From Halisarca cf. caerulea (lineage: Eukaryota; Porifera; Demospongiae; Chondrillida; Halisarcidae): a stretch of DNA of 64,000 nucleotides. Under the pieces are notes generated by a model. That model saw only the letters and a program-made list of their open reading frames with translations. It searched no databases and was not told the origin of the DNA. The DNA is taken from assembly GCA_963170055.1 (NCBI GenBank), contig CAUJGJ010000444.1:8231618-8295617 (forward strand). Reading direction: 5' to 3'. This document shows positions 1 to 64,000 of the stretch, one piece after another. The position numbers and the translations under genes were made by a program. Numbering within the stretch: position 1 is the stretch's first letter; every line of letters begins with the position of its first letter.

Positions 1-2
1 GC

Positions 3-149
3 CATTATAATTCTTTTGTTGTTACTTCCCGTAACGTTTCCCAGTTTGTTGATGTACATGATTTAGACGACCACCATAGCTTATTGGCTCGTCGCTGTTA
101 CAATTTAGCTGACAACCGTTTGTATATCACTATGCCATATGTGTTTTAA
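3..149 (+). CDS. Possible 3' end of an unidentified protein-coding gene
   Basis: The third forward frame is open from the left edge to a TAA at 147-149, 48 codons. The translation has mixed, protein-like composition and ends in LYITMPYVF. An open frame of this length is weak evidence in AT-rich DNA. The lack of simple repeats and a balanced amino-acid mix make a real C-terminal exon plausible. I do not recognise the family. The 5' part lies outside the window. Confidence 0.3.
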   Translation, partial: HYNSFVVTSRNVSQFVDVHDLDDHHSLLARRCYNLADNRLYITMPYVF

Positions 150-330
150 TTCCTTGTGACTGCATGTTTACTGCATGTGTATGTCATTTTTTGTTACAAG
201 TCCTGTGCAATTTGCATTAATAGGATTGTGTACTTTTGTTTTGCCAATTTAATTTGTAAATGACCAAATTATTTGAGTTTGCTAATTATATATAATATTA
301 CTTTCAGTATGTATTGTATATTCATGCATA

Positions 331-450
331 GTCAGATGTATTGCATATTCAGCAATGTATTGCATAAAGAAAATATAGTATATATATATATATATATATA
401 TAGTCAGATGTATTGCATATTCAGCAATGTATTGCATAAAGAAAATATAG

Positions 451-518
<68 letters not shown>

Positions 519-542
519 AATACATAATATAATATCTATATA

Positions 543-603
<61 letters not shown>
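331..603. repeat. 72-bp tandem duplication plus TA and TG microsatellites
   Basis: A unit starting GTCAGATGTATTGCATATTC at 331 recurs at 403, a 72-bp period that includes a TA run. It is followed by (TA)n to about 515 and (TG)n from about 546 to 602. Reading frames here (Tyr-Ile or Thr-His runs) are products of the dinucleotides. Confidence 0.9.
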
Positions 604-604
<1 letters not shown>

Positions 605-883
605 TTTGTTCTGAAATAAATTTGAAATAACTGCATATCAGTCATATTAATGCATTTTATTTAGTTCTATGTACCACCCAAAGTCAATTCAACTTTGTAA
701 GTGTCATATTTACCAAATGATATTTCAATATAACTTAGCATTATGTTTAAAATAATTTATGTACTGTTATTTTTCCTTAGAGTTGTTAATTTAACTCCTT
801 ACTTGTTATTTTACTTAACTTTAAGTTGTAATAACAGTTATGTTAATTAGTAACTTCTACCAAGTATGGCAGATTCAACTACT

Positions 884-1689
884 CATTTTTTACAGTGTAA
901 AATTCGTAGACTCTGTAATGGAGAAAGACGACGAGACATCCTTGGCGGACTTGAAGTCTCAGCTCCAAAAGGAAGGAACGTCGGTGTCGACAAGCACTGT
1001 TCACCGCTGGCGGCAAGACCTCGGGTGGACTTCTAAATACCAAATATTGTCAAATGATTCCAGAGGCGAACGTCGAGAAGCGCTTGGCATGGGCACAGAA
1101 GAATGTGGACGACATTAATTTGGACAGCCTCATCTTTACAGACGAGACAACTGTGCAGCTTGAAAACCACCGTTGCACGACTTGCTACAAGCGAGGCCAA
1201 AAGCCACGGTACAAACCACATCCAAAGCACCCTATCAAAGTGCATGTTTGGGCCGGGATCAGTGGAAGAGGAAGAACGGCAGTTTGCATATTTGAAGGGA
1301 AAATGAATGCCCCACTGTTTACAAAAATCCTGAACGAGACACTGGTTCCTTTTATCCGTGATGTCTACCCGGATGGATGTTGCCTAGTTCAAAACAATGA
1401 CCCAAAGCATTGTTCCAGAATGGCTCAAGAGTTTTATGAGGAAAACAATGTAAACTGGTGGAGAACGCCTGCCGAGTCTTCAGATCTGAACCCAATAGAA
1501 AACATGTGGCATGAGCTAAAAGAACACATCCGTAGAATAGTAAAGCCATGGACAAAGCAACAGTTAATCCAAGGAATTGTTGACTTCTGGGACAGAGTTG
1601 ATGTTGAAAAGTGCCGCAAATATATCAATCATTTGAGAAAAGTGATTCTGGCCGTCATTGAGTGTCAAGGCAATGCTACAGGGTATTGA
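884..1689 (+). pseudogene. Decayed Tc1-type transposase
   Basis: The first part (about 884-1050) encodes a Tc1-type helix-turn-helix ending STSTVHRWRQDLGW. After a frame change near 1045-1054 the DDE domain runs to a TGA at 1687-1689. Family signatures are IFTDET (first Asp), QNNDPKH, and SSDLNPIENMWHELKEH (final Glu). In DD34E Tc1 enzymes the second catalytic Asp is the first D of QDNDPKH; here that codon is AAC (Asn), so the triad is broken. The first helix-turn-helix of the paired DNA-binding domain is missing upstream. No terminal inverted repeats were found. The sequence at 884-900, just before the conserved part, matches the end of a repeat near 7460-7476, so the 5' part may have been replaced. 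Confidence 0.85.
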
Positions 1690-1986
1690 GTTTAGAACAG
1701 TATGCATATGTAGTACCTCTTTACACCATTAAAACAATGCTGTATTTGGAATTTTTTGTTTTTCTGTTACATTGTGTACCTACCTATAATAATATTATTA
1801 GTATGTATCTGTACATATATGTACATGTATATACGTATATTGGAGAGAACAAGTCATAGTCATGCAGTTCAACAAATTCACTGACCATATGGTATATATA
1901 CAATAATGTACAAATATAAACAAAAATACACTAATAATGTACGTAATATTACTCTCACACACTGACTGAGTACATTTCTGCATTAG
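1690..1986. other. Non-coding spacer
   Basis: AT-rich stretch between the Tc1 remnant and the 3' end of the minus-strand zinc-finger/BEN-like gene. No gene, terminal repeat or RNA gene seen. Confidence 0.5.
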
Positions 1987-4157
1987 TTAGGGGTTCTTTC
2001 TACGAAGGCATTTGCACATCTGTCCAATAGATTCCTGTGCGCCAATCCACTTCTGCTCAAAGGCCTCTGGTTTGGTCCAATAATCAGGAAAGTTATAGAA
2101 AAGGGTCATCTTTAGTGCTGTCAAAACTTTGTGAGGAAGGGCCGGACATCCACCACGCCCTCTTGTTGTGCATTGTTTAAGTACATTGTCTCCAAAGAAC
2201 ACTTCCTTGGCCAACCTTACAGCAAATGCACCAAACTGACTGTCAATCAGCAAGTGTGAATACTTTTGTAATGCAGCATCAACAGAGATTAGTTGTGATT
2301 GACATATGTCACTTTCAGGGATTTTAGGACCCTTCGGTGGTGGAATGCTTGCAATACGATATGAATAATTGTTTGCCAAAGTGCCTTGAATGAATGATTG
2401 TGCGCCTTCTTGTGCTAATACTGGAGTGACTGACGGTATCGTCCGAGTTGCTGGACTGGATGATTGTGTCATCTGAGGTGCTGGAGTGGCTGATTGTGTC
2501 ATCCGAGGTGCTGGAGTGGCTGATTGTGTCATCCGAGGTGCTGGAGTGGCTGATTGTGTCATCTGAGGTGCTGGAGTGAATGGTCTTGTCTTAAGATTGC
2601 TTTCACACTTTCTGATTCTAGCAGATAAATCCTCTTGCTCTCTTGACATCTTAGTATATAGTTCAATCAGCTTGTTTTGCCCAGTTTGTAAGTTCTCCAA
2701 CAAAGCCATCACTCCTTGTCTATCTTGTCCAACTGCCTTCCCAGCCTGAACTTCATCATCAAAATTATGGTCATACCAGACATCGTCGACCAGGAAATGA
2801 TCACTCCAAGTATCTGACTGAAAGTCACTTTCTTTAGGTCGAGGCTTCTCTGATGGTAGGTGGTCTTCAGTAGTACATCCTGAAGTGCTGTCTTCCGAAG
2901 GGGGGCGTTCGGTAGTACATCCTGAAGTGCTGTCTTCCGATGGGGGGCGCTCGGTAGTACATCCTGAAGTGCTGTCTTCCGATGGGGGGCGCTCGGTAGT
3001 ACATCCTGAAGTGCTGTCTTCCGATGGGGGGCGCTCGGTAGTACATCCTGAAGTGCTGTCTTCCGATGGGGGGCGCTCGGTAGTACATCCTGAAGTGCTG
3101 TCTTCCAAAGGGCGGCGTTCATTTGCGAGTGGTTGCTGACCACCATGACAGGACACCAACAAAATTTGCCCAGTTGGCTCTATGGACCTAATTTTCTTTT
3201 CTTTACTTTGGCTGGATTTATTGCCCTCCTGCTTCCTCTTGGCTCTGGTGCCCTTTTAAATAAAGAAGTCTTTGGGGTAGAATGACTATTGTTGTGTCCC
3301 GACAGGTTTACTTCAGCCAATGGTTGTCTGTCCTGTGGTGGAGGCTCAGGAAGTTCCTATTCTCCTTGTAAAAAGTCAGTTTCCAGTTTAGTCATTTCTG
3401 CTTTAGTACCTGCAGGCAACATGTAACATGCATTAAACTTTATGATAAAGCACAAAAACACAAGTTACTGTAGTCTAGTCTTTGGAGTATCTGTTATAAC
3501 TAACACAATATTCAACCTCCACCACTATCATACATAGACCACACACAACACCAAAGAACACGGATTAAACCACAGATGCATCAACAACTAATAGCGTGAA
3601 GTATCTACATATTCCAGATCCACAGAAAATCTTAGCACTGACAACCAGCTTCAACTAACCAATTCCAGCAATAACTCCGGTGTAGACCTTGCCAATAGCA
3701 TCTTGATCTCTGCTGTGGGTAACATATTCCACAGAATGATATTCTACTGTAGTTTCTTCTCCATTGATGCTGTGAGCATCGTTGCTTTCACTTCCTTCAT
3801 TGATTTATTAACTGTGAAAATGTACCATTGACAAACATATAGGGAGTCAATCCATGCCCATGTGATTGGAAATTCCTAAAGTACTGGTCCATTTCACCTT
3901 GTATTTAGATTATTGGTATGCCCGTTCGGATATGTTAACTCACCATTAGTTTCTTTACCCTGTAGTTTCAACAGATTATGAAGGGAGTACACATGATTCC
4001 TGAAGGTATGGAAATTTTTGAATGTCCTTTGACACCCTTCAAGATTACACTGAAATGGCCTCTTCTCTGTTAGATGATCCTGTCTCATGTGGACAAGTAA
4101 GCCTGTTATATTGCCATGAAGAATTCTTGAACAAAGAGGACATCCCAAGGAAGACAT
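1987..4157 (-). CDS. C2H2 zinc-finger and BEN-domain-like protein, four exons, one in-frame TAG
   Basis: Proposed exons on the minus strand: 4157-3959, 3794-3660, 3409-3312 and 3252-1987; all junctions are GT-AG and keep phase, totalling 566 codons. Exon 1 starts MSSLGCPLC and has two C2H2 fingers (CPLC...HMRQDH and CNLEGC...HVYSLH). Exon 4 has a Lys/Arg-rich stretch, a 14-residue Thr/Ser/Pro repeat, an acidic segment, a short coiled-coil-like region, a 10-residue TPAPQMTQSA-type repeat, and a C-terminal BEN-like domain (key words VFFGDNVLKQCTTRGRG and CPALPHKVLTALKMTLFYNF). BEN domains bind DNA or chromatin, so a nuclear regulator is inferred. The 59-bp last intron is inferred from frame. 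Exon 3 contains TAG at 3359-3357, probably a mutated CAG; either the gene is dead, the allele is null, or the exon 3 model is wrong. Confidence 0.6.
2431..2580 (-). repeat. 30-bp in-frame coding repeat
   Basis: Five consecutive 30-bp units, the first degenerate, encode a 10-residue Pro/Thr/Gln motif in exon 4 of the zinc-finger/BEN-like gene. Units begin TGATTGTGTCATC at 2461, 2491, 2521 and 2551. Confidence 0.9.
2872..3123 (-). repeat. 42-bp coding minisatellite (six units)
   Basis: Units beginning AGTACATCCTGAAGTGCTGT start at 2872, 2914, 2956, 2998, 3040 and 3082. Each encodes 14 residues of the type STSGCTTERPPSED. Inner units are nearly identical, as expected of a length-variable VNTR. 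Because 42 is a multiple of three, length change keeps frame. Confidence 0.95.
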
Positions 4158-4411
4158 GACTGAGTTCCATTTACTTATAATTATTCTGATTCGCTTGTAC
4201 GTCACACTCATTTCCTGTTGTAATTTTATTGGATAATTATTATTCAAACTCGCCCAATGATCACGTGTGTAGCGCATTCCAATGCTTGGTTTCCAGTTGT
4301 CTAGAGGGTCTATGGTGTGAAGTTGGAAATCTGATACAAAGGAGGTTGCAGAGTGTTGGTTTGTTCCTACCCAGTGTTGACAACGTACAATATCGAGTGC
4401 CTGTTCTTGTA
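4158..4411. promoter_or_regulatory. Putative bidirectional promoter between divergent genes
   Basis: Only 254 bp separate the proposed start codons of the zinc-finger/BEN-like gene (minus) and the SAM-domain gene (plus), so one shared promoter is likely. No TATA box or known factor site could be assigned. In-frame ATGs further upstream exist on both strands (minus 4211), so the true interval may be shorter. Confidence 0.35.
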
Positions 4412-7121
4412 ATGGATGTGAGAAGTCTTGATGCAGAGGGTCTATTTGCTCGCGTGAGTAGGGAAATTGGAGAGCAGCAAGCCACTATTCTCAGGGAGAA
4501 CGGGATAACCAGGAAGGGATTGCTCGAACTAAAGGATGAAGAGGCCAAAGAACTCTTTCCTACGCTTGGGGACCGTTTATCTCTTCGGGCATTCAAAACA
4601 TCATCCAAGTCTCTGACAGTGAGCTGGTATTTTTCTGTGTTGTAGTGCAGCATAAATTGAGGCAATTTATCTCACTGAGGTGATTTGGGACAGAACCTTT
4701 ACTACTCCTATGGTTGGTGCTGTAGTATCTATGGTTAAGCTGTCTAAACATCGCTGACAATAAATATTGTGTGTAAGGTAAGGTAAAAGCACGTAATTTC
4801 GGGAATGTCTTATAACTTTTCGTACATGAACTGAATAGCCGAAGGAGATTAGGGGAAAGGTTATTGCCATATTCCACATCGATATTCTAGTCCCTTTTAC
4901 CCCGATCAGTCTACTGACTGAAAAGTATAGGAACGTTTCCGAAATTATAAGCTTCCCGAAATTACCTGCTTTTACCTTACATCTTGGACCCTCTAAACTA
5001 CGTACAATGAGGTAACTTTTAACGGGGCCTGTATCTTTTGCTAGGGTTAAGCTGCTCAGCCATACTTGCTACTTTCATATGCCAAATTACCATGTTTATC
5101 CCAGTAGTGTGCTCTTGTTCTGTGTATGCACACACTAATTCTAACCTTATCATGTACTTCGGCTATTTCTTGCTATTTTATTGCATTTGCTGGGATTCTG
5201 TCTGTTGTAGACATTAACATTAGGATTAATGATTCTAAGGCCAAGTGGATGTGGGAAGCCAATAACAATTATCTGGTATGTGCCTATCCCCCTGCATCAG
5301 ACTCCTGCTGCATCCCCTGTACCACTACGATTTGGAACTGTTGCACTTTCGAATACCACCAGCCGCAGTGAAAACTGGATTCACGATTTTCAAATACCCC
5401 AACCATGTACATTTTCTACGCCAACTATGAAGTTTCTGTTGGTTGACGAGCAAGGGGTGCTCACAAAGGCAATGAGGATTGAAATTATTACGGTGCTGAC
5501 CACACAGGTTATGCTGCACACCCGCTATCCAACATCAACTGAATACACTACAGTTTGTCGTATGTTGATTGAAAAATACCCTCACTTAAGTGATATCATT
5601 GGCAATGGCTATGTAAGTTTCTATTTGAGGTGTATGTAAAACTATGCTTTAATAATATTATTGTTATATGCATACGCTGTATTTTATAGGGGTCTTGGAA
5701 GGAACAACTGAGGCAGCGGTTTAAGAACAAGAGGAGGGGAAGTAAATGGTCAGTCAGAAGAGAAAAGGAGCTGAATGAGCCCACCTTGGCTGAAGAATCT
5801 GAAGAAGATGGCTCTTTTATTCATAAAGCAAGAAGAAGAAAATCTATAGGCAATGACGGTGACATTGATGAGGTTCTTCATGATGACACTGCACTGATTA
5901 AATCACTCTCTGCTGAGCTTATGAAGGACAAGCCAGCAAAATCCAAGGTGAAGAGAATGATGAAAGCTTTATATGCCACAAGACAGAAGTGGATAGAGAC
6001 AGAGACACCCCTTGTTTCAGACATTTTTAAAAAGTATCCTCCACTGGAGAATGCAAAGCATGTGAGTTGCTTTTTCTGTATATGTAACACAGTACATGGA
6101 TTGACAGTATGGATTCATTCGTATACATGTTTTCCCTTTGGCATGTATATATACTTACTGTTGAATATTACCTATCTCCAGTTGTCTTATATGCATCTAT
6201 ACAGAGGTGTTATCACGGGTTCGTTCATACTCCTATATAGGTTTAGTGAACTTACTCCTGACTAGTACATCATGCTCTGTCCTACCTTCCTGCATGCATG
6301 TATGACATATTTCCATAAAAATAATAGTACATATACATTATATGTATACATATGTATGTATATGCCAATTCACATGCTGACAGTGTGATGTTACTTTCTA
6401 ATACATAAAGCTTGGAAAAGAGTTTACAATGAAAATTGATGCGGATGTGGTTGTTGAAGCTGTTGAGACGGCTCTCTGGAACTGGGCTGAAAAATTGGAG
6501 CACCATCACCTAAGACAGAGAAAGGAGGTGAATTCAAAGCTGAAGACCACGGAAGATAGATGTAAGTAAATGTTTGGACATTGCATGTGTGAATAGCACA
6601 CATAATGATTGCTGAATATTTCTTAGGTGAAAGGTTTTTGTACATTGAAGAATTTTTGGAGCGTTTGCTCACACCGAAAGCCAAGGCAGTGTTTTTGTTG
6701 AAAGTGCTGGTTAGTTCTGGGCATTTTGTTATACGTATTTATAAATATATTATGTATAATAATTCCGTTTTATATTCACAAATTAAAATCACCTTTTATG
6801 CAATAATTTACTGCCAATTTTAATTTTGTTATACAGGATGATGAGCCAGTTCAGGATGTCGTGTGGAGGAAACGACAGAATGAGCCTTTTCTCTGCTTTA
6901 CTGAACCAACAGTAGAGCGCCAGATTTATTATTGTGAGCTGGACCCAACTGTGGCACTTGTTAATCTGTTGGCTTCTTATTATTCCTTTAATATTTGTTA
7001 TCCACCCTCATTGTTTCCTTTGTACCATTTTATTGAACATTACGTTTTTAAATTGCCCACGTCTTGTGTGGTCCCATCTGTTGTCACTCGTATAGTTTCA
7101 TCTGTGAAAAGATTATTGTAA
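4412..7121 (+). CDS. SAM-domain protein resembling SAMD3-like proteins, six exons
   Basis: Exons 4412-4618, 5211-5612, 5690-6061, 6411-6561, 6627-6709 and 6837-7121 have GT-AG introns and join in phase to 1500 nt (499 aa, TAA at 7119-7121). Residues about 10-62 look like a sterile alpha motif (IGEQQATILRENGITRKGLL then ELFPTLGDRLSLRAF). Exon 2 carries YPTSTEYTTVCRMLIEKYP, followed in exon 3 by GSWKEQLRQRFKNKRR, an arrangement I recall from SAMD3-like uncharacterised proteins of fish and invertebrates. Exons 4-6 give helical segments and a conserved-looking end (FLCFTEPTVERQIYYCELDP). No catalytic motif is visible; a protein-interaction or nucleic-acid-associated role is only a guess. The start at 4412 is the first ATG in the conserved frame; an upstream start at 4229 is possible but its extension looks non-conserved. 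A small MITE sits in intron 1. Confidence 0.75.
4774..4982. mobile_element. Small MITE in intron 1 of the SAM-domain gene
   Basis: About 205 bp bounded by inverted repeats: left TAAGGTAAAAGCACGTAATT near 4775, right the complement of TAAGGTAAAAGCAGGTAATT ending near 4981, both continuing into TCGGGAA. No coding content. Superfamily not assigned. Confidence 0.75.
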
Positions 7122-7261
7122 TTTTCTTGCCATTATTATTCTTTTATTATTTGTACATGAATTTGTTATATAGCTCTGGAAATCTGATGTCAATGCCATA
7201 GTTATGATGAGCTGCATGCTTAATTGAAACCTCCATTATAATAATATCATTATAATAATAA

Positions 7262-7476
7262 ATTAGGAGGTTAATTATATAACATCCAATGGGTGTTCCT
7301 ATATAACTCTTCTAGGGGTGTTTTTGTAACACCCAAACAAGGGTGCTATGGTAGCATCTCCTGAATGGGGTGTCAATCAGACACCTTGTTAACACCCTTA
7401 AGGGTGTAGATGGTAAACATTAATCCCAACACCCCTAAGGGTGTTACTGTAACACCCGATTTTTTACAGTGTATAT
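7262..7476. repeat. Palindromic GGGTGTTA / TAACACCC repeat cluster
   Basis: About eight copies of TAACACCC or its complement occur in both orientations, including TAACACCCTTAAGGGTGT. The segment ends ATTTTTTACAGTGTA, a 15-bp string also found at about 884-899 beside the Tc1 remnant. Probably a MITE or part of one; ends not defined. Confidence 0.5.
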
Positions 7477-7544
7477 ATTATGGCATTAGCATGGGAAAGT
7501 TGCTTGGTACGTAGCTTGAAGTGAATACAAAATCAGTGCTTATT

Positions 7545-7615
7545 ATCAGAGGTACTTACTATCAGGGTTGGTTTATGTACATGAGGTATACATAGGGACA
7601 GAATGAGGAGTACTT
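7545..7615 (-). repeat. Single inverted copy of the ~80-bp unit found at 41.6 kb
   Basis: The complement of this stretch reads like the unit tandemly repeated at 41569-41810 (ATACCTCATGTACATAAACC, then CTGATAGTAAGTAC). Confidence 0.75.
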
Positions 7616-7854
7616 TGCATGAAATAACAAGAATGTTAAAAGCCCAGGTAGAGAAAATTTAGCTACTGTCCGTAGCAACCCTTCAAAGTAGAATGTATTG
7701 TAACAGTGGGAACAAAGTCACCTGACATAGGCGTGACTAAGATAGGAAGATGAAAAAAGTGTGTTTGGCAACCCCTTAATAAATTGGAAAACAGCACATG
7801 AACACAAAAATCTATATAAACCATCCACAGTGATGGCTTGTGTGTGATATGTGG

Positions 7855-8196
7855 TTAAGACCACTGTATTAGTGATGTAACAGCACAGTGATGTAATGTA
7901 CCATAGCAGGAAAAAGTGACAACACCGTTGTAATGGGTTTGAGGTTCAGCAACCATTGTTGTCATGGTTGTGAGATACCATAACCACTGTTGCCATGGGT
8001 ATGAGGTTTGATAACCATTATTACCATGGGTATGAGATGCATCAGCTACTGTTGCCATGAATATGAGGTGCCACAACCCCTGTTGCCATGGGTATGAGGT
8101 GCAACAAGCACAGTTGCCATGGATAAGAGGTTTGACATCATCAACAAATCTGATCAATATATCCAGTAATCTATTATTTAGTAACAATCTAAACAT
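7855..8196 (-). repeat. Degenerate ~31-bp minisatellite, inverted relative to 9475-9600
   Basis: Five to seven imperfect units built around GTTGCCATGGGTATGAGGTG. The complement of the right end (ATTGATCAGATTTGTTGATG) matches 9478 onward (ATTGATCAGATTTGTTGCTA), so the array has an inverted partner 1.3 kb away. Confidence 0.75.
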
Positions 8197-8699
8197 TTAT
8201 GTCTAATATGGAGATCATATCACAACCACAATCTTATGAATATAATTATCTCGCTAGCCTCCCATTGTCAAGACTTTTGAAATTGCAGGAGTTACAGCAT
8301 CTATGAACCACTACACAGGACATCCCATAGTGGTAGTAGTGGGTAGATGTGATTTAATTGCTTGTCCAATGATGTCTTCTGGAAACATGGTAGCCTTGGG
8401 GTTTGAAGCACTAACATAAGATATTTCATAACATTATGCTGTAACTCCATAATTTCATGATCACAATTTTTCTCATATTATAATAATATTATATAGAATA
8501 TTATTCGGTGAGAATAAATCAGGGAATAATTGGAGTATGATTAACAGCATCTAAAACATATAAACACACAAATGTGCACACACACAATATATTATAATAT
8601 TATATGGTTTATGCATAATAATAATATGCATAATAATATACAATTATTATGCACTTAATTGCAAAAATAAAGGTAAATTTAACACTATCATTAGTGCAA
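8197..8699. other. Non-coding AT-rich stretch
   Basis: TA-rich with short ATTAT runs. Nothing identifiable. Confidence 0.4.
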
Positions 8700-8908
8700 C
8701 AAGCGATTCGAGTTTAAAAATCTCGTGGGTCGCCTACGGCCCTGGAAACTCAAATTGCTTGGAAATTGTTGTTATTGACTAAAATAATACTTTGAAGAAC
8801 TCTTCTGGTCGAGAGGACTCTTCGCTGATAAAATCAGGAGCAAATAAATGAATTTTACTGAAATATAGCCGAAAGATTACGTACCGACTTCGCGTCCGCC
8901 ATGTTGTT

Positions 8909-8968
<60 letters not shown>

Positions 8969-9040
8969 GACATCGTTCCGGACGTTCTGGACACTTCTGG
9001 TGAAAGTGAAAACAATATAGGGCCACCTTCCGGCAGCCCA
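8700..9040. mobile_element. R1 hairpin-ended repeat, copy a, carrying a TA microsatellite
   Basis: Matches copies at 30007-30317 and 47234-49526. The 5' end forms a hairpin: CAAGCGATTCGAGTTT pairs with AAACTCAAATTGCTTG in this diverged copy (perfect in the 30-kb copy). The 3' end is a short hairpin around GGGCCACCTTCCGGCAGCCC. After GCCATGTTGTTGACATATAT comes a TA tract (about 8911-8968) at the same internal position as in the other copies. No ORF. Confidence 0.85.
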
Positions 9041-9214
9041 AAAAATTGCAACATTTATGCTTACTCATATATAATTATATATATAATAGTTTTACAATCA
9101 TGAAAATGCATGATTACACGTGTTTTAATAATTATGGTACATATTGTGCTAAATAATGCTATTTATGCCACATTATATATGATATAATAATAATATTAAA
9201 TATTATTATTATTA

Positions 9215-9352
9215 TTAATCTTCATATTCATCTTCTCCTTCTTCTTCCTCAGTACATGCTGATAGTTCAGTCATTGTAGACTCTTCCATCTTTCTTGGTA
9301 CATTCCACAGAGTTAAGTCCTTTGGGAATGGGTTCTGAAAGATGCTAAACAT
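9215..9352 (-). CDS. Possible terminal exon of an unidentified gene
   Basis: The minus strand has a pyrimidine-rich acceptor (CTCACCATACAG) followed by 46 in-frame codons to a TAA at 9217-9215. The translation begins MFSIFQNPFPKDLTLW and ends in an acidic tail (EEEGEDEYED). Composition and acidic C-terminus are protein-like. No neighbouring exon was found within the surrounding repeats, so it may be a relic. Confidence 0.3.
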   Translation of the reverse strand: MFSIFQNPFPKDLTLWNVPRKMEESTMTELSACTEEEEGEDEYED

Positions 9353-9474
9353 CTGTATGGTGAGGTAAAATATTAACTAATGTATAGTGGAAGTGAAGCA
9401 TAACAATAATCGAGTTAGCAATCTGGTACTTACAACTACTCAAATACTATTTATGCATTGTTTATTGAATTTCG

Positions 9475-9600
9475 TCATATTGATCAGATTTGTTGCTAAT
9501 GTTGAACCTGATATCCATGGCAACAGTGGTTTTTGCACCTCCTACCCATGGCAACAGTGGTTATCACACTTCAGATCCATGACACAGTGGTCAGCAATAC
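9475..9600 (+). repeat. Inverted partner of the 7.9-8.2 kb minisatellite
   Basis: Units containing ATCCATGGCAACAGTGG repeat about three times. The flanking sequence ATTGATCAGATTTGTTGCTA is the complement of the right edge of the 7855-8196 array. Confidence 0.75.
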
Positions 9601-9697
9601 TTCATTAGCCATTGATTTCTTGCTTTCTGCAACTTGAGCTGTACACAACCAGTAATTCTTAGTTTGTATGTACCTGAAAATGACAAAATGTATAATA

Positions 9698-11622
9698 CAG
9701 TTGAACCTCGTTAGTACGAACACGGTTATACCGAATTTCCTGTTAGTGAGTACAAATACCAAACGTTTGGCTGGCACACACACAAAGGCAGTACAAAAAG
9801 TTCTGATTGTACGAACACGGATATTGAGGATTTCCGGATTTTACGTACATATTTTGGCGCCTATTGTAAGAAAATTCGCTGTGCTTAGCCCAATTCAGGT
9901 GTTTTGTTTGAGCTTAAAGATTCACATTTGAATCTGTCATGTCTGCTTCAAAGAAGAACTCTTTCTCCCTAAAACTTAAAGTGGATATTCTGAAAGAAGT
10001 CGATCAGGCGAAGACACACGGCGCAAAGTCGGTTATTGCCGCCAAGTACAAGATTCCGAAGTCCACACTATCTACCATTATCAAGAACAAGGACAAGATT
10101 TATGAATCATTTGAACAGTCTTTATGTGTCTCAAGCAAGAAACGACTCAGAACAGCTGCACATCAGGACATTGAAGAAGCATTGGTTTTGTGGCTGAAGT
10201 TTGCACGCTCGCGTCAGGTTCCTGTTTCGGGTCCTCTTCTTCAGACGAAAGCACAAGAGTTGGCTTCAGAGCTGGGACATCCTGATTTTAAGTGTAGTTC
10301 TGGGTGGCTCAGCCGTTTCAAGGAGCGGCATGGGATTGTGTACAAGAATGTTTGTGGAGAGAGCGCAGACGTCAGCGAAGAAAGCGTACAACAGTGGAAA
10401 GACAAGCTTGGGTCGCTGCTGAAGGATTATGATGCGAAGGATGTTTTCAATGTAGACGAAACCGGTCTGTTCTTCAGGCTACTGCCCGAAAAGACGATGG
10501 CATTTAAAGGAGAAGTTTGCAGCGGTGGCAAAAAGAGCAAGGAAAGGGTCACTGTATTGGTGGGAGCCAATATGGACGGCAGTGAGAAGCTGAAGCTGTT
10601 TGTGATTGGCAAGAGTAAGAATCCCCGTTGTTTTAAACATGTTAAGTCTTTACCTGTCCAATATGAAGCCAATAAAAAAGCATGGATGACTGGAGAAATG
10701 TTTACATCATGGTTGAGGAAGATGGATAAGGATTTCCTAAAGCAAAAGCGCAAAGTGTTGTTTTTTGTTGACAACTGCACGGCTCATCCTGATCTTAGTG
10801 GATTAAATGCAATCAAACTCATCTTTCTGCCACCGAACACCACCTCAAAGCTTCAGCCTATGGATCAGGGTATCATCAAAAACCTGAAAGTGCACTACCG
10901 CAAGAACATGCTGCTGAGGTATGTTGCAGCTGTCGATGGGAAACAGGAATTCAGTGTCAATCTTCTTGATGCAATCCACATGCTAAGCAATGCTTGGAAA
11001 TCAGTACTGCCACAGTCAGTAGATGTTTCAATCATGCTGGGTTTGAGTATTCCATGGATCCAACAGATGAGGATGAATCAACTTTGGAAGACTTAGGATA
11101 CATATGGGATCGATTCGATAATGACGAAGTAGCATTTGATGATTTTGTTGGTGTTGATGACGATTTGGCAATTAGTGCACAGATGACTGATAAAGACATT
11201 GCAGCTATTGTACTTGAGAAGCACACCGAAACCCTCGATGAGTCTGATCATTCCAATGACGAAGACATCTCTGATCAACCACCTCCAACTGCCTTTGAAG
11301 CCCTTTCCGGACTTACTGCAGTGAGACGCTATATTGAAGCACATAGCGAGAGCAATAGTAGTATTGTCAGTGCTTGTCATGACATTGAACAGTGCATTTT
11401 TGTTTGCATGCAGAGCAAAGTTTATCAGTCTAAGCTAACATCTTATTTCAACCCAGTTTGAAACTTAATGTAATTTTTGTTGGACTTATAGGCTATTAAA
11501 GCTAGTGCTTGTTTTCTATCATTATTTATCATCGATATTAATTGATTCTTTTATTGAGAAATTCTGATAAGAAGTACAAAAGCAGTTGGTCCCTTAAAGT
11601 TCTCACTAACGAGGTTCAACTG
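9698..11622 (+). mobile_element. Full-length pogo/Tigger-like DNA transposon
   Basis: Terminal inverted repeats CAGTTGAACCTCGTTAGT at 9698 and its complement ending at 11622, flanked on both sides by TA (9696-9697, 11623-11624). Length 1925 bp. It carries one transposase frame. TA duplication and CAG-type ends fit the pogo branch of Tc1/mariner. Confidence 0.92.
9939..11461 (+). pseudogene. Pogo/Tigger-like transposase, frameshifted near its 3' end
   Basis: ATG at 9939 opens a 385-codon frame. It begins with a psq-type helix-turn-helix (KLKVDILKEVDQ...KYKIPKSTLSTIIKNKDKI), then a CENP-B type DNA-binding domain (SSGWLSRFKERHGI), then a DDE_1 catalytic domain. Catalytic Asp candidates are in FNVDETGLFF, FFVDNCTAHP and LQPMDQGII; the last two are 30 residues apart, normal for this family. 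All three are present. Between about 11000 and 11030 the frame shifts and the conserved continuation (CFNHAGFEY, then an acidic tail) lies in the second frame to a TGA at 11459-11461. The core enzyme looks intact but the C-terminal ~150 residues are out of frame, so activity is doubtful. Confidence 0.88.
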
Positions 11623-11624
11623 TA

Positions 11625-11852
11625 CTATAATGATTGTTTGATAGAAAAGTGTGACAGGCGCTATCTGTCCAAATATATAATACATCCAAACTTACAACCT
11701 ACAATTTAGCGTGTCGAAGAATTTGTACTTTCCTTATGTCTTCTATTCTGGTCCCCAATATATAACAACCTCTAAACATATCAGCAAACATCCTTGTTTC
11801 AATGATTTTGACGATTGATATTATTTGTCCCAACATGCACCTTTTCTCCATG
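11625..11852. other. Short spacer
   Basis: Unassigned sequence between the pogo-like element and the next transposon. Nothing identifiable. Confidence 0.4.
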
Positions 11853-11856
11853 TTAA

Positions 11857-12843
11857 CACATCTTGTACCATAAGAAACCGGAAGTGGTATGAGCACTTTG
11901 TCTAAACACCACAAGAATTGACACCTTTTCGCGCCTTGTGTCTTTTATCGAGGGAGTTCGATTTTTTGCTATAACTCTTTTTAGAAAGGTTTTGGAAATA
12001 GCTAAGTGCTCTTTCATTTATAGTTTCGAAAGCGAAGGAGTCCAGATATCAAGTCACAGAAGGGGTTTACGGCGTTTTCACTGAACGCAGAAGCCATAAA
12101 GTTAGGTTTTCGGTCGTTTCGATGCGCTTCGATATTCTCAATTCAGACAAGTTTGTAAGGTCTTGTCTCACCCATTGGAGCTGCCTGATGGTTCACAAGA
12201 TGTAGTAGAGCAACTCTACTGCGACACTCTTGAAAGAAAGCTTTGTGTTGTGAGCTAGTCGTCTTTGGGGGAACGCTTTCCGCGATGTACAATTCGGCCT
12301 TGTGGAAAACGGTAGTTCTTCTCCTCGAATCAGTCACAGGGTCCCTTTCTGAACGCAAACACTACTTCTCGATGATTTTGGCGCCTCTGATCTGCATTTG
12401 CGACATTCAACTAGGTGAAATTGAGCTGCAGCGAAGAGTTCACAACTGGCCGTTATCTCCGCAGAAGAACGGTCTTCTCCTTTCCTGACAGCTCTAACAA
12501 GACTATTGTCATCTGTTCCTGTCAGTATTTCATCTGTTTTGTATCTTTTGCCTTTGTGCATGATGTATTTTGGAGTTATCATAATCATTTCTCAAAGTTC
12601 GTCCGATAGTTTTGTTCGCGCTCAATTTGCTCGATAATTTTCCATTGGAGGCACTACGTTCTATACATCATTAGATAGCCCTATCTTTAGCCTTTCCGTT
12701 GATGTAATGTTTGGCTGGCTTACTATAGAAAGTAACAGGGGAAAAGTCGATCTATATTTACATTGCGATTAGGGCGCATACGGCGTATGGTATTTTGGTG
12801 ACTTCCGGAAGTAGGGTGCATACGGCGTACGGTACAATATGTG
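11857..12843 (-). mobile_element. Non-autonomous piggyBac-type element, copy 1
   Basis: Flanked by TTAA at 11853-11856 and 12844-12847. Ends read ACACATCTTGTACCATA (left) and the complement of ACACATATTGTACCGTACG (right). The 987-bp interior matches the element at 36858-37860 in opposite orientation, including an 85-codon frame (minus 12588-12334) of unknown meaning. The subterminal CGTACGCCGTATGCGCC-type repeats and the ACTTTCTATAGTAACC motif are shared with the coding piggyBac at 22.9-25.5 kb, which probably mobilised it. Confidence 0.88.
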
Positions 12844-12847
12844 TTAA

Positions 12848-15130
12848 ATGGCTATTGTGACAATCATGATTCTTATACATATTATTCAAAGGTATTATGC
12901 ATGACAAACATGGTTCGGGTATAACTTACCTGCCAAAGATACACACAATATCACCTGCATGCGATTGCAAACCTCTCATATACTATCTCTGCCAAGATGC
13001 CCCCAAAAGTGCCCGTGAATATTACTATGCAAGACGTCATGCCACCCAAACATAACAAACACTTGTACTGCTTGATAGAAACATGCTATCATTTCATGTC
13101 TAACATGATCGGAAAGTCTAAAAATAGAGCTTTCCAAAGATAGTAAGATTACATAAATCGGGGTACTATTTATAATTTATGATTCAAGTGCTTACGAAAA
13201 GGCGACAAACAAGCACACAATATGAACTACAGATAATAATAACTCAAACATAATTCAAGATAAGGTCATGGCAAGCTCTGCGAGTCGACTTCAAGACATC
13301 TTCCCTGCATCTGGATTGGCTTGAAGAGATATTTGATATCCCCTTTGGTGCTTTGAGAACTCTGCTGAATGTATAACTCTTATAAAAGGAACTGGAAGAA
13401 AATACTGATGACATAGAGATTCTGAGGCTACTATGTGCAAGTACATCTACCAGCACAAAGCACAACTGTGAAAGATATGGCATCATAAGTACAGCACATA
13501 GATCAGTAACAAGTATCTATGTAAGAAGCAGCAACAACTAAGCATCTTAATGACTCCTGCAGATACAGGTCCCTCTGTTTGGGAGCAACTGGTATGAAAT
13601 CAAACCAAGTGGAAGATGAGCAAGCTCTTGGGTTACATATATTAAAATGGACTTGGAGCTTGACCAATTTGTATAATTGGAATGGGCTTAAGCTTGTTGA
13701 AGTTGATGACTTCTCCGACTAAGTATGACAGCAAGTGGGCATTTATACAAGAAATGTGCTTTTCAGCCCATGACAGCAGTGGACCAGCAGCGAGTTCAGT
13801 TCAAGGGCAGAAAGAGAGCATACATTGGTTGAAAACAGAAAGGGAAGACTATTCAAGGATGGCCAAAGCAAACGCACAATGGAATATAATATACAGTTGT
13901 GACATGTGGGGAGTAAGTCACTGTTATCAGCAGTAGAGTAGGAACTGTGGGGCCAGTGGCCCCAAAATATTCAGTGGGAGTGCCTGACCCCCTCCCCCCC
14001 CCAAATAAATCAGCAGGAGGGGCTGGCTCCTGCATGAGGACAAGGTCAATCAAAATGAGATAAGAGAATGAGAAAGTATTTCGACACATGTAACATTTAA
14101 CCTTTCAATGCCTGCGTTATGATTTTTCGCATACCCCTTATTGCCTAAAGACCAATTTATTGACTCTATACCCTCCCTACCCCACTTTACCTTCCACAAT
14201 TGTGGCAGAAACCTTTTTAAACATCTTCAAAGTTTTCTCAAGCCTTTTAATGCAACAGTTGTTCACACAAAGATAAAATTGTGCCCCTTCAATTCTTCCA
14301 TATCAAGGAGTGGCAATTTCATTTTGTGGTTATCTCCGCATTGTTTTGTTTAATCATCGTATAATAATATTATATGCATTTCTTGGCACACATTTGCATT
14401 TTTGCATATATCTCACAATATTCTCACAATATTCGATTTTGGAGCTTTGGTCCTTTAGGAATGACATACTGAAGTTTCAAATCCAAACTCAGAGATTACT
14501 ACCACCTTAATTTTTTGTTAAAAGTTTTTTGTCAAACTAACTGCTTGGCAGGTAGACATTACATGCAGTCATGTGGTTTGAATAAGTGAAAACAATCGAG
14601 ACTGCCATGTGTACTGGCAGAACAGTCGTGCTAAACTAGTTTTGCAAAGAACAAAATGTTTTCTAGAGAAGCTAAACACTACCTGATATAGAAGAACACC
14701 TTTGGACCTCTAACTTTTACTTAAGATGTTTAGTCCTTGATATCATGTGACCCTTGCATAAAATTTCTTCTAGTGTAAACAATCCTGCTGTAAAATAAAC
14801 AATCTTCCCTGTTTTCAGACATAGCCCACCTGTGTAAATGTACCCACATAATCTGCCCCTCCAATGTATAGTATCTTCCTACTCCACTGACGACTACTAA
14901 TACTTAGAATACAGTTGGGACAATAAAAATGGCTGCAATCATCTAGCAGAAGTTATAAGTCTTCAAAACTAATAAAGTATGGGGCAGATTGACCTGACAA
15001 TACCCAGAGACATTCTTTGAAAGATTTATAATTGACTTCTACAAAAGAATGCTTGTCAATTTCATTTCTTTGTGATATTGCCTTTCTTGCAAAGTTTACA
15101 GTAGACTGTCAGGGTACCATTTTGCTGCTC
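12848..15130. other. Long non-coding stretch
   Basis: No exon chain, terminal repeat or RNA gene could be supported. An 84-codon frame at 13682-13936 has protein-like composition but no recognisable motif. Confidence 0.4.
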
Positions 15131-15132
15131 AT

Positions 15133-15133
15133 G

Positions 15134-15206
<73 letters not shown>
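15133..15206. repeat. (CA)n microsatellite
   Basis: Uninterrupted CA dinucleotides of about 72 bp. Confidence 0.97.
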
Positions 15207-15207
<1 letters not shown>

Positions 15208-16435
15208 CAAATCAAAGTATATATACCATACAAAGCTCAACATAGGCAGAAGATATACACAATCCTGAAACTTCTCTAGATGGTCATTTTTATTGTTTTT
15301 ATACCTTTGTAAATATGTTTGTACAATTTCTTTAAACCAACTGTGTATGCATTTTTAGTATGTGGTTGTGTCTGTTTCAAACTCGAACCACTTATCTTTA
15401 TATGGCTTAATAGCCATGTTATTGGCTTATACCCTTAAGACCTGCAATAACTGAACATTGTGCAATCACAATAATTCTTCATATCAAAAGAAAGCCCAAA
15501 GTGTGTATAGTATGCTCTTAGAGCAAAGCTGAGCACATATTTTGCAAGGCCTTCACCGGTTCTCTTATACAAGTAGATAGCAAGAATCTTTCATGGAAGA
15601 AAAGTTCACAATGAAACTCAGGGGGCATTTGTAAATCGTGATACATATCTTTCTGTATCGTGAGACATGTCTAGATAACTGAATATTATTGTGATACACT
15701 TTTAGCAGTATCGTGGCAACAATAGTGTCTATCCTAGACAAATCCAGTGAAAGACCAAATGATTCTAAAGAACTCGATCTAATTCACAGAAAGCACATGG
15801 TACATTATTACCCAAACGTATCTAAATACGGTAACTACACGATGTATTAGATTACAATTGATTTCTACTAAAATCTGATGGAATCACACAATAGGGAGTC
15901 TACATGCAACACTACAGGTACTTTTTGGAAAAGGAGCCCTTAGCCACTAGTTCTGCATCCTGGGCCTCCTCCCCTGATCCGCCCCTACAAGGACTACACA
16001 CTAGAAGTCAATGCAGAAACAATATAGTGTGAAGTGGGCCCTATTCTCAAATCCAGTCACATATTGCTCAGCCTAGGCTTCACACAATTTTTCTATGCAT
16101 GAGCATTTATGAGCAATTTGCATAATCAAACTGTTCTCTCAGATGAGCTGTATGCTGACCATGAGTTTTCAAGGGCATTATAAGGCAACATATATAGCTG
16201 TTGCAAAACCATCATGTGGATACGTAATATATAAATGAAATCTGCCCTTCCTTTCAAGCATTATTATACAGAAGACGTGAGATCCATTTTATGACTTTCA
16301 TGCACTAGCTCTTTGACACGTGTTTGATATGGGTATCACAACTGAACATCATTGGTTTATGCAGGTTGTGCAGACCAGCACCACCTGTACATTCCTTATC
16401 ACTACAGAAAGACCACTCTAAAAGGGGCTATGCAC
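15207..16435. other. Non-coding stretch
   Basis: Unique-looking AT-rich DNA without identifiable features. Confidence 0.4.
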
Positions 16436-16439
16436 ATTA

Positions 16440-16700
16440 CTAGTGACCTTTCCAGGAAAGATGTTACTATGGGGATATGGTATACAAACAAGCTATTTCT
16501 ACGAATTTGCTTGTTTGTTCTGTCTTACACTAATTGAATTGCCATACTAATTGAATTGCCATACTGCCCTTCCACATTCCTATGTAAGCAAAGATGTAAA
16601 GCAAACACTGTTCCCTCCCACACACCCCCCAAGTGGATTCATTTAATGTCCTTCATATCATGCAAATTGGCTTGCATTAATGATATTACTCTGCTTCCCA
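16440..16700 (+). repeat. Dispersed direct repeat, copy 1 (partner at 17690-17960)
   Basis: Shares TTACACTAATTGAATTGCCA, CACATTCCTATGTAA and CCCTCCCACACAC in the same order as the second copy. This copy has an internal 22-bp tandem duplication of the ACTAATTGAATTGCCAT segment. Confidence 0.8.
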
Positions 16701-17010
16701 ATTGATTGTAACACTACTATTACAGTTGTATTAACTGTGACACAACTATATATTATAGTTGTATTAATTGTATCACTATAATATTATACTATTACATTTG
16801 TATTAATTGTAACACTACTATTATAGTTGTATTAACTGTATCACTATAATTATTATTATACTATTACAATTGTATTATTTGTTCCACTACTATTACAGAT
16901 GTATCAATTGTGACACTACTATTATAGTTGTATTATTCGTATCACTATAATATTATACTATTACAGTTGTATTAATTGTATCACTACTATTATAGTTGTT
17001 TTATTATTGT
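16701..17010. repeat. ~30-bp minisatellite with higher-order structure
   Basis: Repeated units of the type ACTATTATAGTTGTATTAAT separated by GTAACACT or GTATCACT variants, about nine copies. Variants alternate, suggesting expansion of a longer composite unit. Confidence 0.85.
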
Positions 17011-17689
17011 ATTACTAATTTTCATTTGCAAGTGACAATCACTCACAATCCACCCTAGACACCTCATGGTCTTAAATTGGAAATACATTAAGCTGGACAG
17101 GTTGGACCTGTTGCAGCATTCTAAATTTCTGCACAATAATATCATGGAAATGTGTAAGATTGTAAAATAGCTAAACATGAATTTCTTTTTGGAAGCTTAT
17201 ATAGCATTACAGCTTATTACAGCTGAACCAATTCATTAGGCATAGTACAATTTAGGGCTGGTAAAAACATATCAGCTTTCCTCTTCATTGGACAGCTCAA
17301 TACTACACACTACATTTTTTTGGCACTTGTGGCTGTCCTACAAAATTTAGTATTCAATAGGATTGTAAAATTGATATGGACATTAATTTTGAGCCTTACT
17401 AGTGTTATTAGGCATATATACAGTTGATGTATAGTCAATAACTATAATTATATAGTTTCTATGATATGTATGTGCATCCGGGCATACATAAGTGTGTGTG
17501 TTTGTCCATCTGTGTGTACACATGTGTGTGTGTGTGTGTGTGTGTTTTGTGTTCACAAGTAAGTATATAGCAGATTGCATGAGCCAGAGAGTTGAACTTT
17601 TAAAAATGTGTACTTTGTCTGAGATGACATGCCAAGTTGCTCTTGTATAATCTTGAGGTTGTCTGTGTCATAACATCCCATATTATACA
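17011..17689. other. Non-coding stretch with a short TG run
   Basis: Contains (TG)n at about 17523-17545 and nothing else identifiable. Confidence 0.4.
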
Positions 17690-17960
17690 GACAATATGTT
17701 ACTATTGGGGTGTGGTAAACCAACAGGCAATTTCTAGGAAATTGTTTGTTTGTTCAGTGTTACACTAATTGAATTGCCACACTGCCTACCACATTCCTAT
17801 GTAAACAAAGACCATGTGGTAGACACACCCTTCCCTCCCACACACATCCCAGTAGGATAATTACACTGTCCCTCATGTGTACAATGTGGTTTGGTTTGCA
17901 TGGATGATGAGGTTGATTGTCACAAGTAAAATTGTACCACTCCTCCATTTGTAAATCAAG
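17690..17960 (+). repeat. Dispersed direct repeat, copy 2
   Basis: Diverged second copy of 16440-16700, with indels, 1.25 kb downstream in the same orientation. Confidence 0.8.
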
Positions 17961-18675
17961 CAGTGTACACAGTAGCAGATGCTACATAGTGAAAACTGTA
18001 ATAGAGAATATAATAATTTGATGAAAGTTGTAATATTGGGGACTTATTTGAAACATGGTCACTGCACAGCCAATAGTTACTGTAGGAGCCAACTTGCTCA
18101 ATTATTCTACTCAACAATTCAGCTAATGGTACAAAGATAACTGGCTCCTATATACCATGGTTAAGTGATAATAACGAACTGGGGGTTAACAGACAACTGA
18201 CAATGATACAGTGTGACATGAGTTACAGTAAAGACATAGTATTATGGCATACATAAGGGTAATCATACATTACAAATTTAAAGTATGTAGCCTTAGGAAA
18301 TATCCATAGTTGTGTATAACAATCTCTACACTTCTGATCTCTTTCAGGTTTGGGCACTCTATCCTACCTTGCTTTGCTAGTATCATGTATATTTTATTAT
18401 CACATTTGACAGAAGAAGACGCTGTATATAAATTCAACCAATCAGGAACAATACTTTGGGAAATGATCCTCAACTTCAACTGACTCATTACATAATTTAC
18501 AGATTTCATATATTTTCCTTAATTCCATCTCTAAATTTCAATTTCATTTCACAGCCAGGGAATCAACTCTGCCATTAATCTCCTGTATATAGTGCTTATC
18601 TGAATTAGTCACTGAGTGCCTCCGGAGTGGCTTGCATCTACTCCTGAGCACTCCCAAGACACGCATCTTGTTAAT
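17961..18675. other. Non-coding stretch upstream of the protease gene
   Basis: No feature supported. Confidence 0.4.
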
Positions 18676-18676
18676 G

Positions 18677-18731
<55 letters not shown>

Positions 18732-18735
18732 TATA
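18676..18735. repeat. (TA)n microsatellite
   Basis: About 55 bp of TA dinucleotides 160 bp upstream of the protease start codon. Confidence 0.95.
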
Positions 18736-18894
18736 TGTTATGGAGCCTTCTCTAAAGGTATTGTGGGTGACATATTCCTCATTATGCATGAGCAATACCA
18801 CTTGAGACCGCCTCCAGGCTATAAATTGTAATCATACTATACACTGTACAGTTTTAACTTGTTGGAAATTTTGCTAGCATCTGTCGTCTGGAAA

Positions 18895-20283
18895 ATGCAG
18901 CATTTGTTGCTTATGCTAACTGTACTGAAAGTGGTTCAGTTTATCCCACCGAGTATTGCAGTTCAATTGAAAGACTCAACACCAGGACGCTCTTTGATTT
19001 GGGATGCTGAGGTTCAAAGGTTACATAAGATAAGCAAACGGTCTTCTGTTGGAGAGCATGGCGTGCAATTCCAGAGTAATGGAGCCTGTACTATACCAAA
19101 TGTAAGACAATTTGACACTCTAAGACGTCGTGATTCTGGTGTTTTGGCAGATGTTGAGGATCAAGGAAACTGTGGTAGCTGCTGGGCTTTTGCTACTACT
19201 CACGCTTTCACTGATCTCAGAAGCATTAGTGCGGGAACTAAACAAACACTACTGTCATCAGAATATACGTCAAGGTGCATACCTGAAGAAGATGATAATG
19301 GCTGTTGTGGAGGACATGCATATTATGCCGCTAAATACTTTAAGCAGTTTGGTGTGGTGTCCAGTCAGTGTTTACCATACACTTTACAAACGTACTTGGA
19401 CAACGTTCTTGTGGAGGACCGACCGGCATATAAAGAAACTAACCCTCTTAGCTGCCCTTCAAGGTGTAGCAATAATTCACCATATACTACACAAATAACC
19501 AGATTGGCTGATTACCAATTTTATCAGGAAATAGCTGATAGTAGTATTATTGCTCTACTTCAATCAGGACCTGTAGTGGTTGGTATGGCTGTGTCTGAAG
19601 ATTTCTGTGATTACAAATGTGGTGTATATTGTCAACCTTCACCATTTACTGTGGAGGAATGTGGATCACAAGAGTGCTTGCATGCCGTTGAAATAGTGGA
19701 TTATGGTACTACGAGTTCTGGGGTTAATTTTTGGGTGATTAAGAACAGTTGGGGAAGAAATTGGGGAGAAAATGGTTACATCAGAATCAGAAGGGGTGAT
19801 CTTTGCATTGGAAAATTGACTGCTGTTTTTTTACAAACATCTTCAACTGGTTCCCAAAGTCTAGTGAGCAATGCAATGCCTATGTGCTCACAACAGAGGG
19901 TCTCTAGACCCAATACAAACCTGTTCACTACAAGTGCTATTGGATTTGGCCTCAATGAACTTGTGAGACGGCGGCTCATTCCTTGTCCAGATCAATCAAT
20001 ACCTACCAATGCTTCCCTTGTCTCTATACTTGAAGCAATGGTCCAGATTATAGGTGGGATAAAGGTTGATGCGACTATCATGGCCAATTTACTCCAATGC
20101 AGTGGTAGCACTTCCCCAGTTTCTGTTAGTCTTGACATTTCAGTTATCATAAATCCTGAAGGAACCTTTACCTTGAATGCTTATGAGGTCAACAACTCGA
20201 GAGGCATATTCTCTAGCCTATCTCCACTACTGATGCTTGTGGTCCTTGGTTTGGTGATAACTGTTCAAATATTGCTCTGGTGA
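18895..20283 (+). CDS. Papain-family (C1A) cysteine protease with C-terminal extension and membrane tail
   Basis: Single-exon gene of 462 aa. The ATG at 18895 begins a signal peptide (MQHLLLMLTVLKVVQFIP); codons upstream in the frame lack an ATG. Residue 96 is the catalytic Cys in DQGNCGSCWAF (with the oxyanion-hole Gln), His263 lies in CLHAVEIVDYG, and Asn284 in VIKNSWGRNWGENGYIRI. The short propeptide lacks an obvious ERFNIN motif, which fits cathepsin B-like rather than L-like proteases. Unusually, about 150 residues follow the protease domain, ending in a hydrophobic segment (LLMLVVLGLVITVQILLW). A membrane-anchored or GPI-linked lumenal or surface protease is inferred. Lack of introns, unlike the 5' genes of this window, hints at a retrocopied origin. 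A truncated relative lies at 30.7 kb. Confidence 0.88.
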   Translation: MQHLLLMLTVLKVVQFIPPSIAVQLKDSTPGRSLIWDAEVQRLHKISKRSSVGEHGVQFQSNGACTIPNVRQFDTLRRRDSGVLADVEDQGNCGSCWAFATTHAFTDLRSISAGTKQTLLSSEYTSRCIPEEDDNGCCGGHAYYAAKYFKQFGVVSSQCLPYTLQTYLDNVLVEDRPAYKETNPLSCPSRCSNNSPYTTQITRLADYQFYQEIADSSIIALLQSGPVVVGMAVSEDFCDYKCGVYCQPSPFTVEECGSQECLHAVEIVDYGTTSSGVNFWVIKNSWGRNWGENGYIRIRRGDLCIGKLTAVFLQTSSTGSQSLVSNAMPMCSQQRVSRPNTNLFTTSAIGFGLNELVRRRLIPCPDQSIPTNASLVSILEAMVQIIGGIKVDATIMANLLQCSGSTSPVSVSLDISVIINPEGTFTLNAYEVNNSRGIFSSLSPLLMLVVLGLVITVQILLW

Positions 20284-20472
20284 TTGAAGTTGCCAATTGA
20301 CCGTAGGAACTGTAAGTGTGACTAGGCTACTTAATAGTCAGAACCTGTAGTGTTTATTTTTACAGTTTATATTGTGTATAGTGCATACGGAGTATTTCAA
20401 GAGAAGGAAATGACAGTAGATAATTGCCACTGTATTAATGTATCAACGCTGGTTGCATGCAATTCTATACAA

Positions 20473-21610
20473 CGCATGTGGGTCATGTCCAGATTTGTTA
20501 TGATAGCGCCTCTCAGGTTGCATATAATATAGTGACAGAATGTTATTTTTTCAGCACCTACAAGTTATTATTAGTCTGACTCAGTCGTGATTCTGACTGT
20601 TATTTGAACATATACGAATGCCAAGTCTACATTTACTGATGTTTTCTGCCATCACAGTTACTTTGGCACATGATGGCTTGTGACCTAACTGGATGTTCTT
20701 CAAAATTTTAGTACAGTGGAACCTGCCTAATCCGGCACCTCTATAAACCGGAATTCGCCTGAATCAGCCAAGATTCTCTGGCGCCAATTGTTTTGCCATA
20801 CAAACTAACCTCTAGAATCCAGCAACCTGCTAACTCGCAATCCGGCATCGATTCTGCTGGCCTAACAGGCCCAAATAACCTCTATAAACCGGCATTTCTT
20901 CAAAAGCACTTGCTTTTGAAGTCAGAAAACGATGCCAACTACGTCAAGCAAGATTTAGGTAGCTCACACCATTTTAGTGACGTAATAGTGACAGCAAATT
21001 ATGGCATCATAATTGGACTAATTTGTACAGGAAACAAACCTAAAGGGTAAGTGATAATGCAGTAATTGGCCTCATTTGTATTGCAGCAGCTTCCCACTTG
21101 CCAAGAATAAAAATGCGATAGTCATGGCTGGGAGAGCTCACAAAGAGGTTATTGGGAGAAGTGGGCAATAACTACACAGATTGTAGCAAGATAGTAGGCT
21201 ATAATCAGAAACATAGCATTCCTCAAATTGGAATAACTGTTATAATTCTTTTAAACTTTTAATTGGACTATGAACTTAATTAACCGCATGTATTGCTGCA
21301 TGCATATATATGCTTAATATGCTTAATACAACTGCCTGTTTTATTGCATCATCATTCTCATGGCTGAAAACGAAAACCCTCTATAATATGTTTTTCATTC
21401 CCCAATGGGTGCCGGATTATACAGGTTCCACTGTACATGATTGTGGACTAACTTGGATGTTCTTCATATAATTTATTTTTCAGCTGGGTGCTATGTGAGG
21501 AAACAAGCTGGAGCTAGTTTTTTTGGTGCCAACATTGAGCTACATTTATAGCATACAACTTTTCCATGTAGTGGCAAGAGCACTGTTGTTCCTATCCTGA
21601 GTTAACTTTT
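20473..21610 (+). mobile_element. X-family hairpin-core element, copy X1, 3' truncated and interrupted
   Basis: Left end CGCATGTGGGTCATGTCC at 20473, followed by the family sequence GATTTGTTATGATAGCGCC. A Tigger-type MITE (20714-21433) interrupts it within the TTTTAG segment, after which family sequence resumes (GCTGGGTGCTATGTGAGG, CAACTTTTCCATGTAGTGGC). The second hairpin arm and right terminal repeat are missing. Confidence 0.8.
20714..21433. mobile_element. Non-autonomous Tigger-type MITE inside X1
   Basis: 720 bp with inverted ends CAGTGGAACCTGCCTAATCC and CAGTGGAACCTGTATAATCC (as read inward), flanked by TA at 20712-20713 and 21434-21435. No transposase frame. A different family from the pogo-like element at 9.7 kb, though the ends share CAGT(T/G)GAACC. 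Confidence 0.88.
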
Positions 21611-21979
21611 TATGGACCATAGACCAGTTTGCTGGCTTATGAGTGCTGAACCCCTTACAGACCAAGCGATACAAACTTCATGAGATAATTTTGAAATTTA
21701 TATCAAAAGATAGAGTATCACATGCTTAACAACATGCAGTAATTTGAACACAATACATAGTAGTATAATGTGTATAGGAAGGACTACAATATAGACTAAA
21801 AGCCTACGTGAAGACGGGGCCACGCAGTTATACAAACAATTTTATAAAGATATGCAAACTATGTAAACACAAAAATGGCTACCTAACATTTGATATAAAA
21901 CGTTCATCCATTTCTTGCCATATTCAAGCTTTGTGTGATAGGTTCTAAATCAGCCAACAGGGCAGAGTGGCACTGGTTT
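21611..21979. other. Unassigned spacer
   Basis: No recognisable feature between X1 and the piggyBac remnant. Confidence 0.4.
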
Positions 21980-22430
21980 CTTATGAGAGCAATCTTTGCA
22001 GTAGAACGCAGTTCACCTTCTTTGCGGGCATAATCAGCATTGTAGATATGTCACAGTGCCTTGCCCTGTTTGCCAGGAAAGGATCTTTCACACATGTGAC
22101 TTGCAGGTGGACGTCATTGCTAGGTGCTCATTTCCTTGAGCTGTGGAAAGTCATGAGCTGTTCTGAAAGCTGGAGTATGAATTCTTTCAAGGTTAGTTTT
22201 CCATTTGTGCTGTTTGTTTCTTTGTAGAGATAATATAGGCATTGGCTGTGGCTGTGCCGACAAGGAAGTAAAAGTTGATAACACCATTTCTTCGATTTCC
22301 TACTGCAAGAGTAGGTCTTCCTTTTGGAATCAAACATGTACACTCCCCCCATGTATGCATTGTATTACTTGACACTTTGTGGATATTGAATGTGTCCCGT
22401 CTTTGTTTCGACACAACAGACATGTCATGT
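21980..22430 (-). pseudogene. Degenerate piggyBac transposase C-terminal part
   Basis: Minus-strand frames alternate, as after several indels. Fragments fit the piggyBac region after the third catalytic Asp: MSVVSKQ near 22423, MGGV, RKSKKW, TANAYII, and KETNSTNGKLTLKEFILQL. It is unrelated in detail to the piggyBac at 23-25 kb, so it represents another lineage. It lies just outside the left end of the 22.6-28.0 kb element. Confidence 0.55.
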
Positions 22431-22872
22431 TCGCAGGTATAACATGTGCTTATTTCGTAGACAGAGGGGCGTTGTGTGGTTTACAAAGGAATTTGATAGA
22501 ATAATATCACGTTTTACTAATGTACATGCGTTAGTCACGTGAACGTTTATGAAGTCGGCTTGAAATAAAGGCCTTCTTATTCTCAACCCGAAGTGAATTG
22601 TATCAAATATCGCAATAGTCTGCACATATCGTGTTTTCAAAACTTGTGGGCTTCCACGGGAAAACCAGGGTTCGACCTAATTTTGTCAAAATTGAGATAA
22701 TGCAGATTTCGCATGATTTATGCAAAATGCATCAATGGGTCATATTAGATTTCCATTTCCAATTTATTTCATTCAGATTTGAAGCGAAAGCAAAATCTCA
22801 TTAATAATTCATAAGTTTATTTGCATATTCATAAACTAATTTGAATATGTAAATTAGAATATGAATATTTAA

Positions 22873-25494
22873 CACATTGACAACCGTACGCCGTATGCGC
22901 CCAAATTGCATCATCATTCTGGTCACCGTGCGCCGTATGCGCCCGTATCGCGTAGCCTACTTTCAAATGGATTTCCCCCCGTTACTTTCTATAGTAACCC
23001 TATGCTTGTATGACATCGTTGGATAGAGTAAAAATAGATCTTTCCGTTGATGCCTAACAAAGTATACGTTGCAATTTGATAATCGCGAGAAAAGTGCAAT
23101 TCAACCGAATGATCAGAAATTGCTAAATAAACAATGCGGTCAAAAGACTGAATCATCATGAAGAAACAATAAAAGACTACAAGTCATGCCATCCTAGCTA
23201 AAAATAGAAACAAATACAGCAAACAGAAAGTATAAAAAAGAAAAAGACAATAAATTATCCATCAAAGTTCTACCAAGAATGGAAAACTCCGGAATAGGAA
23301 TTGACGAACTTCTGAGCAACAGTGCTGAGCTCTTCGTACTTACCGGACTTCACCGCAGTGACCTGCATGGAGAAGACAGTGAATATAGTGATGATGAGAT
23401 GGACAAGTATTTAACAACACTGGGAGACCACACTGACAATGATGCAGATTTCGACACCACCCCTGCAATTTTCAATGAACCACCCAATCACTCCAGCACC
23501 CCAACTAGATGTCAGCCAGAATCAAACATCCAACCTGTAGATGTACCCAGCCCCATTGGTGATGAGCAACAGAAATGGAAGCTATTGCTACAAACAAAGA
23601 ATGGACAAGCAATATTACTCCATTGACAATCAGTCCCTTCATACCGGAACAACAACAACACACTCAACCCACTACCGTTTTGGAAGCATTTGAACAGATG
23701 TTCGATTCCTGTCTGTTTGAGAAAATGGCAACTGAAACCAACCTCTATGCTACCCAAAAACAAGCAAACAAGCCTGAACCAACATGGACTCCTACTACCG
23801 CCATTGAGATAAGAGCATTTATTGGAATACACATCATAATGGGACTTCTGAACTACCCTCAATACCATTTGTACTGGAGTGAGGATGCTTTTTTCACAAA
23901 CATGGGAATCAAAGGCACTTTACCAAGAAAACGTTTTGAACTGTTAGAGCGCTACTTCCATTTAAATGATACGTCTTCGATGCCCAAACAAGGTGACCCT
24001 AACTTTGATCCCCTATATAGAGTTCGACCTGCCATTAACAGCACTCGCCACACTTTTCAGCAGGTGTACACACTGGGCCGTGAAATCAGTGTCGATGAAG
24101 GAATGATCGCATATCGAGGTAGAATTTCGTACCTTCAATACATACCAAAGAAACCAACCAAGTTTGGTATCAAGGTGTGGATGCTGGCAGAATCAAAAAG
24201 TGGATACGTACCAAACTACATCATCTACACAGGTAAACTGAGTGAGGAAAACTGTGATCCAACATTAGAGGGCCAAAACCAGGGTTATAAAGTGGTGATG
24301 GCACTAGTCAAACCATACCTAAACAAAGGTCATCATGTCTACTTTGATAACCTATTCACATCATTGAAACTCTTGGAGGACCTACATCAGCAGAAGACAT
24401 ACGCAACTGGGACAGTACGGCAGAACAGAAAGGGCTACCCAAACGATCTGAAGACCGCAAAATTGAAAACTGGGGATTTCATTGAGTGACAGAAGGGGAC
24501 TGTCATTGCCACAAAATGGCATGACAAAAAAGAAGTCACACTGATGACAACGATAACAGACGGGAACACAGACCCACTCACCATTAACAGACGTTCCAAA
24601 ATTCCTGATAAACGTGAAGTCCAGATGCCGCAGGTGGTGCACAGCTACAACAAGAACATGTGCGGTGTCGACCTTTCTGATCAGCTGAGACAGTACTATT
24701 CATGTGGACGACGTAGCAAAAAGTACTGGAAGTACATGTTCTGGTATATAGTGGACATTGCTATCAACAATGCCTACATTGCTTGTAAAGGGCAGCTGGA
24801 TGATACAGGCAAGCAGTTTACTTTCGCGTGGCTTTGAGCAAGCAGTTGATAGATGGGTTCTCTGCCAGAATACGCACAGCACAGAAGAGAACAGCAAACG
24901 ACGATAGTCTTGTGGCAAAGAAGAAAGCTGTCAAGGCGCATAAAGGCGTTCTTCTCCTCAAGCCAGGCAGCCAACTCAGACACGAGAGTGCTACATTTGA
25001 AACCAGGAAAAGGGCTTGTGCTTGGTGCAAAAAGATTGGTAGCCGAACGCCAAAAGGCCGAATTCGGGAAACAACACATGGATGTATCACCTGCAACGAG
25101 AATCTTCATCCTGGCGTCTGTTTCCAGAGGTACCATGACAACTATGTGTTCGCCGAGGCAGAAGTGACTGAAGACTGCCATTCGACAGAAATTTAGGAAC
25201 GTTTTCGTTCACCTGTTATTCACATAAGTAGATTTTGATTCTTACTGTAACTTTGTAGCTATCCTGTCTTGCGAATTTTCCTTTACCCCCGTATTTGCCG
25301 TGATTCCTGTAATCTGTATCATTTGAAGTCACGAAAAACAAAAGTTGCAATATAGTATGTCAACGTTCCACTGAGATAGAAGAGCAAAAAAGAACCTTTG
25401 TGAAAATTACACGTGGCGCGCTCTCGTGACCTTGGCTTACGGTTTTACAACGAGGTACAAATTTTCACTTCCGGTTCTTACGTTTGTCAATGTG
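22873..25494 (+). mobile_element. piggyBac transposon nested in the DUF7869-like element
   Basis: Flanked by TTAA at 22869-22872 and 25495-25498. Ends begin CACATTGACAA and close TTGTCAATGTG. Subterminal CGTACGCCGTATGCGCCC repeats lie at the left. It carries a broken transposase gene. Confidence 0.92.
23279..25196 (+). pseudogene. piggyBac transposase with three lesions
   Basis: The frame starts at ATG 23279 with an acidic N-terminus. A frame change near 23575-23625 leads into the DDE-type core, with Asp candidates in ISVDEGMI, VYFDNLF and CGVDLSDQ. An in-frame TGA at 24487-24489 interrupts it, likely an Arg codon lost by C-to-T change because the same frame continues (QKGTVIATKWHDKK). A second frame change near 24815-24835 leads into the C-terminal Cys-rich zinc-binding tail (CAWCKK, HGCITC, HPGVCFQRYH), ending TAG at 25194-25196. 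All catalytic positions and the Cys-rich domain are recognisable, so inactivation looks fairly recent. Confidence 0.92.
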
Positions 25495-25643
25495 TTAAAT
25501 TAGGTTTTACATGATGGATGAAGTACACATAAATATGGAATATGTATGGTAACTGTTATAAATAAGTGAATAAACATTCTGACAATAATATATAATGGAA
25601 TGTGTATTACAGGAACATGCATATGTTTTACAAATGTACATCA

Positions 25644-27809
25644 TTACTGTAGGTTAGGACAAGTACGTTTTGTATGTCCTGGCTGTTTGCACACAGAGCA
25701 GGAACGCTTTGCAGTTAGCTCTGATTCTGACGTACTGGTATTCCCACTGAGATAAGTGAGCTCTGACGATGGCTTGTTCTGGGTAGGTCTGGGGCAAGTT
25801 AAATCCTTAGCTAAATTGGAAGCACAAAAGGGTCTAATCTTCTCGTACAGATACCACTGACGAGCGATATCAATCTTACTGGGAAGCAGCTGTGGTGGAA
25901 GATCAGTTAGTTGTGGTTGGGTCTTCAATAAATGTACTGCTACATCCGGTTCCTTTGAATGTGTACGTACAAACAATGTTCCAGGGTGGTCTTGATCTGC
26001 ATGAAATACATGGTAACTTGTAATGCTGGGAAGATTCTTGAAGAAAGGCTCCAAAAATTTCTTCCAGTCATAATAACACACATGATATGCACCACTAGGT
26101 CCCTTTACAAGTTGTGGAATGTTGGCTCCAATAGATGACGAGTTACGTACAACACGCTCAAGGCAACCCATTGTCTCCACATATGTGCGTCGATACATCT
26201 TCTTCAACAGACCAAAATGCCTATCTGGTGCAAATTTTGTGTGCCCCGCCAACATAAACGACAGAGTGATGGACTTGTGCTGCCCCATTAGGGTACGGTA
26301 AAGGAGGTACTGAATCAAGACATTATTTTTGTTCTGGCCTACACAATTATCTGCATGAAGGTAGAGATTATCCTCTTGTAGGCCGTGGTTGTCCAGATAG
26401 TGATTCAGTAAACTATCAGTAGCATTGGCACCCTTACCAATTGTCTCACCTTCATCAAGAAGATAGTTTACCTGCTTCTCTGTTGGCTCACATACAACTC
26501 CAAAGATCTGACATTTCCGAGCAGAAAGAAAGTAAGCGGGACCTGGCTGCTGGGGGTTATTGGGGAAGTGGACTTGTTGAGCATAGTCAAAACTGTAGTG
26601 CATTGTCGATGGTTGCTGTCCAGGTGTATAAGCATCTTTGGCTGTCTGAATCTGCTGGTTGTAATTCAGCCTTTCATTTCTTGCTAAAGTAAGATGTTCT
26701 TCTGCAGCTTTCAATCTTTCAGACTTTTCCTCGATAGTGAGGTGCCCAGAACGTGATACTCTTGTGATGTTCTGCTGGCATTCAAAACACAAATCTGTAG
26801 CTGGCTTCATTGTACCAATGTAAGGCAATGACTCCTTCCATACCGAATAGAATTTACTCCTACCAACTGCAGAGAAATTTGCATCAGGACAAGCCTCCTT
26901 GTATTTCCGGTAAACATCCACCTTAGACATATCAGACGGCAACAGAAGAACCTTCTGCTCGTGATTAGGCAACCTACCAGGCAAGGGGAGTCCGTGTGTG
27001 TTGGCTATGTTCTTAATGAACTCAGTGAGGAATTTCACATGTTCACGAGATGATGCATTATGGGGTAAATGCTTCGTGTTGCCATGACTTCGCTCTGTAA
27101 CACCATTTCTTGTGACCCAAGTTGACAGGCTCTCCAGGCGAAACTTCCCAACTGTGTGCACAAAGCAAAACATTTTTTGACAGATTGGCATACCATGCAC
27201 AAAATACTTGGTAGTCGGTCGGAACTCTGAATGTCCTGCAAAGGTGGATGGCTTGTCATCAACATGAGTCCTAAGTGCATTCAACTGAGCCATGATCACT
27301 AAGTCCAGCTCTTTAGCACTCATTTGGTGGCAATTGTTCCGCATTTGCATTATAGTTGTGCGTGAAATAACCATAGAACAAGAACTCTTGAGGTTTCCCA
27401 GCTGACATCCACACGTTTTTGACAGAAAATCGTCAATGACAGAATCCTCAAAGCTGTGTTCGACTTCCACAACTGAAGTATCTGCTGAAAACTCTTCTTC
27501 TGGTAGCGTACTGTGACTTCTGGGTTCTTGCATCACTGTATTAGGTTGTGTACTTACACTGTGGCTATTCTCAAGCGAAAAATCAAGGCCCTCAGCGTTC
27601 GTCAGGTCTTCGTGAGTATCGTTATCGATGCGTCTTTTTTCTGCAACACTCGTAGAAACGGTGATAGAAAATGACTCATCGCTTTCATTGAGATCGATAC
27701 ATGCTTCGTCGTCCAATCTGGGACCTTCATAATCATGATCTGCCTCTTCAAACTCCTTCTCTAATATAGCTAGCGTCTCTTCGATCGAGCGTCTGTTGCA
27801 GTAAGACAT
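25644..27809 (-). CDS. Intact 721-aa DUF7869-like protein, candidate transposase
   Basis: One uninterrupted frame from ATG at 27809 to TAA at 25646-25644. An acidic N-terminus is followed by a Cys/His-bearing region, a helical stretch rich in Glu/Lys, and a domain I associate with DUF7869 proteins common in cnidarian, sponge and fish genomes: YSFDYAQQVHFPNNPQQPGP, ARKCQIFGV, GKGANATDSLLNHYL, LHADNCVGQNKNN, AGHTKFAPDRHFGLLKK. Asp408, Asp487 and Asp529 are candidates for an RNase H-like acidic triad (inference). A CCHC zinc knuckle (CSVCKQPGHTKRTC) closes the protein. It is intronless and sits inside 30-bp inverted repeats, consistent with a transposon-encoded protein. The absence of any stop suggests recent activity or selection. 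Confidence 0.8.
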   Translation of the reverse strand: MSYCNRRSIEETLAILEKEFEEADHDYEGPRLDDEACIDLNESDESFSITVSTSVAEKRRIDNDTHEDLTNAEGLDFSLENSHSVSTQPNTVMQEPRSHSTLPEEEFSADTSVVEVEHSFEDSVIDDFLSKTCGCQLGNLKSSCSMVISRTTIMQMRNNCHQMSAKELDLVIMAQLNALRTHVDDKPSTFAGHSEFRPTTKYFVHGMPICQKMFCFVHTVGKFRLESLSTWVTRNGVTERSHGNTKHLPHNASSREHVKFLTEFIKNIANTHGLPLPGRLPNHEQKVLLLPSDMSKVDVYRKYKEACPDANFSAVGRSKFYSVWKESLPYIGTMKPATDLCFECQQNITRVSRSGHLTIEEKSERLKAAEEHLTLARNERLNYNQQIQTAKDAYTPGQQPSTMHYSFDYAQQVHFPNNPQQPGPAYFLSARKCQIFGVVCEPTEKQVNYLLDEGETIGKGANATDSLLNHYLDNHGLQEDNLYLHADNCVGQNKNNVLIQYLLYRTLMGQHKSITLSFMLAGHTKFAPDRHFGLLKKMYRRTYVETMGCLERVVRNSSSIGANIPQLVKGPSGAYHVCYYDWKKFLEPFFKNLPSITSYHVFHADQDHPGTLFVRTHSKEPDVAVHLLKTQPQLTDLPPQLLPSKIDIARQWYLYEKIRPFCASNLAKDLTCPRPTQNKPSSELTYLSGNTSTSESELTAKRSCSVCKQPGHTKRTCPNLQ

Positions 27810-28036
27810 TATCGGTCGTAACTTTCGATAGGAAAATGGGATTAACTCGCTTCAAACAGGAAAAGACAGCATAATGAGTACAGAAGGCCGTAAACTAGTC
27901 GTATTCTATCCGCTGTGGTTACTCGCTGACATAATCGCAGGAAACCACAACTTATTACCTCATTTTATTAACATGCGCATCCTGTAAAGTTCCGGAAATA
28001 GCTCGAACCCTGGTTTTCGCGTGGACGCCCACACTT

Positions 28037-28520
28037 TCTAATAGTTATTCATTCGTGCTAGAAGAAATATCGATTTCACAGATCGTTACCATTTGTTGGT
28101 GACGTTATCATATCACGTGACCGCCTTGTGACAAATGGCGAGAGAGCGACTTTTGCAACAAGTGAATTTCTTTCGAAAACGCGGTCATCTAAACGGTTGT
28201 GTAGAGGAGCCATGTCACAGGAGTTTGATCACGATAGGTACAACTAAATTGAGAAACAACATGAATGAAGATACTCATGAAGAGGATTTTGACAATCACA
28301 ATCTTCTGGAATAAATCAGGTAGTTTTCCGTTCTGGTTTGAAGTTAGGACAGAAAAACTATTCTTTGTATTGTCCATGAAATAGACATTAGGCGTTTTTC
28401 TGTTCAGAAATCATATTCTTTGTGTAGAATGTAATGTATACAAAGCTTTTTATGCACTAGACATCGTTTCTAACCTCAAAACAATAACTGTACCGTATAT
28501 ATGCGTGTATTACAAGACTC
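28037..28520. other. Non-coding spacer
   Basis: Nothing supported between the DUF7869-like element and the Y1 element. Confidence 0.4.
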
Positions 28521-29285
28521 CGCAGGTATGTTATGGCACTTTTTGCCATAAAACAAAATGGCTGCCACTTTCGAATGGCTTGTATAAAATGCCTTGTTTT
28601 CTCCTCCTGAAGGTGGAAAGACTCAAGAAAGCATCTAGATAGTATTTCAAACATTCGTAGTTTGTGCATAAGTAATTTAAAGAGCCAAAAACATATCGTA
28701 CATGTTGTACATGGTCGATTTTTAACCATACCAAAATAAGGAAAAAACGCAAAAGGCGCGGGTCTAGACATCTGAATTTAAACGCGCAAGTCAATTCAGA
28801 AGACAGAACATGTCCAAATCTTACTTTTCTGATTTGGGGAAAATGCTGCTCCATTCCACGGCTGTTATGTCCACGGATTTCTGATCAAAAACAACGGCTA
28901 TTGCAACAAGTGGCTGCGCATAAACTGAAGGAATGGACCGACAATCTTCCCCAAATCAGAATTTGATGTTCAGTCCTTCAGCGATATTCTGACAAAGTTT
29001 TAAGTATCTACGTAGAGATCTAGACCCGCGCCTTTTTCGCCATAAAATCCTTGTGGACTGGAGTGCTTCTTTAGGCCTTTGTCACACGATATCACATGTC
29101 CACAGAGGCAAACTCTCCAAATACTCGCGTGTTTCAGCCTATAATGACGTATAATAGTCGTGTTTAAGCTGTGGTCACATGGCCAAACCGTGATAAACTG
29201 TCTGAGGCGCAATAGTCTAATCGCATACCTTGTCAAACCACAAAACGCCCCCTTTTAGCCTCAATTCTGCCATAACATACCTGCG
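28521..29285. mobile_element. Y-family hairpin-core element, copy Y1
   Basis: Inverted ends CGCAGGTATGTTATGGCA, flanked by TC at 28519-28520 and 29286-29287. The core has nested stems: CGCAAAAGGCGCGGGTCTAG (28748 on) pairs with 29018-29040, and TTCTGATTTGGGGAA (28827) pairs with TTCCCCAAATCAGAA (28947). The loop contains GGCTGTTATGTCCA. No ORF of note. 765 bp. Confidence 0.88.
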
Positions 29286-29287
29286 TC

Positions 29288-30006
29288 AGCTTATAGAAGT
29301 GTTACTTCACCAGCAAGATAGAAAACCAACTGAAGAAGAGCAAGCAATGGCAGATAAAGTCTGACTAATATGATATGACAACATATAAAGCATATAAGAA
29401 CATTTTACAAGCAAAAATGTTGGCTATTTTGAGCTTGAAGTTTGCGCCAGATATCGTTTAGGGTCTAGATTTTCACCGGAAACGCATACGTTTAAGGGAT
29501 AAGCCTCATAGTTGTAGTGGTACAATGGAGCCAACAACTTCATCACCACACCAGCCACAAGTCCATCTTCATTGCTACCGTCTCCTGTTCCTTAGTACAC
29601 ATCTATGCAGGTGTGACACGTGCACATGTGAGGTGTAAACAAAATGGCGCCCTAAAGTCGGCTGAAATCACCACCCTTTTTGTTCTGTTGTATTACGTTA
29701 CGAGTTCTGAGAAGGATTTCAGACGTCATTACAACCATTAAAATTACATTTCTTGGTATAATGTTTTCTTTTGTCTTTGTAAAGCTAGAAAAAACAATAG
29801 TTGATTCGGACCTATAAAAAAACTTTAGTGGAAAAGGCGGTCATGTAAATGCTTGTTTAAGGGAGTCATACAGAGTCAGAAGACTTCTAACGAGAATATT
29901 TAAATTTTCACTGTTGGAGAATTTACCGTATATAGAGGGGTGTCTGCCATTCAAGGGGCTGGGTTAGAGGGGTTCCAATGTATACACTGCCTACACATCA
30001 TGTGAA
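29288..30006. other. Non-coding spacer
   Basis: No feature identified. Confidence 0.4.
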
Positions 30007-30195
30007 CAAGCGATTCGAGTTTAAAAAACTCGTGGGCCGCCAACGGCCCTGGAAACTCGAATCGCTTGGAAATCGTCTTCGAAGAACTCTTCTGGTCGAA
30101 AAGACTCTTCGCTGATAAAATCAGAAGCGAACGAATAAATTTTACCGAAATATAGCCGAAAGATTACGCACCGACTTTGCGTCCGCCATGTTGTT

Positions 30196-30240
<45 letters not shown>

Positions 30241-30317
30241 AGACATCGTTCCGGACGTTCCGGACACTTCCGGTGAAAGTAAAAACAATATAGGGCCGCC
30301 TTCCGGCGGCCCAAAAA
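30007..30317. mobile_element. R1 hairpin-ended repeat, copy b (best preserved)
   Basis: The 5' hairpin is perfect: CAAGCGATTCGAGTTT with AAACTCGAATCGCTTG, and an inner GGGCCG/CGGCCC pair. The 3' hairpin is GGGCCGCCTTCCGGCGGCCC followed by AAAAA. The internal TA tract is at about 30198-30238. About 311 bp, no coding content. Confidence 0.9.
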
Positions 30318-30669
30318 TGGCAGTGATGATGTCTGCTTGAAAAGTTACGTATTCAAAATTGTATTTGAGAATCAAAATTTTAAAAGATATACTAATGCAT
30401 ACTGTCTTCGATAGCATTTCTTTCATTTTTGTTGCTAAAGAGCCCACTTGTGCTGTTCTGAAGCGCCAGAGTCATCGAAGACGAAAGCGCTCCAATGCAC
30501 AAATGTGGATACTGTCTTCGTGAATTTTTGTGAATTTACACAGGTACTTTGCCACAACAGCGCTATGCTAAGGCTTCCTGCATTCTTAAAAGCCCATTTT
30601 ATAGGCGTAGGGCACTATGTTCAGTTCTGGGACAGTTCTTTGGTACAGGGCAAAGGGGACACTTGGAAA

Positions 30670-31187
30670 ATGCAGCATTTGTTGCTTATGCTAACTGTAC
30701 TGAAAGTGGTTCAGTTTATCCCACTGAGTATTGCAGTTTAATTGAAAGATTCAACACCAGGACGCTCTTTGATTTGGGATCGTGAGGTTCAACGTCTACA
30801 CAAGACAAGCAAACGGTCTTCTGTTGGTGCCCACGCTGTACAATTCCAGAGTAGTGTAGCCTGTACTAGACCAAACATAAGAGAATTTGATACTCTAAGA
30901 CGTCCTGATTCTAGTGTTTTGGCAGATGTTGAGGATCAAGGAAAGTTTGGTAGTTGCTGGGCTTTTACGATCACTCATGCTTTTACTGATCTCCGAAGCA
31001 TTAGTGCAAGTACTAAACAAACACTGCTGTCATCAGAATATACAGCAAGATGTGTATGGGTCATAAATGATAATGGCTGTAGTGGAGGAGATCCAGCTTA
31101 TACTGCTGAATACTTTGAGAAGACAGGAGTTGTGTCCAGTCAGTGCGTGCCATACACTTTACAAACATACTTGGTCAACGTTAGAAA
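30670..31187 (+). pseudogene. Truncated copy of the 18.9-kb papain-family protease
   Basis: Near-identical to the start of the 18895 gene from a few bases before its ATG. Codon 24 is TAA (30739-30741) where the intact gene has CAA. The active-site segment reads DQGKFGSCWAF, keeping the catalytic Cys but losing a disulfide Cys. Homology stops at about 31187, after VNV, and unrelated sequence follows; the His and Asn part is absent. Upstream homology ends a few bases before the ATG, so the promoter was not copied. Confidence 0.9.
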
Positions 31188-31281
31188 AGGGTCAAGGTAA
31201 CCCCAAAAAAGCATGTATTTGCTCTTGGCCCTTCATACAGCCAAAATTCAGGATATACATAGTGAGTGCACACTTCATTAA

Positions 31282-32078
31282 CCCCTTGTTCGTATATGGG
31301 TTAAAACTCGAATACGTTACCTTGTGTGAGCCAATATATTAGCTCGCTTCGACTTGGGTTAGAACTTGGTTTGAAATCATTTATAGGAGGACAATATTGG
31401 TATCAAAGGCTTTGTATGATCACCAAGTACTTAGATTCATTCTAAATTCGCTTAAGAAGTAAAGAAGTTAGCATCTTATGAAGTTCGTTCCTACAGTTAT
31501 ACATTTTTGACTCGGAGACGTTGTATGTGCCCAGAATATCCCAAAACGACCTCATTTTAGAACTTGCCGAAGAACTGCTTTTAAACACATCTCTAGGAAG
31601 TGACATGGTTGCATGCTGTTTAATGGCAGATGTCTGTTCTTCCTGATGCAGTGATCGGTACTCCCTCGAGAGGACAAAACCCCGCTGCTTTGCATCGTAT
31701 GTGGCTTAAACAACATAAGAAAATGTATTACATGTTTGTGCCAACTGCAATCCTCATTGGCCTGTTCCCCTCTGTGATGCACCTTGTTTCGGTATTTATC
31801 ACAAACAAAAGTAATTTTGCAACTGTTGGATGCCATTTAATTATTGTATAACTACGCACATTCTTGTAATCCTTTGTTTTTTTCACTTTTGTATGGCTTG
31901 TAACTTCTTTTATATACGATGTATATAAATTATTATAGATAGAAGATATAGATAACTATGGATAAAAGATCATTGCTATGTATTACACCTACTGATAAAA
32001 ATTCATATAAATCAGACGAAATATCAAAACTCGTACGCACGTGGTTAAGCCAATATAGTGGCTGGGCACGGTAAGGGG
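31282..32078. mobile_element. Possible decayed TTAA-type element
   Basis: Left boundary TTAA (31278-31281) followed by CCCCTT; right boundary AAGGGG followed by TTAT (32079-32082). Subterminal AGCCAATATANTAGCT-like words occur near both ends. Inverted repeats are short and the target duplication imperfect. No transposase motif. Confidence 0.3.
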
Positions 32079-32082
32079 TTAT

Positions 32083-32428
32083 AGCACCTCCCATGGTGGA
32101 ATTCAGAAACATTGACTTACAAAATCCAATTAAGCTAATGAATAAGACAATGACAAGTGCATTTTAATCCGCACAAGCACGTTTTGTTTAATCACACCCA
32201 CAATCTAAGTACACCACAGTTGGCTAATAACACTGTATGAGCTAGGGCGAAGAGTGAAGTTTCATTGGCAAGGAATGGGATTGAAAACCATACATAAGTC
32301 AAGTTGTGAATTGCAGCAAAGAGTGGTCACCTTGTGTAATGTTTACTAACAACAACTACCAACATAGTGTGTACTTGCTACCTTTCTACTAATGCTTATC
32401 AAAGTGGAGCTGTTGCAATTTTGCAGTT
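32083..32428. other. Non-coding spacer
   Basis: No feature identified. Confidence 0.4.
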
Positions 32429-33736
32429 TCACATAACCCATATTTCAAGCTGGTCCGCTGGGCTGTTCTCTAGTTCACTGGGACGGTTACTGCACCAGCG
32501 AACTTCAATGTTATCATTTGACGGTGAAACACTTCTGTAGAAGAAACCAAAGCGGTTACAGCAGGCATTGTTTGCAATGTGGCACCCACTTCCATCCCAC
32601 AATGGATCTTCCCATGCCATTCTGCCTGCATATTGGCTTGCAAAACCTGATTCACAGTAGTAATGGCTTCCTACAAAATTTGGTACATATCTTGAACTGT
32701 CACCATTAATATTGCAAGGACACTTGCTAGAACTGTCTCTAATTAGTTCAGAGTAACCAACTGCATAATATTATGTCCACAGATGTATCTTGGGATGACC
32801 TTGTGTTATTGAAATTCCATGAACATAGTGGCCATTGACACCTTGAGACCCCGCACTAAAAGCATTCATGTGGCTGTACTGATATATCCCCTGACTCTGC
32901 CACATATTGTGCTGTAAGAACCATTTGATGAAAATGTCACTGATGTACAGCCTGCAGCAGAATTGGTCCTTTCACATGCTCTTTGATTAGTTGTGGGATT
33001 GAGGAATGTCTTCAGTTCAGGTGAGCAAGGATCTCCAGTGCATGGTGGTATCAAAGTGTGCAATTCTTCGCCAGTTTCCAGGTTCACCACATTTCACTGT
33101 GCTAGATTCAGAAATACTTAGTATCTTCTTGATGATGTCTAGTTCATTTATGATAGAGTCATTTAATGTCTGCATCTTTAGACATAGATCATTTATCACA
33201 TCTGCCATGCTTTTGTTCATGTAGGATGTCATTGAGTTCTGTACTGTGTTGGTAACCATAGAGAGTTTGTCATCACTCAACACGGTATCCTCGGGTTCAC
33301 CTTGTGGTCCTCTTGGACCAGGTAGACCAGCTTGACCAGTGGGACCTATGGGACCTTCAGAACCTAGATAACCTCTGCTACCTCGTGGTCCTACCAAACC
33401 TGGTGAACCAACTGGTCCCAGTACGCCCTGTATACCAAGCACACCTTTTTGTCCCTTTGTTCCTGTGTCCCCTTTTATCCCCTTTTGTCCTACTTGTACT
33501 ATGTCACCGTGATCTCCTTTCTGTCCTTGCCACCCACGATTCCCTTATGGTCCGATACTCCCAGTTTGCCCAACATCTCCTTTAGGTCCTTGGGGACCTT
33601 CTGGCCCAGGGACACCACGTACAGCAACGTTTAAGCTAACCTCTCCAGTTGGATTCTCCACACATTGAGTGTCATTTTGTGCAGTAGTCAAAGTCAGCCC
33701 ATAGGTGACCAGCGTGCAAATCAGTGAAAGTTTCAT
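32429..33736 (-). pseudogene. Collagen-like secreted protein with sponge-type C-terminal domain, degenerate
   Basis: The ATG at 33736 starts a signal peptide (MKLSLICTLVTYGLTLTTAQ). It is followed by about 35 Gly-X-Y triplets (GPEGPQGPKGDVGQTG and similar), a helical segment (about 33260-33110), and a Cys-rich C-terminal domain beginning CGEPGNWRRIAHFDT and continuing through CTSVTFSSNGSYSTICGRV, DPLWDGSGC and SNDNIEVRWC to WVM. I recall this last domain from sponge secreted proteins, often behind collagen repeats. Four lesions interrupt it: TAA at 33547-33545, a frame change near 33050, another near 32885, and TAA at 32773-32771. No introns are visible across 1.3 kb, so a processed pseudogene is possible. 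A functional paralog elsewhere is likely. Confidence 0.8.
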
Positions 33737-34198
33737 TACCTGGCAATGTCTCCCTTCTGATCTGGTATGTGATGTTCTCAGAGAAAGTTCTCAAGTAAAA
33801 TATACTCAGGTACCAAAGCAATCCCTTAATATAACTTGGTACAGTAACAATTTTTGATGAGGTCATTATCAATGAATATTATAGTCACAAGGGCTTCTAT
33901 GGCTAAATCAGTGTTCAACCATGAATTTTCATTTATCATGCTTGTAATATGGTGAAGAAAAACCTGAAATGGTCATTATAAACCTGTTCAATTGAAAAAC
34001 ATGGTTCCATTGAGAATAATAATATCATAAACCATGTTAGTGGTCAATATTTGGGATAACACAGAAAAAGTTTCCCCATACATTTTAACTAGAACTCCCT
34101 TCTGGTATATCTTAGAGCTCTTAGAACACCATTTCAATCTTTTCGTTAGTCTTTCCAACAACAGAGGAATAAAATAGTCTTTTAGGTGCCATATAAGC
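33737..34198. other. Non-coding spacer
   Basis: No feature identified. Confidence 0.4.
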
Positions 34199-34337
34199 AC
34201 TAAATCTAATAAAGTTTGCATAGAAAACTAGCAAATGTAGTGCAGCTCCACTGCATGTAATGTGGGATGTAGGAATTTACTAGCATTCCTTTTCATAACA
34301 CAACTCATTCTTCCCTGAGCATGGACATGTGTGTTTG
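34199..34337 (+). repeat. Direct repeat shared with 44238-44381, copy 1
   Basis: Both copies contain TAATAAAGTTTGCATAGAAA, GGGATGTAGGAATTTACTA and GCATGGACATG in order. Confidence 0.9.
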
Positions 34338-34675
34338 AAATGCAATGCAGTTTTACGCAGGTAGGTTATGTGCACATTGAACTGTAAAGGGGCGTTTCTG
34401 TGGTAATAAGGAATGTGATTACATTGTAACGCCTTTGCGAGCCAGATCATGCGCGATTTGCGTGACCAAAGGATGACCAGTTGTGACGCGTTGGTGAATG
34501 CTCCTCTAAAAAAAGGATCCGAACCACTGCTAGTGCTGAACGACGGTTAGGTTTTGTGTATTTATTGTGAATTGTCGGGTTAGTTATCCTCTGCGTGGTT
34601 TTGTAGGAGCGAATGCCGTTGAAATCGCTTGTTGCGTGGTACGGATTACTGATGAACTGAGTGAACTGTACGCTG

Positions 34676-35720
34676 CGCAGGTATGTTATGTCCGATCTGG
34701 ACATAAACAAAAATGGCCGCCGATATCGAAGGAGTGAAATCAATCGGTCTGTTTTGCATGTGCACGAGTAGTGATGTTCAGAAAATACCTTGTGTTATAT
34801 CTTAAACATATCTACTTTGTATCTGAGTCATTTAGATTCTTCTGGAGGGTCACAAAACTTCGTATGACGAGTTTTTCTGAACGTATCAGAAAACATAAAA
34901 ATGCAAAAACGCGGTGGTAGAAACTTAGGCTTTTGGACACAAAACTTGGTTCGAAAGAACACACAGATATCGAACTTACTAAATCCGAATCAGGGTCTTC
35001 AGGCTCCACTGCATGGCTGTTATGTCCAAGAATTTATGCAAAATTCTAGGGTGACTAGTTACAATCTGTTGGACATAAAACAAACGGAGCAACGTACAGA
35101 GACCCTGATTCGGATTCTAGGGGTTTGAACCTTCTGGAACAATACCTCAAAGTATCATGGTGCAAACCGGTGATTTCTACCACTGCGTTTTGCGATGAAG
35201 TTTTCTTGTGGTGAAAGTTAGCTTCCTTCAGTAAAATCACGTGACGTCACATGCAATCGTGCTAGCAGGCTAGGTGTGCTCGTAGTCACTTTTCCACAAT
35301 CTCGCTATAGTACCAGTTTTCGTTCTTCAGAGAACTACCGAGGAACGTACGTTCGCAGGACTGTGCTCCTTACCAAGTTAATCTCTTATCAGATCAATTA
35401 TGTTAGTCTTGTTCCAGGCGGCCTAACTGCGCAGTGCACGAATTCGATGTTTTGAAGCCCACAACTTCCCCTTAGAATTTACCTCTGCCTTCACAACGGT
35501 CGCAAAATAGTTTCGAAAAGCATATTATGCGCTCAAAACATTGGTTCTTCTGGAACTCAAGCGAAAAACGTGTAAAAGCCAGGCAATGACGTCATCGACT
35601 AGCCAGCAAGTCGCGCGAACAACACGTGATATAGCCTCTAAATGTGTTCCAATTTTATTACATTCCTCACAACCGCATACACGCCCACTTTACCTCGGAT
35701 TCGGACATAACATACCTGCG
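34676..35720. mobile_element. Y-family hairpin-core element, copy Y2
   Basis: Inverted ends CGCAGGTATGTTATGTCC, flanked by TG at 34674-34675 and 35721-35722; 1045 bp. Nested core stems: GCAAAAACGCGGTGGTAGAA (34902) with 35173-35192, and AATCCGAATCAGGGTCT (34982) with AGACCCTGATTCGGATT (35100). The loop again contains GGCTGTTATGTCCA. No recognised protein. Confidence 0.9.
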
Positions 35721-35722
35721 TG

Positions 35723-36049
35723 ATATTGTGCGTACTAATAACTCAAATGTTTACAAATAGACTGTTCACTAGGCTTATCAGTATCAGTACCTTACAACAA
35801 GTGATCTCAAGAGCATCTTGGGGCATTATTTCATACAAAACCACGCAGGGGGTAACTAACCGACAATTCTTATCCTAACCTTCGTTCAGCACTATCCAAA
35901 TGCTTTGAACGGCAATAATAGTTGCCTGTTGAATCGTTGGAGTCAGGGACAAGATATAGCTGCTAGAAAAATTGAGAGATGAATACACACGTGTATTCTA
36001 AGCCAGCTTGCAGCTACCGTGAACAGTACCTATTCGTGACGTATGCGCC
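35723..36049. other. Non-coding spacer
   Basis: No feature identified. Confidence 0.4.
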
Positions 36050-36625
36050 AAAGTCACCTGACATTGACGTGACTAAGAGAAGAAGAAGGATATTTGCAGG
36101 AGCTAAATTTCTTCTCAAAACGCGCCGATGAAAACAACCCGCTGGAGCTTCGAGAATTTACAAGCTTGTTAACAAAGGGTAAGACTAACTTTTCACCGTA
36201 GCGCCTCTTAGAAGCTTTTTCCTTTCGTTTTATGTGCACGTGTTTGTGAAGTATTTTCCCAAAAAGACCAGAAAACCTTGCACATCTTCGGAACGAAGTG
36301 GAATTTCTTAAGGCGCTACGGTGAAAAGTTAGCTACCGTTCCAAAGAACTCTTCGCCGTAGATAGCTTGTCTCCACAGAATCTTTAAATATGGCACGTTT
36401 TGGGATGAAGTTAAAATCGTATACTTCAAATCAGTTCAAGATTTCTCCTTCGATACGCTCTTTAAAAGTTAACAAAGTGGAGAAATGGAGAGTTAAAGAA
36501 TTCAAATAGAGTCTTTCACTTTTGCCTTTCCATATTATTCATTGCGAAAGAAGAAAAAGGGGGTGTATTTGTGACCAACTTTTACGGCGGCCATTTTGAA
36601 TTTTCCCTCAATATGCACATAACTC
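36050..36625. mobile_element. Y-like hairpin-core element, copy Y5, partial
   Basis: A strong stem joins CTAACTTTTCACCGTAGCGC (36184) with GCGCTACGGTGAAAAGTTAG (36314). An outer pair, CTTCTCAAAACGCGCC (36112) with GGCACGTTTTGGGATGAAG (36394), resembles the Y2 outer box. The right end near 36626 reads CATAACTCACCTGTG, a diverged Y terminus. A matching left terminus was not found. Confidence 0.6.
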
Positions 36626-36857
36626 ACCTGTGTATCAAAGCATCATTTTCCACATGCCTCTGGATTGTGATAGACAACAGGGGATTTACCCTGATATAGT
36701 TTTTTATGTGATTCTGGTTTCATTTTTCATATATCGAAATCAACATTTTCATGTACATCTTGCAAACTAAAAGGATTATCAATGGTATCCAACAGTGCCA
36801 GTTTATAAAATTAGATATTTAAGTCAGAAGTCCACTGACTCAGTATGAGTCCTTTAA

Positions 36858-37860
36858 CACATCTTGTACCATACGCCGTATTCGCCCTACTTCCGGAAGT
36901 CACCAAAATACCATATGCCGTATGCGCCCTAATTGCAATGTAAATTTAGATCGACTTTTCCCCTATTACTTTCTATAGTAACCCAGCTCAAACATTACAT
37001 CAACGGAAAGGCTAAAGATAGGGCTATCTAATGATGTATAGAACGTAGTGCCTCCAATGGAAAATTATCGAGCTATATAATCCACCTCATAGAACTCGAA
37101 CGAAACTATTGGACGAACTTTGAGAAATGATTATGATAACTCCAAAATACACCATGTACAAAGGAAAAAGATACAAAACAGATAAAATACTGTCAGGAAC
37201 AGATGATAATAGTCTTGTTAGAGCTTTCAGGAAAGGAGAAGACCGTTCTTCTGTGGAGATAGCAGCCAGTTGTGAACTTTTCGCTGCAGCTCAATTTCAC
37301 CGAGTAGAATGTCGTAAAAGCAGTTCAGAGGCCCCAAAAACATCTAGAAGTAGTGTTTGCATTCAGAAAAGGACCCTGTGACTGATTCGTGGAGAAAGCT
37401 ACAGTTTTCCACAAGGCCGAATTGTAAATTGCTGAAAGTGTTCTCCCAAAGACGACTAGCTCTCAACACAAAACTATTTTTCAATAGTGTCGCAATAGAG
37501 TTGCTATAATACATCTTGTGAACCATCAGGCAGCTCTAATGAGTAAGAAAAGACCTTATAAACTTGTCTGAATTGAGAATATTGAAGCGCATCGAAACGA
37601 CCGAAAACCGTAAATTTATGGCTTCTGCGTTAAGTGAAAACGCTATATATAAACCCCTTCTATGACTTGATATCTGCACTCCTTAGCTTTCGAACTGTAA
37701 AGGAAGAGCACTTGGCTATATCCAAAGCCATTTTAAAAAGAGTTATTGGAAAAAATCGAACTCCCTCGATAAAAGACACAAGGCGTGAAAAGGTGTCAAT
37801 TCTTGTGGTTTTTAGACAAAGTGCTCATACCACTTCCGGTTTCTTATGGTACAAGATGTG
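36858..37860 (+). mobile_element. Non-autonomous piggyBac-type element, copy 2
   Basis: Flanked by TTAA at 36854-36857 and 37861-37864. Left end ACACATCTTGTACCATACGC, right end ATGGTACAAGATGTG. Same family as 11857-12843 in opposite orientation, including the 85-codon frame at 37127-37381. Confidence 0.9.
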
Positions 37861-37895
37861 TTAAATGGTTGTTTACATGACTGCACTTTCAACTG

Positions 37896-38629
37896 TGCAT
37901 GTGGAACATGTCCACTTTACACTTGTTTGGCTTCGAAGTGAAGAAAGAAATCGCACAGTATTTTTTTCATTTCTTCGTGCTGGTTAACTATATCTGCACG
38001 AAACAATTTCTATTGTGTAGCTTGTTATAGGGGCGTTCGTTTGATACTAAACATAGAATAACAACTACCAATTAAGCAGAATAATAGGCGTTCTCCTTCA
38101 AGCTATAAAATTGTAATGAAAGGTTGGTAGGATTCGTAGGGCTGCTGTGGACCCATTACACGTAAAGAAGGTTTATCATAGTATTATCTAAAACTTCCAT
38201 GTTGGGGATTTTCATAGGCCAAGTAGATTTTTAGATAATGAACAAAAACAACAATTTGACACTATAAGCACTCACAATATTACTTGAAACTTTTGAAATA
38301 GGCAAGCAATCGAAACGCGGAAAGCCTTCATTACTTTAAGTACTAACAAGAAACCTAAAAAACAAAGGCCGATTGGTCGTATGTCACATCCTACCAGGCT
38401 TTAAAGATCTAACTTGAGTAGAAGTGCTTGGTCGCCATTTTGTCACTTGACAAGCGTGTGATATAAAAGAAGATTACGCAAAAAATTAATGTGACATCAC
38501 ACATTGGCTGCGCACCTTAAGGCTATTAATCACGTGAAGTTCACATGTGGAAGCCTGAAAAGTGTGCAAATTCCTTCAATTAGGCGCCTGCGCTGGATTC
38601 TCGATGATTTCGGACATGTTCCACATGCG
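37896..38629. mobile_element. X-family element, copy X3
   Basis: Ends TGCATGTGGAACATGTCC and the complement of CGCATGTGGAACATGTCC, flanked by TG at 37894-37895 and 38630-38631. Length 734 bp, like the other X copies, but the interior is strongly diverged. Weak paired boxes remain (GGTTGGTAGGAT near 38122 with ATCCTACCAGGC near 38390). The D2 duplicate is uninterrupted at this point. Confidence 0.8.
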
Positions 38630-38970
38630 TGAAACATAATTTTTTTATTGGTCTGAATCAACTATCCTTTTCTTAGCATTTTTGTGAAGAGTTTACAATA
38701 CACATGTACAAGAAATTGTAGTATGTAATAATTGTAATGAAGTCTGATGTCCCGTTTGGAGTTTTAGCCTAAGGTTTGTAGAATGCATGGAAGAAAAAAG
38801 AAGGGGGTGATTTCAGTTGACTTAGGGTGGCCATTTTGCAAATAGCTCACATGCATGTGCACACATATCACACCTTAATTTTGCAATTTTTCATCTACGC
38901 AAACATTCCATGCCTTGCAAGTGTACCACACCCTCCTCATGCAAGATTAAGGCAGCCACTCAGTAATCTA

Positions 38971-39697
38971 CGCATTTGAGACCTGCCCAGATTTGTTATG
39001 ATAGCACCTGTTAGTTTGCATAGTGATGAAATGTGGTTTTTCGGCACCTACAAGCTATTAGTCACGCATTTATCCCGGGATTCGAGCTGTTATTCAGACA
39101 TATACGAATGTTAAATCCGCGTTTAGTGATGTTTACTGTCATCACAGTTGTTCTGTCACATGTTGGCTCATGACCTAACTGGATGTTCTTTGGAATTTTA
39201 GTTTTCGGCTGGATGCTACGCGAGGGAACAAGCTGGACACAGTTTCTTGGTGCCAACGTCGAGCTATTTATAGAATACAACTTTTCCATGTGGGGGCAAG
39301 AGAACTCTTGTTCCTGCCTGAAGTTATTGAAGCTTAAATTTTGTGTTTTGAGGGCCAATTGTGCATATCTCAGCTTCGGAGAGGAATTGTCAATGCCCCC
39401 ACATGGAAAAGTTAGTTAATGTGTTGCTATGGCTATTTATGTGAAAAATAGTCTTAGAATCGTTCCTCCATGTAGCACCCAAAGCGTTTCACTTTTTAGT
39501 AGGGCTTAGGCAAATCTCACTAGCTTCTTCGTGATAACAACACTCCTCTCAAAGGGAAATTATTGAAAAGTTTACGGTCTACCTACTCGTTAAGCCTTCG
39601 CTTGACACTCTCAAGCTTCTAGACGTTGAGAACCGAAGTTGTAAAAAAGACCAAAATTTTCCTACCTCCAAATTAGCGTGGACATGTCCTACATGCA
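38971..39697. mobile_element. X-family hairpin-core element, copy X2
   Basis: 727 bp, flanked by TA at 38969-38970 and 39698-39699, with D2 as empty site. The left terminal repeat is decayed (CGCATTTGAGACCTGCCC); the right is well kept. Core stem CTTTTCCATGTGGGGGCA (39280) pairs perfectly with TGCCCCCACATGGAAAAG (39394). An outer box TGGATGCTACGCGAGGGAAC pairs imperfectly with GTTCCTCCATGTAGCACCCA. Confidence 0.88.
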
Positions 39698-40599
39698 TAT
39701 GCCAACTGATTGCAGAATGTCACAATCATTGGTACATTGAGTTATTGCAAAAACATAAAAGGCGTAACGTGTTGTCCACCACATGCAGATTCACATGTAG
39801 GTACCAGAATATGGAAACAGAAGTAACTTTGGTGTTAACCTTATATAATGTTGTAAATGTGACCGCTCAGTTCTGCACTAGCAACAATAGTAATGTTCAT
39901 TCTGCCTTGTACAACAAGCATTCCCTTCCAGTTGCTGGGATTTTGGCGAAAAAGACAAACATCCCTACATGCCTATTATTTTATTATACCATTAATTGAT
40001 AATATCTAAAATAATACCTAGTACACTATATACTATTCACCAGATCTATTACAAATGAGAATATCACTAGTAACCTGTATACCTGTTATTGCAGTGTTTG
40101 TGTAACGTAATTGTACAGAGACAAAATTGGAATGTGATTGCTTGGTAAGTAAGTGTGCATGAAGTAGAGTATACAGGGTGCAAAGAGCATGCATCAATAA
40201 CAAAATTTCTCTTTTATTGAGCATACATGATTAAAATTACTTGTTTCTTTCTTCATCATTGACCTATGACGTATACCTTATGCATAACTTAGTTGTATAT
40301 TATTATATCAATAGCAATCACAAGGGAAGTATAGTCCCACGGTCTCATACTAATTAAATTTAATAAATACACACAGATTTGCATCAGAACTCTGGAAATA
40401 TGGCTGAAATATCAATTACTACATCCTGATCAAAGTTGCAATTTTAATACTTGAAACAAACTGCCGTTGCAATACATTCATTAATATCATTTGAAAGCTC
40501 TGGATTAATTTTGCATTAGGGCAACTGTATAATTTATAATTCAATGACATCTCAAGGTTTCACCAATGAAGTGGTGCATGGTGTATATATGATTAATTG

Positions 40600-40740
40600 T
40601 GTAAATTATGTTGTGGTAGCCTATTTGTCTCCAGTTAAATCTATGTATTCTTTCATCTCCTGCAATGTTGCATGTGTTTCTATAATACTTTTAGCAATGA
40701 CATAGTATGACAGTATTATGAAATGTACAATATAGGAATC
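40600..40740 (+). repeat. Dispersed repeat Q, copy 1
   Basis: Contains TTGTGGTAGCCTATTTGTCT, AAATCTATGTATTCT, TGCATGTGTTT and AATGACATAGTATGA in the order seen in four further copies to 51.9 kb. Confidence 0.75.
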
Positions 40741-40744
40741 ACGT

Positions 40745-40880
40745 GGACATAATCCTTGTGTATACAGAAGGTGTGCTAAAGCCATCTAAAAATGGTAAAG
40801 GACGTAGGCAAGAAGGCTTCATCAAGAAACAATTCTCCAAAAACAGTTGGAATATAGGTAAGATGCAAAACAGGTATAGG
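40745..40880 (+). repeat. Single-arm relative of the 57.7-kb palindrome
   Basis: AATTCTCCAAAAACAGTTGG and AGGTAAGATGCAAAAC follow the left arm of 57676-57806 in order, without the second arm. Confidence 0.6.
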
Positions 40881-40974
40881 GCCTGGTGGGCAAAGGGCAA
40901 GACAGGCATATTATATAGGCCTGATATAAATGTGCCTATAGTGCTAAAATTCCTACATCCCACATGGTATGTAG

Positions 40975-41089
40975 GAATGTGCACAGAGTGATGGTACAGA
41001 CTATAAGCAAACATCATGAAAACACTGAGCTACTAATTGGCATGCAATACATGAAATTAACAAGACTCCAAAAACATGTCATGCACAAT

Positions 41090-41129
<40 letters not shown>

Positions 41130-41345
41130 CACACACACACACACACACACACATACACTCACACACACACATGCCGCATTATGATCAAGTACATTAAAGC
41201 ATACCGTTGAGTACTGGTTCACTACACTTACAAGCTACGTATGTATGTAGCTTGCATGCTTCATGTATGTCTATCTAGGGGCATATTATGATAATGCCAT
41301 GGCACACTGTGTTGCCAGTTTATTATGTGTTTATCCATGACAATT
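40975..41345 (+). repeat. Duplicated segment with (CA)n, copy 1 (partner 51340-51715)
   Basis: A (CA)n tract at about 41092-41172 is embedded in flanks shared with the 51-kb copy: GGTTCACTACACTT, CTTCATGTATGTCTATC and CTGTGTTGCCAGTTTA. Confidence 0.88.
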
Positions 41346-41409
41346 CAAGTCTTCATTGTGGTCCTATGGATGAATCCCTAGATGCACATGTGGTGTGAAA
41401 ATAATCAAG

Positions 41410-41525
41410 TTGATCAAATTGTGGTAGAATGTTTGTCTCAGGTAAATCTATGTGTTTTGACTTCAGTTCTCAATACTTACAAATGCCACTTTGGCATGTT
41501 CTACAATGCTACATGTGTATAATTA
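41410..41525 (+). repeat. Dispersed repeat Q, copy 2
   Basis: TTGTGGTAGAATGTTTGTCT, CAGGTAAATCTATGTGTTTT, ACTTACAAATGC and CATGTTCTACAATGCTACAT. Confidence 0.75.
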
Positions 41526-41568
41526 TTTTATAAAATAATGTTCTTTGTACGTATATTAAGTACTCCTC

Positions 41569-41810
41569 ATTCTGTCCCTGTGTATACCTCGATCATGTAC
41601 ATAAACCAACCCTGATAGTAAGTACCTGGTTTAGTATGTACTCCTGGATAGTAAGTACTTCTTATTCTTTCCCTGTGTATACCTCATGTACATAAACCAA
41701 CCCTGATAGCAAGTACGTACTCCTGGATAGTATGTACTCCTCATTCTGTACCTGTGTATACCTCATGTACATAAACCAACCCAGATAGCAAATACCTCCT
41801 ACAATAAGTA
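41569..41810 (+). repeat. ~80-bp tandem repeat, three units
   Basis: Each unit has GTACTCCTCATTCTG-like, GTGTATACCTC, ATGTACATAAACCAACCC and GATAG(T/C)AAGTAC. Units are slightly unequal in length. A lone inverted unit lies at 7545-7615. Confidence 0.9.
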
Positions 41811-41999
41811 CTGATTTCGTATCCCCTTCGAGGTACATACTAAGCAAGTTTCATTGTACATAATATGACATGTACCAAATATAGGCATCACTCCTTGTAT
41901 ATACATATAATACTGTAGATATCAATTTACTCCATATTTTATTGAATTGCACTGCACAGATAAGTATGTCTCAAATTGTAGTCATTTACATGATTGAAG

Positions 42000-42180
42000 T
42001 TGAATTGTGCATAAAATTACATGCATAGCTTCCAGAATTTGCAAGCTTCTTTACAAATGGTAAACACATTTAGAAGAAAATTTTCTACAAGTTGTGTAAT
42101 TTTTCATTCCTCTCCGAAGCTGCGATCGGTGAAATCTTGCAACTTGTAGCCTCAATTCTGCCGTAACTTACCTACATATG
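42000..42180. other. Y-like right-end remnant
   Basis: ATTCTGCCGTAACTTACCTAC near 42157-42176 resembles a Y terminus (ATTCTGCCATAACATACCTG in Y1), preceded by CATTCCTCTCCGAAGCTG, a complement of an X-core word. Confidence 0.4.
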
Positions 42181-42807
42181 TACTGTTACAGTAGGATTAA
42201 CCCTCTATCTTGCACGGACCACAAATGTGGCTCACCCTGCAGTCTTGCACAATGACATAACTTACACTGATTTTCACGTGCGACCATGCAAACGATTGGA
42301 AACTCACACTGAATTCAACAACACAGGTTTCATAGCGATAGCTTGTGTATAAAGAAAGATACAAGCAAAAATATGATCATAGTATGCGGAAATAACCGTA
42401 ATTATGCGATGAATATGCATGAAACGTAAAAAATGGTTTCTAGTTACAACAGTTTGTTTAGAGCAGTTCTGCAGATTTCGTTGCTTTTTAGGTTGAATTA
42501 GCTGTCTATTCCTAGATGAATCTCTTGTCTTGTGTGTGCCTGATTCGAAAATATGGAGCTAGTGAAGATAGATCAGATTCTGTGGATTGCAAGCTGTGCA
42601 TAGTACCCGCGTTCACCTTCCAGTGCCGTCTTTGTTACCAACACGACTTTGCAGTGATGTATCACTCTTCTCGGGGTAGTGGCAGCCCGAGAAACCCCCA
42701 ACTAAACTATACAAAGCGGCACAGGATCAAGTCTGATCTGCGGCATATACATTCCTATCGAGTATTCTAGTACACTGTCTTTGCGGCAGGACGCCTCCCT
42801 CTTTATT

Positions 42808-42990
42808 CTAGAATTTGACTTTTTTGAAGCTGATTACTGGTGAACAGAGCATTTCTGCCAGCCCAGGCAGACATGTTGTCGTATTAAGCGCAGTCAAGAT
42901 TTCTTTGACATTCTCTAGCAACTGAGCAGGAAGAACATTCCATTCACCGGTAAACAGCTTCAAAACGGTCAAAACGGGCAATCATAACCA
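42808..42990 (-). pseudogene. Unidentified coding remnant
   Basis: On the minus strand 50 in-frame codons (42957 to TAG 42810-42808) read protein-like, with LLENVKEILTALNTTTCLPG. A start-like MIARFDRFE lies just upstream in another frame. Possibly a last exon or decayed ORF; family unknown. Confidence 0.25.
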
Positions 42991-43029
42991 AACCTTGCTT
43001 CGGTTGCTGGATATTTCTAGTTAATAAAC

Positions 43030-43172
43030 ACATACCTACATGGCTGAAGTGTCTTTTTAGTTCCTTTGATTATAACGGCCAAGTGGCGACGGACCTCTAA
43101 GTTTTTTAACTTAGAAACGGTCCACTGTATGGGGTTATCTGGTTATGGCAATTTCCAAATTCTGTCATTTTC
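43030..43172 (+). repeat. 141-bp direct repeat, copy 1
   Basis: About 94% identical by eye to 43438-43580. Includes GGCTGAAGTGTCTTTTTAGT and a small palindrome CTAAGTTTTTTAACTTAG. Confidence 0.95.
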
Positions 43173-43437
43173 TACCTCTGTAACTAGCTATTTTCAGCAG
43201 ATCAAATAAGCGATTTTCATTGGTCCTCAGTACAGCCTATCCTCAGCTTTTCAGTTGGGTCCTGGCTGTCAGAGGATGTCACCCAGTGCTACTGATGAAG
43301 GGTGGTATTCCCCGAAAAGGCCTTATAGCACACTGGTGTAAGATCGTGTGAGGATTTGATCTGCTAATAGCAACCTTTTTCTGTTACTATTACCGTCCTT
43401 CATAACCAGGACTAATAGAAGTTTTGTTGAACCGCCA

Positions 43438-43580
43438 CACATACCTACGTGGCTGAAGTGTCTTTTTAGTTCCTTTGATTATAACGGACAAGCGGCGACG
43501 GACCTCTAAGTTTTCGAACTTAGAAACGGTCCACTGCAGGGGGTTATCTGGTTATGGCAATTTCCAAATTCTGTTATGTT
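43438..43580 (+). repeat. 141-bp direct repeat, copy 2
   Basis: Second copy 408 bp downstream; its palindrome reads CTAAGTTTTCGAACTTAG, symmetric as in copy 1. Confidence 0.95.
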
Positions 43581-43659
43581 GGTGCACTTCTAGCAATTGT
43601 CTGTGACTATTTGATCTTGCTAACAGCATTTCCTTTAGATACAGTCAAATCAAGAAAAC

Positions 43660-44205
43660 GGCGAAGAGGCAGTGGTAAAAATCTCAGCTTCTGAACACAC
43701 CAGTAAGTTCAAACGACTCCTTAGGTTCAATAACTACCTGAAAGATTTCTGGAGCCCTGTAGCTCAAAGCACGGCTGTTATGTCCAGGTGTTTACTGCAT
43801 TTTCAGAGGTCTCCAGCCACAAAACATGGGACATAACATAAATGGTATGTACAGAGCTCCAGGAATCTTTCACCGCAGTTTCGACTATTGGGACATATTG
43901 GATGGACATATTCGCGATCTTCCAAGTTGAGATTTTTACCACCACCTTTTTCAAAGAAATTTTCTGCTCGAAAACAACTCTTCTTGACACTGTTGTCACA
44001 TGATATCGCATGTTCTACAAAAACGTTCAAACAGTTCTTTCGTATACTCGCGTATACGTTCCATTTGAACGTGACGTCCTCACCAACATCAAGCTATCTG
44101 TGTGTAACAAACCCTTGTGGTTTCTGCTATAATGGAATTCATTGCTCGAAGCTGTATCATGTTACATTTACTGCTGGATTCCAACATAATACACCTGGGG
44201 ACGTT
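43660..44205. mobile_element. Y-family hairpin-core element, copy Y4
   Basis: Inverted relative to Y3 (56396-56842). Paired boxes: GTGGTAAAAATCTC (43672) with GAGATTTTTACCAC (43929), and GAAAGATTTCTGGAGC (43740) with GCTCCAGGAATCTTTC (43856). Loop GGCTGTTATGTCCA. The right end CCAACATAATACACCTG is a diverged Y terminus; the left terminus is not clear. Confidence 0.75.
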
Positions 44206-44237
44206 TAAAGCAGTCTTCTAGATGTCATGCATGTAAG

Positions 44238-44381
44238 CTCTATATCTAATAAAGTTTGCATAGAAAACTAGCAAATGTAGTGGACCTGTACTGGATGCAA
44301 TGCGGGATGTAGGAATTTACTATCATTCCTCTTTCATAACATGACTCAATCCTTCCCTGTGCATGGACATGAGTGTTTAGA
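44238..44381 (+). repeat. Direct repeat shared with 34199-34337, copy 2
   Basis: Starts ATCTAATAAAGTTTGCATAG and ends around CATGGACATGAGTGTTT. Confidence 0.9.
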
Positions 44382-45029
44382 CCATCATGAATATTTAATT
44401 AGCTAATAACCTTTGATGTTGAACATTTCTCCCTACCACCTTTCACACCTATTTCCTTGTGCGAGAAGTAATCAAATAGCTAATTTGATAGTCTAATAAA
44501 TTTAGATTCCTTATCCACTTCTCTATTTTGCAAATTACATACGTAGCTAGCTAGAGTGGATGAATAAACATACACTACAAAGCACTTGAATGGAAGCATT
44601 CAAAACAGAAAAATAAAACTTTCCATCTAATAAGCAATGACCACTGTCTTTTTGGTTTTCAAGATCTACTGGTGCATTTCTTTCTGTATGGTAGTAGTTT
44701 ATTTTGATTACCAACCCAGTCTCTCCAACACCGGACAGCCCACTTTGGAGGAACTGCCTGAGCTGTTAGCGATTCAAAATATATTTATCCGATGCGAGGA
44801 CCAGATCTAGGCACTACCGTGTCTTCGAAATCAATGAACTGCAGAATTCATGGCTTCATTCATTATAATATCTCCTTATTGAAGTCTGTGTATACCACAC
44901 TGGTTTAAACCAGTTGATATTCTCCCCTTGTGATCTTCGCTATTAGAATCCCTTGCTTTGCTCGGGATTCTAAATTGCGAAGTTCCCTCGGTGTCGGGTA
45001 TTAACTTACATGTAATGTAGTTTTATCAT
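44382..45029. other. Non-coding spacer
   Basis: No feature identified. Confidence 0.4.
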
Positions 45030-46305
45030 GGTATCTTTTTCCACATGCCTTCTGATTGTGATAGACAACAGGGGATCTACCCTGATATAATACTTTAGTT
45101 TACAGGTTTGTGGTTTCATTTTTCATATATCGAAATCAAGATTTCCATGGATATCTTGCAAGCAAAAAGGATTATCAATCATATCTAGTGGTGCAAATTA
45201 ATGATATGAAATATTATAAGCTAGAAGTGTACTGACTCAGTATGACATCTATTAAGAATTTTTTAAACATGACCGCATTTTCAACTGAAACATTTCTTAT
45301 TGATCCAAATTAACTATCCTTTTCCTAGATTTTTGTAAAGAGCTTACAGTATAAGATTTTAGCATTTAATAGTTGTAATGAAGTCTGATATCCCTTTTGG
45401 AGCTTACACCAAGGCTTATAAAATGGAAGAAAGAGGGGGATGATTTTGGCTGACTTAGGGCAGCAATTTTGCTAATAGCTCGCATATATGTGCACATATC
45501 ACATCTGCACAGTCCCTGCAATTTTGCATATGAGCATGTATTCCATGACATGCAAGTGCACCTCACCCTCATCATGCAGCAAGGTTGAGGCAGCCACTCA
45601 GTAATCTAAGTTAACTGATTGCAGAATGTCACAATCATTGGTGAATTGAGTTGTTGTAAAAACATAACAAGCCTAAAGTGTTGTCCACCACAGTATCATA
45701 TGCAGGTACTGGACTATGGGAACAGAAGTAACTTTAATGTTAGCCTTATAATGTTGTGTATGTGAACACTCTGTGTTGTGCTTGCAGCAGTATTAATGTT
45801 CATTCTGCCTGGCACAACAAGCATTCCCTTCCAGTTGCTGGGGTTCTTGGTGCAAAGACAAGCATCCCTACATGCCTATTGTTTCATAATACCATAATAC
45901 CTATGATAATACCTAGTAAACTACTGTTCTCCAGATCTATAACAAATGAGTATATCACTAGTAACCCGTACCTGTTAATACAATGTAATTGTACATATAG
46001 ACAAAATTTGACTATAATTGCTTGGTAAGGTACTTGCATTTGACTATGATTGCTTGGTAAGGTACTTGTGTGTGAAGTGTATAGAGTACACAGGGTGCAA
46101 AGAACATGCATCAACAGCAACTCTTCCCTTTTGTGCATGAATGATTAGAAGTACATGTTTTCACAGAATCATTGATCACCTTATGTATAACTTAGTTGCA
46201 TCCGTAATTTAAACAGGAAACAAGCCATGCATCCCATACTCAATACACACTGATTCACATCAGTACAGAAACATGACCGAAATCACCATAATGATATCTT
46301 TTCAA
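45030..46305 (+). repeat. Segmental duplication D2 (uninterrupted)
   Basis: Contiguous counterpart of D1. It contains its own tandem duplication around 46010-46075 (TTGCTTGGTAAGGTACTTG twice). No coding frame conserved between the two. Confidence 0.88.
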
Positions 46306-47233
46306 GTTAGTGATTGTGTCCATATGAACTGCCAAATGCTTCCACAGTATCGTGAGATCGTTCTGTATGTGCTCTTTTGCTTGGTAGGTAGTTTGTAAGC
46401 ATAGACGCTTTACTCATGTGCGCTATGCTCCATTTAGAGTGCTGAGTTGCATGCAACCATTTAAGGAAGATAGGTGAGGTTTTGAGGCTTTGCCATGATC
46501 AAGATCTAGATATATATGATTCTAATGATGGTTATAGTCTTATCAACTCCATAAATGGTCAAACCTTTTTGATATCACTTGTTGGCCTTTACATAAGTAA
46601 TCTAACAAATGCACACATACGTATGTTCTGTGGACACATGGGCATGGATCAGAAGGTTAGTTATATATACATATAAATTACTTCATAATAATATGAGCAT
46701 CAGTACTATCTGATATTGTATACCTTATCATGGAACCATTTCAAGATGAGCACAAGGAATGACTCTGATTTCAAGTAGTCTCTAACTTTTGCTAGACATC
46801 TACAAAAAAGAACAATTTTCAAAAATTGTGATGAGAACTTCCTGGACAAGTGCCAAATATCCATACAGAAGAAATGTGGCTTAATTATGCATGGCCCATG
46901 TACTAGTGTCCATGCATATGAAGGTGCAATATTGTTGTTGGTATTCAGTGACCTTGTCATTTTCACCATAATATGCAGTATCAATCACATTGTCTCTCAA
47001 TCATAGTTCAAATTTAACCACTTCGAACAATTTTGTGTAATGTAACATATCAACTTACATCAATTCCATTGACAGTCATCAATAGAGTCATATATTAACT
47101 ATAAATTCCTTGATTAGGCTTCAATTTGTAGAGCTGAAACAATACATGCCAACACATAACTTTCATAGTGGCACTGAGGAACATACAGTTTTATTTGACT
47201 GGGATATCTTTGTATACAAACTGGATAATTGAA
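46306..47233. other. Non-coding stretch
   Basis: A 92-codon minus-strand frame at 46984-46706 is not recognisable. No other feature. Confidence 0.4.
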
Positions 47234-47251
47234 CAAGCGATTCGAGTTTAA

Positions 47252-49232
47252 AGGGCCACTGACACCTTCAGACAACCTGGCTCAAATCGCGAGAGTATCC
47301 TCTAAAACCAGCGAAAATCGTAATAAAAGTTGTTCACGAGCTTTCGTTAACGAGATAATCGCTCACTTCCGGTAAAATCGCGCGAAAATTCCGCCATTTT
47401 GGTTGTGACGTCACAGTGGGAACTGGTTTACATTAGCACTATAGTGTTTACATATTAAACCTCTACATTTGGGAACGAAATTGCTCAAAACTACTCACAA
47501 GGAACAATGTCACAAAGCTGAATAGCTGGAGAGTGCAGCGGAAGACTTTGTGAAGGAGAATCTGTGCAAATATTCAAGAAAGGGGCTTCTCTTAGAACCG
47601 AAATTGCCAAGACTCATCAATGTACACCAGGCAGAGTGGACTTCGCCAACCAGCAACTCAGCACTATGCAGCCTGTACTTTGAAATGGAAGTGTAGAACT
47701 CGAAAAATGTGCTGTAGAACTAGATAGGATTGTCTTGATGAGAGCTGGCTTTCAAAACCAGATGCAAGAAAACCATTTGCTTGTGGATAAATGTGCCGGC
47801 TACCTTTTCTCTTGGTCTGTATTGATACAGCTGCGCAGCAACTTTTGTAATGACCTCCCCTCAACTCACACACACTTCAGTGCAATCATTAGCATGTTCT
47901 GTTTGGAATCCATTCTACATATTAGCCAACAGAACTCCAGCTGAAGTTTTACTGACTTAGACTCGTGATGTAATGTCATTGACTTCAAAGATTTCCAAAC
48001 AACTAAGGAATAGAGCAAGTCACTGGTATTCAATGAAATCCAGCATCAGTTTTCAAACACCTGATAGCTTGCCTCCCTTTTTTAGAAGTGAATATGAGGA
48101 GCCGAACAAGACAAGCGCCACAAACAGCTAAATTACATATACCGACATCTTGTAATTTGGAGCTGGAGATACCTGGGCAAGCACAAGGGAGTGGTGCTAC
48201 TCTCCTGTGCAGTCCCCATGTGCATGACTCAGCCATCAAGTTAGCAAACAATTAATTAAATTTTCAGTTGCAATTGGTGTATGTTGGTACATCTGACAGT
48301 GTATACTAGCCTACACATGCAATATGAAGTTCTGAATCATAATGCATACTAACCAGAGCAAATTTATGCTCCACTGCAATGTTTATAATAGCTATGTGCT
48401 ATTGACTATGTATAGGGTGATTGATGCTTTGCAATGGCCTTCAGTTTCAACACACATGGTCATCACTATATTATATCAAATTAGAAATGTATGTGGTTTA
48501 TAGGATGCAACACCATGCAATATTATGGGTGTGCGTAATCATGGCATATATGAAATGTTGCTCGTTCCAAGACCTAGCTTCAGATGCAGTCCAACAACAG
48601 GTGTCTTGACGTACAATTTACCATAGTTACTGAGTCATTTTATCATCATTCTGACAAATTTCCCGACAACAAACAAACACGCACTGCAATGTACTGGATG
48701 AACATCTATGTACGAGAAACAGAAAAGAATCGATAGCGTACTCTATACCAGGTACTATTAAGTCGATGAACTCGTTCGCCGTCTTCAGAATCTTTGTCCG
48801 AATCGTCATTTTCTACTTCGCTGCAGTCGTCCTCACCATCGGTGTTATGCTGCTCGTATTGGTACTGTCGTACCCCTAGCTTTTCAACTATCCCTTCATA
48901 ATATCCATAAGTATGTTCTTCTTTGTCAGTAAAGTGAATTTTGAGCTTATCGTACGACGTACCCGAGCAGTACAGATTGACTGATTTCTCCTTCGCGCTT
49001 GCTATCAAACGTACATAAGTTGCTCAACCGGTTCCCACTGTGACGTCACACCACCCTTTGACACTGTTCACCAGAATACTGGAACTCGCCCACGCATTAA
49101 TTGGATTTTGATCACCTTTTAACCACTGTAACTACCCCACCAAATGTTGGGGCGCACTAAGATGGGTATCAAATTGTATCATTTTTTATACTCCTTCACA
49201 TATCAAAAAGTTGTGTAGGTGTCAGTGGCCCT
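47252..49232. mobile_element. TTAA-targeted transposon nested in R1c
   Basis: Ends AGGGCCACTGACACCT and its exact complement; flanking TTAA at 47248-47251 and 49233-49236, with R1b as the empty site. Longer imperfect inverted repeats follow, including GTGACGTCACAGTGGGAAC (47405) against GTTCCCACTGTGACGTCAC (49031). 1981 bp. TTAA targeting fits piggyBac or Kolobok; the interior shows no intact transposase. Confidence 0.9.
48627..49008 (-). pseudogene. P2X7 intracellular-domain-like fragment inside the TTAA element
   Basis: The frame from 49008 has an acidic stretch (DGEDDCSEVENDDSDKDSED) and ends early at a TAG. In another frame nearby, CVFVCCREI matches the zinc-binding Cys cluster seen in P2X7 C-terminal-like proteins (RECVCCREI type), which are multicopy in sponges, cnidarians and fish. 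Frame breaks separate the pieces. The identity is from memory of the family and rests mainly on the Cys cluster. Confidence 0.4.
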
Positions 49233-49427
49233 TTAAAAAACTCTTGGGCTGCCTACGGCCCTGGAAACTCGAATCGCTTGGAAATCGTCGTTATTGACTG
49301 AAATAATACTTCGAAGAACTCTTCTGGTCGAAAAGACTCTTCGCTGATAAAATCAGGAGCAAACGAATGAATTTTACCGAAATATAGCCGAAAGATTACG
49401 TATTGACTTCGCGTCTGCCATGTTGTT

Positions 49428-49467
<40 letters not shown>

Positions 49468-49654
49468 TCGTTCTGGACACTTTCGGTGAAAGTAAAAACA
49501 ATATAGTTCCGCCTTCTGGCGGCCCAAGAATGACAATGCCATGGCAGCACTGTGCCTGTCCCACCAAACAACAATATTATAATCCAATTACATTTCAAGG
49601 TTTCTTTGTGGTTCCAAGTGTTTTCCACAGGGCAGTGGTGGTCTATACTAAATT

Positions 49655-49770
49655 AAATTTTAGTAGCCTGCTTGTCTCAGGTAAATCTATGTATTCTGCC
49701 ATTTCAACACTTACAAATGCAACATAAACATGTTCTGCAATGCATGTTGCATGTGTTTTTGTAATCATAA
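49655..49770 (+). repeat. Dispersed repeat Q, copy 3
   Basis: GTAGCCTGCTTGTCTCAGGT, AAATCTATGTATTCTGCCAT and CAACACTTACAAATGCAACA. Confidence 0.8.
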
Positions 49771-50084
49771 TATGTCAGGGCCGGCAAAACTGGTCCGGTT
49801 GCTCAGATCATGGCAGGACCAATATTTATGCAAGTCTTAGAAAATCCTTAGTTAAAAGTGGTTTACATGAGGATCCAAATAAATATATACGTACTTACAT
49901 TATATAATACTACAAATCACGCTTTATCGATCTGAAATATAAACATCTTTAATTTTATAGGCTCAGATAGCTATCTTTATGAATATATAGCCCTTTTGCA
50001 AAGAAATCAAGTTGTGCTTCTTAAGATTGTGCTTGGTTAGCCATTTTTAGCTGTGACACTTGGCATGTATAATTCCCTAGATGG

Positions 50085-50250
50085 AGTTATAGTGTGTCAA
50101 TTAAATTGTGGTAGCCTGTTTGTTTCAGGTATATCTATACATTTTGCCATCTTAACACTTACAAATGCAACATACACATGTTGAGAATTTGTAATATTGC
50201 ACATGTATGTGTTTTTATTATAATGCTTTCAACCATGACATAATATGATT
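50085..50250 (+). repeat. Dispersed repeat Q, copy 4
   Basis: GTGGTAGCCTGTTTGTTTCA, ACACTTACAAATGCAACATA and ACCATGACATAATATGA. Confidence 0.8.
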
Positions 50251-50454
50251 ATACATGGTAGGATTTGTGGATGTAGGGAGGACTGTTAGTTTTCCAAAAA
50301 GCCCTGAAATGAGGTAGCTATAGGGATTTTGTTGTGTGTAGAACTTTTTAAAAATAGTGCTACTGAAAGCATGGTGTTCCTTTGTAGTATGTGTTTGTAT
50401 GACGGATTATCTGAGACAGTACAGACTAAGTAAACAATCAAGTAATCCGGGTAA

Positions 50455-50740
50455 AAAAACGTGGGCTGCTGCCCCTCGTCCTAAATTACTTGCAAAAATA
50501 ACGGTTTACCTTTACAACAATGGTATCAGGTTTACGAAGAGTTTTAGCCACGCTGAAGGATAAAACCTTGCTGAAACTTCGTCAAAATGTGGCAAATTTT
50601 CTTCAAAATTGCAGTGAAGGCAAAAAATACAAACTGAAGGATAGAACTTCTTCGTAAATTTGATACCATTGTTGCAGAGATGAACCGTTCTTGGTAAAGT
50701 CTTCTTGTCTTTCAGCAGCCATTTTTATTTGCCTACTTCC
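50455..50740. mobile_element. Foldback (inverted-repeat) element
   Basis: Arm ACAACAATGGTATCAGGTTT (50514) with TACGAAG pairs with CTTCGTAAATTTGATACCAT (50652) then TGTTGC. Shorter outer words ACGGTT and AACCGT also pair. Ends not defined. Followed by a (TA)n tract at 50758-50789. Confidence 0.6.
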
Positions 50741-50754
50741 TGTTGCATGTATAT

Positions 50755-50789
<35 letters not shown>

Positions 50790-50791
<2 letters not shown>

Positions 50792-51330
50792 CATCACTCG
50801 TCATAGCCAGAATGGCCTTTGACCTCAGCAGAATGCATCATTACATCCTGCAAGACAGCAGGCAAAGAATCAGATAAGATATTGCATAGTACAAGGAGGT
50901 GAGACAAAAACAACTGAAAAACAATAAACAAGAACGGAAGGAATGAACACCACCACCTAAATACAGGGAGCACAGCTATGCAACATTACTGGACAGATGA
51001 CACAAAGACTGATGTTATAATAATTAGGCAGGAGGGGACAAGTGAGAAAATCTAAGTTGCATGGCCTTATATATAAAATATGCTGTTTGATTTATAATAG
51101 ATAGGTCGGGATTACACATTAAAAAGGTAAATTTGTCTATAGAACACAAATAGTTAAAGTAGGGGTTGATACTGGTGGCTAATTGCACGAGTGGGAACCT
51201 TAAATTGTGGTAGAATTTGCAATCAATCAAAAAATGTATTTCATATATATATATGAATAGAGTGTTACACTTCCGGAATTCGTGATGAAACTAATATAGG
51301 GGCTGTCGCAGAAAGCCCTTAAAAAGATCA
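50790..51330. other. Non-coding spacer
   Basis: No feature identified. Confidence 0.4.
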
Positions 51331-51339
51331 TAGTGTGTG

Positions 51340-51477
51340 CAGTATGGTACTCACATGTCAATCACATGACGCATGGTAACAGAAGTGGTACGGAAATAAT
51401 AATATAAAACACGGAACTAATTAGGCATGCCATACAGGAAAGTAATAAGACACTTATAACCAATCATGCACAATCAT

Positions 51478-51557
<80 letters not shown>

Positions 51558-51715
51558 TAAAATACAAAGTATACAGTTGAGCCCTGGTTCACTGCACTTG
51601 CATGCTATATAGCTTGCATGCTATATAGCTTCATGTATGTCTATCCAGTGGCATATGAAAATACCTTGGCAACACTGTGTTGCCAGTTTACTATGTATTT
51701 ATTCAATTATTGTAT
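51340..51715 (+). repeat. Duplicated segment with (CA)n, copy 2
   Basis: Same flank order as 40975-41345. The CA tract spans about 51478-51553. Confidence 0.88.
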
Positions 51716-51799
51716 ACATATTAAGTCTTCATTACTGTCCCTGTATAATTATATGAATCCCTTGATTGTGGTCCCATGCATGAATCCCTAGATGCCCTT

Positions 51800-51875
51800 G
51801 TGGTGTCAGAATAATCAAAAATAGTTGTAGAATGTTTGCCTCAGTTAAATCTACCTGTTCCTAAAGAAAGAACTT
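51800..51875 (+). repeat. Dispersed repeat Q, copy 5 (short)
   Basis: GTTGTAGAATGTTTGCCTCA followed by AAATCTACCTGTTCC. Confidence 0.55.
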
Positions 51876-52341
51876 GACTCAGCTCATACATGTCCCACTG
51901 TAGGACCGACAAAAAGGCAATCACCGGGATCTTAACATGCTACATGTATAAGCCACACACCATACATTCCACCACTTCAACTGAACAAAAGACCCCTGCC
52001 AATACACCACACTACCTTTACCAATAAATTTTATATTTACTCCTATCAACAATGTCCAATCATGCAAATAACAAATCAGATAATTAATATAATTATGATA
52101 TACTGAATTATACACAGATGAACCATACATGGACATAATATCAAGAACAGGGTCTTATCTATAATAACCGTAAAACACATGATAAGTGATCATGAGCCAG
52201 CTCAAGGGAATAAAGTGTCCTTACAATAACCGACATAATAAACATGTAGTGAATCGATCATGAAAAAGGGAGCCATCTATAGATCTAGAGGACAATACAT
52301 AAATTCCCAGATGAATGATCTCCCCCTTATACAGCCAGAAA

Positions 52342-53109
52342 TCACCAACGATGTAGAGGAGGTGGACCCTGACTGGGTACTGGAGCCACAGGTGGTGGTG
52401 GACTCCCACGTGGTGGATGACTGCCTTGCCCTCCATATGGCTGTGGTGTAGAAGATAGTGAGCATGAGGGCGCCTGATGCCCTGGACGACCACATGAAGA
52501 ACACACATGAGGGTACATACAGTACGGCCGATCACACTGATGCCATTTAAATGCGTCGCAGGACAGAAAGTACCTCCTGGACGCACTAGACTTGGGCAAA
52601 GACCTCTGAATCAATAAGGATTTTTGGGGCCCAATAGCCATGGCCCACAACTCGTGGTCCATTGTGCCCCAGTTTGAGCTCTTAGAGGCTGCCATCTTTT
52701 GTCTGAAAGCACGATCACATGACAACCAAGCTAAACAAACAACGGAGGCTCGATACAACAACATTTGAGGAGCCAAATGCCCCTCTGCATCCACCAGCAC
52801 TGATGCATAGCATGAATAGGCTAGCAGCCAGTCCACCAGTTTGTCGACCATTGGGGGTTTCCGTGAATTCTTTCCACTCTGTTGCAATAGAAAAGCCTCA
52901 CCAATGGCCTCAGGAAGCAATCCCCTCAATTCCACAAACTCTCTCTTTTTAATGCAGGCCATGAGGGATGCTAGAATGGCAGGCAGACTTGCCCCCAGTA
53001 CAAAACCCAAATTGTTCGATGAAGTAGGGGTAAGGGGGGTAGTGGGGAGAACCGCTTGCCCATCATTGGTGCCCCCATCTTGGCCAGACAACGTGCCATC
53101 CTCACCCAT
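52342..53109 (-). CDS. Retroelement gag-like protein (possibly DIRS/Ngaro type)
   Basis: 255 codons from ATG 53109 to TAG 52344-52342. The frame is also open further upstream behind a possible acceptor (TTTCATCAG at about 53133), so an extra 5' exon is possible. Motifs: MVDKLVDWLLAYSCYASVL, DRAFRQKMAASKSSNWGTMD, and a Cys/His cluster (CDAFKWHQCDRPYCMYPHVC, then CSSCGRPGHQAPSC). A Pro-rich tail follows. The sequence W-G-x-x-D ahead of a C-x4-C/CxxC knuckle is what I remember from gag-like ORFs of tyrosine-recombinase retrotransposons in invertebrates. No reverse transcriptase or recombinase lies nearby, so the element is partial. The frame is undamaged. Confidence 0.5.
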   Translation of the reverse strand: MGEDGTLSGQDGGTNDGQAVLPTTPLTPTSSNNLGFVLGASLPAILASLMACIKKREFVELRGLLPEAIGEAFLLQQSGKNSRKPPMVDKLVDWLLAYSCYASVLVDAEGHLAPQMLLYRASVVCLAWLSCDRAFRQKMAASKSSNWGTMDHELWAMAIGPQKSLLIQRSLPKSSASRRYFLSCDAFKWHQCDRPYCMYPHVCSSCGRPGHQAPSCSLSSTPQPYGGQGSHPPRGSPPPPVAPVPSQGPPPLHRW

Positions 53110-53875
53110 ACCTGCCAGAGATGCTTGAGTGTCTGATGAAAGAGCAAACAAATTCAAACAGCAAATGAACCAACTGAAGCACAGAAGAACAAAGCCCATG
53201 CACACGGCAAATATAAGATAACAACAATGTGGAAAACAATAGGGTATAGAACCACACCTGACTGCGTATCACACAGAAAAAACATGCGAACTGCAAAGAG
53301 GTCTCTCAACGCCTTCCCAATGTATTAGAAACCTAACCACTATGTAACACAATTAGGGAAAAATCGGTATAATATAGGGAACCCAACTGTAGGCATCCCA
53401 GTAACAAACAACACCACTTGGGAGTGGGAATAACAACTGTTAACCCAGTGGAAAAACCGGCCGTAAAAAAGGGAGCCGGACTCTAAGGCATCCCAGTAAA
53501 AAAGAAAAAAAAAAGAAAAAAAAGAAGAAAAAAAAGCAGTCGGCTGGGACGTAATTGGCAGACCTCCCGTCGCTACATGGTTTGGGGAAGCCATGCTTCT
53601 TCACACCCAGCCTTGTCACATCACCAATGTGATGGAGATTGAACCAAAGGAGACGCCGGTGACGGGTTTCCTTCGACGTGCACCTGTAAAGAAACATAAG
53701 GAAAGATACGTACACATGGCAACCATCGGATCGAACGACAACCATCGGATCGAACGACAAACTTCTTGAAAACCCGCAATCTCCTATAAGCTAATGACAA
53801 ACAAGGGGAAAAAGGGGGGCTGGGTGGGCGAAAGAACTGCTACCTTCGCAGAATCTCTTTGCTGAAACGCATTCA
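53110..53875. other. Non-coding stretch with A-rich tract
   Basis: An A/G-rich run lies at about 53500-53537. The minus strand around 53580-53690 has an open frame behind an acceptor-like TTTCTTTACAG, possibly a 5' exon linked to the gag-like ORF; unproven. Confidence 0.35.
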
Positions 53876-53879
53876 GTTA

Positions 53880-55045
53880 TGTATGCGTTACCCCCGGCGA
53901 CCCACTTGATGCGACGATTGGTGTACTTGTTCGAAACAAAGCTACTCGAGCCCAATCATCTATTGTTTCGACTACTATTACTGGCACGCCCGGGCACGCC
54001 ATTCTTATAACCAATGACATAAGCTCCGTAAAGGGCAAAGAACACCAGGCTGAAGCATTGAAGGATAGTTGTACATTGGAAAAAGATGTCCATGATGTCG
54101 TAGGATGTGGTGATAGTGACATAACTGACCACAGTGATGGGGACAGCACTAATGAAGATGACAGCTTTATCGCATGTGGGACATGTCCACATTTGTTATG
54201 ATAGTGCTTCTCAGTTTGCATAGTGATGAAATATTACATTTCGGCACCTATAAAATATTTGTCACGCATTTATCTCATGATTCGTGTTGTTATTCGGGCG
54301 TATACGAATGCCGAATCCGTGTTTGGTGACGTTTCTTGTCGTCACCGATGCTCTGTCACATGCTGACATGTGACTAAACTTTAAAGTTCTTTAGAATTTT
54401 AGTTTTGCGCTGGGTGCTGCATGAGGGAACAAGGCTAAGACGGTTTTATAGTACCAAATGTGAGTTATTGATACGATCTAACTTTTCCATGTTGCGTATT
54501 TTGAATTTCTGCTCCAGTCCCGAGTTATGTGCGCTTAAAGTTCTGATTTTCTGGGCTGATTTCACCGATCTTGGCTTTGGAGAGGAATTACAAAATACGC
54601 AACATGGAAAACTTAGTAAATTCTTCGCTATCGCGATTTATGTAAAAATATATCCCAGAAGCCGTTCCACCATGCAGCACCCAGAGAAATTCCTTCGCGC
54701 ATAGGGGTAGGGAAAACCTTCGTAGCAGCTTCAACATAGACAACAGTTGTTAAAAACTATGTTCAACGAGAAGTTTACATGTCTGCTAACTACTAACGTC
54801 CTTCATCGATATTCTAAAACGTGTAGAAGTTGAGAACAAAAGTTGTAAAAATGACCGAAATTTCACACCTTCGAATTAGCGCAGACATGTCCCACATGCG
54901 ATAGAAGAGAGTGATAATAACAGTACAGAAGAGACCACAAGAAGACAATCCAGAGGCAGAAGCAGGGGAAGAGGAAGAACTTGTGAAACACAGAGGGGCA
55001 GGCCTAGTCAACAGCAGCGAGGTACAAGAGAACAGAGAGAGAGAG
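53880..55045 (+). pseudogene. Acidic/RGRG-rich reading frame interrupted by element X4
   Basis: The frame reading VTPGDPLDATIGVLVRNKA opens near 53880 and runs about 95 codons to DSTNEDDSFI at 54170. It resumes in phase at 54903 (EESDNNSTEETTRRQSRGRS) and runs about 45 more codons through RGRGR to about 55040. Removing X4 plus one 2-bp duplicate keeps frame. An acidic stretch followed by an Arg/Gly AT-hook-like tract resembles N-terminal regions of some piggyBac-type transposases or chromatin proteins; identity unknown. A start codon was not assigned. Confidence 0.5.
54171..54900. mobile_element. X-family hairpin-core element, copy X4 (best preserved)
   Basis: Perfect 18-bp inverted ends CGCATGTGGGACATGTC(C/T), flanked by AT at 54169-54170 and 54901-54902. 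Core stem TCCATGTTGCGTATTTTG (54486) pairs with CAAAATACGCAACATGGA (54591); outer box CTGGGTGCTGCATG (54410) pairs with CATGCAGCACCCAG (54672). 730 bp. Confidence 0.93.
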
Positions 55046-55120
55046 AGAGATCGTTTCGGATGTTCAGACACTTCGTGTGAAAGTAAAATAATATGGTCGT
55101 CCTCTGGTGGCACCAAAAAC
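55045..55120 (+). repeat. R1 3'-end fragment, copy d
   Basis: GATCGTTTCGGATGTTCAGA to GGTGGCACCAAAAA matches the R1 right end with divergence; preceded by a short (GA)n run where other copies have (TA)n. Confidence 0.65.
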
Positions 55121-55620
55121 TCGACAGGTATAAAAACCCCAGCTAAAATACAAAATTCCAGATTCAAACACAATCTACCTATGTGTGAGTTTATGTATGT
55201 TATTTTTTCCTTTTGCTTCAGTATAGTAATTCCAAAAATAATTATACAAAATCCATATTCTGTCGTATTTGACCTAAGAAAAAATAAAGAGAATCCTTGT
55301 AAGTCATTTATAGCTATAACTAACAACATAAAACATGCACAGTACTTGACAAGTAATTCAAGTTAATAACTCGTGGACACACAGTAAACTTTGTAATTGC
55401 TTTGAAAACATTGCCAACTGTTTTGAAAACAAAAACTATTGCTAACTCATTATTGCATAGATTTTTTAGTGTAATGTTTCATTTCATACCTTTCTATAAT
55501 GGTACAAAATATGAAGACATGAATTATTGTTGAATAATATGCAATGTCACTTCCAAGGACAGTATTCTAAATAATGGAAATAAAAATTTGCAAAGCCTTT
55601 TTATTATTTAATATATATAT
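55121..55620. other. Non-coding spacer
   Basis: No feature identified. Confidence 0.4.
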
Positions 55621-55625
55621 ATATA

Positions 55626-56242
55626 CTGTATCTGCTCTAAAAATTCGTCACCAACTGTTTGCCCAATTTATCGTCATTTGGTGTCATTAGAATATGAATA
55701 AGCAACATGGCTGCCGCTGACGAAAATTTGGATTTTTCTGACGAATCTTTAGAATGCAGACGAAACATTAAAACGGTTTAGTTTTATGGTTGTATGTGAA
55801 TATAGTGACTTCTGAACTGAAGGTTCGAACAGCTGTGCGTGGCTATCACGTATACCAGGACACCTGGTCACCAGTTCTGGACGAAGAGTTTGCTTGTCGG
55901 CAAGATGCCGGCAATGAACATGATAAAAAGGCCATGGACATCACTGGCACAGAAGAAGATGAAGTTCACAGTCGAAGTCAGAATCGCTGCAGTCTTCATC
56001 CATTGCATTCAGTTAATACCGAGAAAGGAGCAAGGTTGACTTATGAAACAGAAATGCTAGATGAATCTACAAAATCCAGGAACAAAGCCCTTTGTGATGA
56101 ATAATTGGATTGCTTCTGGTCGGTGACGAAAATTAGAGTAAAATGACGAAAATTAGAGTGCCAAGTATTCGTCAGTAAGGAAAGTACCGGTTAGTTGTAC
56201 CAGACGAAAAATTGGAATGACGAAATTTTAGAGCGGATACGG
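55626..56242 (+). mobile_element. TA-targeted MITE carrying a captured coding fragment
   Basis: Inverted ends CTGTATCTGCTCTAAAAATT and CCGTATCCGCTCTAAAATTT (both read inward, continuing CGTCA), flanked by TA at 55624-55625 and 56243-56244. The word GACGAAAATT recurs internally. 617 bp. Confidence 0.88.
55818..56104 (+). pseudogene. HIRAN-like gene fragment inside the MITE
   Basis: The translation VRTAVRGYHVYQDTWSPVLD followed by EEFACRQDAGNEHDKKA resembles the start of a HIRAN-like domain common in multicopy invertebrate proteins. After about 40 residues the similarity ends and a non-matching frame continues to TAA at 56102-56104. Probably captured and decayed. Confidence 0.5.
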
Positions 56243-56395
56243 TATATATACATATAGGTTTAACCCACCTCCGATTTTCATGGCGTTAATAATCGAGACA
56301 CCTGAAGACAATCGGGAGGGGTTATAACCAGTTTCTAAACTGATGCTGAACATTGTTAGCACATCCCTGAGATGTGCAAATTACTCGAGTGACTA

Positions 56396-56842
56396 CGCAG
56401 GTGTGTTATGTCCGAATCCAGCCATAAGTGTAACATTATACGGTTTCACTCAATGAATTTCATTATAGCGCTAACCACATGGGTTTGTCACGTGCAGATA
56501 GCGAGATTTTCGTGATGACATCATGCGCAAACTGGACGTATACGTGAGAATACGAGAAAGATGTTCGGACTCTTTCGTAGAACATGTGACAGCGTGTGAC
56601 TGTAGTCTAAAGAAGAGAGATGTTTGAGTGGAAATTTTATTTCAAAATCGCGGTGGTAAAATTCTCAACTCAGAGCAACGGCAATAGTACCATTGGGTTC
56701 CCAATAGTCCAAACCGTGGTGAAAGATTCCTGGAGCTTTGTACCTTCTACCGTTCGAGTTATGTCCTGTGTTTTGTGGTTGGAGACCTCCGAAAACGATG
56801 GAAACCCCTGGACATAACAGCCATGCTTTGAGCTATGCATGT
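56396..56842. mobile_element. Y-family hairpin-core element, copy Y3, truncated
   Basis: Left end CGCAGGTGTGTTATGTCC at 56396, flanked by TA. It runs as the complement of 43771-44205 through GTGAAAGATTCCTGGAGC and TGGACATAACAGCC, then stops inside the loop region, so the distal half is absent. Confidence 0.75.
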
Positions 56843-57670
56843 AGATTTGATGCATATACGTATTGTATGTATATAGCAGGGTGATGGGGGGTGGGGGTAA
56901 TTACAAAGTATAGTATATAGGGGGCAGGTACATGTATATGTATATATGGCAGTCGAGAGTAGAAAAGAAGCCTTAGGCACTTTTGCGCAATGTTGAGAAT
57001 TCACATTTTAAATTTCTCTCGTGATTCTTTGCCCCTGCTTAGCTTTACCCTTAGTGACCTGGGCATCTATTTGAAGCCCAGCTCGTGTACGTTCACTTGC
57101 CACAGGCTAGGAATCAAAATTTTCCCGCCTTCTTTCGCCGAGAACGAATAATCTTTTGAAGGATATGCAATGCTCTAAACCGCTTTTCGAACCATGGACA
57201 GACTTTCTCAGACAGGAATGACACTTAGGCAGATGTTGACGAGGGGCCTCTTCTACCACAGCTAGATTGTAAGCACGAAGTGCCTTTTGTAGGTTTTGAA
57301 GCAACACTTGTAAAGCAAGATAAATTAATGGGCAAATTCCATACATTTGCTGGATCAGCCAATATCAGATGAGCGAAATGGCTATGCAAGACTAGAAATT
57401 CGCGTATACGTACACAAGGCCAAGTGTACATTGATGATCTTCGACTTCAGTGCTCTTTTTGTTCGAGAATTTGTATCTAGATGGGTAGGTTGATTTTAGT
57501 CAGATAGCTGCATAGATTCTAGTTTCTTTATCTTACAAGATTTGATTGTGTTCCTTCTCAACTGCAGTGGAAACCTATTCGAGCAACCGTTTCCTTACAA
57601 AAGGAAAAACCTCATAAACAAGGTGTATAAAAACCATTTAAATATGGTAAAAGATGTAGGATTGACATAG
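56843..57670. other. Mostly non-coding; weak coding-like remnant on minus strand
   Basis: The minus strand at 57346-57107 encodes a 79-codon frame (LALQVLLQNLQKALRAYNL, then CHSCLRKSV) with protein-like composition but no recognised family. Confidence 0.25.
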
Positions 57671-57675
57671 GAACA

Positions 57676-57806
57676 TGCAAAAAGTCATTATCAAAAAAGG
57701 ATTCTCCAAAAATGATTGGATCAAGGGTAAGGTGCAAAACTGGTTTTGCACCTTACCCTTGTTCCAAGTGTTTTTGGAGAATCCTTTTTTGATAATGAAT
57801 TTTGCA
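57676..57806. repeat. ~130-bp near-perfect palindrome
   Basis: TCATTATCAAAAAAGGATTC (57685) through GGTAAGGTGCAAAAC on the left is mirrored by GTTTTGCACCTTACC on the right, ending GAATCCTTTTTTGATAATGA. The loop is only a few bases. It would extrude as a hairpin of about 60 bp per arm. Confidence 0.95.
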
Positions 57807-57812
57807 TGTTTT

Positions 57813-57820
<8 letters not shown>

Positions 57821-57898
<78 letters not shown>

Positions 57899-57949
57899 CC
57901 GGTGTATACATGAGCACAAATGTGTGTGCGTGCTTGCGTGCATATGTGC

Positions 57950-58016
<67 letters not shown>
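57821..58016. repeat. Compound (TG)n microsatellites
   Basis: Two long TG tracts (about 57821-57892 and 57951-58016) separated by an imperfect GT-rich spacer. Confidence 0.95.
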
Positions 58017-58017
<1 letters not shown>

Positions 58018-58525
58018 ATGTGGGAAATGTCCAGGATCTGTTATGATAGCGCTTTCCAGTTTACATAGTGATAAAATGTAATTTTTTGCTGCCTACAAGT
58101 TATTAGTCACTCAGTTATCTCGTGATTTGGACTAAAATTCGGGCATATACGAATGCCGAATCTGCGTTTAGTGCCATTTTCTGTCGTCACAGTTGCTCTG
58201 TCAAATGCTGGCTTGTTACCTAACTCGATGTTCTTTGGAGTTTTAGCATTCAACTGGGTGCTACGTGAGGAAACTAATTAGCTGGAGACAGTTTCTTGGT
58301 GGCAACTTCGAGCCAAATGAAATATACAACTTTTCCATGTGGGTAAAAGACAGCTTTAGTTCCTGACCCAAGTTGCAGGAGCTTGAATGTTGGCTTTTGA
58401 GGCCCTATTGATCAGATCTCGGCTTTTGGAAACAAATGGTGAACTCACTCACATGGAAAAGTTAGTAAATGTTTTGGTATAGTGATTTATGTGAAAAAAT
58501 AGTCTTGCAAGCATTCCGCCATGTA
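58015..58525. mobile_element. X-family hairpin-core element, copy X5, 3' truncated
   Basis: Left end GCATGTGGGAAATGTCCAGG directly abuts the (TG)n tract. Core arms ACTTTTCCATGTGGGT (58329) and ACTCACATGGAAAAGT (58446) pair with one mismatch. The right part is lost at GCCATGTAGCAGGG, where another (TG)n begins. Confidence 0.8.
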
Positions 58526-58535
58526 GCAGGGTGTA

Positions 58536-59069
<534 letters not shown>

Positions 59070-59577
59070 GAACCAAAGAAAAAATAGGATGAATCCACTG
59101 AGTGACACTTCTTTGCAGCATTGGTCTGGTAGGTCTGCATCAATTCATACACCAGCCGGCAGATCTTGTGAAGAAAACGAGAAGTTGCAATTTAAAACAG
59201 GTAGTAGTCATCGTGAAGGATAGCACAAAGTTAACTGTCAAAACTGCTTTTCTATAATAATACGAGAATGTGGTATAAGAATGACAGATTTTGCTTTTGC
59301 ATTTGAAAATAACTGTACATTACTTACATTTGATGAAAATGTGCAAACCGCGAAGTCACTGTGTGCCAGCACAAATACATCCGATATAATTCCAAAGAGA
59401 GAGTTAGTGGAGTATCGTGTGTTTACTTGAGCAGACGCTACAACATTAAGATCTCCATACACTTCATACTCTGAATACCTGGGAAAACGGATGTCAATTG
59501 AAATTCTGTTGTAAGTAGTTGTAGAAAACATGTAGCAAACACACACATGCATACACACACATACACACACATGCACA

Positions 59578-59617
<40 letters not shown>

Positions 59618-60125
59618 ATGTAAACACAAACATATGCAATTACTTATGCATGTACAAAGGTCCAGAGCTAGAGTTTCAGCTGTTATTTTATCATTATATT
59701 TAGCATAGTAAGCAAACTTAAATCAAAGTGGGGGCCATACCACAAATTACACATGCATGATTGGCAATGAAGGACTGCATGTTGTTCCTGTAGTCAGAAC
59801 AACACTCCAGTCATTAACACAGAACGTTCAACTAAGATCTGGCTATTACTTGCGACCTGGACATTATTCAGCAATGAATGACTGCTTATTATCTCTGGCT
59901 ATTACATGAATTTATTTGGTCATATACAGGGCTTTAACGTATGCTAACTTTTGTCTTGCCTCTTTGATAACACTTGGATCATCTGTTGCAATAAAAACCC
60001 TCTTTTTATCCACCTTGTTATCCTTTGCATACAACTGATACCATTCTTCAACATGTACCATGTATTCATCAATGCTATGAGGTGAGGCCTCTTCGAAGAG
60101 CTTATCCGTTCTCCTCACTTGTATT
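59070..60125 (-). CDS. FUT8: FUT8-like alpha-1,6-fucosyltransferase, three internal exons
   Basis: Exons on the minus strand: 60125-59949, 59478-59328 and 59164-59070, with GT-AG introns in matching phase (2, 0, then 2 at the last donor). Translation follows vertebrate FUT8 order as I recall it: QVRRTDK (GDP-fucose-binding motif, HVRRTDK type), [37 protein letters not shown], then [17 protein letters not shown] and [10 protein letters not shown], then [20 protein letters not shown] ending YFFFG. The enzyme adds core fucose to N-glycans in the Golgi. The upstream exons (cytosolic tail, membrane anchor, N-terminal catalytic part) would lie right of 60125, beyond the TA satellite. The SH3-type C-terminal exon was not found in the window. 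Motif residues are intact, so the gene may be functional. Confidence 0.88.
59538..59615. repeat. (CA)n-rich microsatellite in a FUT8-like intron
   Basis: CACA/ATGCA-type run between the first two FUT8-like exons listed. Confidence 0.9.
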
Positions 60126-60174
60126 CTATGATGGGGAATAAATAGGTATATATATAATATTATATAAATATACA

Positions 60175-60186
60175 CATACATATATA

Positions 60187-60255
<69 letters not shown>
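60175..60255. repeat. (TA)n tract left of MITE
   Basis: TA dinucleotides that abut the left end of the 60.3-kb MITE. Confidence 0.95.
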
Positions 60256-63118
<2,863 letters not shown>

Positions 63119-63871
63119 TGTGAGCGTCGCCAGTATAAATCGCAGATTATGACCACTTTGCGTTTTCGAGAAAATGGCTGTCAAAGTTAGGCATTCAAAA
63201 ATTTTATCATAGTTTGCCCTTTGAGGTTGCAATCACTTTTAAATCACTCCAAAACACATGCTTACTTTAGGCGCCAAGAAAGAGTGTGCATTTGGGGTGA
63301 AATTTGTCTTCTACCAGCAGAATTCATCGCTTTTTCGTCAGTGACTCGTGGAAATGGATACGATCCAAGAAGGAACCACTTTCTAATCTTCAGCATCACT
63401 CAGTGACTGTTGTTTACTCTCACCGCCTAGTTCGGGTGTCCCTAAACTTTCTGAGAATACTTCAAAGTCGTCCAAAAGGCTACATGCAACGGAAAAGTAT
63501 CTTTCTGGTGAAGCACGGGTGCCATTAAATCGCTAAGTAGGAAAAAGGCGTTGATAGTTGAAGAACGTCAGAAAGGCGATGTAAAACGTCCAAAAGGGAA
63601 GAAAATCACTGGAAGAAGATTAAAAACTTCATTTCTCTTGAGAGAAATGTCACGTGACAGACCATAGTTTCCAATGAAATCCGAGATTACCGTATACTTA
63701 CGCCAGAACAAAGGCGAGGACTGTCAGGAAACGGGACCATTACTCCAAGATGGCTGGGTGAATCGCGCTCAAACTTACAAATCAAGCACACTGATAATGC
63801 TTCTTTCAAAATATGTCAAAAAAGCATTTTCACCAGGGTGGTTATAATCTGCGATTTATACTGGCGATGCT

Positions 63872-63875
<4 letters not shown>
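63119..63875. mobile_element. MITE inserted in TA satellite
   Basis: Inverted repeats of about 37 bp, beginning TGTGAGC(G/A)TCGCC and continuing AGTATAAATCGCAGATTAT; flanked by TA (63117-63118 and 63876-63877) and TA repeats. 757 bp. No convincing ORF. Confidence 0.9.
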
Positions 63876-63959
<84 letters not shown>

Positions 63960-64000
63960 TATATATATATATGCATATATATATATATATATATATATGC
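63876..64000. repeat. (TA)n tract at right edge
   Basis: TA dinucleotides with GCATAT interruptions, same type as 60741-63118, running off the window. Confidence 0.95.

Follow-up and report, generated by a model that had tools for sequence, protein, structure and literature searches.

A stretch of 64,000 nucleotides from the sponge Halisarca cf. caerulea (hereafter the window) carries several copies of a short, non-coding repeat, family X, with an internal hairpin whose stem letters differ between copies while the two arms within a copy still match. The locus raises the question of how a stem can diverge and yet remain self-complementary. The preliminary description of this sequence had offered two answers: either a folded structure, of RNA or of DNA, is under selection, or one arm is repeatedly converted by the other.

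Anatomy and mobility of the family X elements

X4 is a complete non-autonomous element of 730 bp (54171–54900, plus strand) flanked by a target duplication AT and assigned to stem class A. Its left terminal inverted repeat, CGCATGTGGGACATGTCC (54171–54188, plus strand), recurs with one mismatch on the minus strand at 54883–54900. Two nested helices lie between these ends: an outer one, termed M, whose left arm CTGGGTGCTGCATG (54410–54423) is a perfect 14-bp match to the right arm (54671–54684), and a core hairpin, whose left arm (54483–54503) consists of a conserved base, CTTTTCCATG, followed by a class-specific tip, TTGCGTATTTTG, and pairs perfectly over 21 bp with its right arm (54591–54611; all four arms on the plus strand). 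X2 (38971–39697, plus strand; target duplication TA) belongs to stem class B, and its core arms (39279–39298 and 39394–39413) are perfect over 20 bp, so that the initial observation of differing stems with self-matching arms holds for X2 and X4 at these very positions. The same is not true of X5 (58015–58533, plus strand; right boundary approximate), which is ended by a TG microsatellite: what had been read as a third stem version with one mismatch is a decayed class C copy, in which 14 perfect pairs are followed by mismatches at +3, +6 and +8.

Family membership as first described stood in part. The ends of X4 and X2 and the start of X5 were confirmed, but X5 is truncated, X1 is split and X3 belongs to another family with the same 18-bp ends. 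X3 (37896–38629, given without strand; target duplication TG) carries M-like arms TGGTAGGAT; a search for its right core arm found none, and X3 is absent from the matches of a covariance model built on X-type cores. X1 consists of a left part (20473–20712, plus strand) and a decayed core remnant (21553–21695), interrupted by another repeat. This interrupting repeat (20713–21445) has ends like CAGTGGAACCTGCCTAATCCGG and is presumably a pogo/Tigger-type element.

Searching the window for hairpins with perfect arms of at least 14 bp and a gap of 60–160 gave seven, whereas 20 block-shuffled versions averaged 0.4. These are the hairpins of X2, X4 and X5, those of the elements W, U and V described below, and one at 50515–50674, with perfect 14-bp arms and a gap of 132 nt.

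Across the genome (194.5 Mb in 454 contigs), queries with X4 and X2 gave 707 and 695 first-look candidates, respectively, of which 40 from each query were scored. The end 18-mer has 812 exact matches in the 194-Mb genome, and its reversed control none. Among 82 end pairs with a spacing of 600–1300 bp and no less than 10 bp of flanking sequence, 70 show equal 2-bp flanks, and equal flanks at any one length from 3 to 8 were found in no more than two of the 82. The joined flanks of X4 match three other places at 95–96% over 228/228 bases, representing (paralogous) empty sites. The equal 2-bp flanks together with the empty sites of X4 and of V (see below) identify X4, X2 and X5 as non-autonomous inverted-repeat transposons that duplicate 2 bp of their target. 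The analysis found terminal inverted repeats, high copy number, a duplication of fixed length and empty sites; being short and non-coding, with hundreds of copies, the elements resemble MITEs and non-autonomous TIR transposons.

The very short duplications are a feature shared with the CMC (CACTA/Mirage/Chapaev) and ISL2EU (PHIS superfamily) elements, for which PMC4482050, in its part on target duplications, gives 2–4 bp and AT, respectively. Unlike ISL2EU, X-type elements are not AT-specific, since 15 of the 16 dinucleotides are represented among their duplications and AT accounts for 10 of 70. Their ends we take not to be CACTA-like.

No autonomous partner with the same ends was seen among the 100 listed of the 812 exact end matches, nor in four longer end-to-end stretches. 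Two of these, of 4.9 kb (L141) and 2.5 kb (L151), contain several small elements instead; the other two, of 4.5 kb (L149) and 3.3 kb (L150), are X copies broken by multi-kb inserts (430–4157 and 561–3147 of the respective stretch), whose frames have motifs suggestive of reverse transcriptases and not of transposases. A YqaJ/ISL2EU partner is likewise not supported: of the 65 YqaJ matches in the genome, six lie in the part that the listed end matches span, and no exact end occurs within 10 kb of those six. The end 18-mer gave no match in viral contigs, and its 12 single matches in bacterial and archaeal genomes are spread over scattered records, with about 7–8 expected from base count alone.

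Pairing between stem classes and decay of single copies

A larger set of 142 sequences (140 loci together with X2 and X5), which is a sample of the listed genomic places and not all copies, served as input for the core analysis; 130 of them gave a core, 124 unique, and 12 gave none. From 125 copies, 24 were dropped, namely 14 with stem indels or a lost part, four duplicates (L041 and L043, with both flanks as in L038; L100 and L125, with the left flank as in L101 and L127, respectively) and six outliers with unmatched arms (L033, L034, L082, L093, L114 and L120). The scored set thus comprises 101 copies in nine classes or clades with eight distinct stem tips.

Following CATG, the tip reads TTGCGTATTTTG in class A, TTGGGTATTT in F1 and F2, TTGCGAATTTTG in H, YGGGGGCA in B, YGGAGGCA in I, YGGGTGC in E, YGGCAGCAA in D and YGGGTGAG in C. 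In a tree of the element with the core arms masked, most copies of one stem class group together, class F falling in two clades; the classes were set by eye following the clades of this tree, with L048, which falls outside that clade in the tree, assigned to class C from its stem, and with class I made up of three decayed copies only.

At the level of these classes set by eye, each of the 106 stem differences at positions +2 to +7 has its counterpart in the opposite arm, none being one-armed (36 class pairs × 6 positions give 216 cells, of which 106 differ), and parsimony on the class tree requires at least 12 paired state changes at these positions. Stem differences unmatched in the opposite arm, the outcome that would have contradicted the preliminary description in a larger set, did not appear at this level. 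Single copies deviate from their class in another manner: of 144 such deviations, 140 are one-armed and four are two-armed, and only two of the latter, in L025 and L026, are matched. When L087 and L140 were also left out (99 copies), the class level remained at 106/106, and 136 of 139 single-copy deviations were one-armed. Recurrent one-armed letter changes number 23, each found in 2–3 copies of one class. Many of these look like recurrent CpG decay. At +4, however, L086/L087 have C opposite C and L110/L119 have G•U, and these changes may be inherited, as each pair sits together in the tree. Such shared one-armed changes and the six unmatched outliers weigh against selection for pairing. The simplest account of both levels would be that spreading lineages keep the pairing and inserted copies lose the constraint.

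An outer helix and related families

The outer helix M, which encloses the core hairpin, was found by RNAalifold in 25 copies. Double changes occur in 9 of its 15 pairs compared to a shuffle mean of 4.3 (1/500 shuffles as high), and 92.7% of its cells are paired versus at most 46% when slid, although M was taken from the same alignment as was tested, which favours it somewhat. In 21 sequences of X, Y and Z, the core helix has 91% of its cells paired versus at most 51% when slid, and double changes in 17 of 22 pairs, both helices having been derived from the sequences used for their counts. No column shuffle out of 500 reached the covariation score in the X+Y+Z core, the X-only core or the M-helix alignment. 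Further pair types were unremarkable in the X+Y+Z core (53/500 shuffles as high) and in the M helix (61/500), and in the X-only core alignment two of five measures were not above shuffles (double-change pairs, 10 vs 10.0; further pair types, 21 vs 22.1). Whole-element folding of 17 copies gave z values of −2.9 to −9.7 over both strands (12 shuffles each).

The hairpin recurs in elements that are otherwise dissimilar to X. By BLAST, Y and Z share only the 18–19 bp end with X4, and the hairpin is present in both; W, with a related end, carries it too. Built on no other input than X-type cores, a covariance model recovers all 14 Y-type cores (E 1.2e-12 to 2.2e-8), the W of the window (E 1.4e-7) and, weakly, five of five long Z elements (E 2.2e-4 to 0.014), all E values being rough; U, V and four of five short Z pieces are not listed among its matches. 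Y, Z and W have their own paired class changes in the stem.

In the window, W (34356–36632; ~1.23 kb without V; ends CGCAGGTAGGTTATGTGC; target duplication TA; core arms 36185–36206 and 36311–36332) contains V (34676–35720; 1045 bp; ends CGCAGGTATGTTATGTCC; target duplication TG), and a W copy elsewhere (L187) is an exact empty site of V with one TG. V has M arms at 34906–34923 and 35174–35191 (18 nt at 94%) and core arms at 34982–34998 and 35100–35116. The corresponding arms of U (28521–29285; 765 bp; related ends CGCAGGTATGTTATGGCA; target duplication TC) lie at 28751–28768 and 29019–29036 for M (perfect over 18 bp) and at 28827–28841 and 28947–28961 for the core. U, V and W are given without strand, and the X-core model scores the minus strand of W higher. 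U and V have the same core/M geometry as X with unrelated stem sequences; as they are not listed by the X-core model, geometry and ends alone tie them to X. A further candidate explanation, in which the core would be a transposon of its own inserted into X, was rejected, since the relation between core and M is the same in U and V and alike in Y and Z. Two additional truncated or imperfect relatives, with stems GAAAGATT(C/T)CTGGAGC, were noted at 43700–43900 and 56396–56830, the latter with the end CGCAGGTGTGTTATGTCC.

Several stem classes, as well as Y, Z and W, include copies with short terminal branches or 95–99% mutual identity, whose ends are identical or related. Recent copies across so many stem classes make it unlikely that the stem sequence is what one transposase reads. 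Overall, the sequences clearly point to a structural constraint on the element interior, in hundreds of copies and several families of one genome.

A candidate cis-acting fold and its alternatives

Base and tip of the core stem differ in tempo. Among nine class representatives, the stem base diverges by 2–4% (p 0.02–0.04) versus 4–6% for the ends and is as conserved as these. The tip diverges by 48–49% (p 0.48–0.49), twice the median 6-column window (24%), with the tip windows ranking 48 (left) and 38 (right) of 606. It is apparently the sequence of the base, and the shape of the tip, that is read.

We propose a model in which a putative transposase would move the elements through the end CGCATGTGGGACATGTCC or related ends, making the 2-bp duplications, and in which copies that go on spreading would have to retain an interior cis-acting fold, the M helix enclosing a ~20-bp core hairpin whose loop spans ~90–105 nt. 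The stem base (CTTTTCCATG in X) would be recognised by sequence and the tip by shape only, which would allow the tip to drift quickly through paired changes; after insertion, the constraint would be released and the arms would decay independently. We infer a role in cis for the folded form during propagation, and we favour with moderate confidence a cis-acting folded nucleic acid that the elements would need in order to propagate, its base being recognised by sequence and its tip by shape.

Arm-to-arm conversion, or template switching as in quasi-palindrome correction, would make the arms alike without selection, and the fast and symmetric change of the tip as well as the matched changes in L025 and L026 are what it would predict. 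Under conversion without selection, however, changes in resident copies ought often to be matched, and only 2 of the 144 single-copy deviations are, so that resident copies give no sign of ongoing conversion. Moreover, position +1 in classes B, C, D and E has fixed arm-specific letters (T left, C right), and eight of nine classes have C left and T right immediately beyond the stem, class A having C/G, inside the stem. These letters have not been homogenised, which counts against conversion: as they survive beside repeated changes at +2 to +8, tracts would have to be ~7 nt long and always at one place. The original pair of explanations is thus upheld, with selection on a folded structure fitting better than conversion (106/106 class-level differences matched, 140/144 single-copy deviations one-armed). 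Ongoing conversion is disfavoured, and we consider arm-to-arm conversion in general improbable as the source of the pairing; it may occur only while an element transposes, in tracts of ~7 nt.

Selection could also act on the arms as double-stranded DNA sites for one protein, a transposase or helper, the arms being alike, just like terminal inverted repeats, since the same protein reads both and the classes reflecting changed specificity. A stem base as conserved as the ends and the presence of CRE- and E-box-like palindromes agree with this, as do the end-like motifs GTTATGTCC in the loops of U and V, which suggest protein sites on double-stranded DNA. Yet one protein would need to read all of the eight X tips and the Y, Z and W stems, which occur on the same or related ends and several of which have recent copies; one-armed class differences are 0 of 106, and in U and V geometry and M helix persist but stem sequences do not. 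We regard such protein sites as an unlikely explanation of the pairing. Less likely again, the hairpin would be a precursor of the microRNA or siRNA kind that travels with the elements, with the base as seed and a tip changing with compensation. A stem of ~22 bp would suit such a precursor, as would the structural variability of sponge miRNAs and the multi-mapping endo-siRNA clusters with secondary structure in Amphimedon, both reported in the part of PMC6211395 that concerns small RNAs. A trans-acting product, however, need not stay intact in each spreading copy, and Rfam gave no match at gathering score in the window and only two weak sub-threshold matches in seven loci.

For the cis-acting fold that we favour, RNA is somewhat more likely than single-stranded DNA. 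CRE-like (TGACGTCA) or E-box-like (TCACATGA) sites, with one mismatch allowed and a window background of 0.39 and 1.5 per kb, respectively, are situated ~110–155 nt away from the core hairpin in X, Y, Z, V and W, U having only E-box-like sites (loci L002, L079, L142, L144, L145 and L148; U, V and W of the window). In X, Y and Z, oriented by the X-core covariance model, these sites are 5′ of the core. This fixed place holds for X, Y and Z only, since in W the CRE-like site is 3′ of the core on the model-preferred minus strand and U and V are without independent orientation. Fixed wobbles in the core helix are U•G on the plus strand, at +1 in X classes B, C, D and E and at columns 12/151 in Z; these two fixed pairs and the 5′ sites in X, Y and Z are hints of a plus-strand RNA. 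Wobbles of single copies have no strand bias (34 G•U vs 35 A•C) and those of the M helix no clear one (15 vs 12); plus-strand folding energies are lower in 16 of 17 copies, and shuffles shift in the same way. Action as RNA of the plus strand is the least certain part of the proposed explanation. It is conceivable, though rather doubtful, that these elements represent a transposon superfamily in animals whose spread depends on the element's own structured RNA from an E-box/CRE-like promoter. Compensatory change would then maintain two nested helices in several families, one helix having a fast, lineage-specific tip. If this is true, DNA transposition would involve RNA as a component that is recognised in cis.

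The usual picture of an inverted-repeat DNA transposon is that of two ends with passenger DNA. Unlike MITEs and non-autonomous TIR transposons, X-type elements have conserved nested internal helices, whose arms covary between lineages and which are common to otherwise dissimilar families. Helitron 3′ hairpins resemble the X core in that stem letters vary among families and pairing is kept, but Helitrons are without the terminal inverted repeats and target duplications that X possesses. Integron attC sites are read as folded hairpins. For bacterial REP palindromes, PMC8266576, in its part on target recognition, describes how TnpA-REP recognises a folded hairpin together with a short sequence motif. 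REP/TnpA-REP and attC are bacterial single-strand systems, whereas the X hairpin is eukaryotic, internal and situated inside an inverted-repeat element. The literature searched, itself a partial selection, yielded no eukaryotic inverted-repeat transposon with covarying internal helices, which is not proof of absence. As the many-copy record separates paired changes in spreading lineages from unpaired decay after insertion, it becomes possible to test directly whether DNA transposition requires a structure, and the elements may serve as a model case for distinguishing compensatory selection from palindrome conversion.

Elsewhere in the window, a TA-rich tandem sequence of ~2.5 kb (60575–63080) gives rise to inverted repeats of more than 1 kb and to spurious open frames. 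Two similar papain-type cysteine protease frames are found at 18859–20280 and 30742–31200, the former with PF00112 relatives that include one from Halichondria panicea (35% identity; closer relatives exist).
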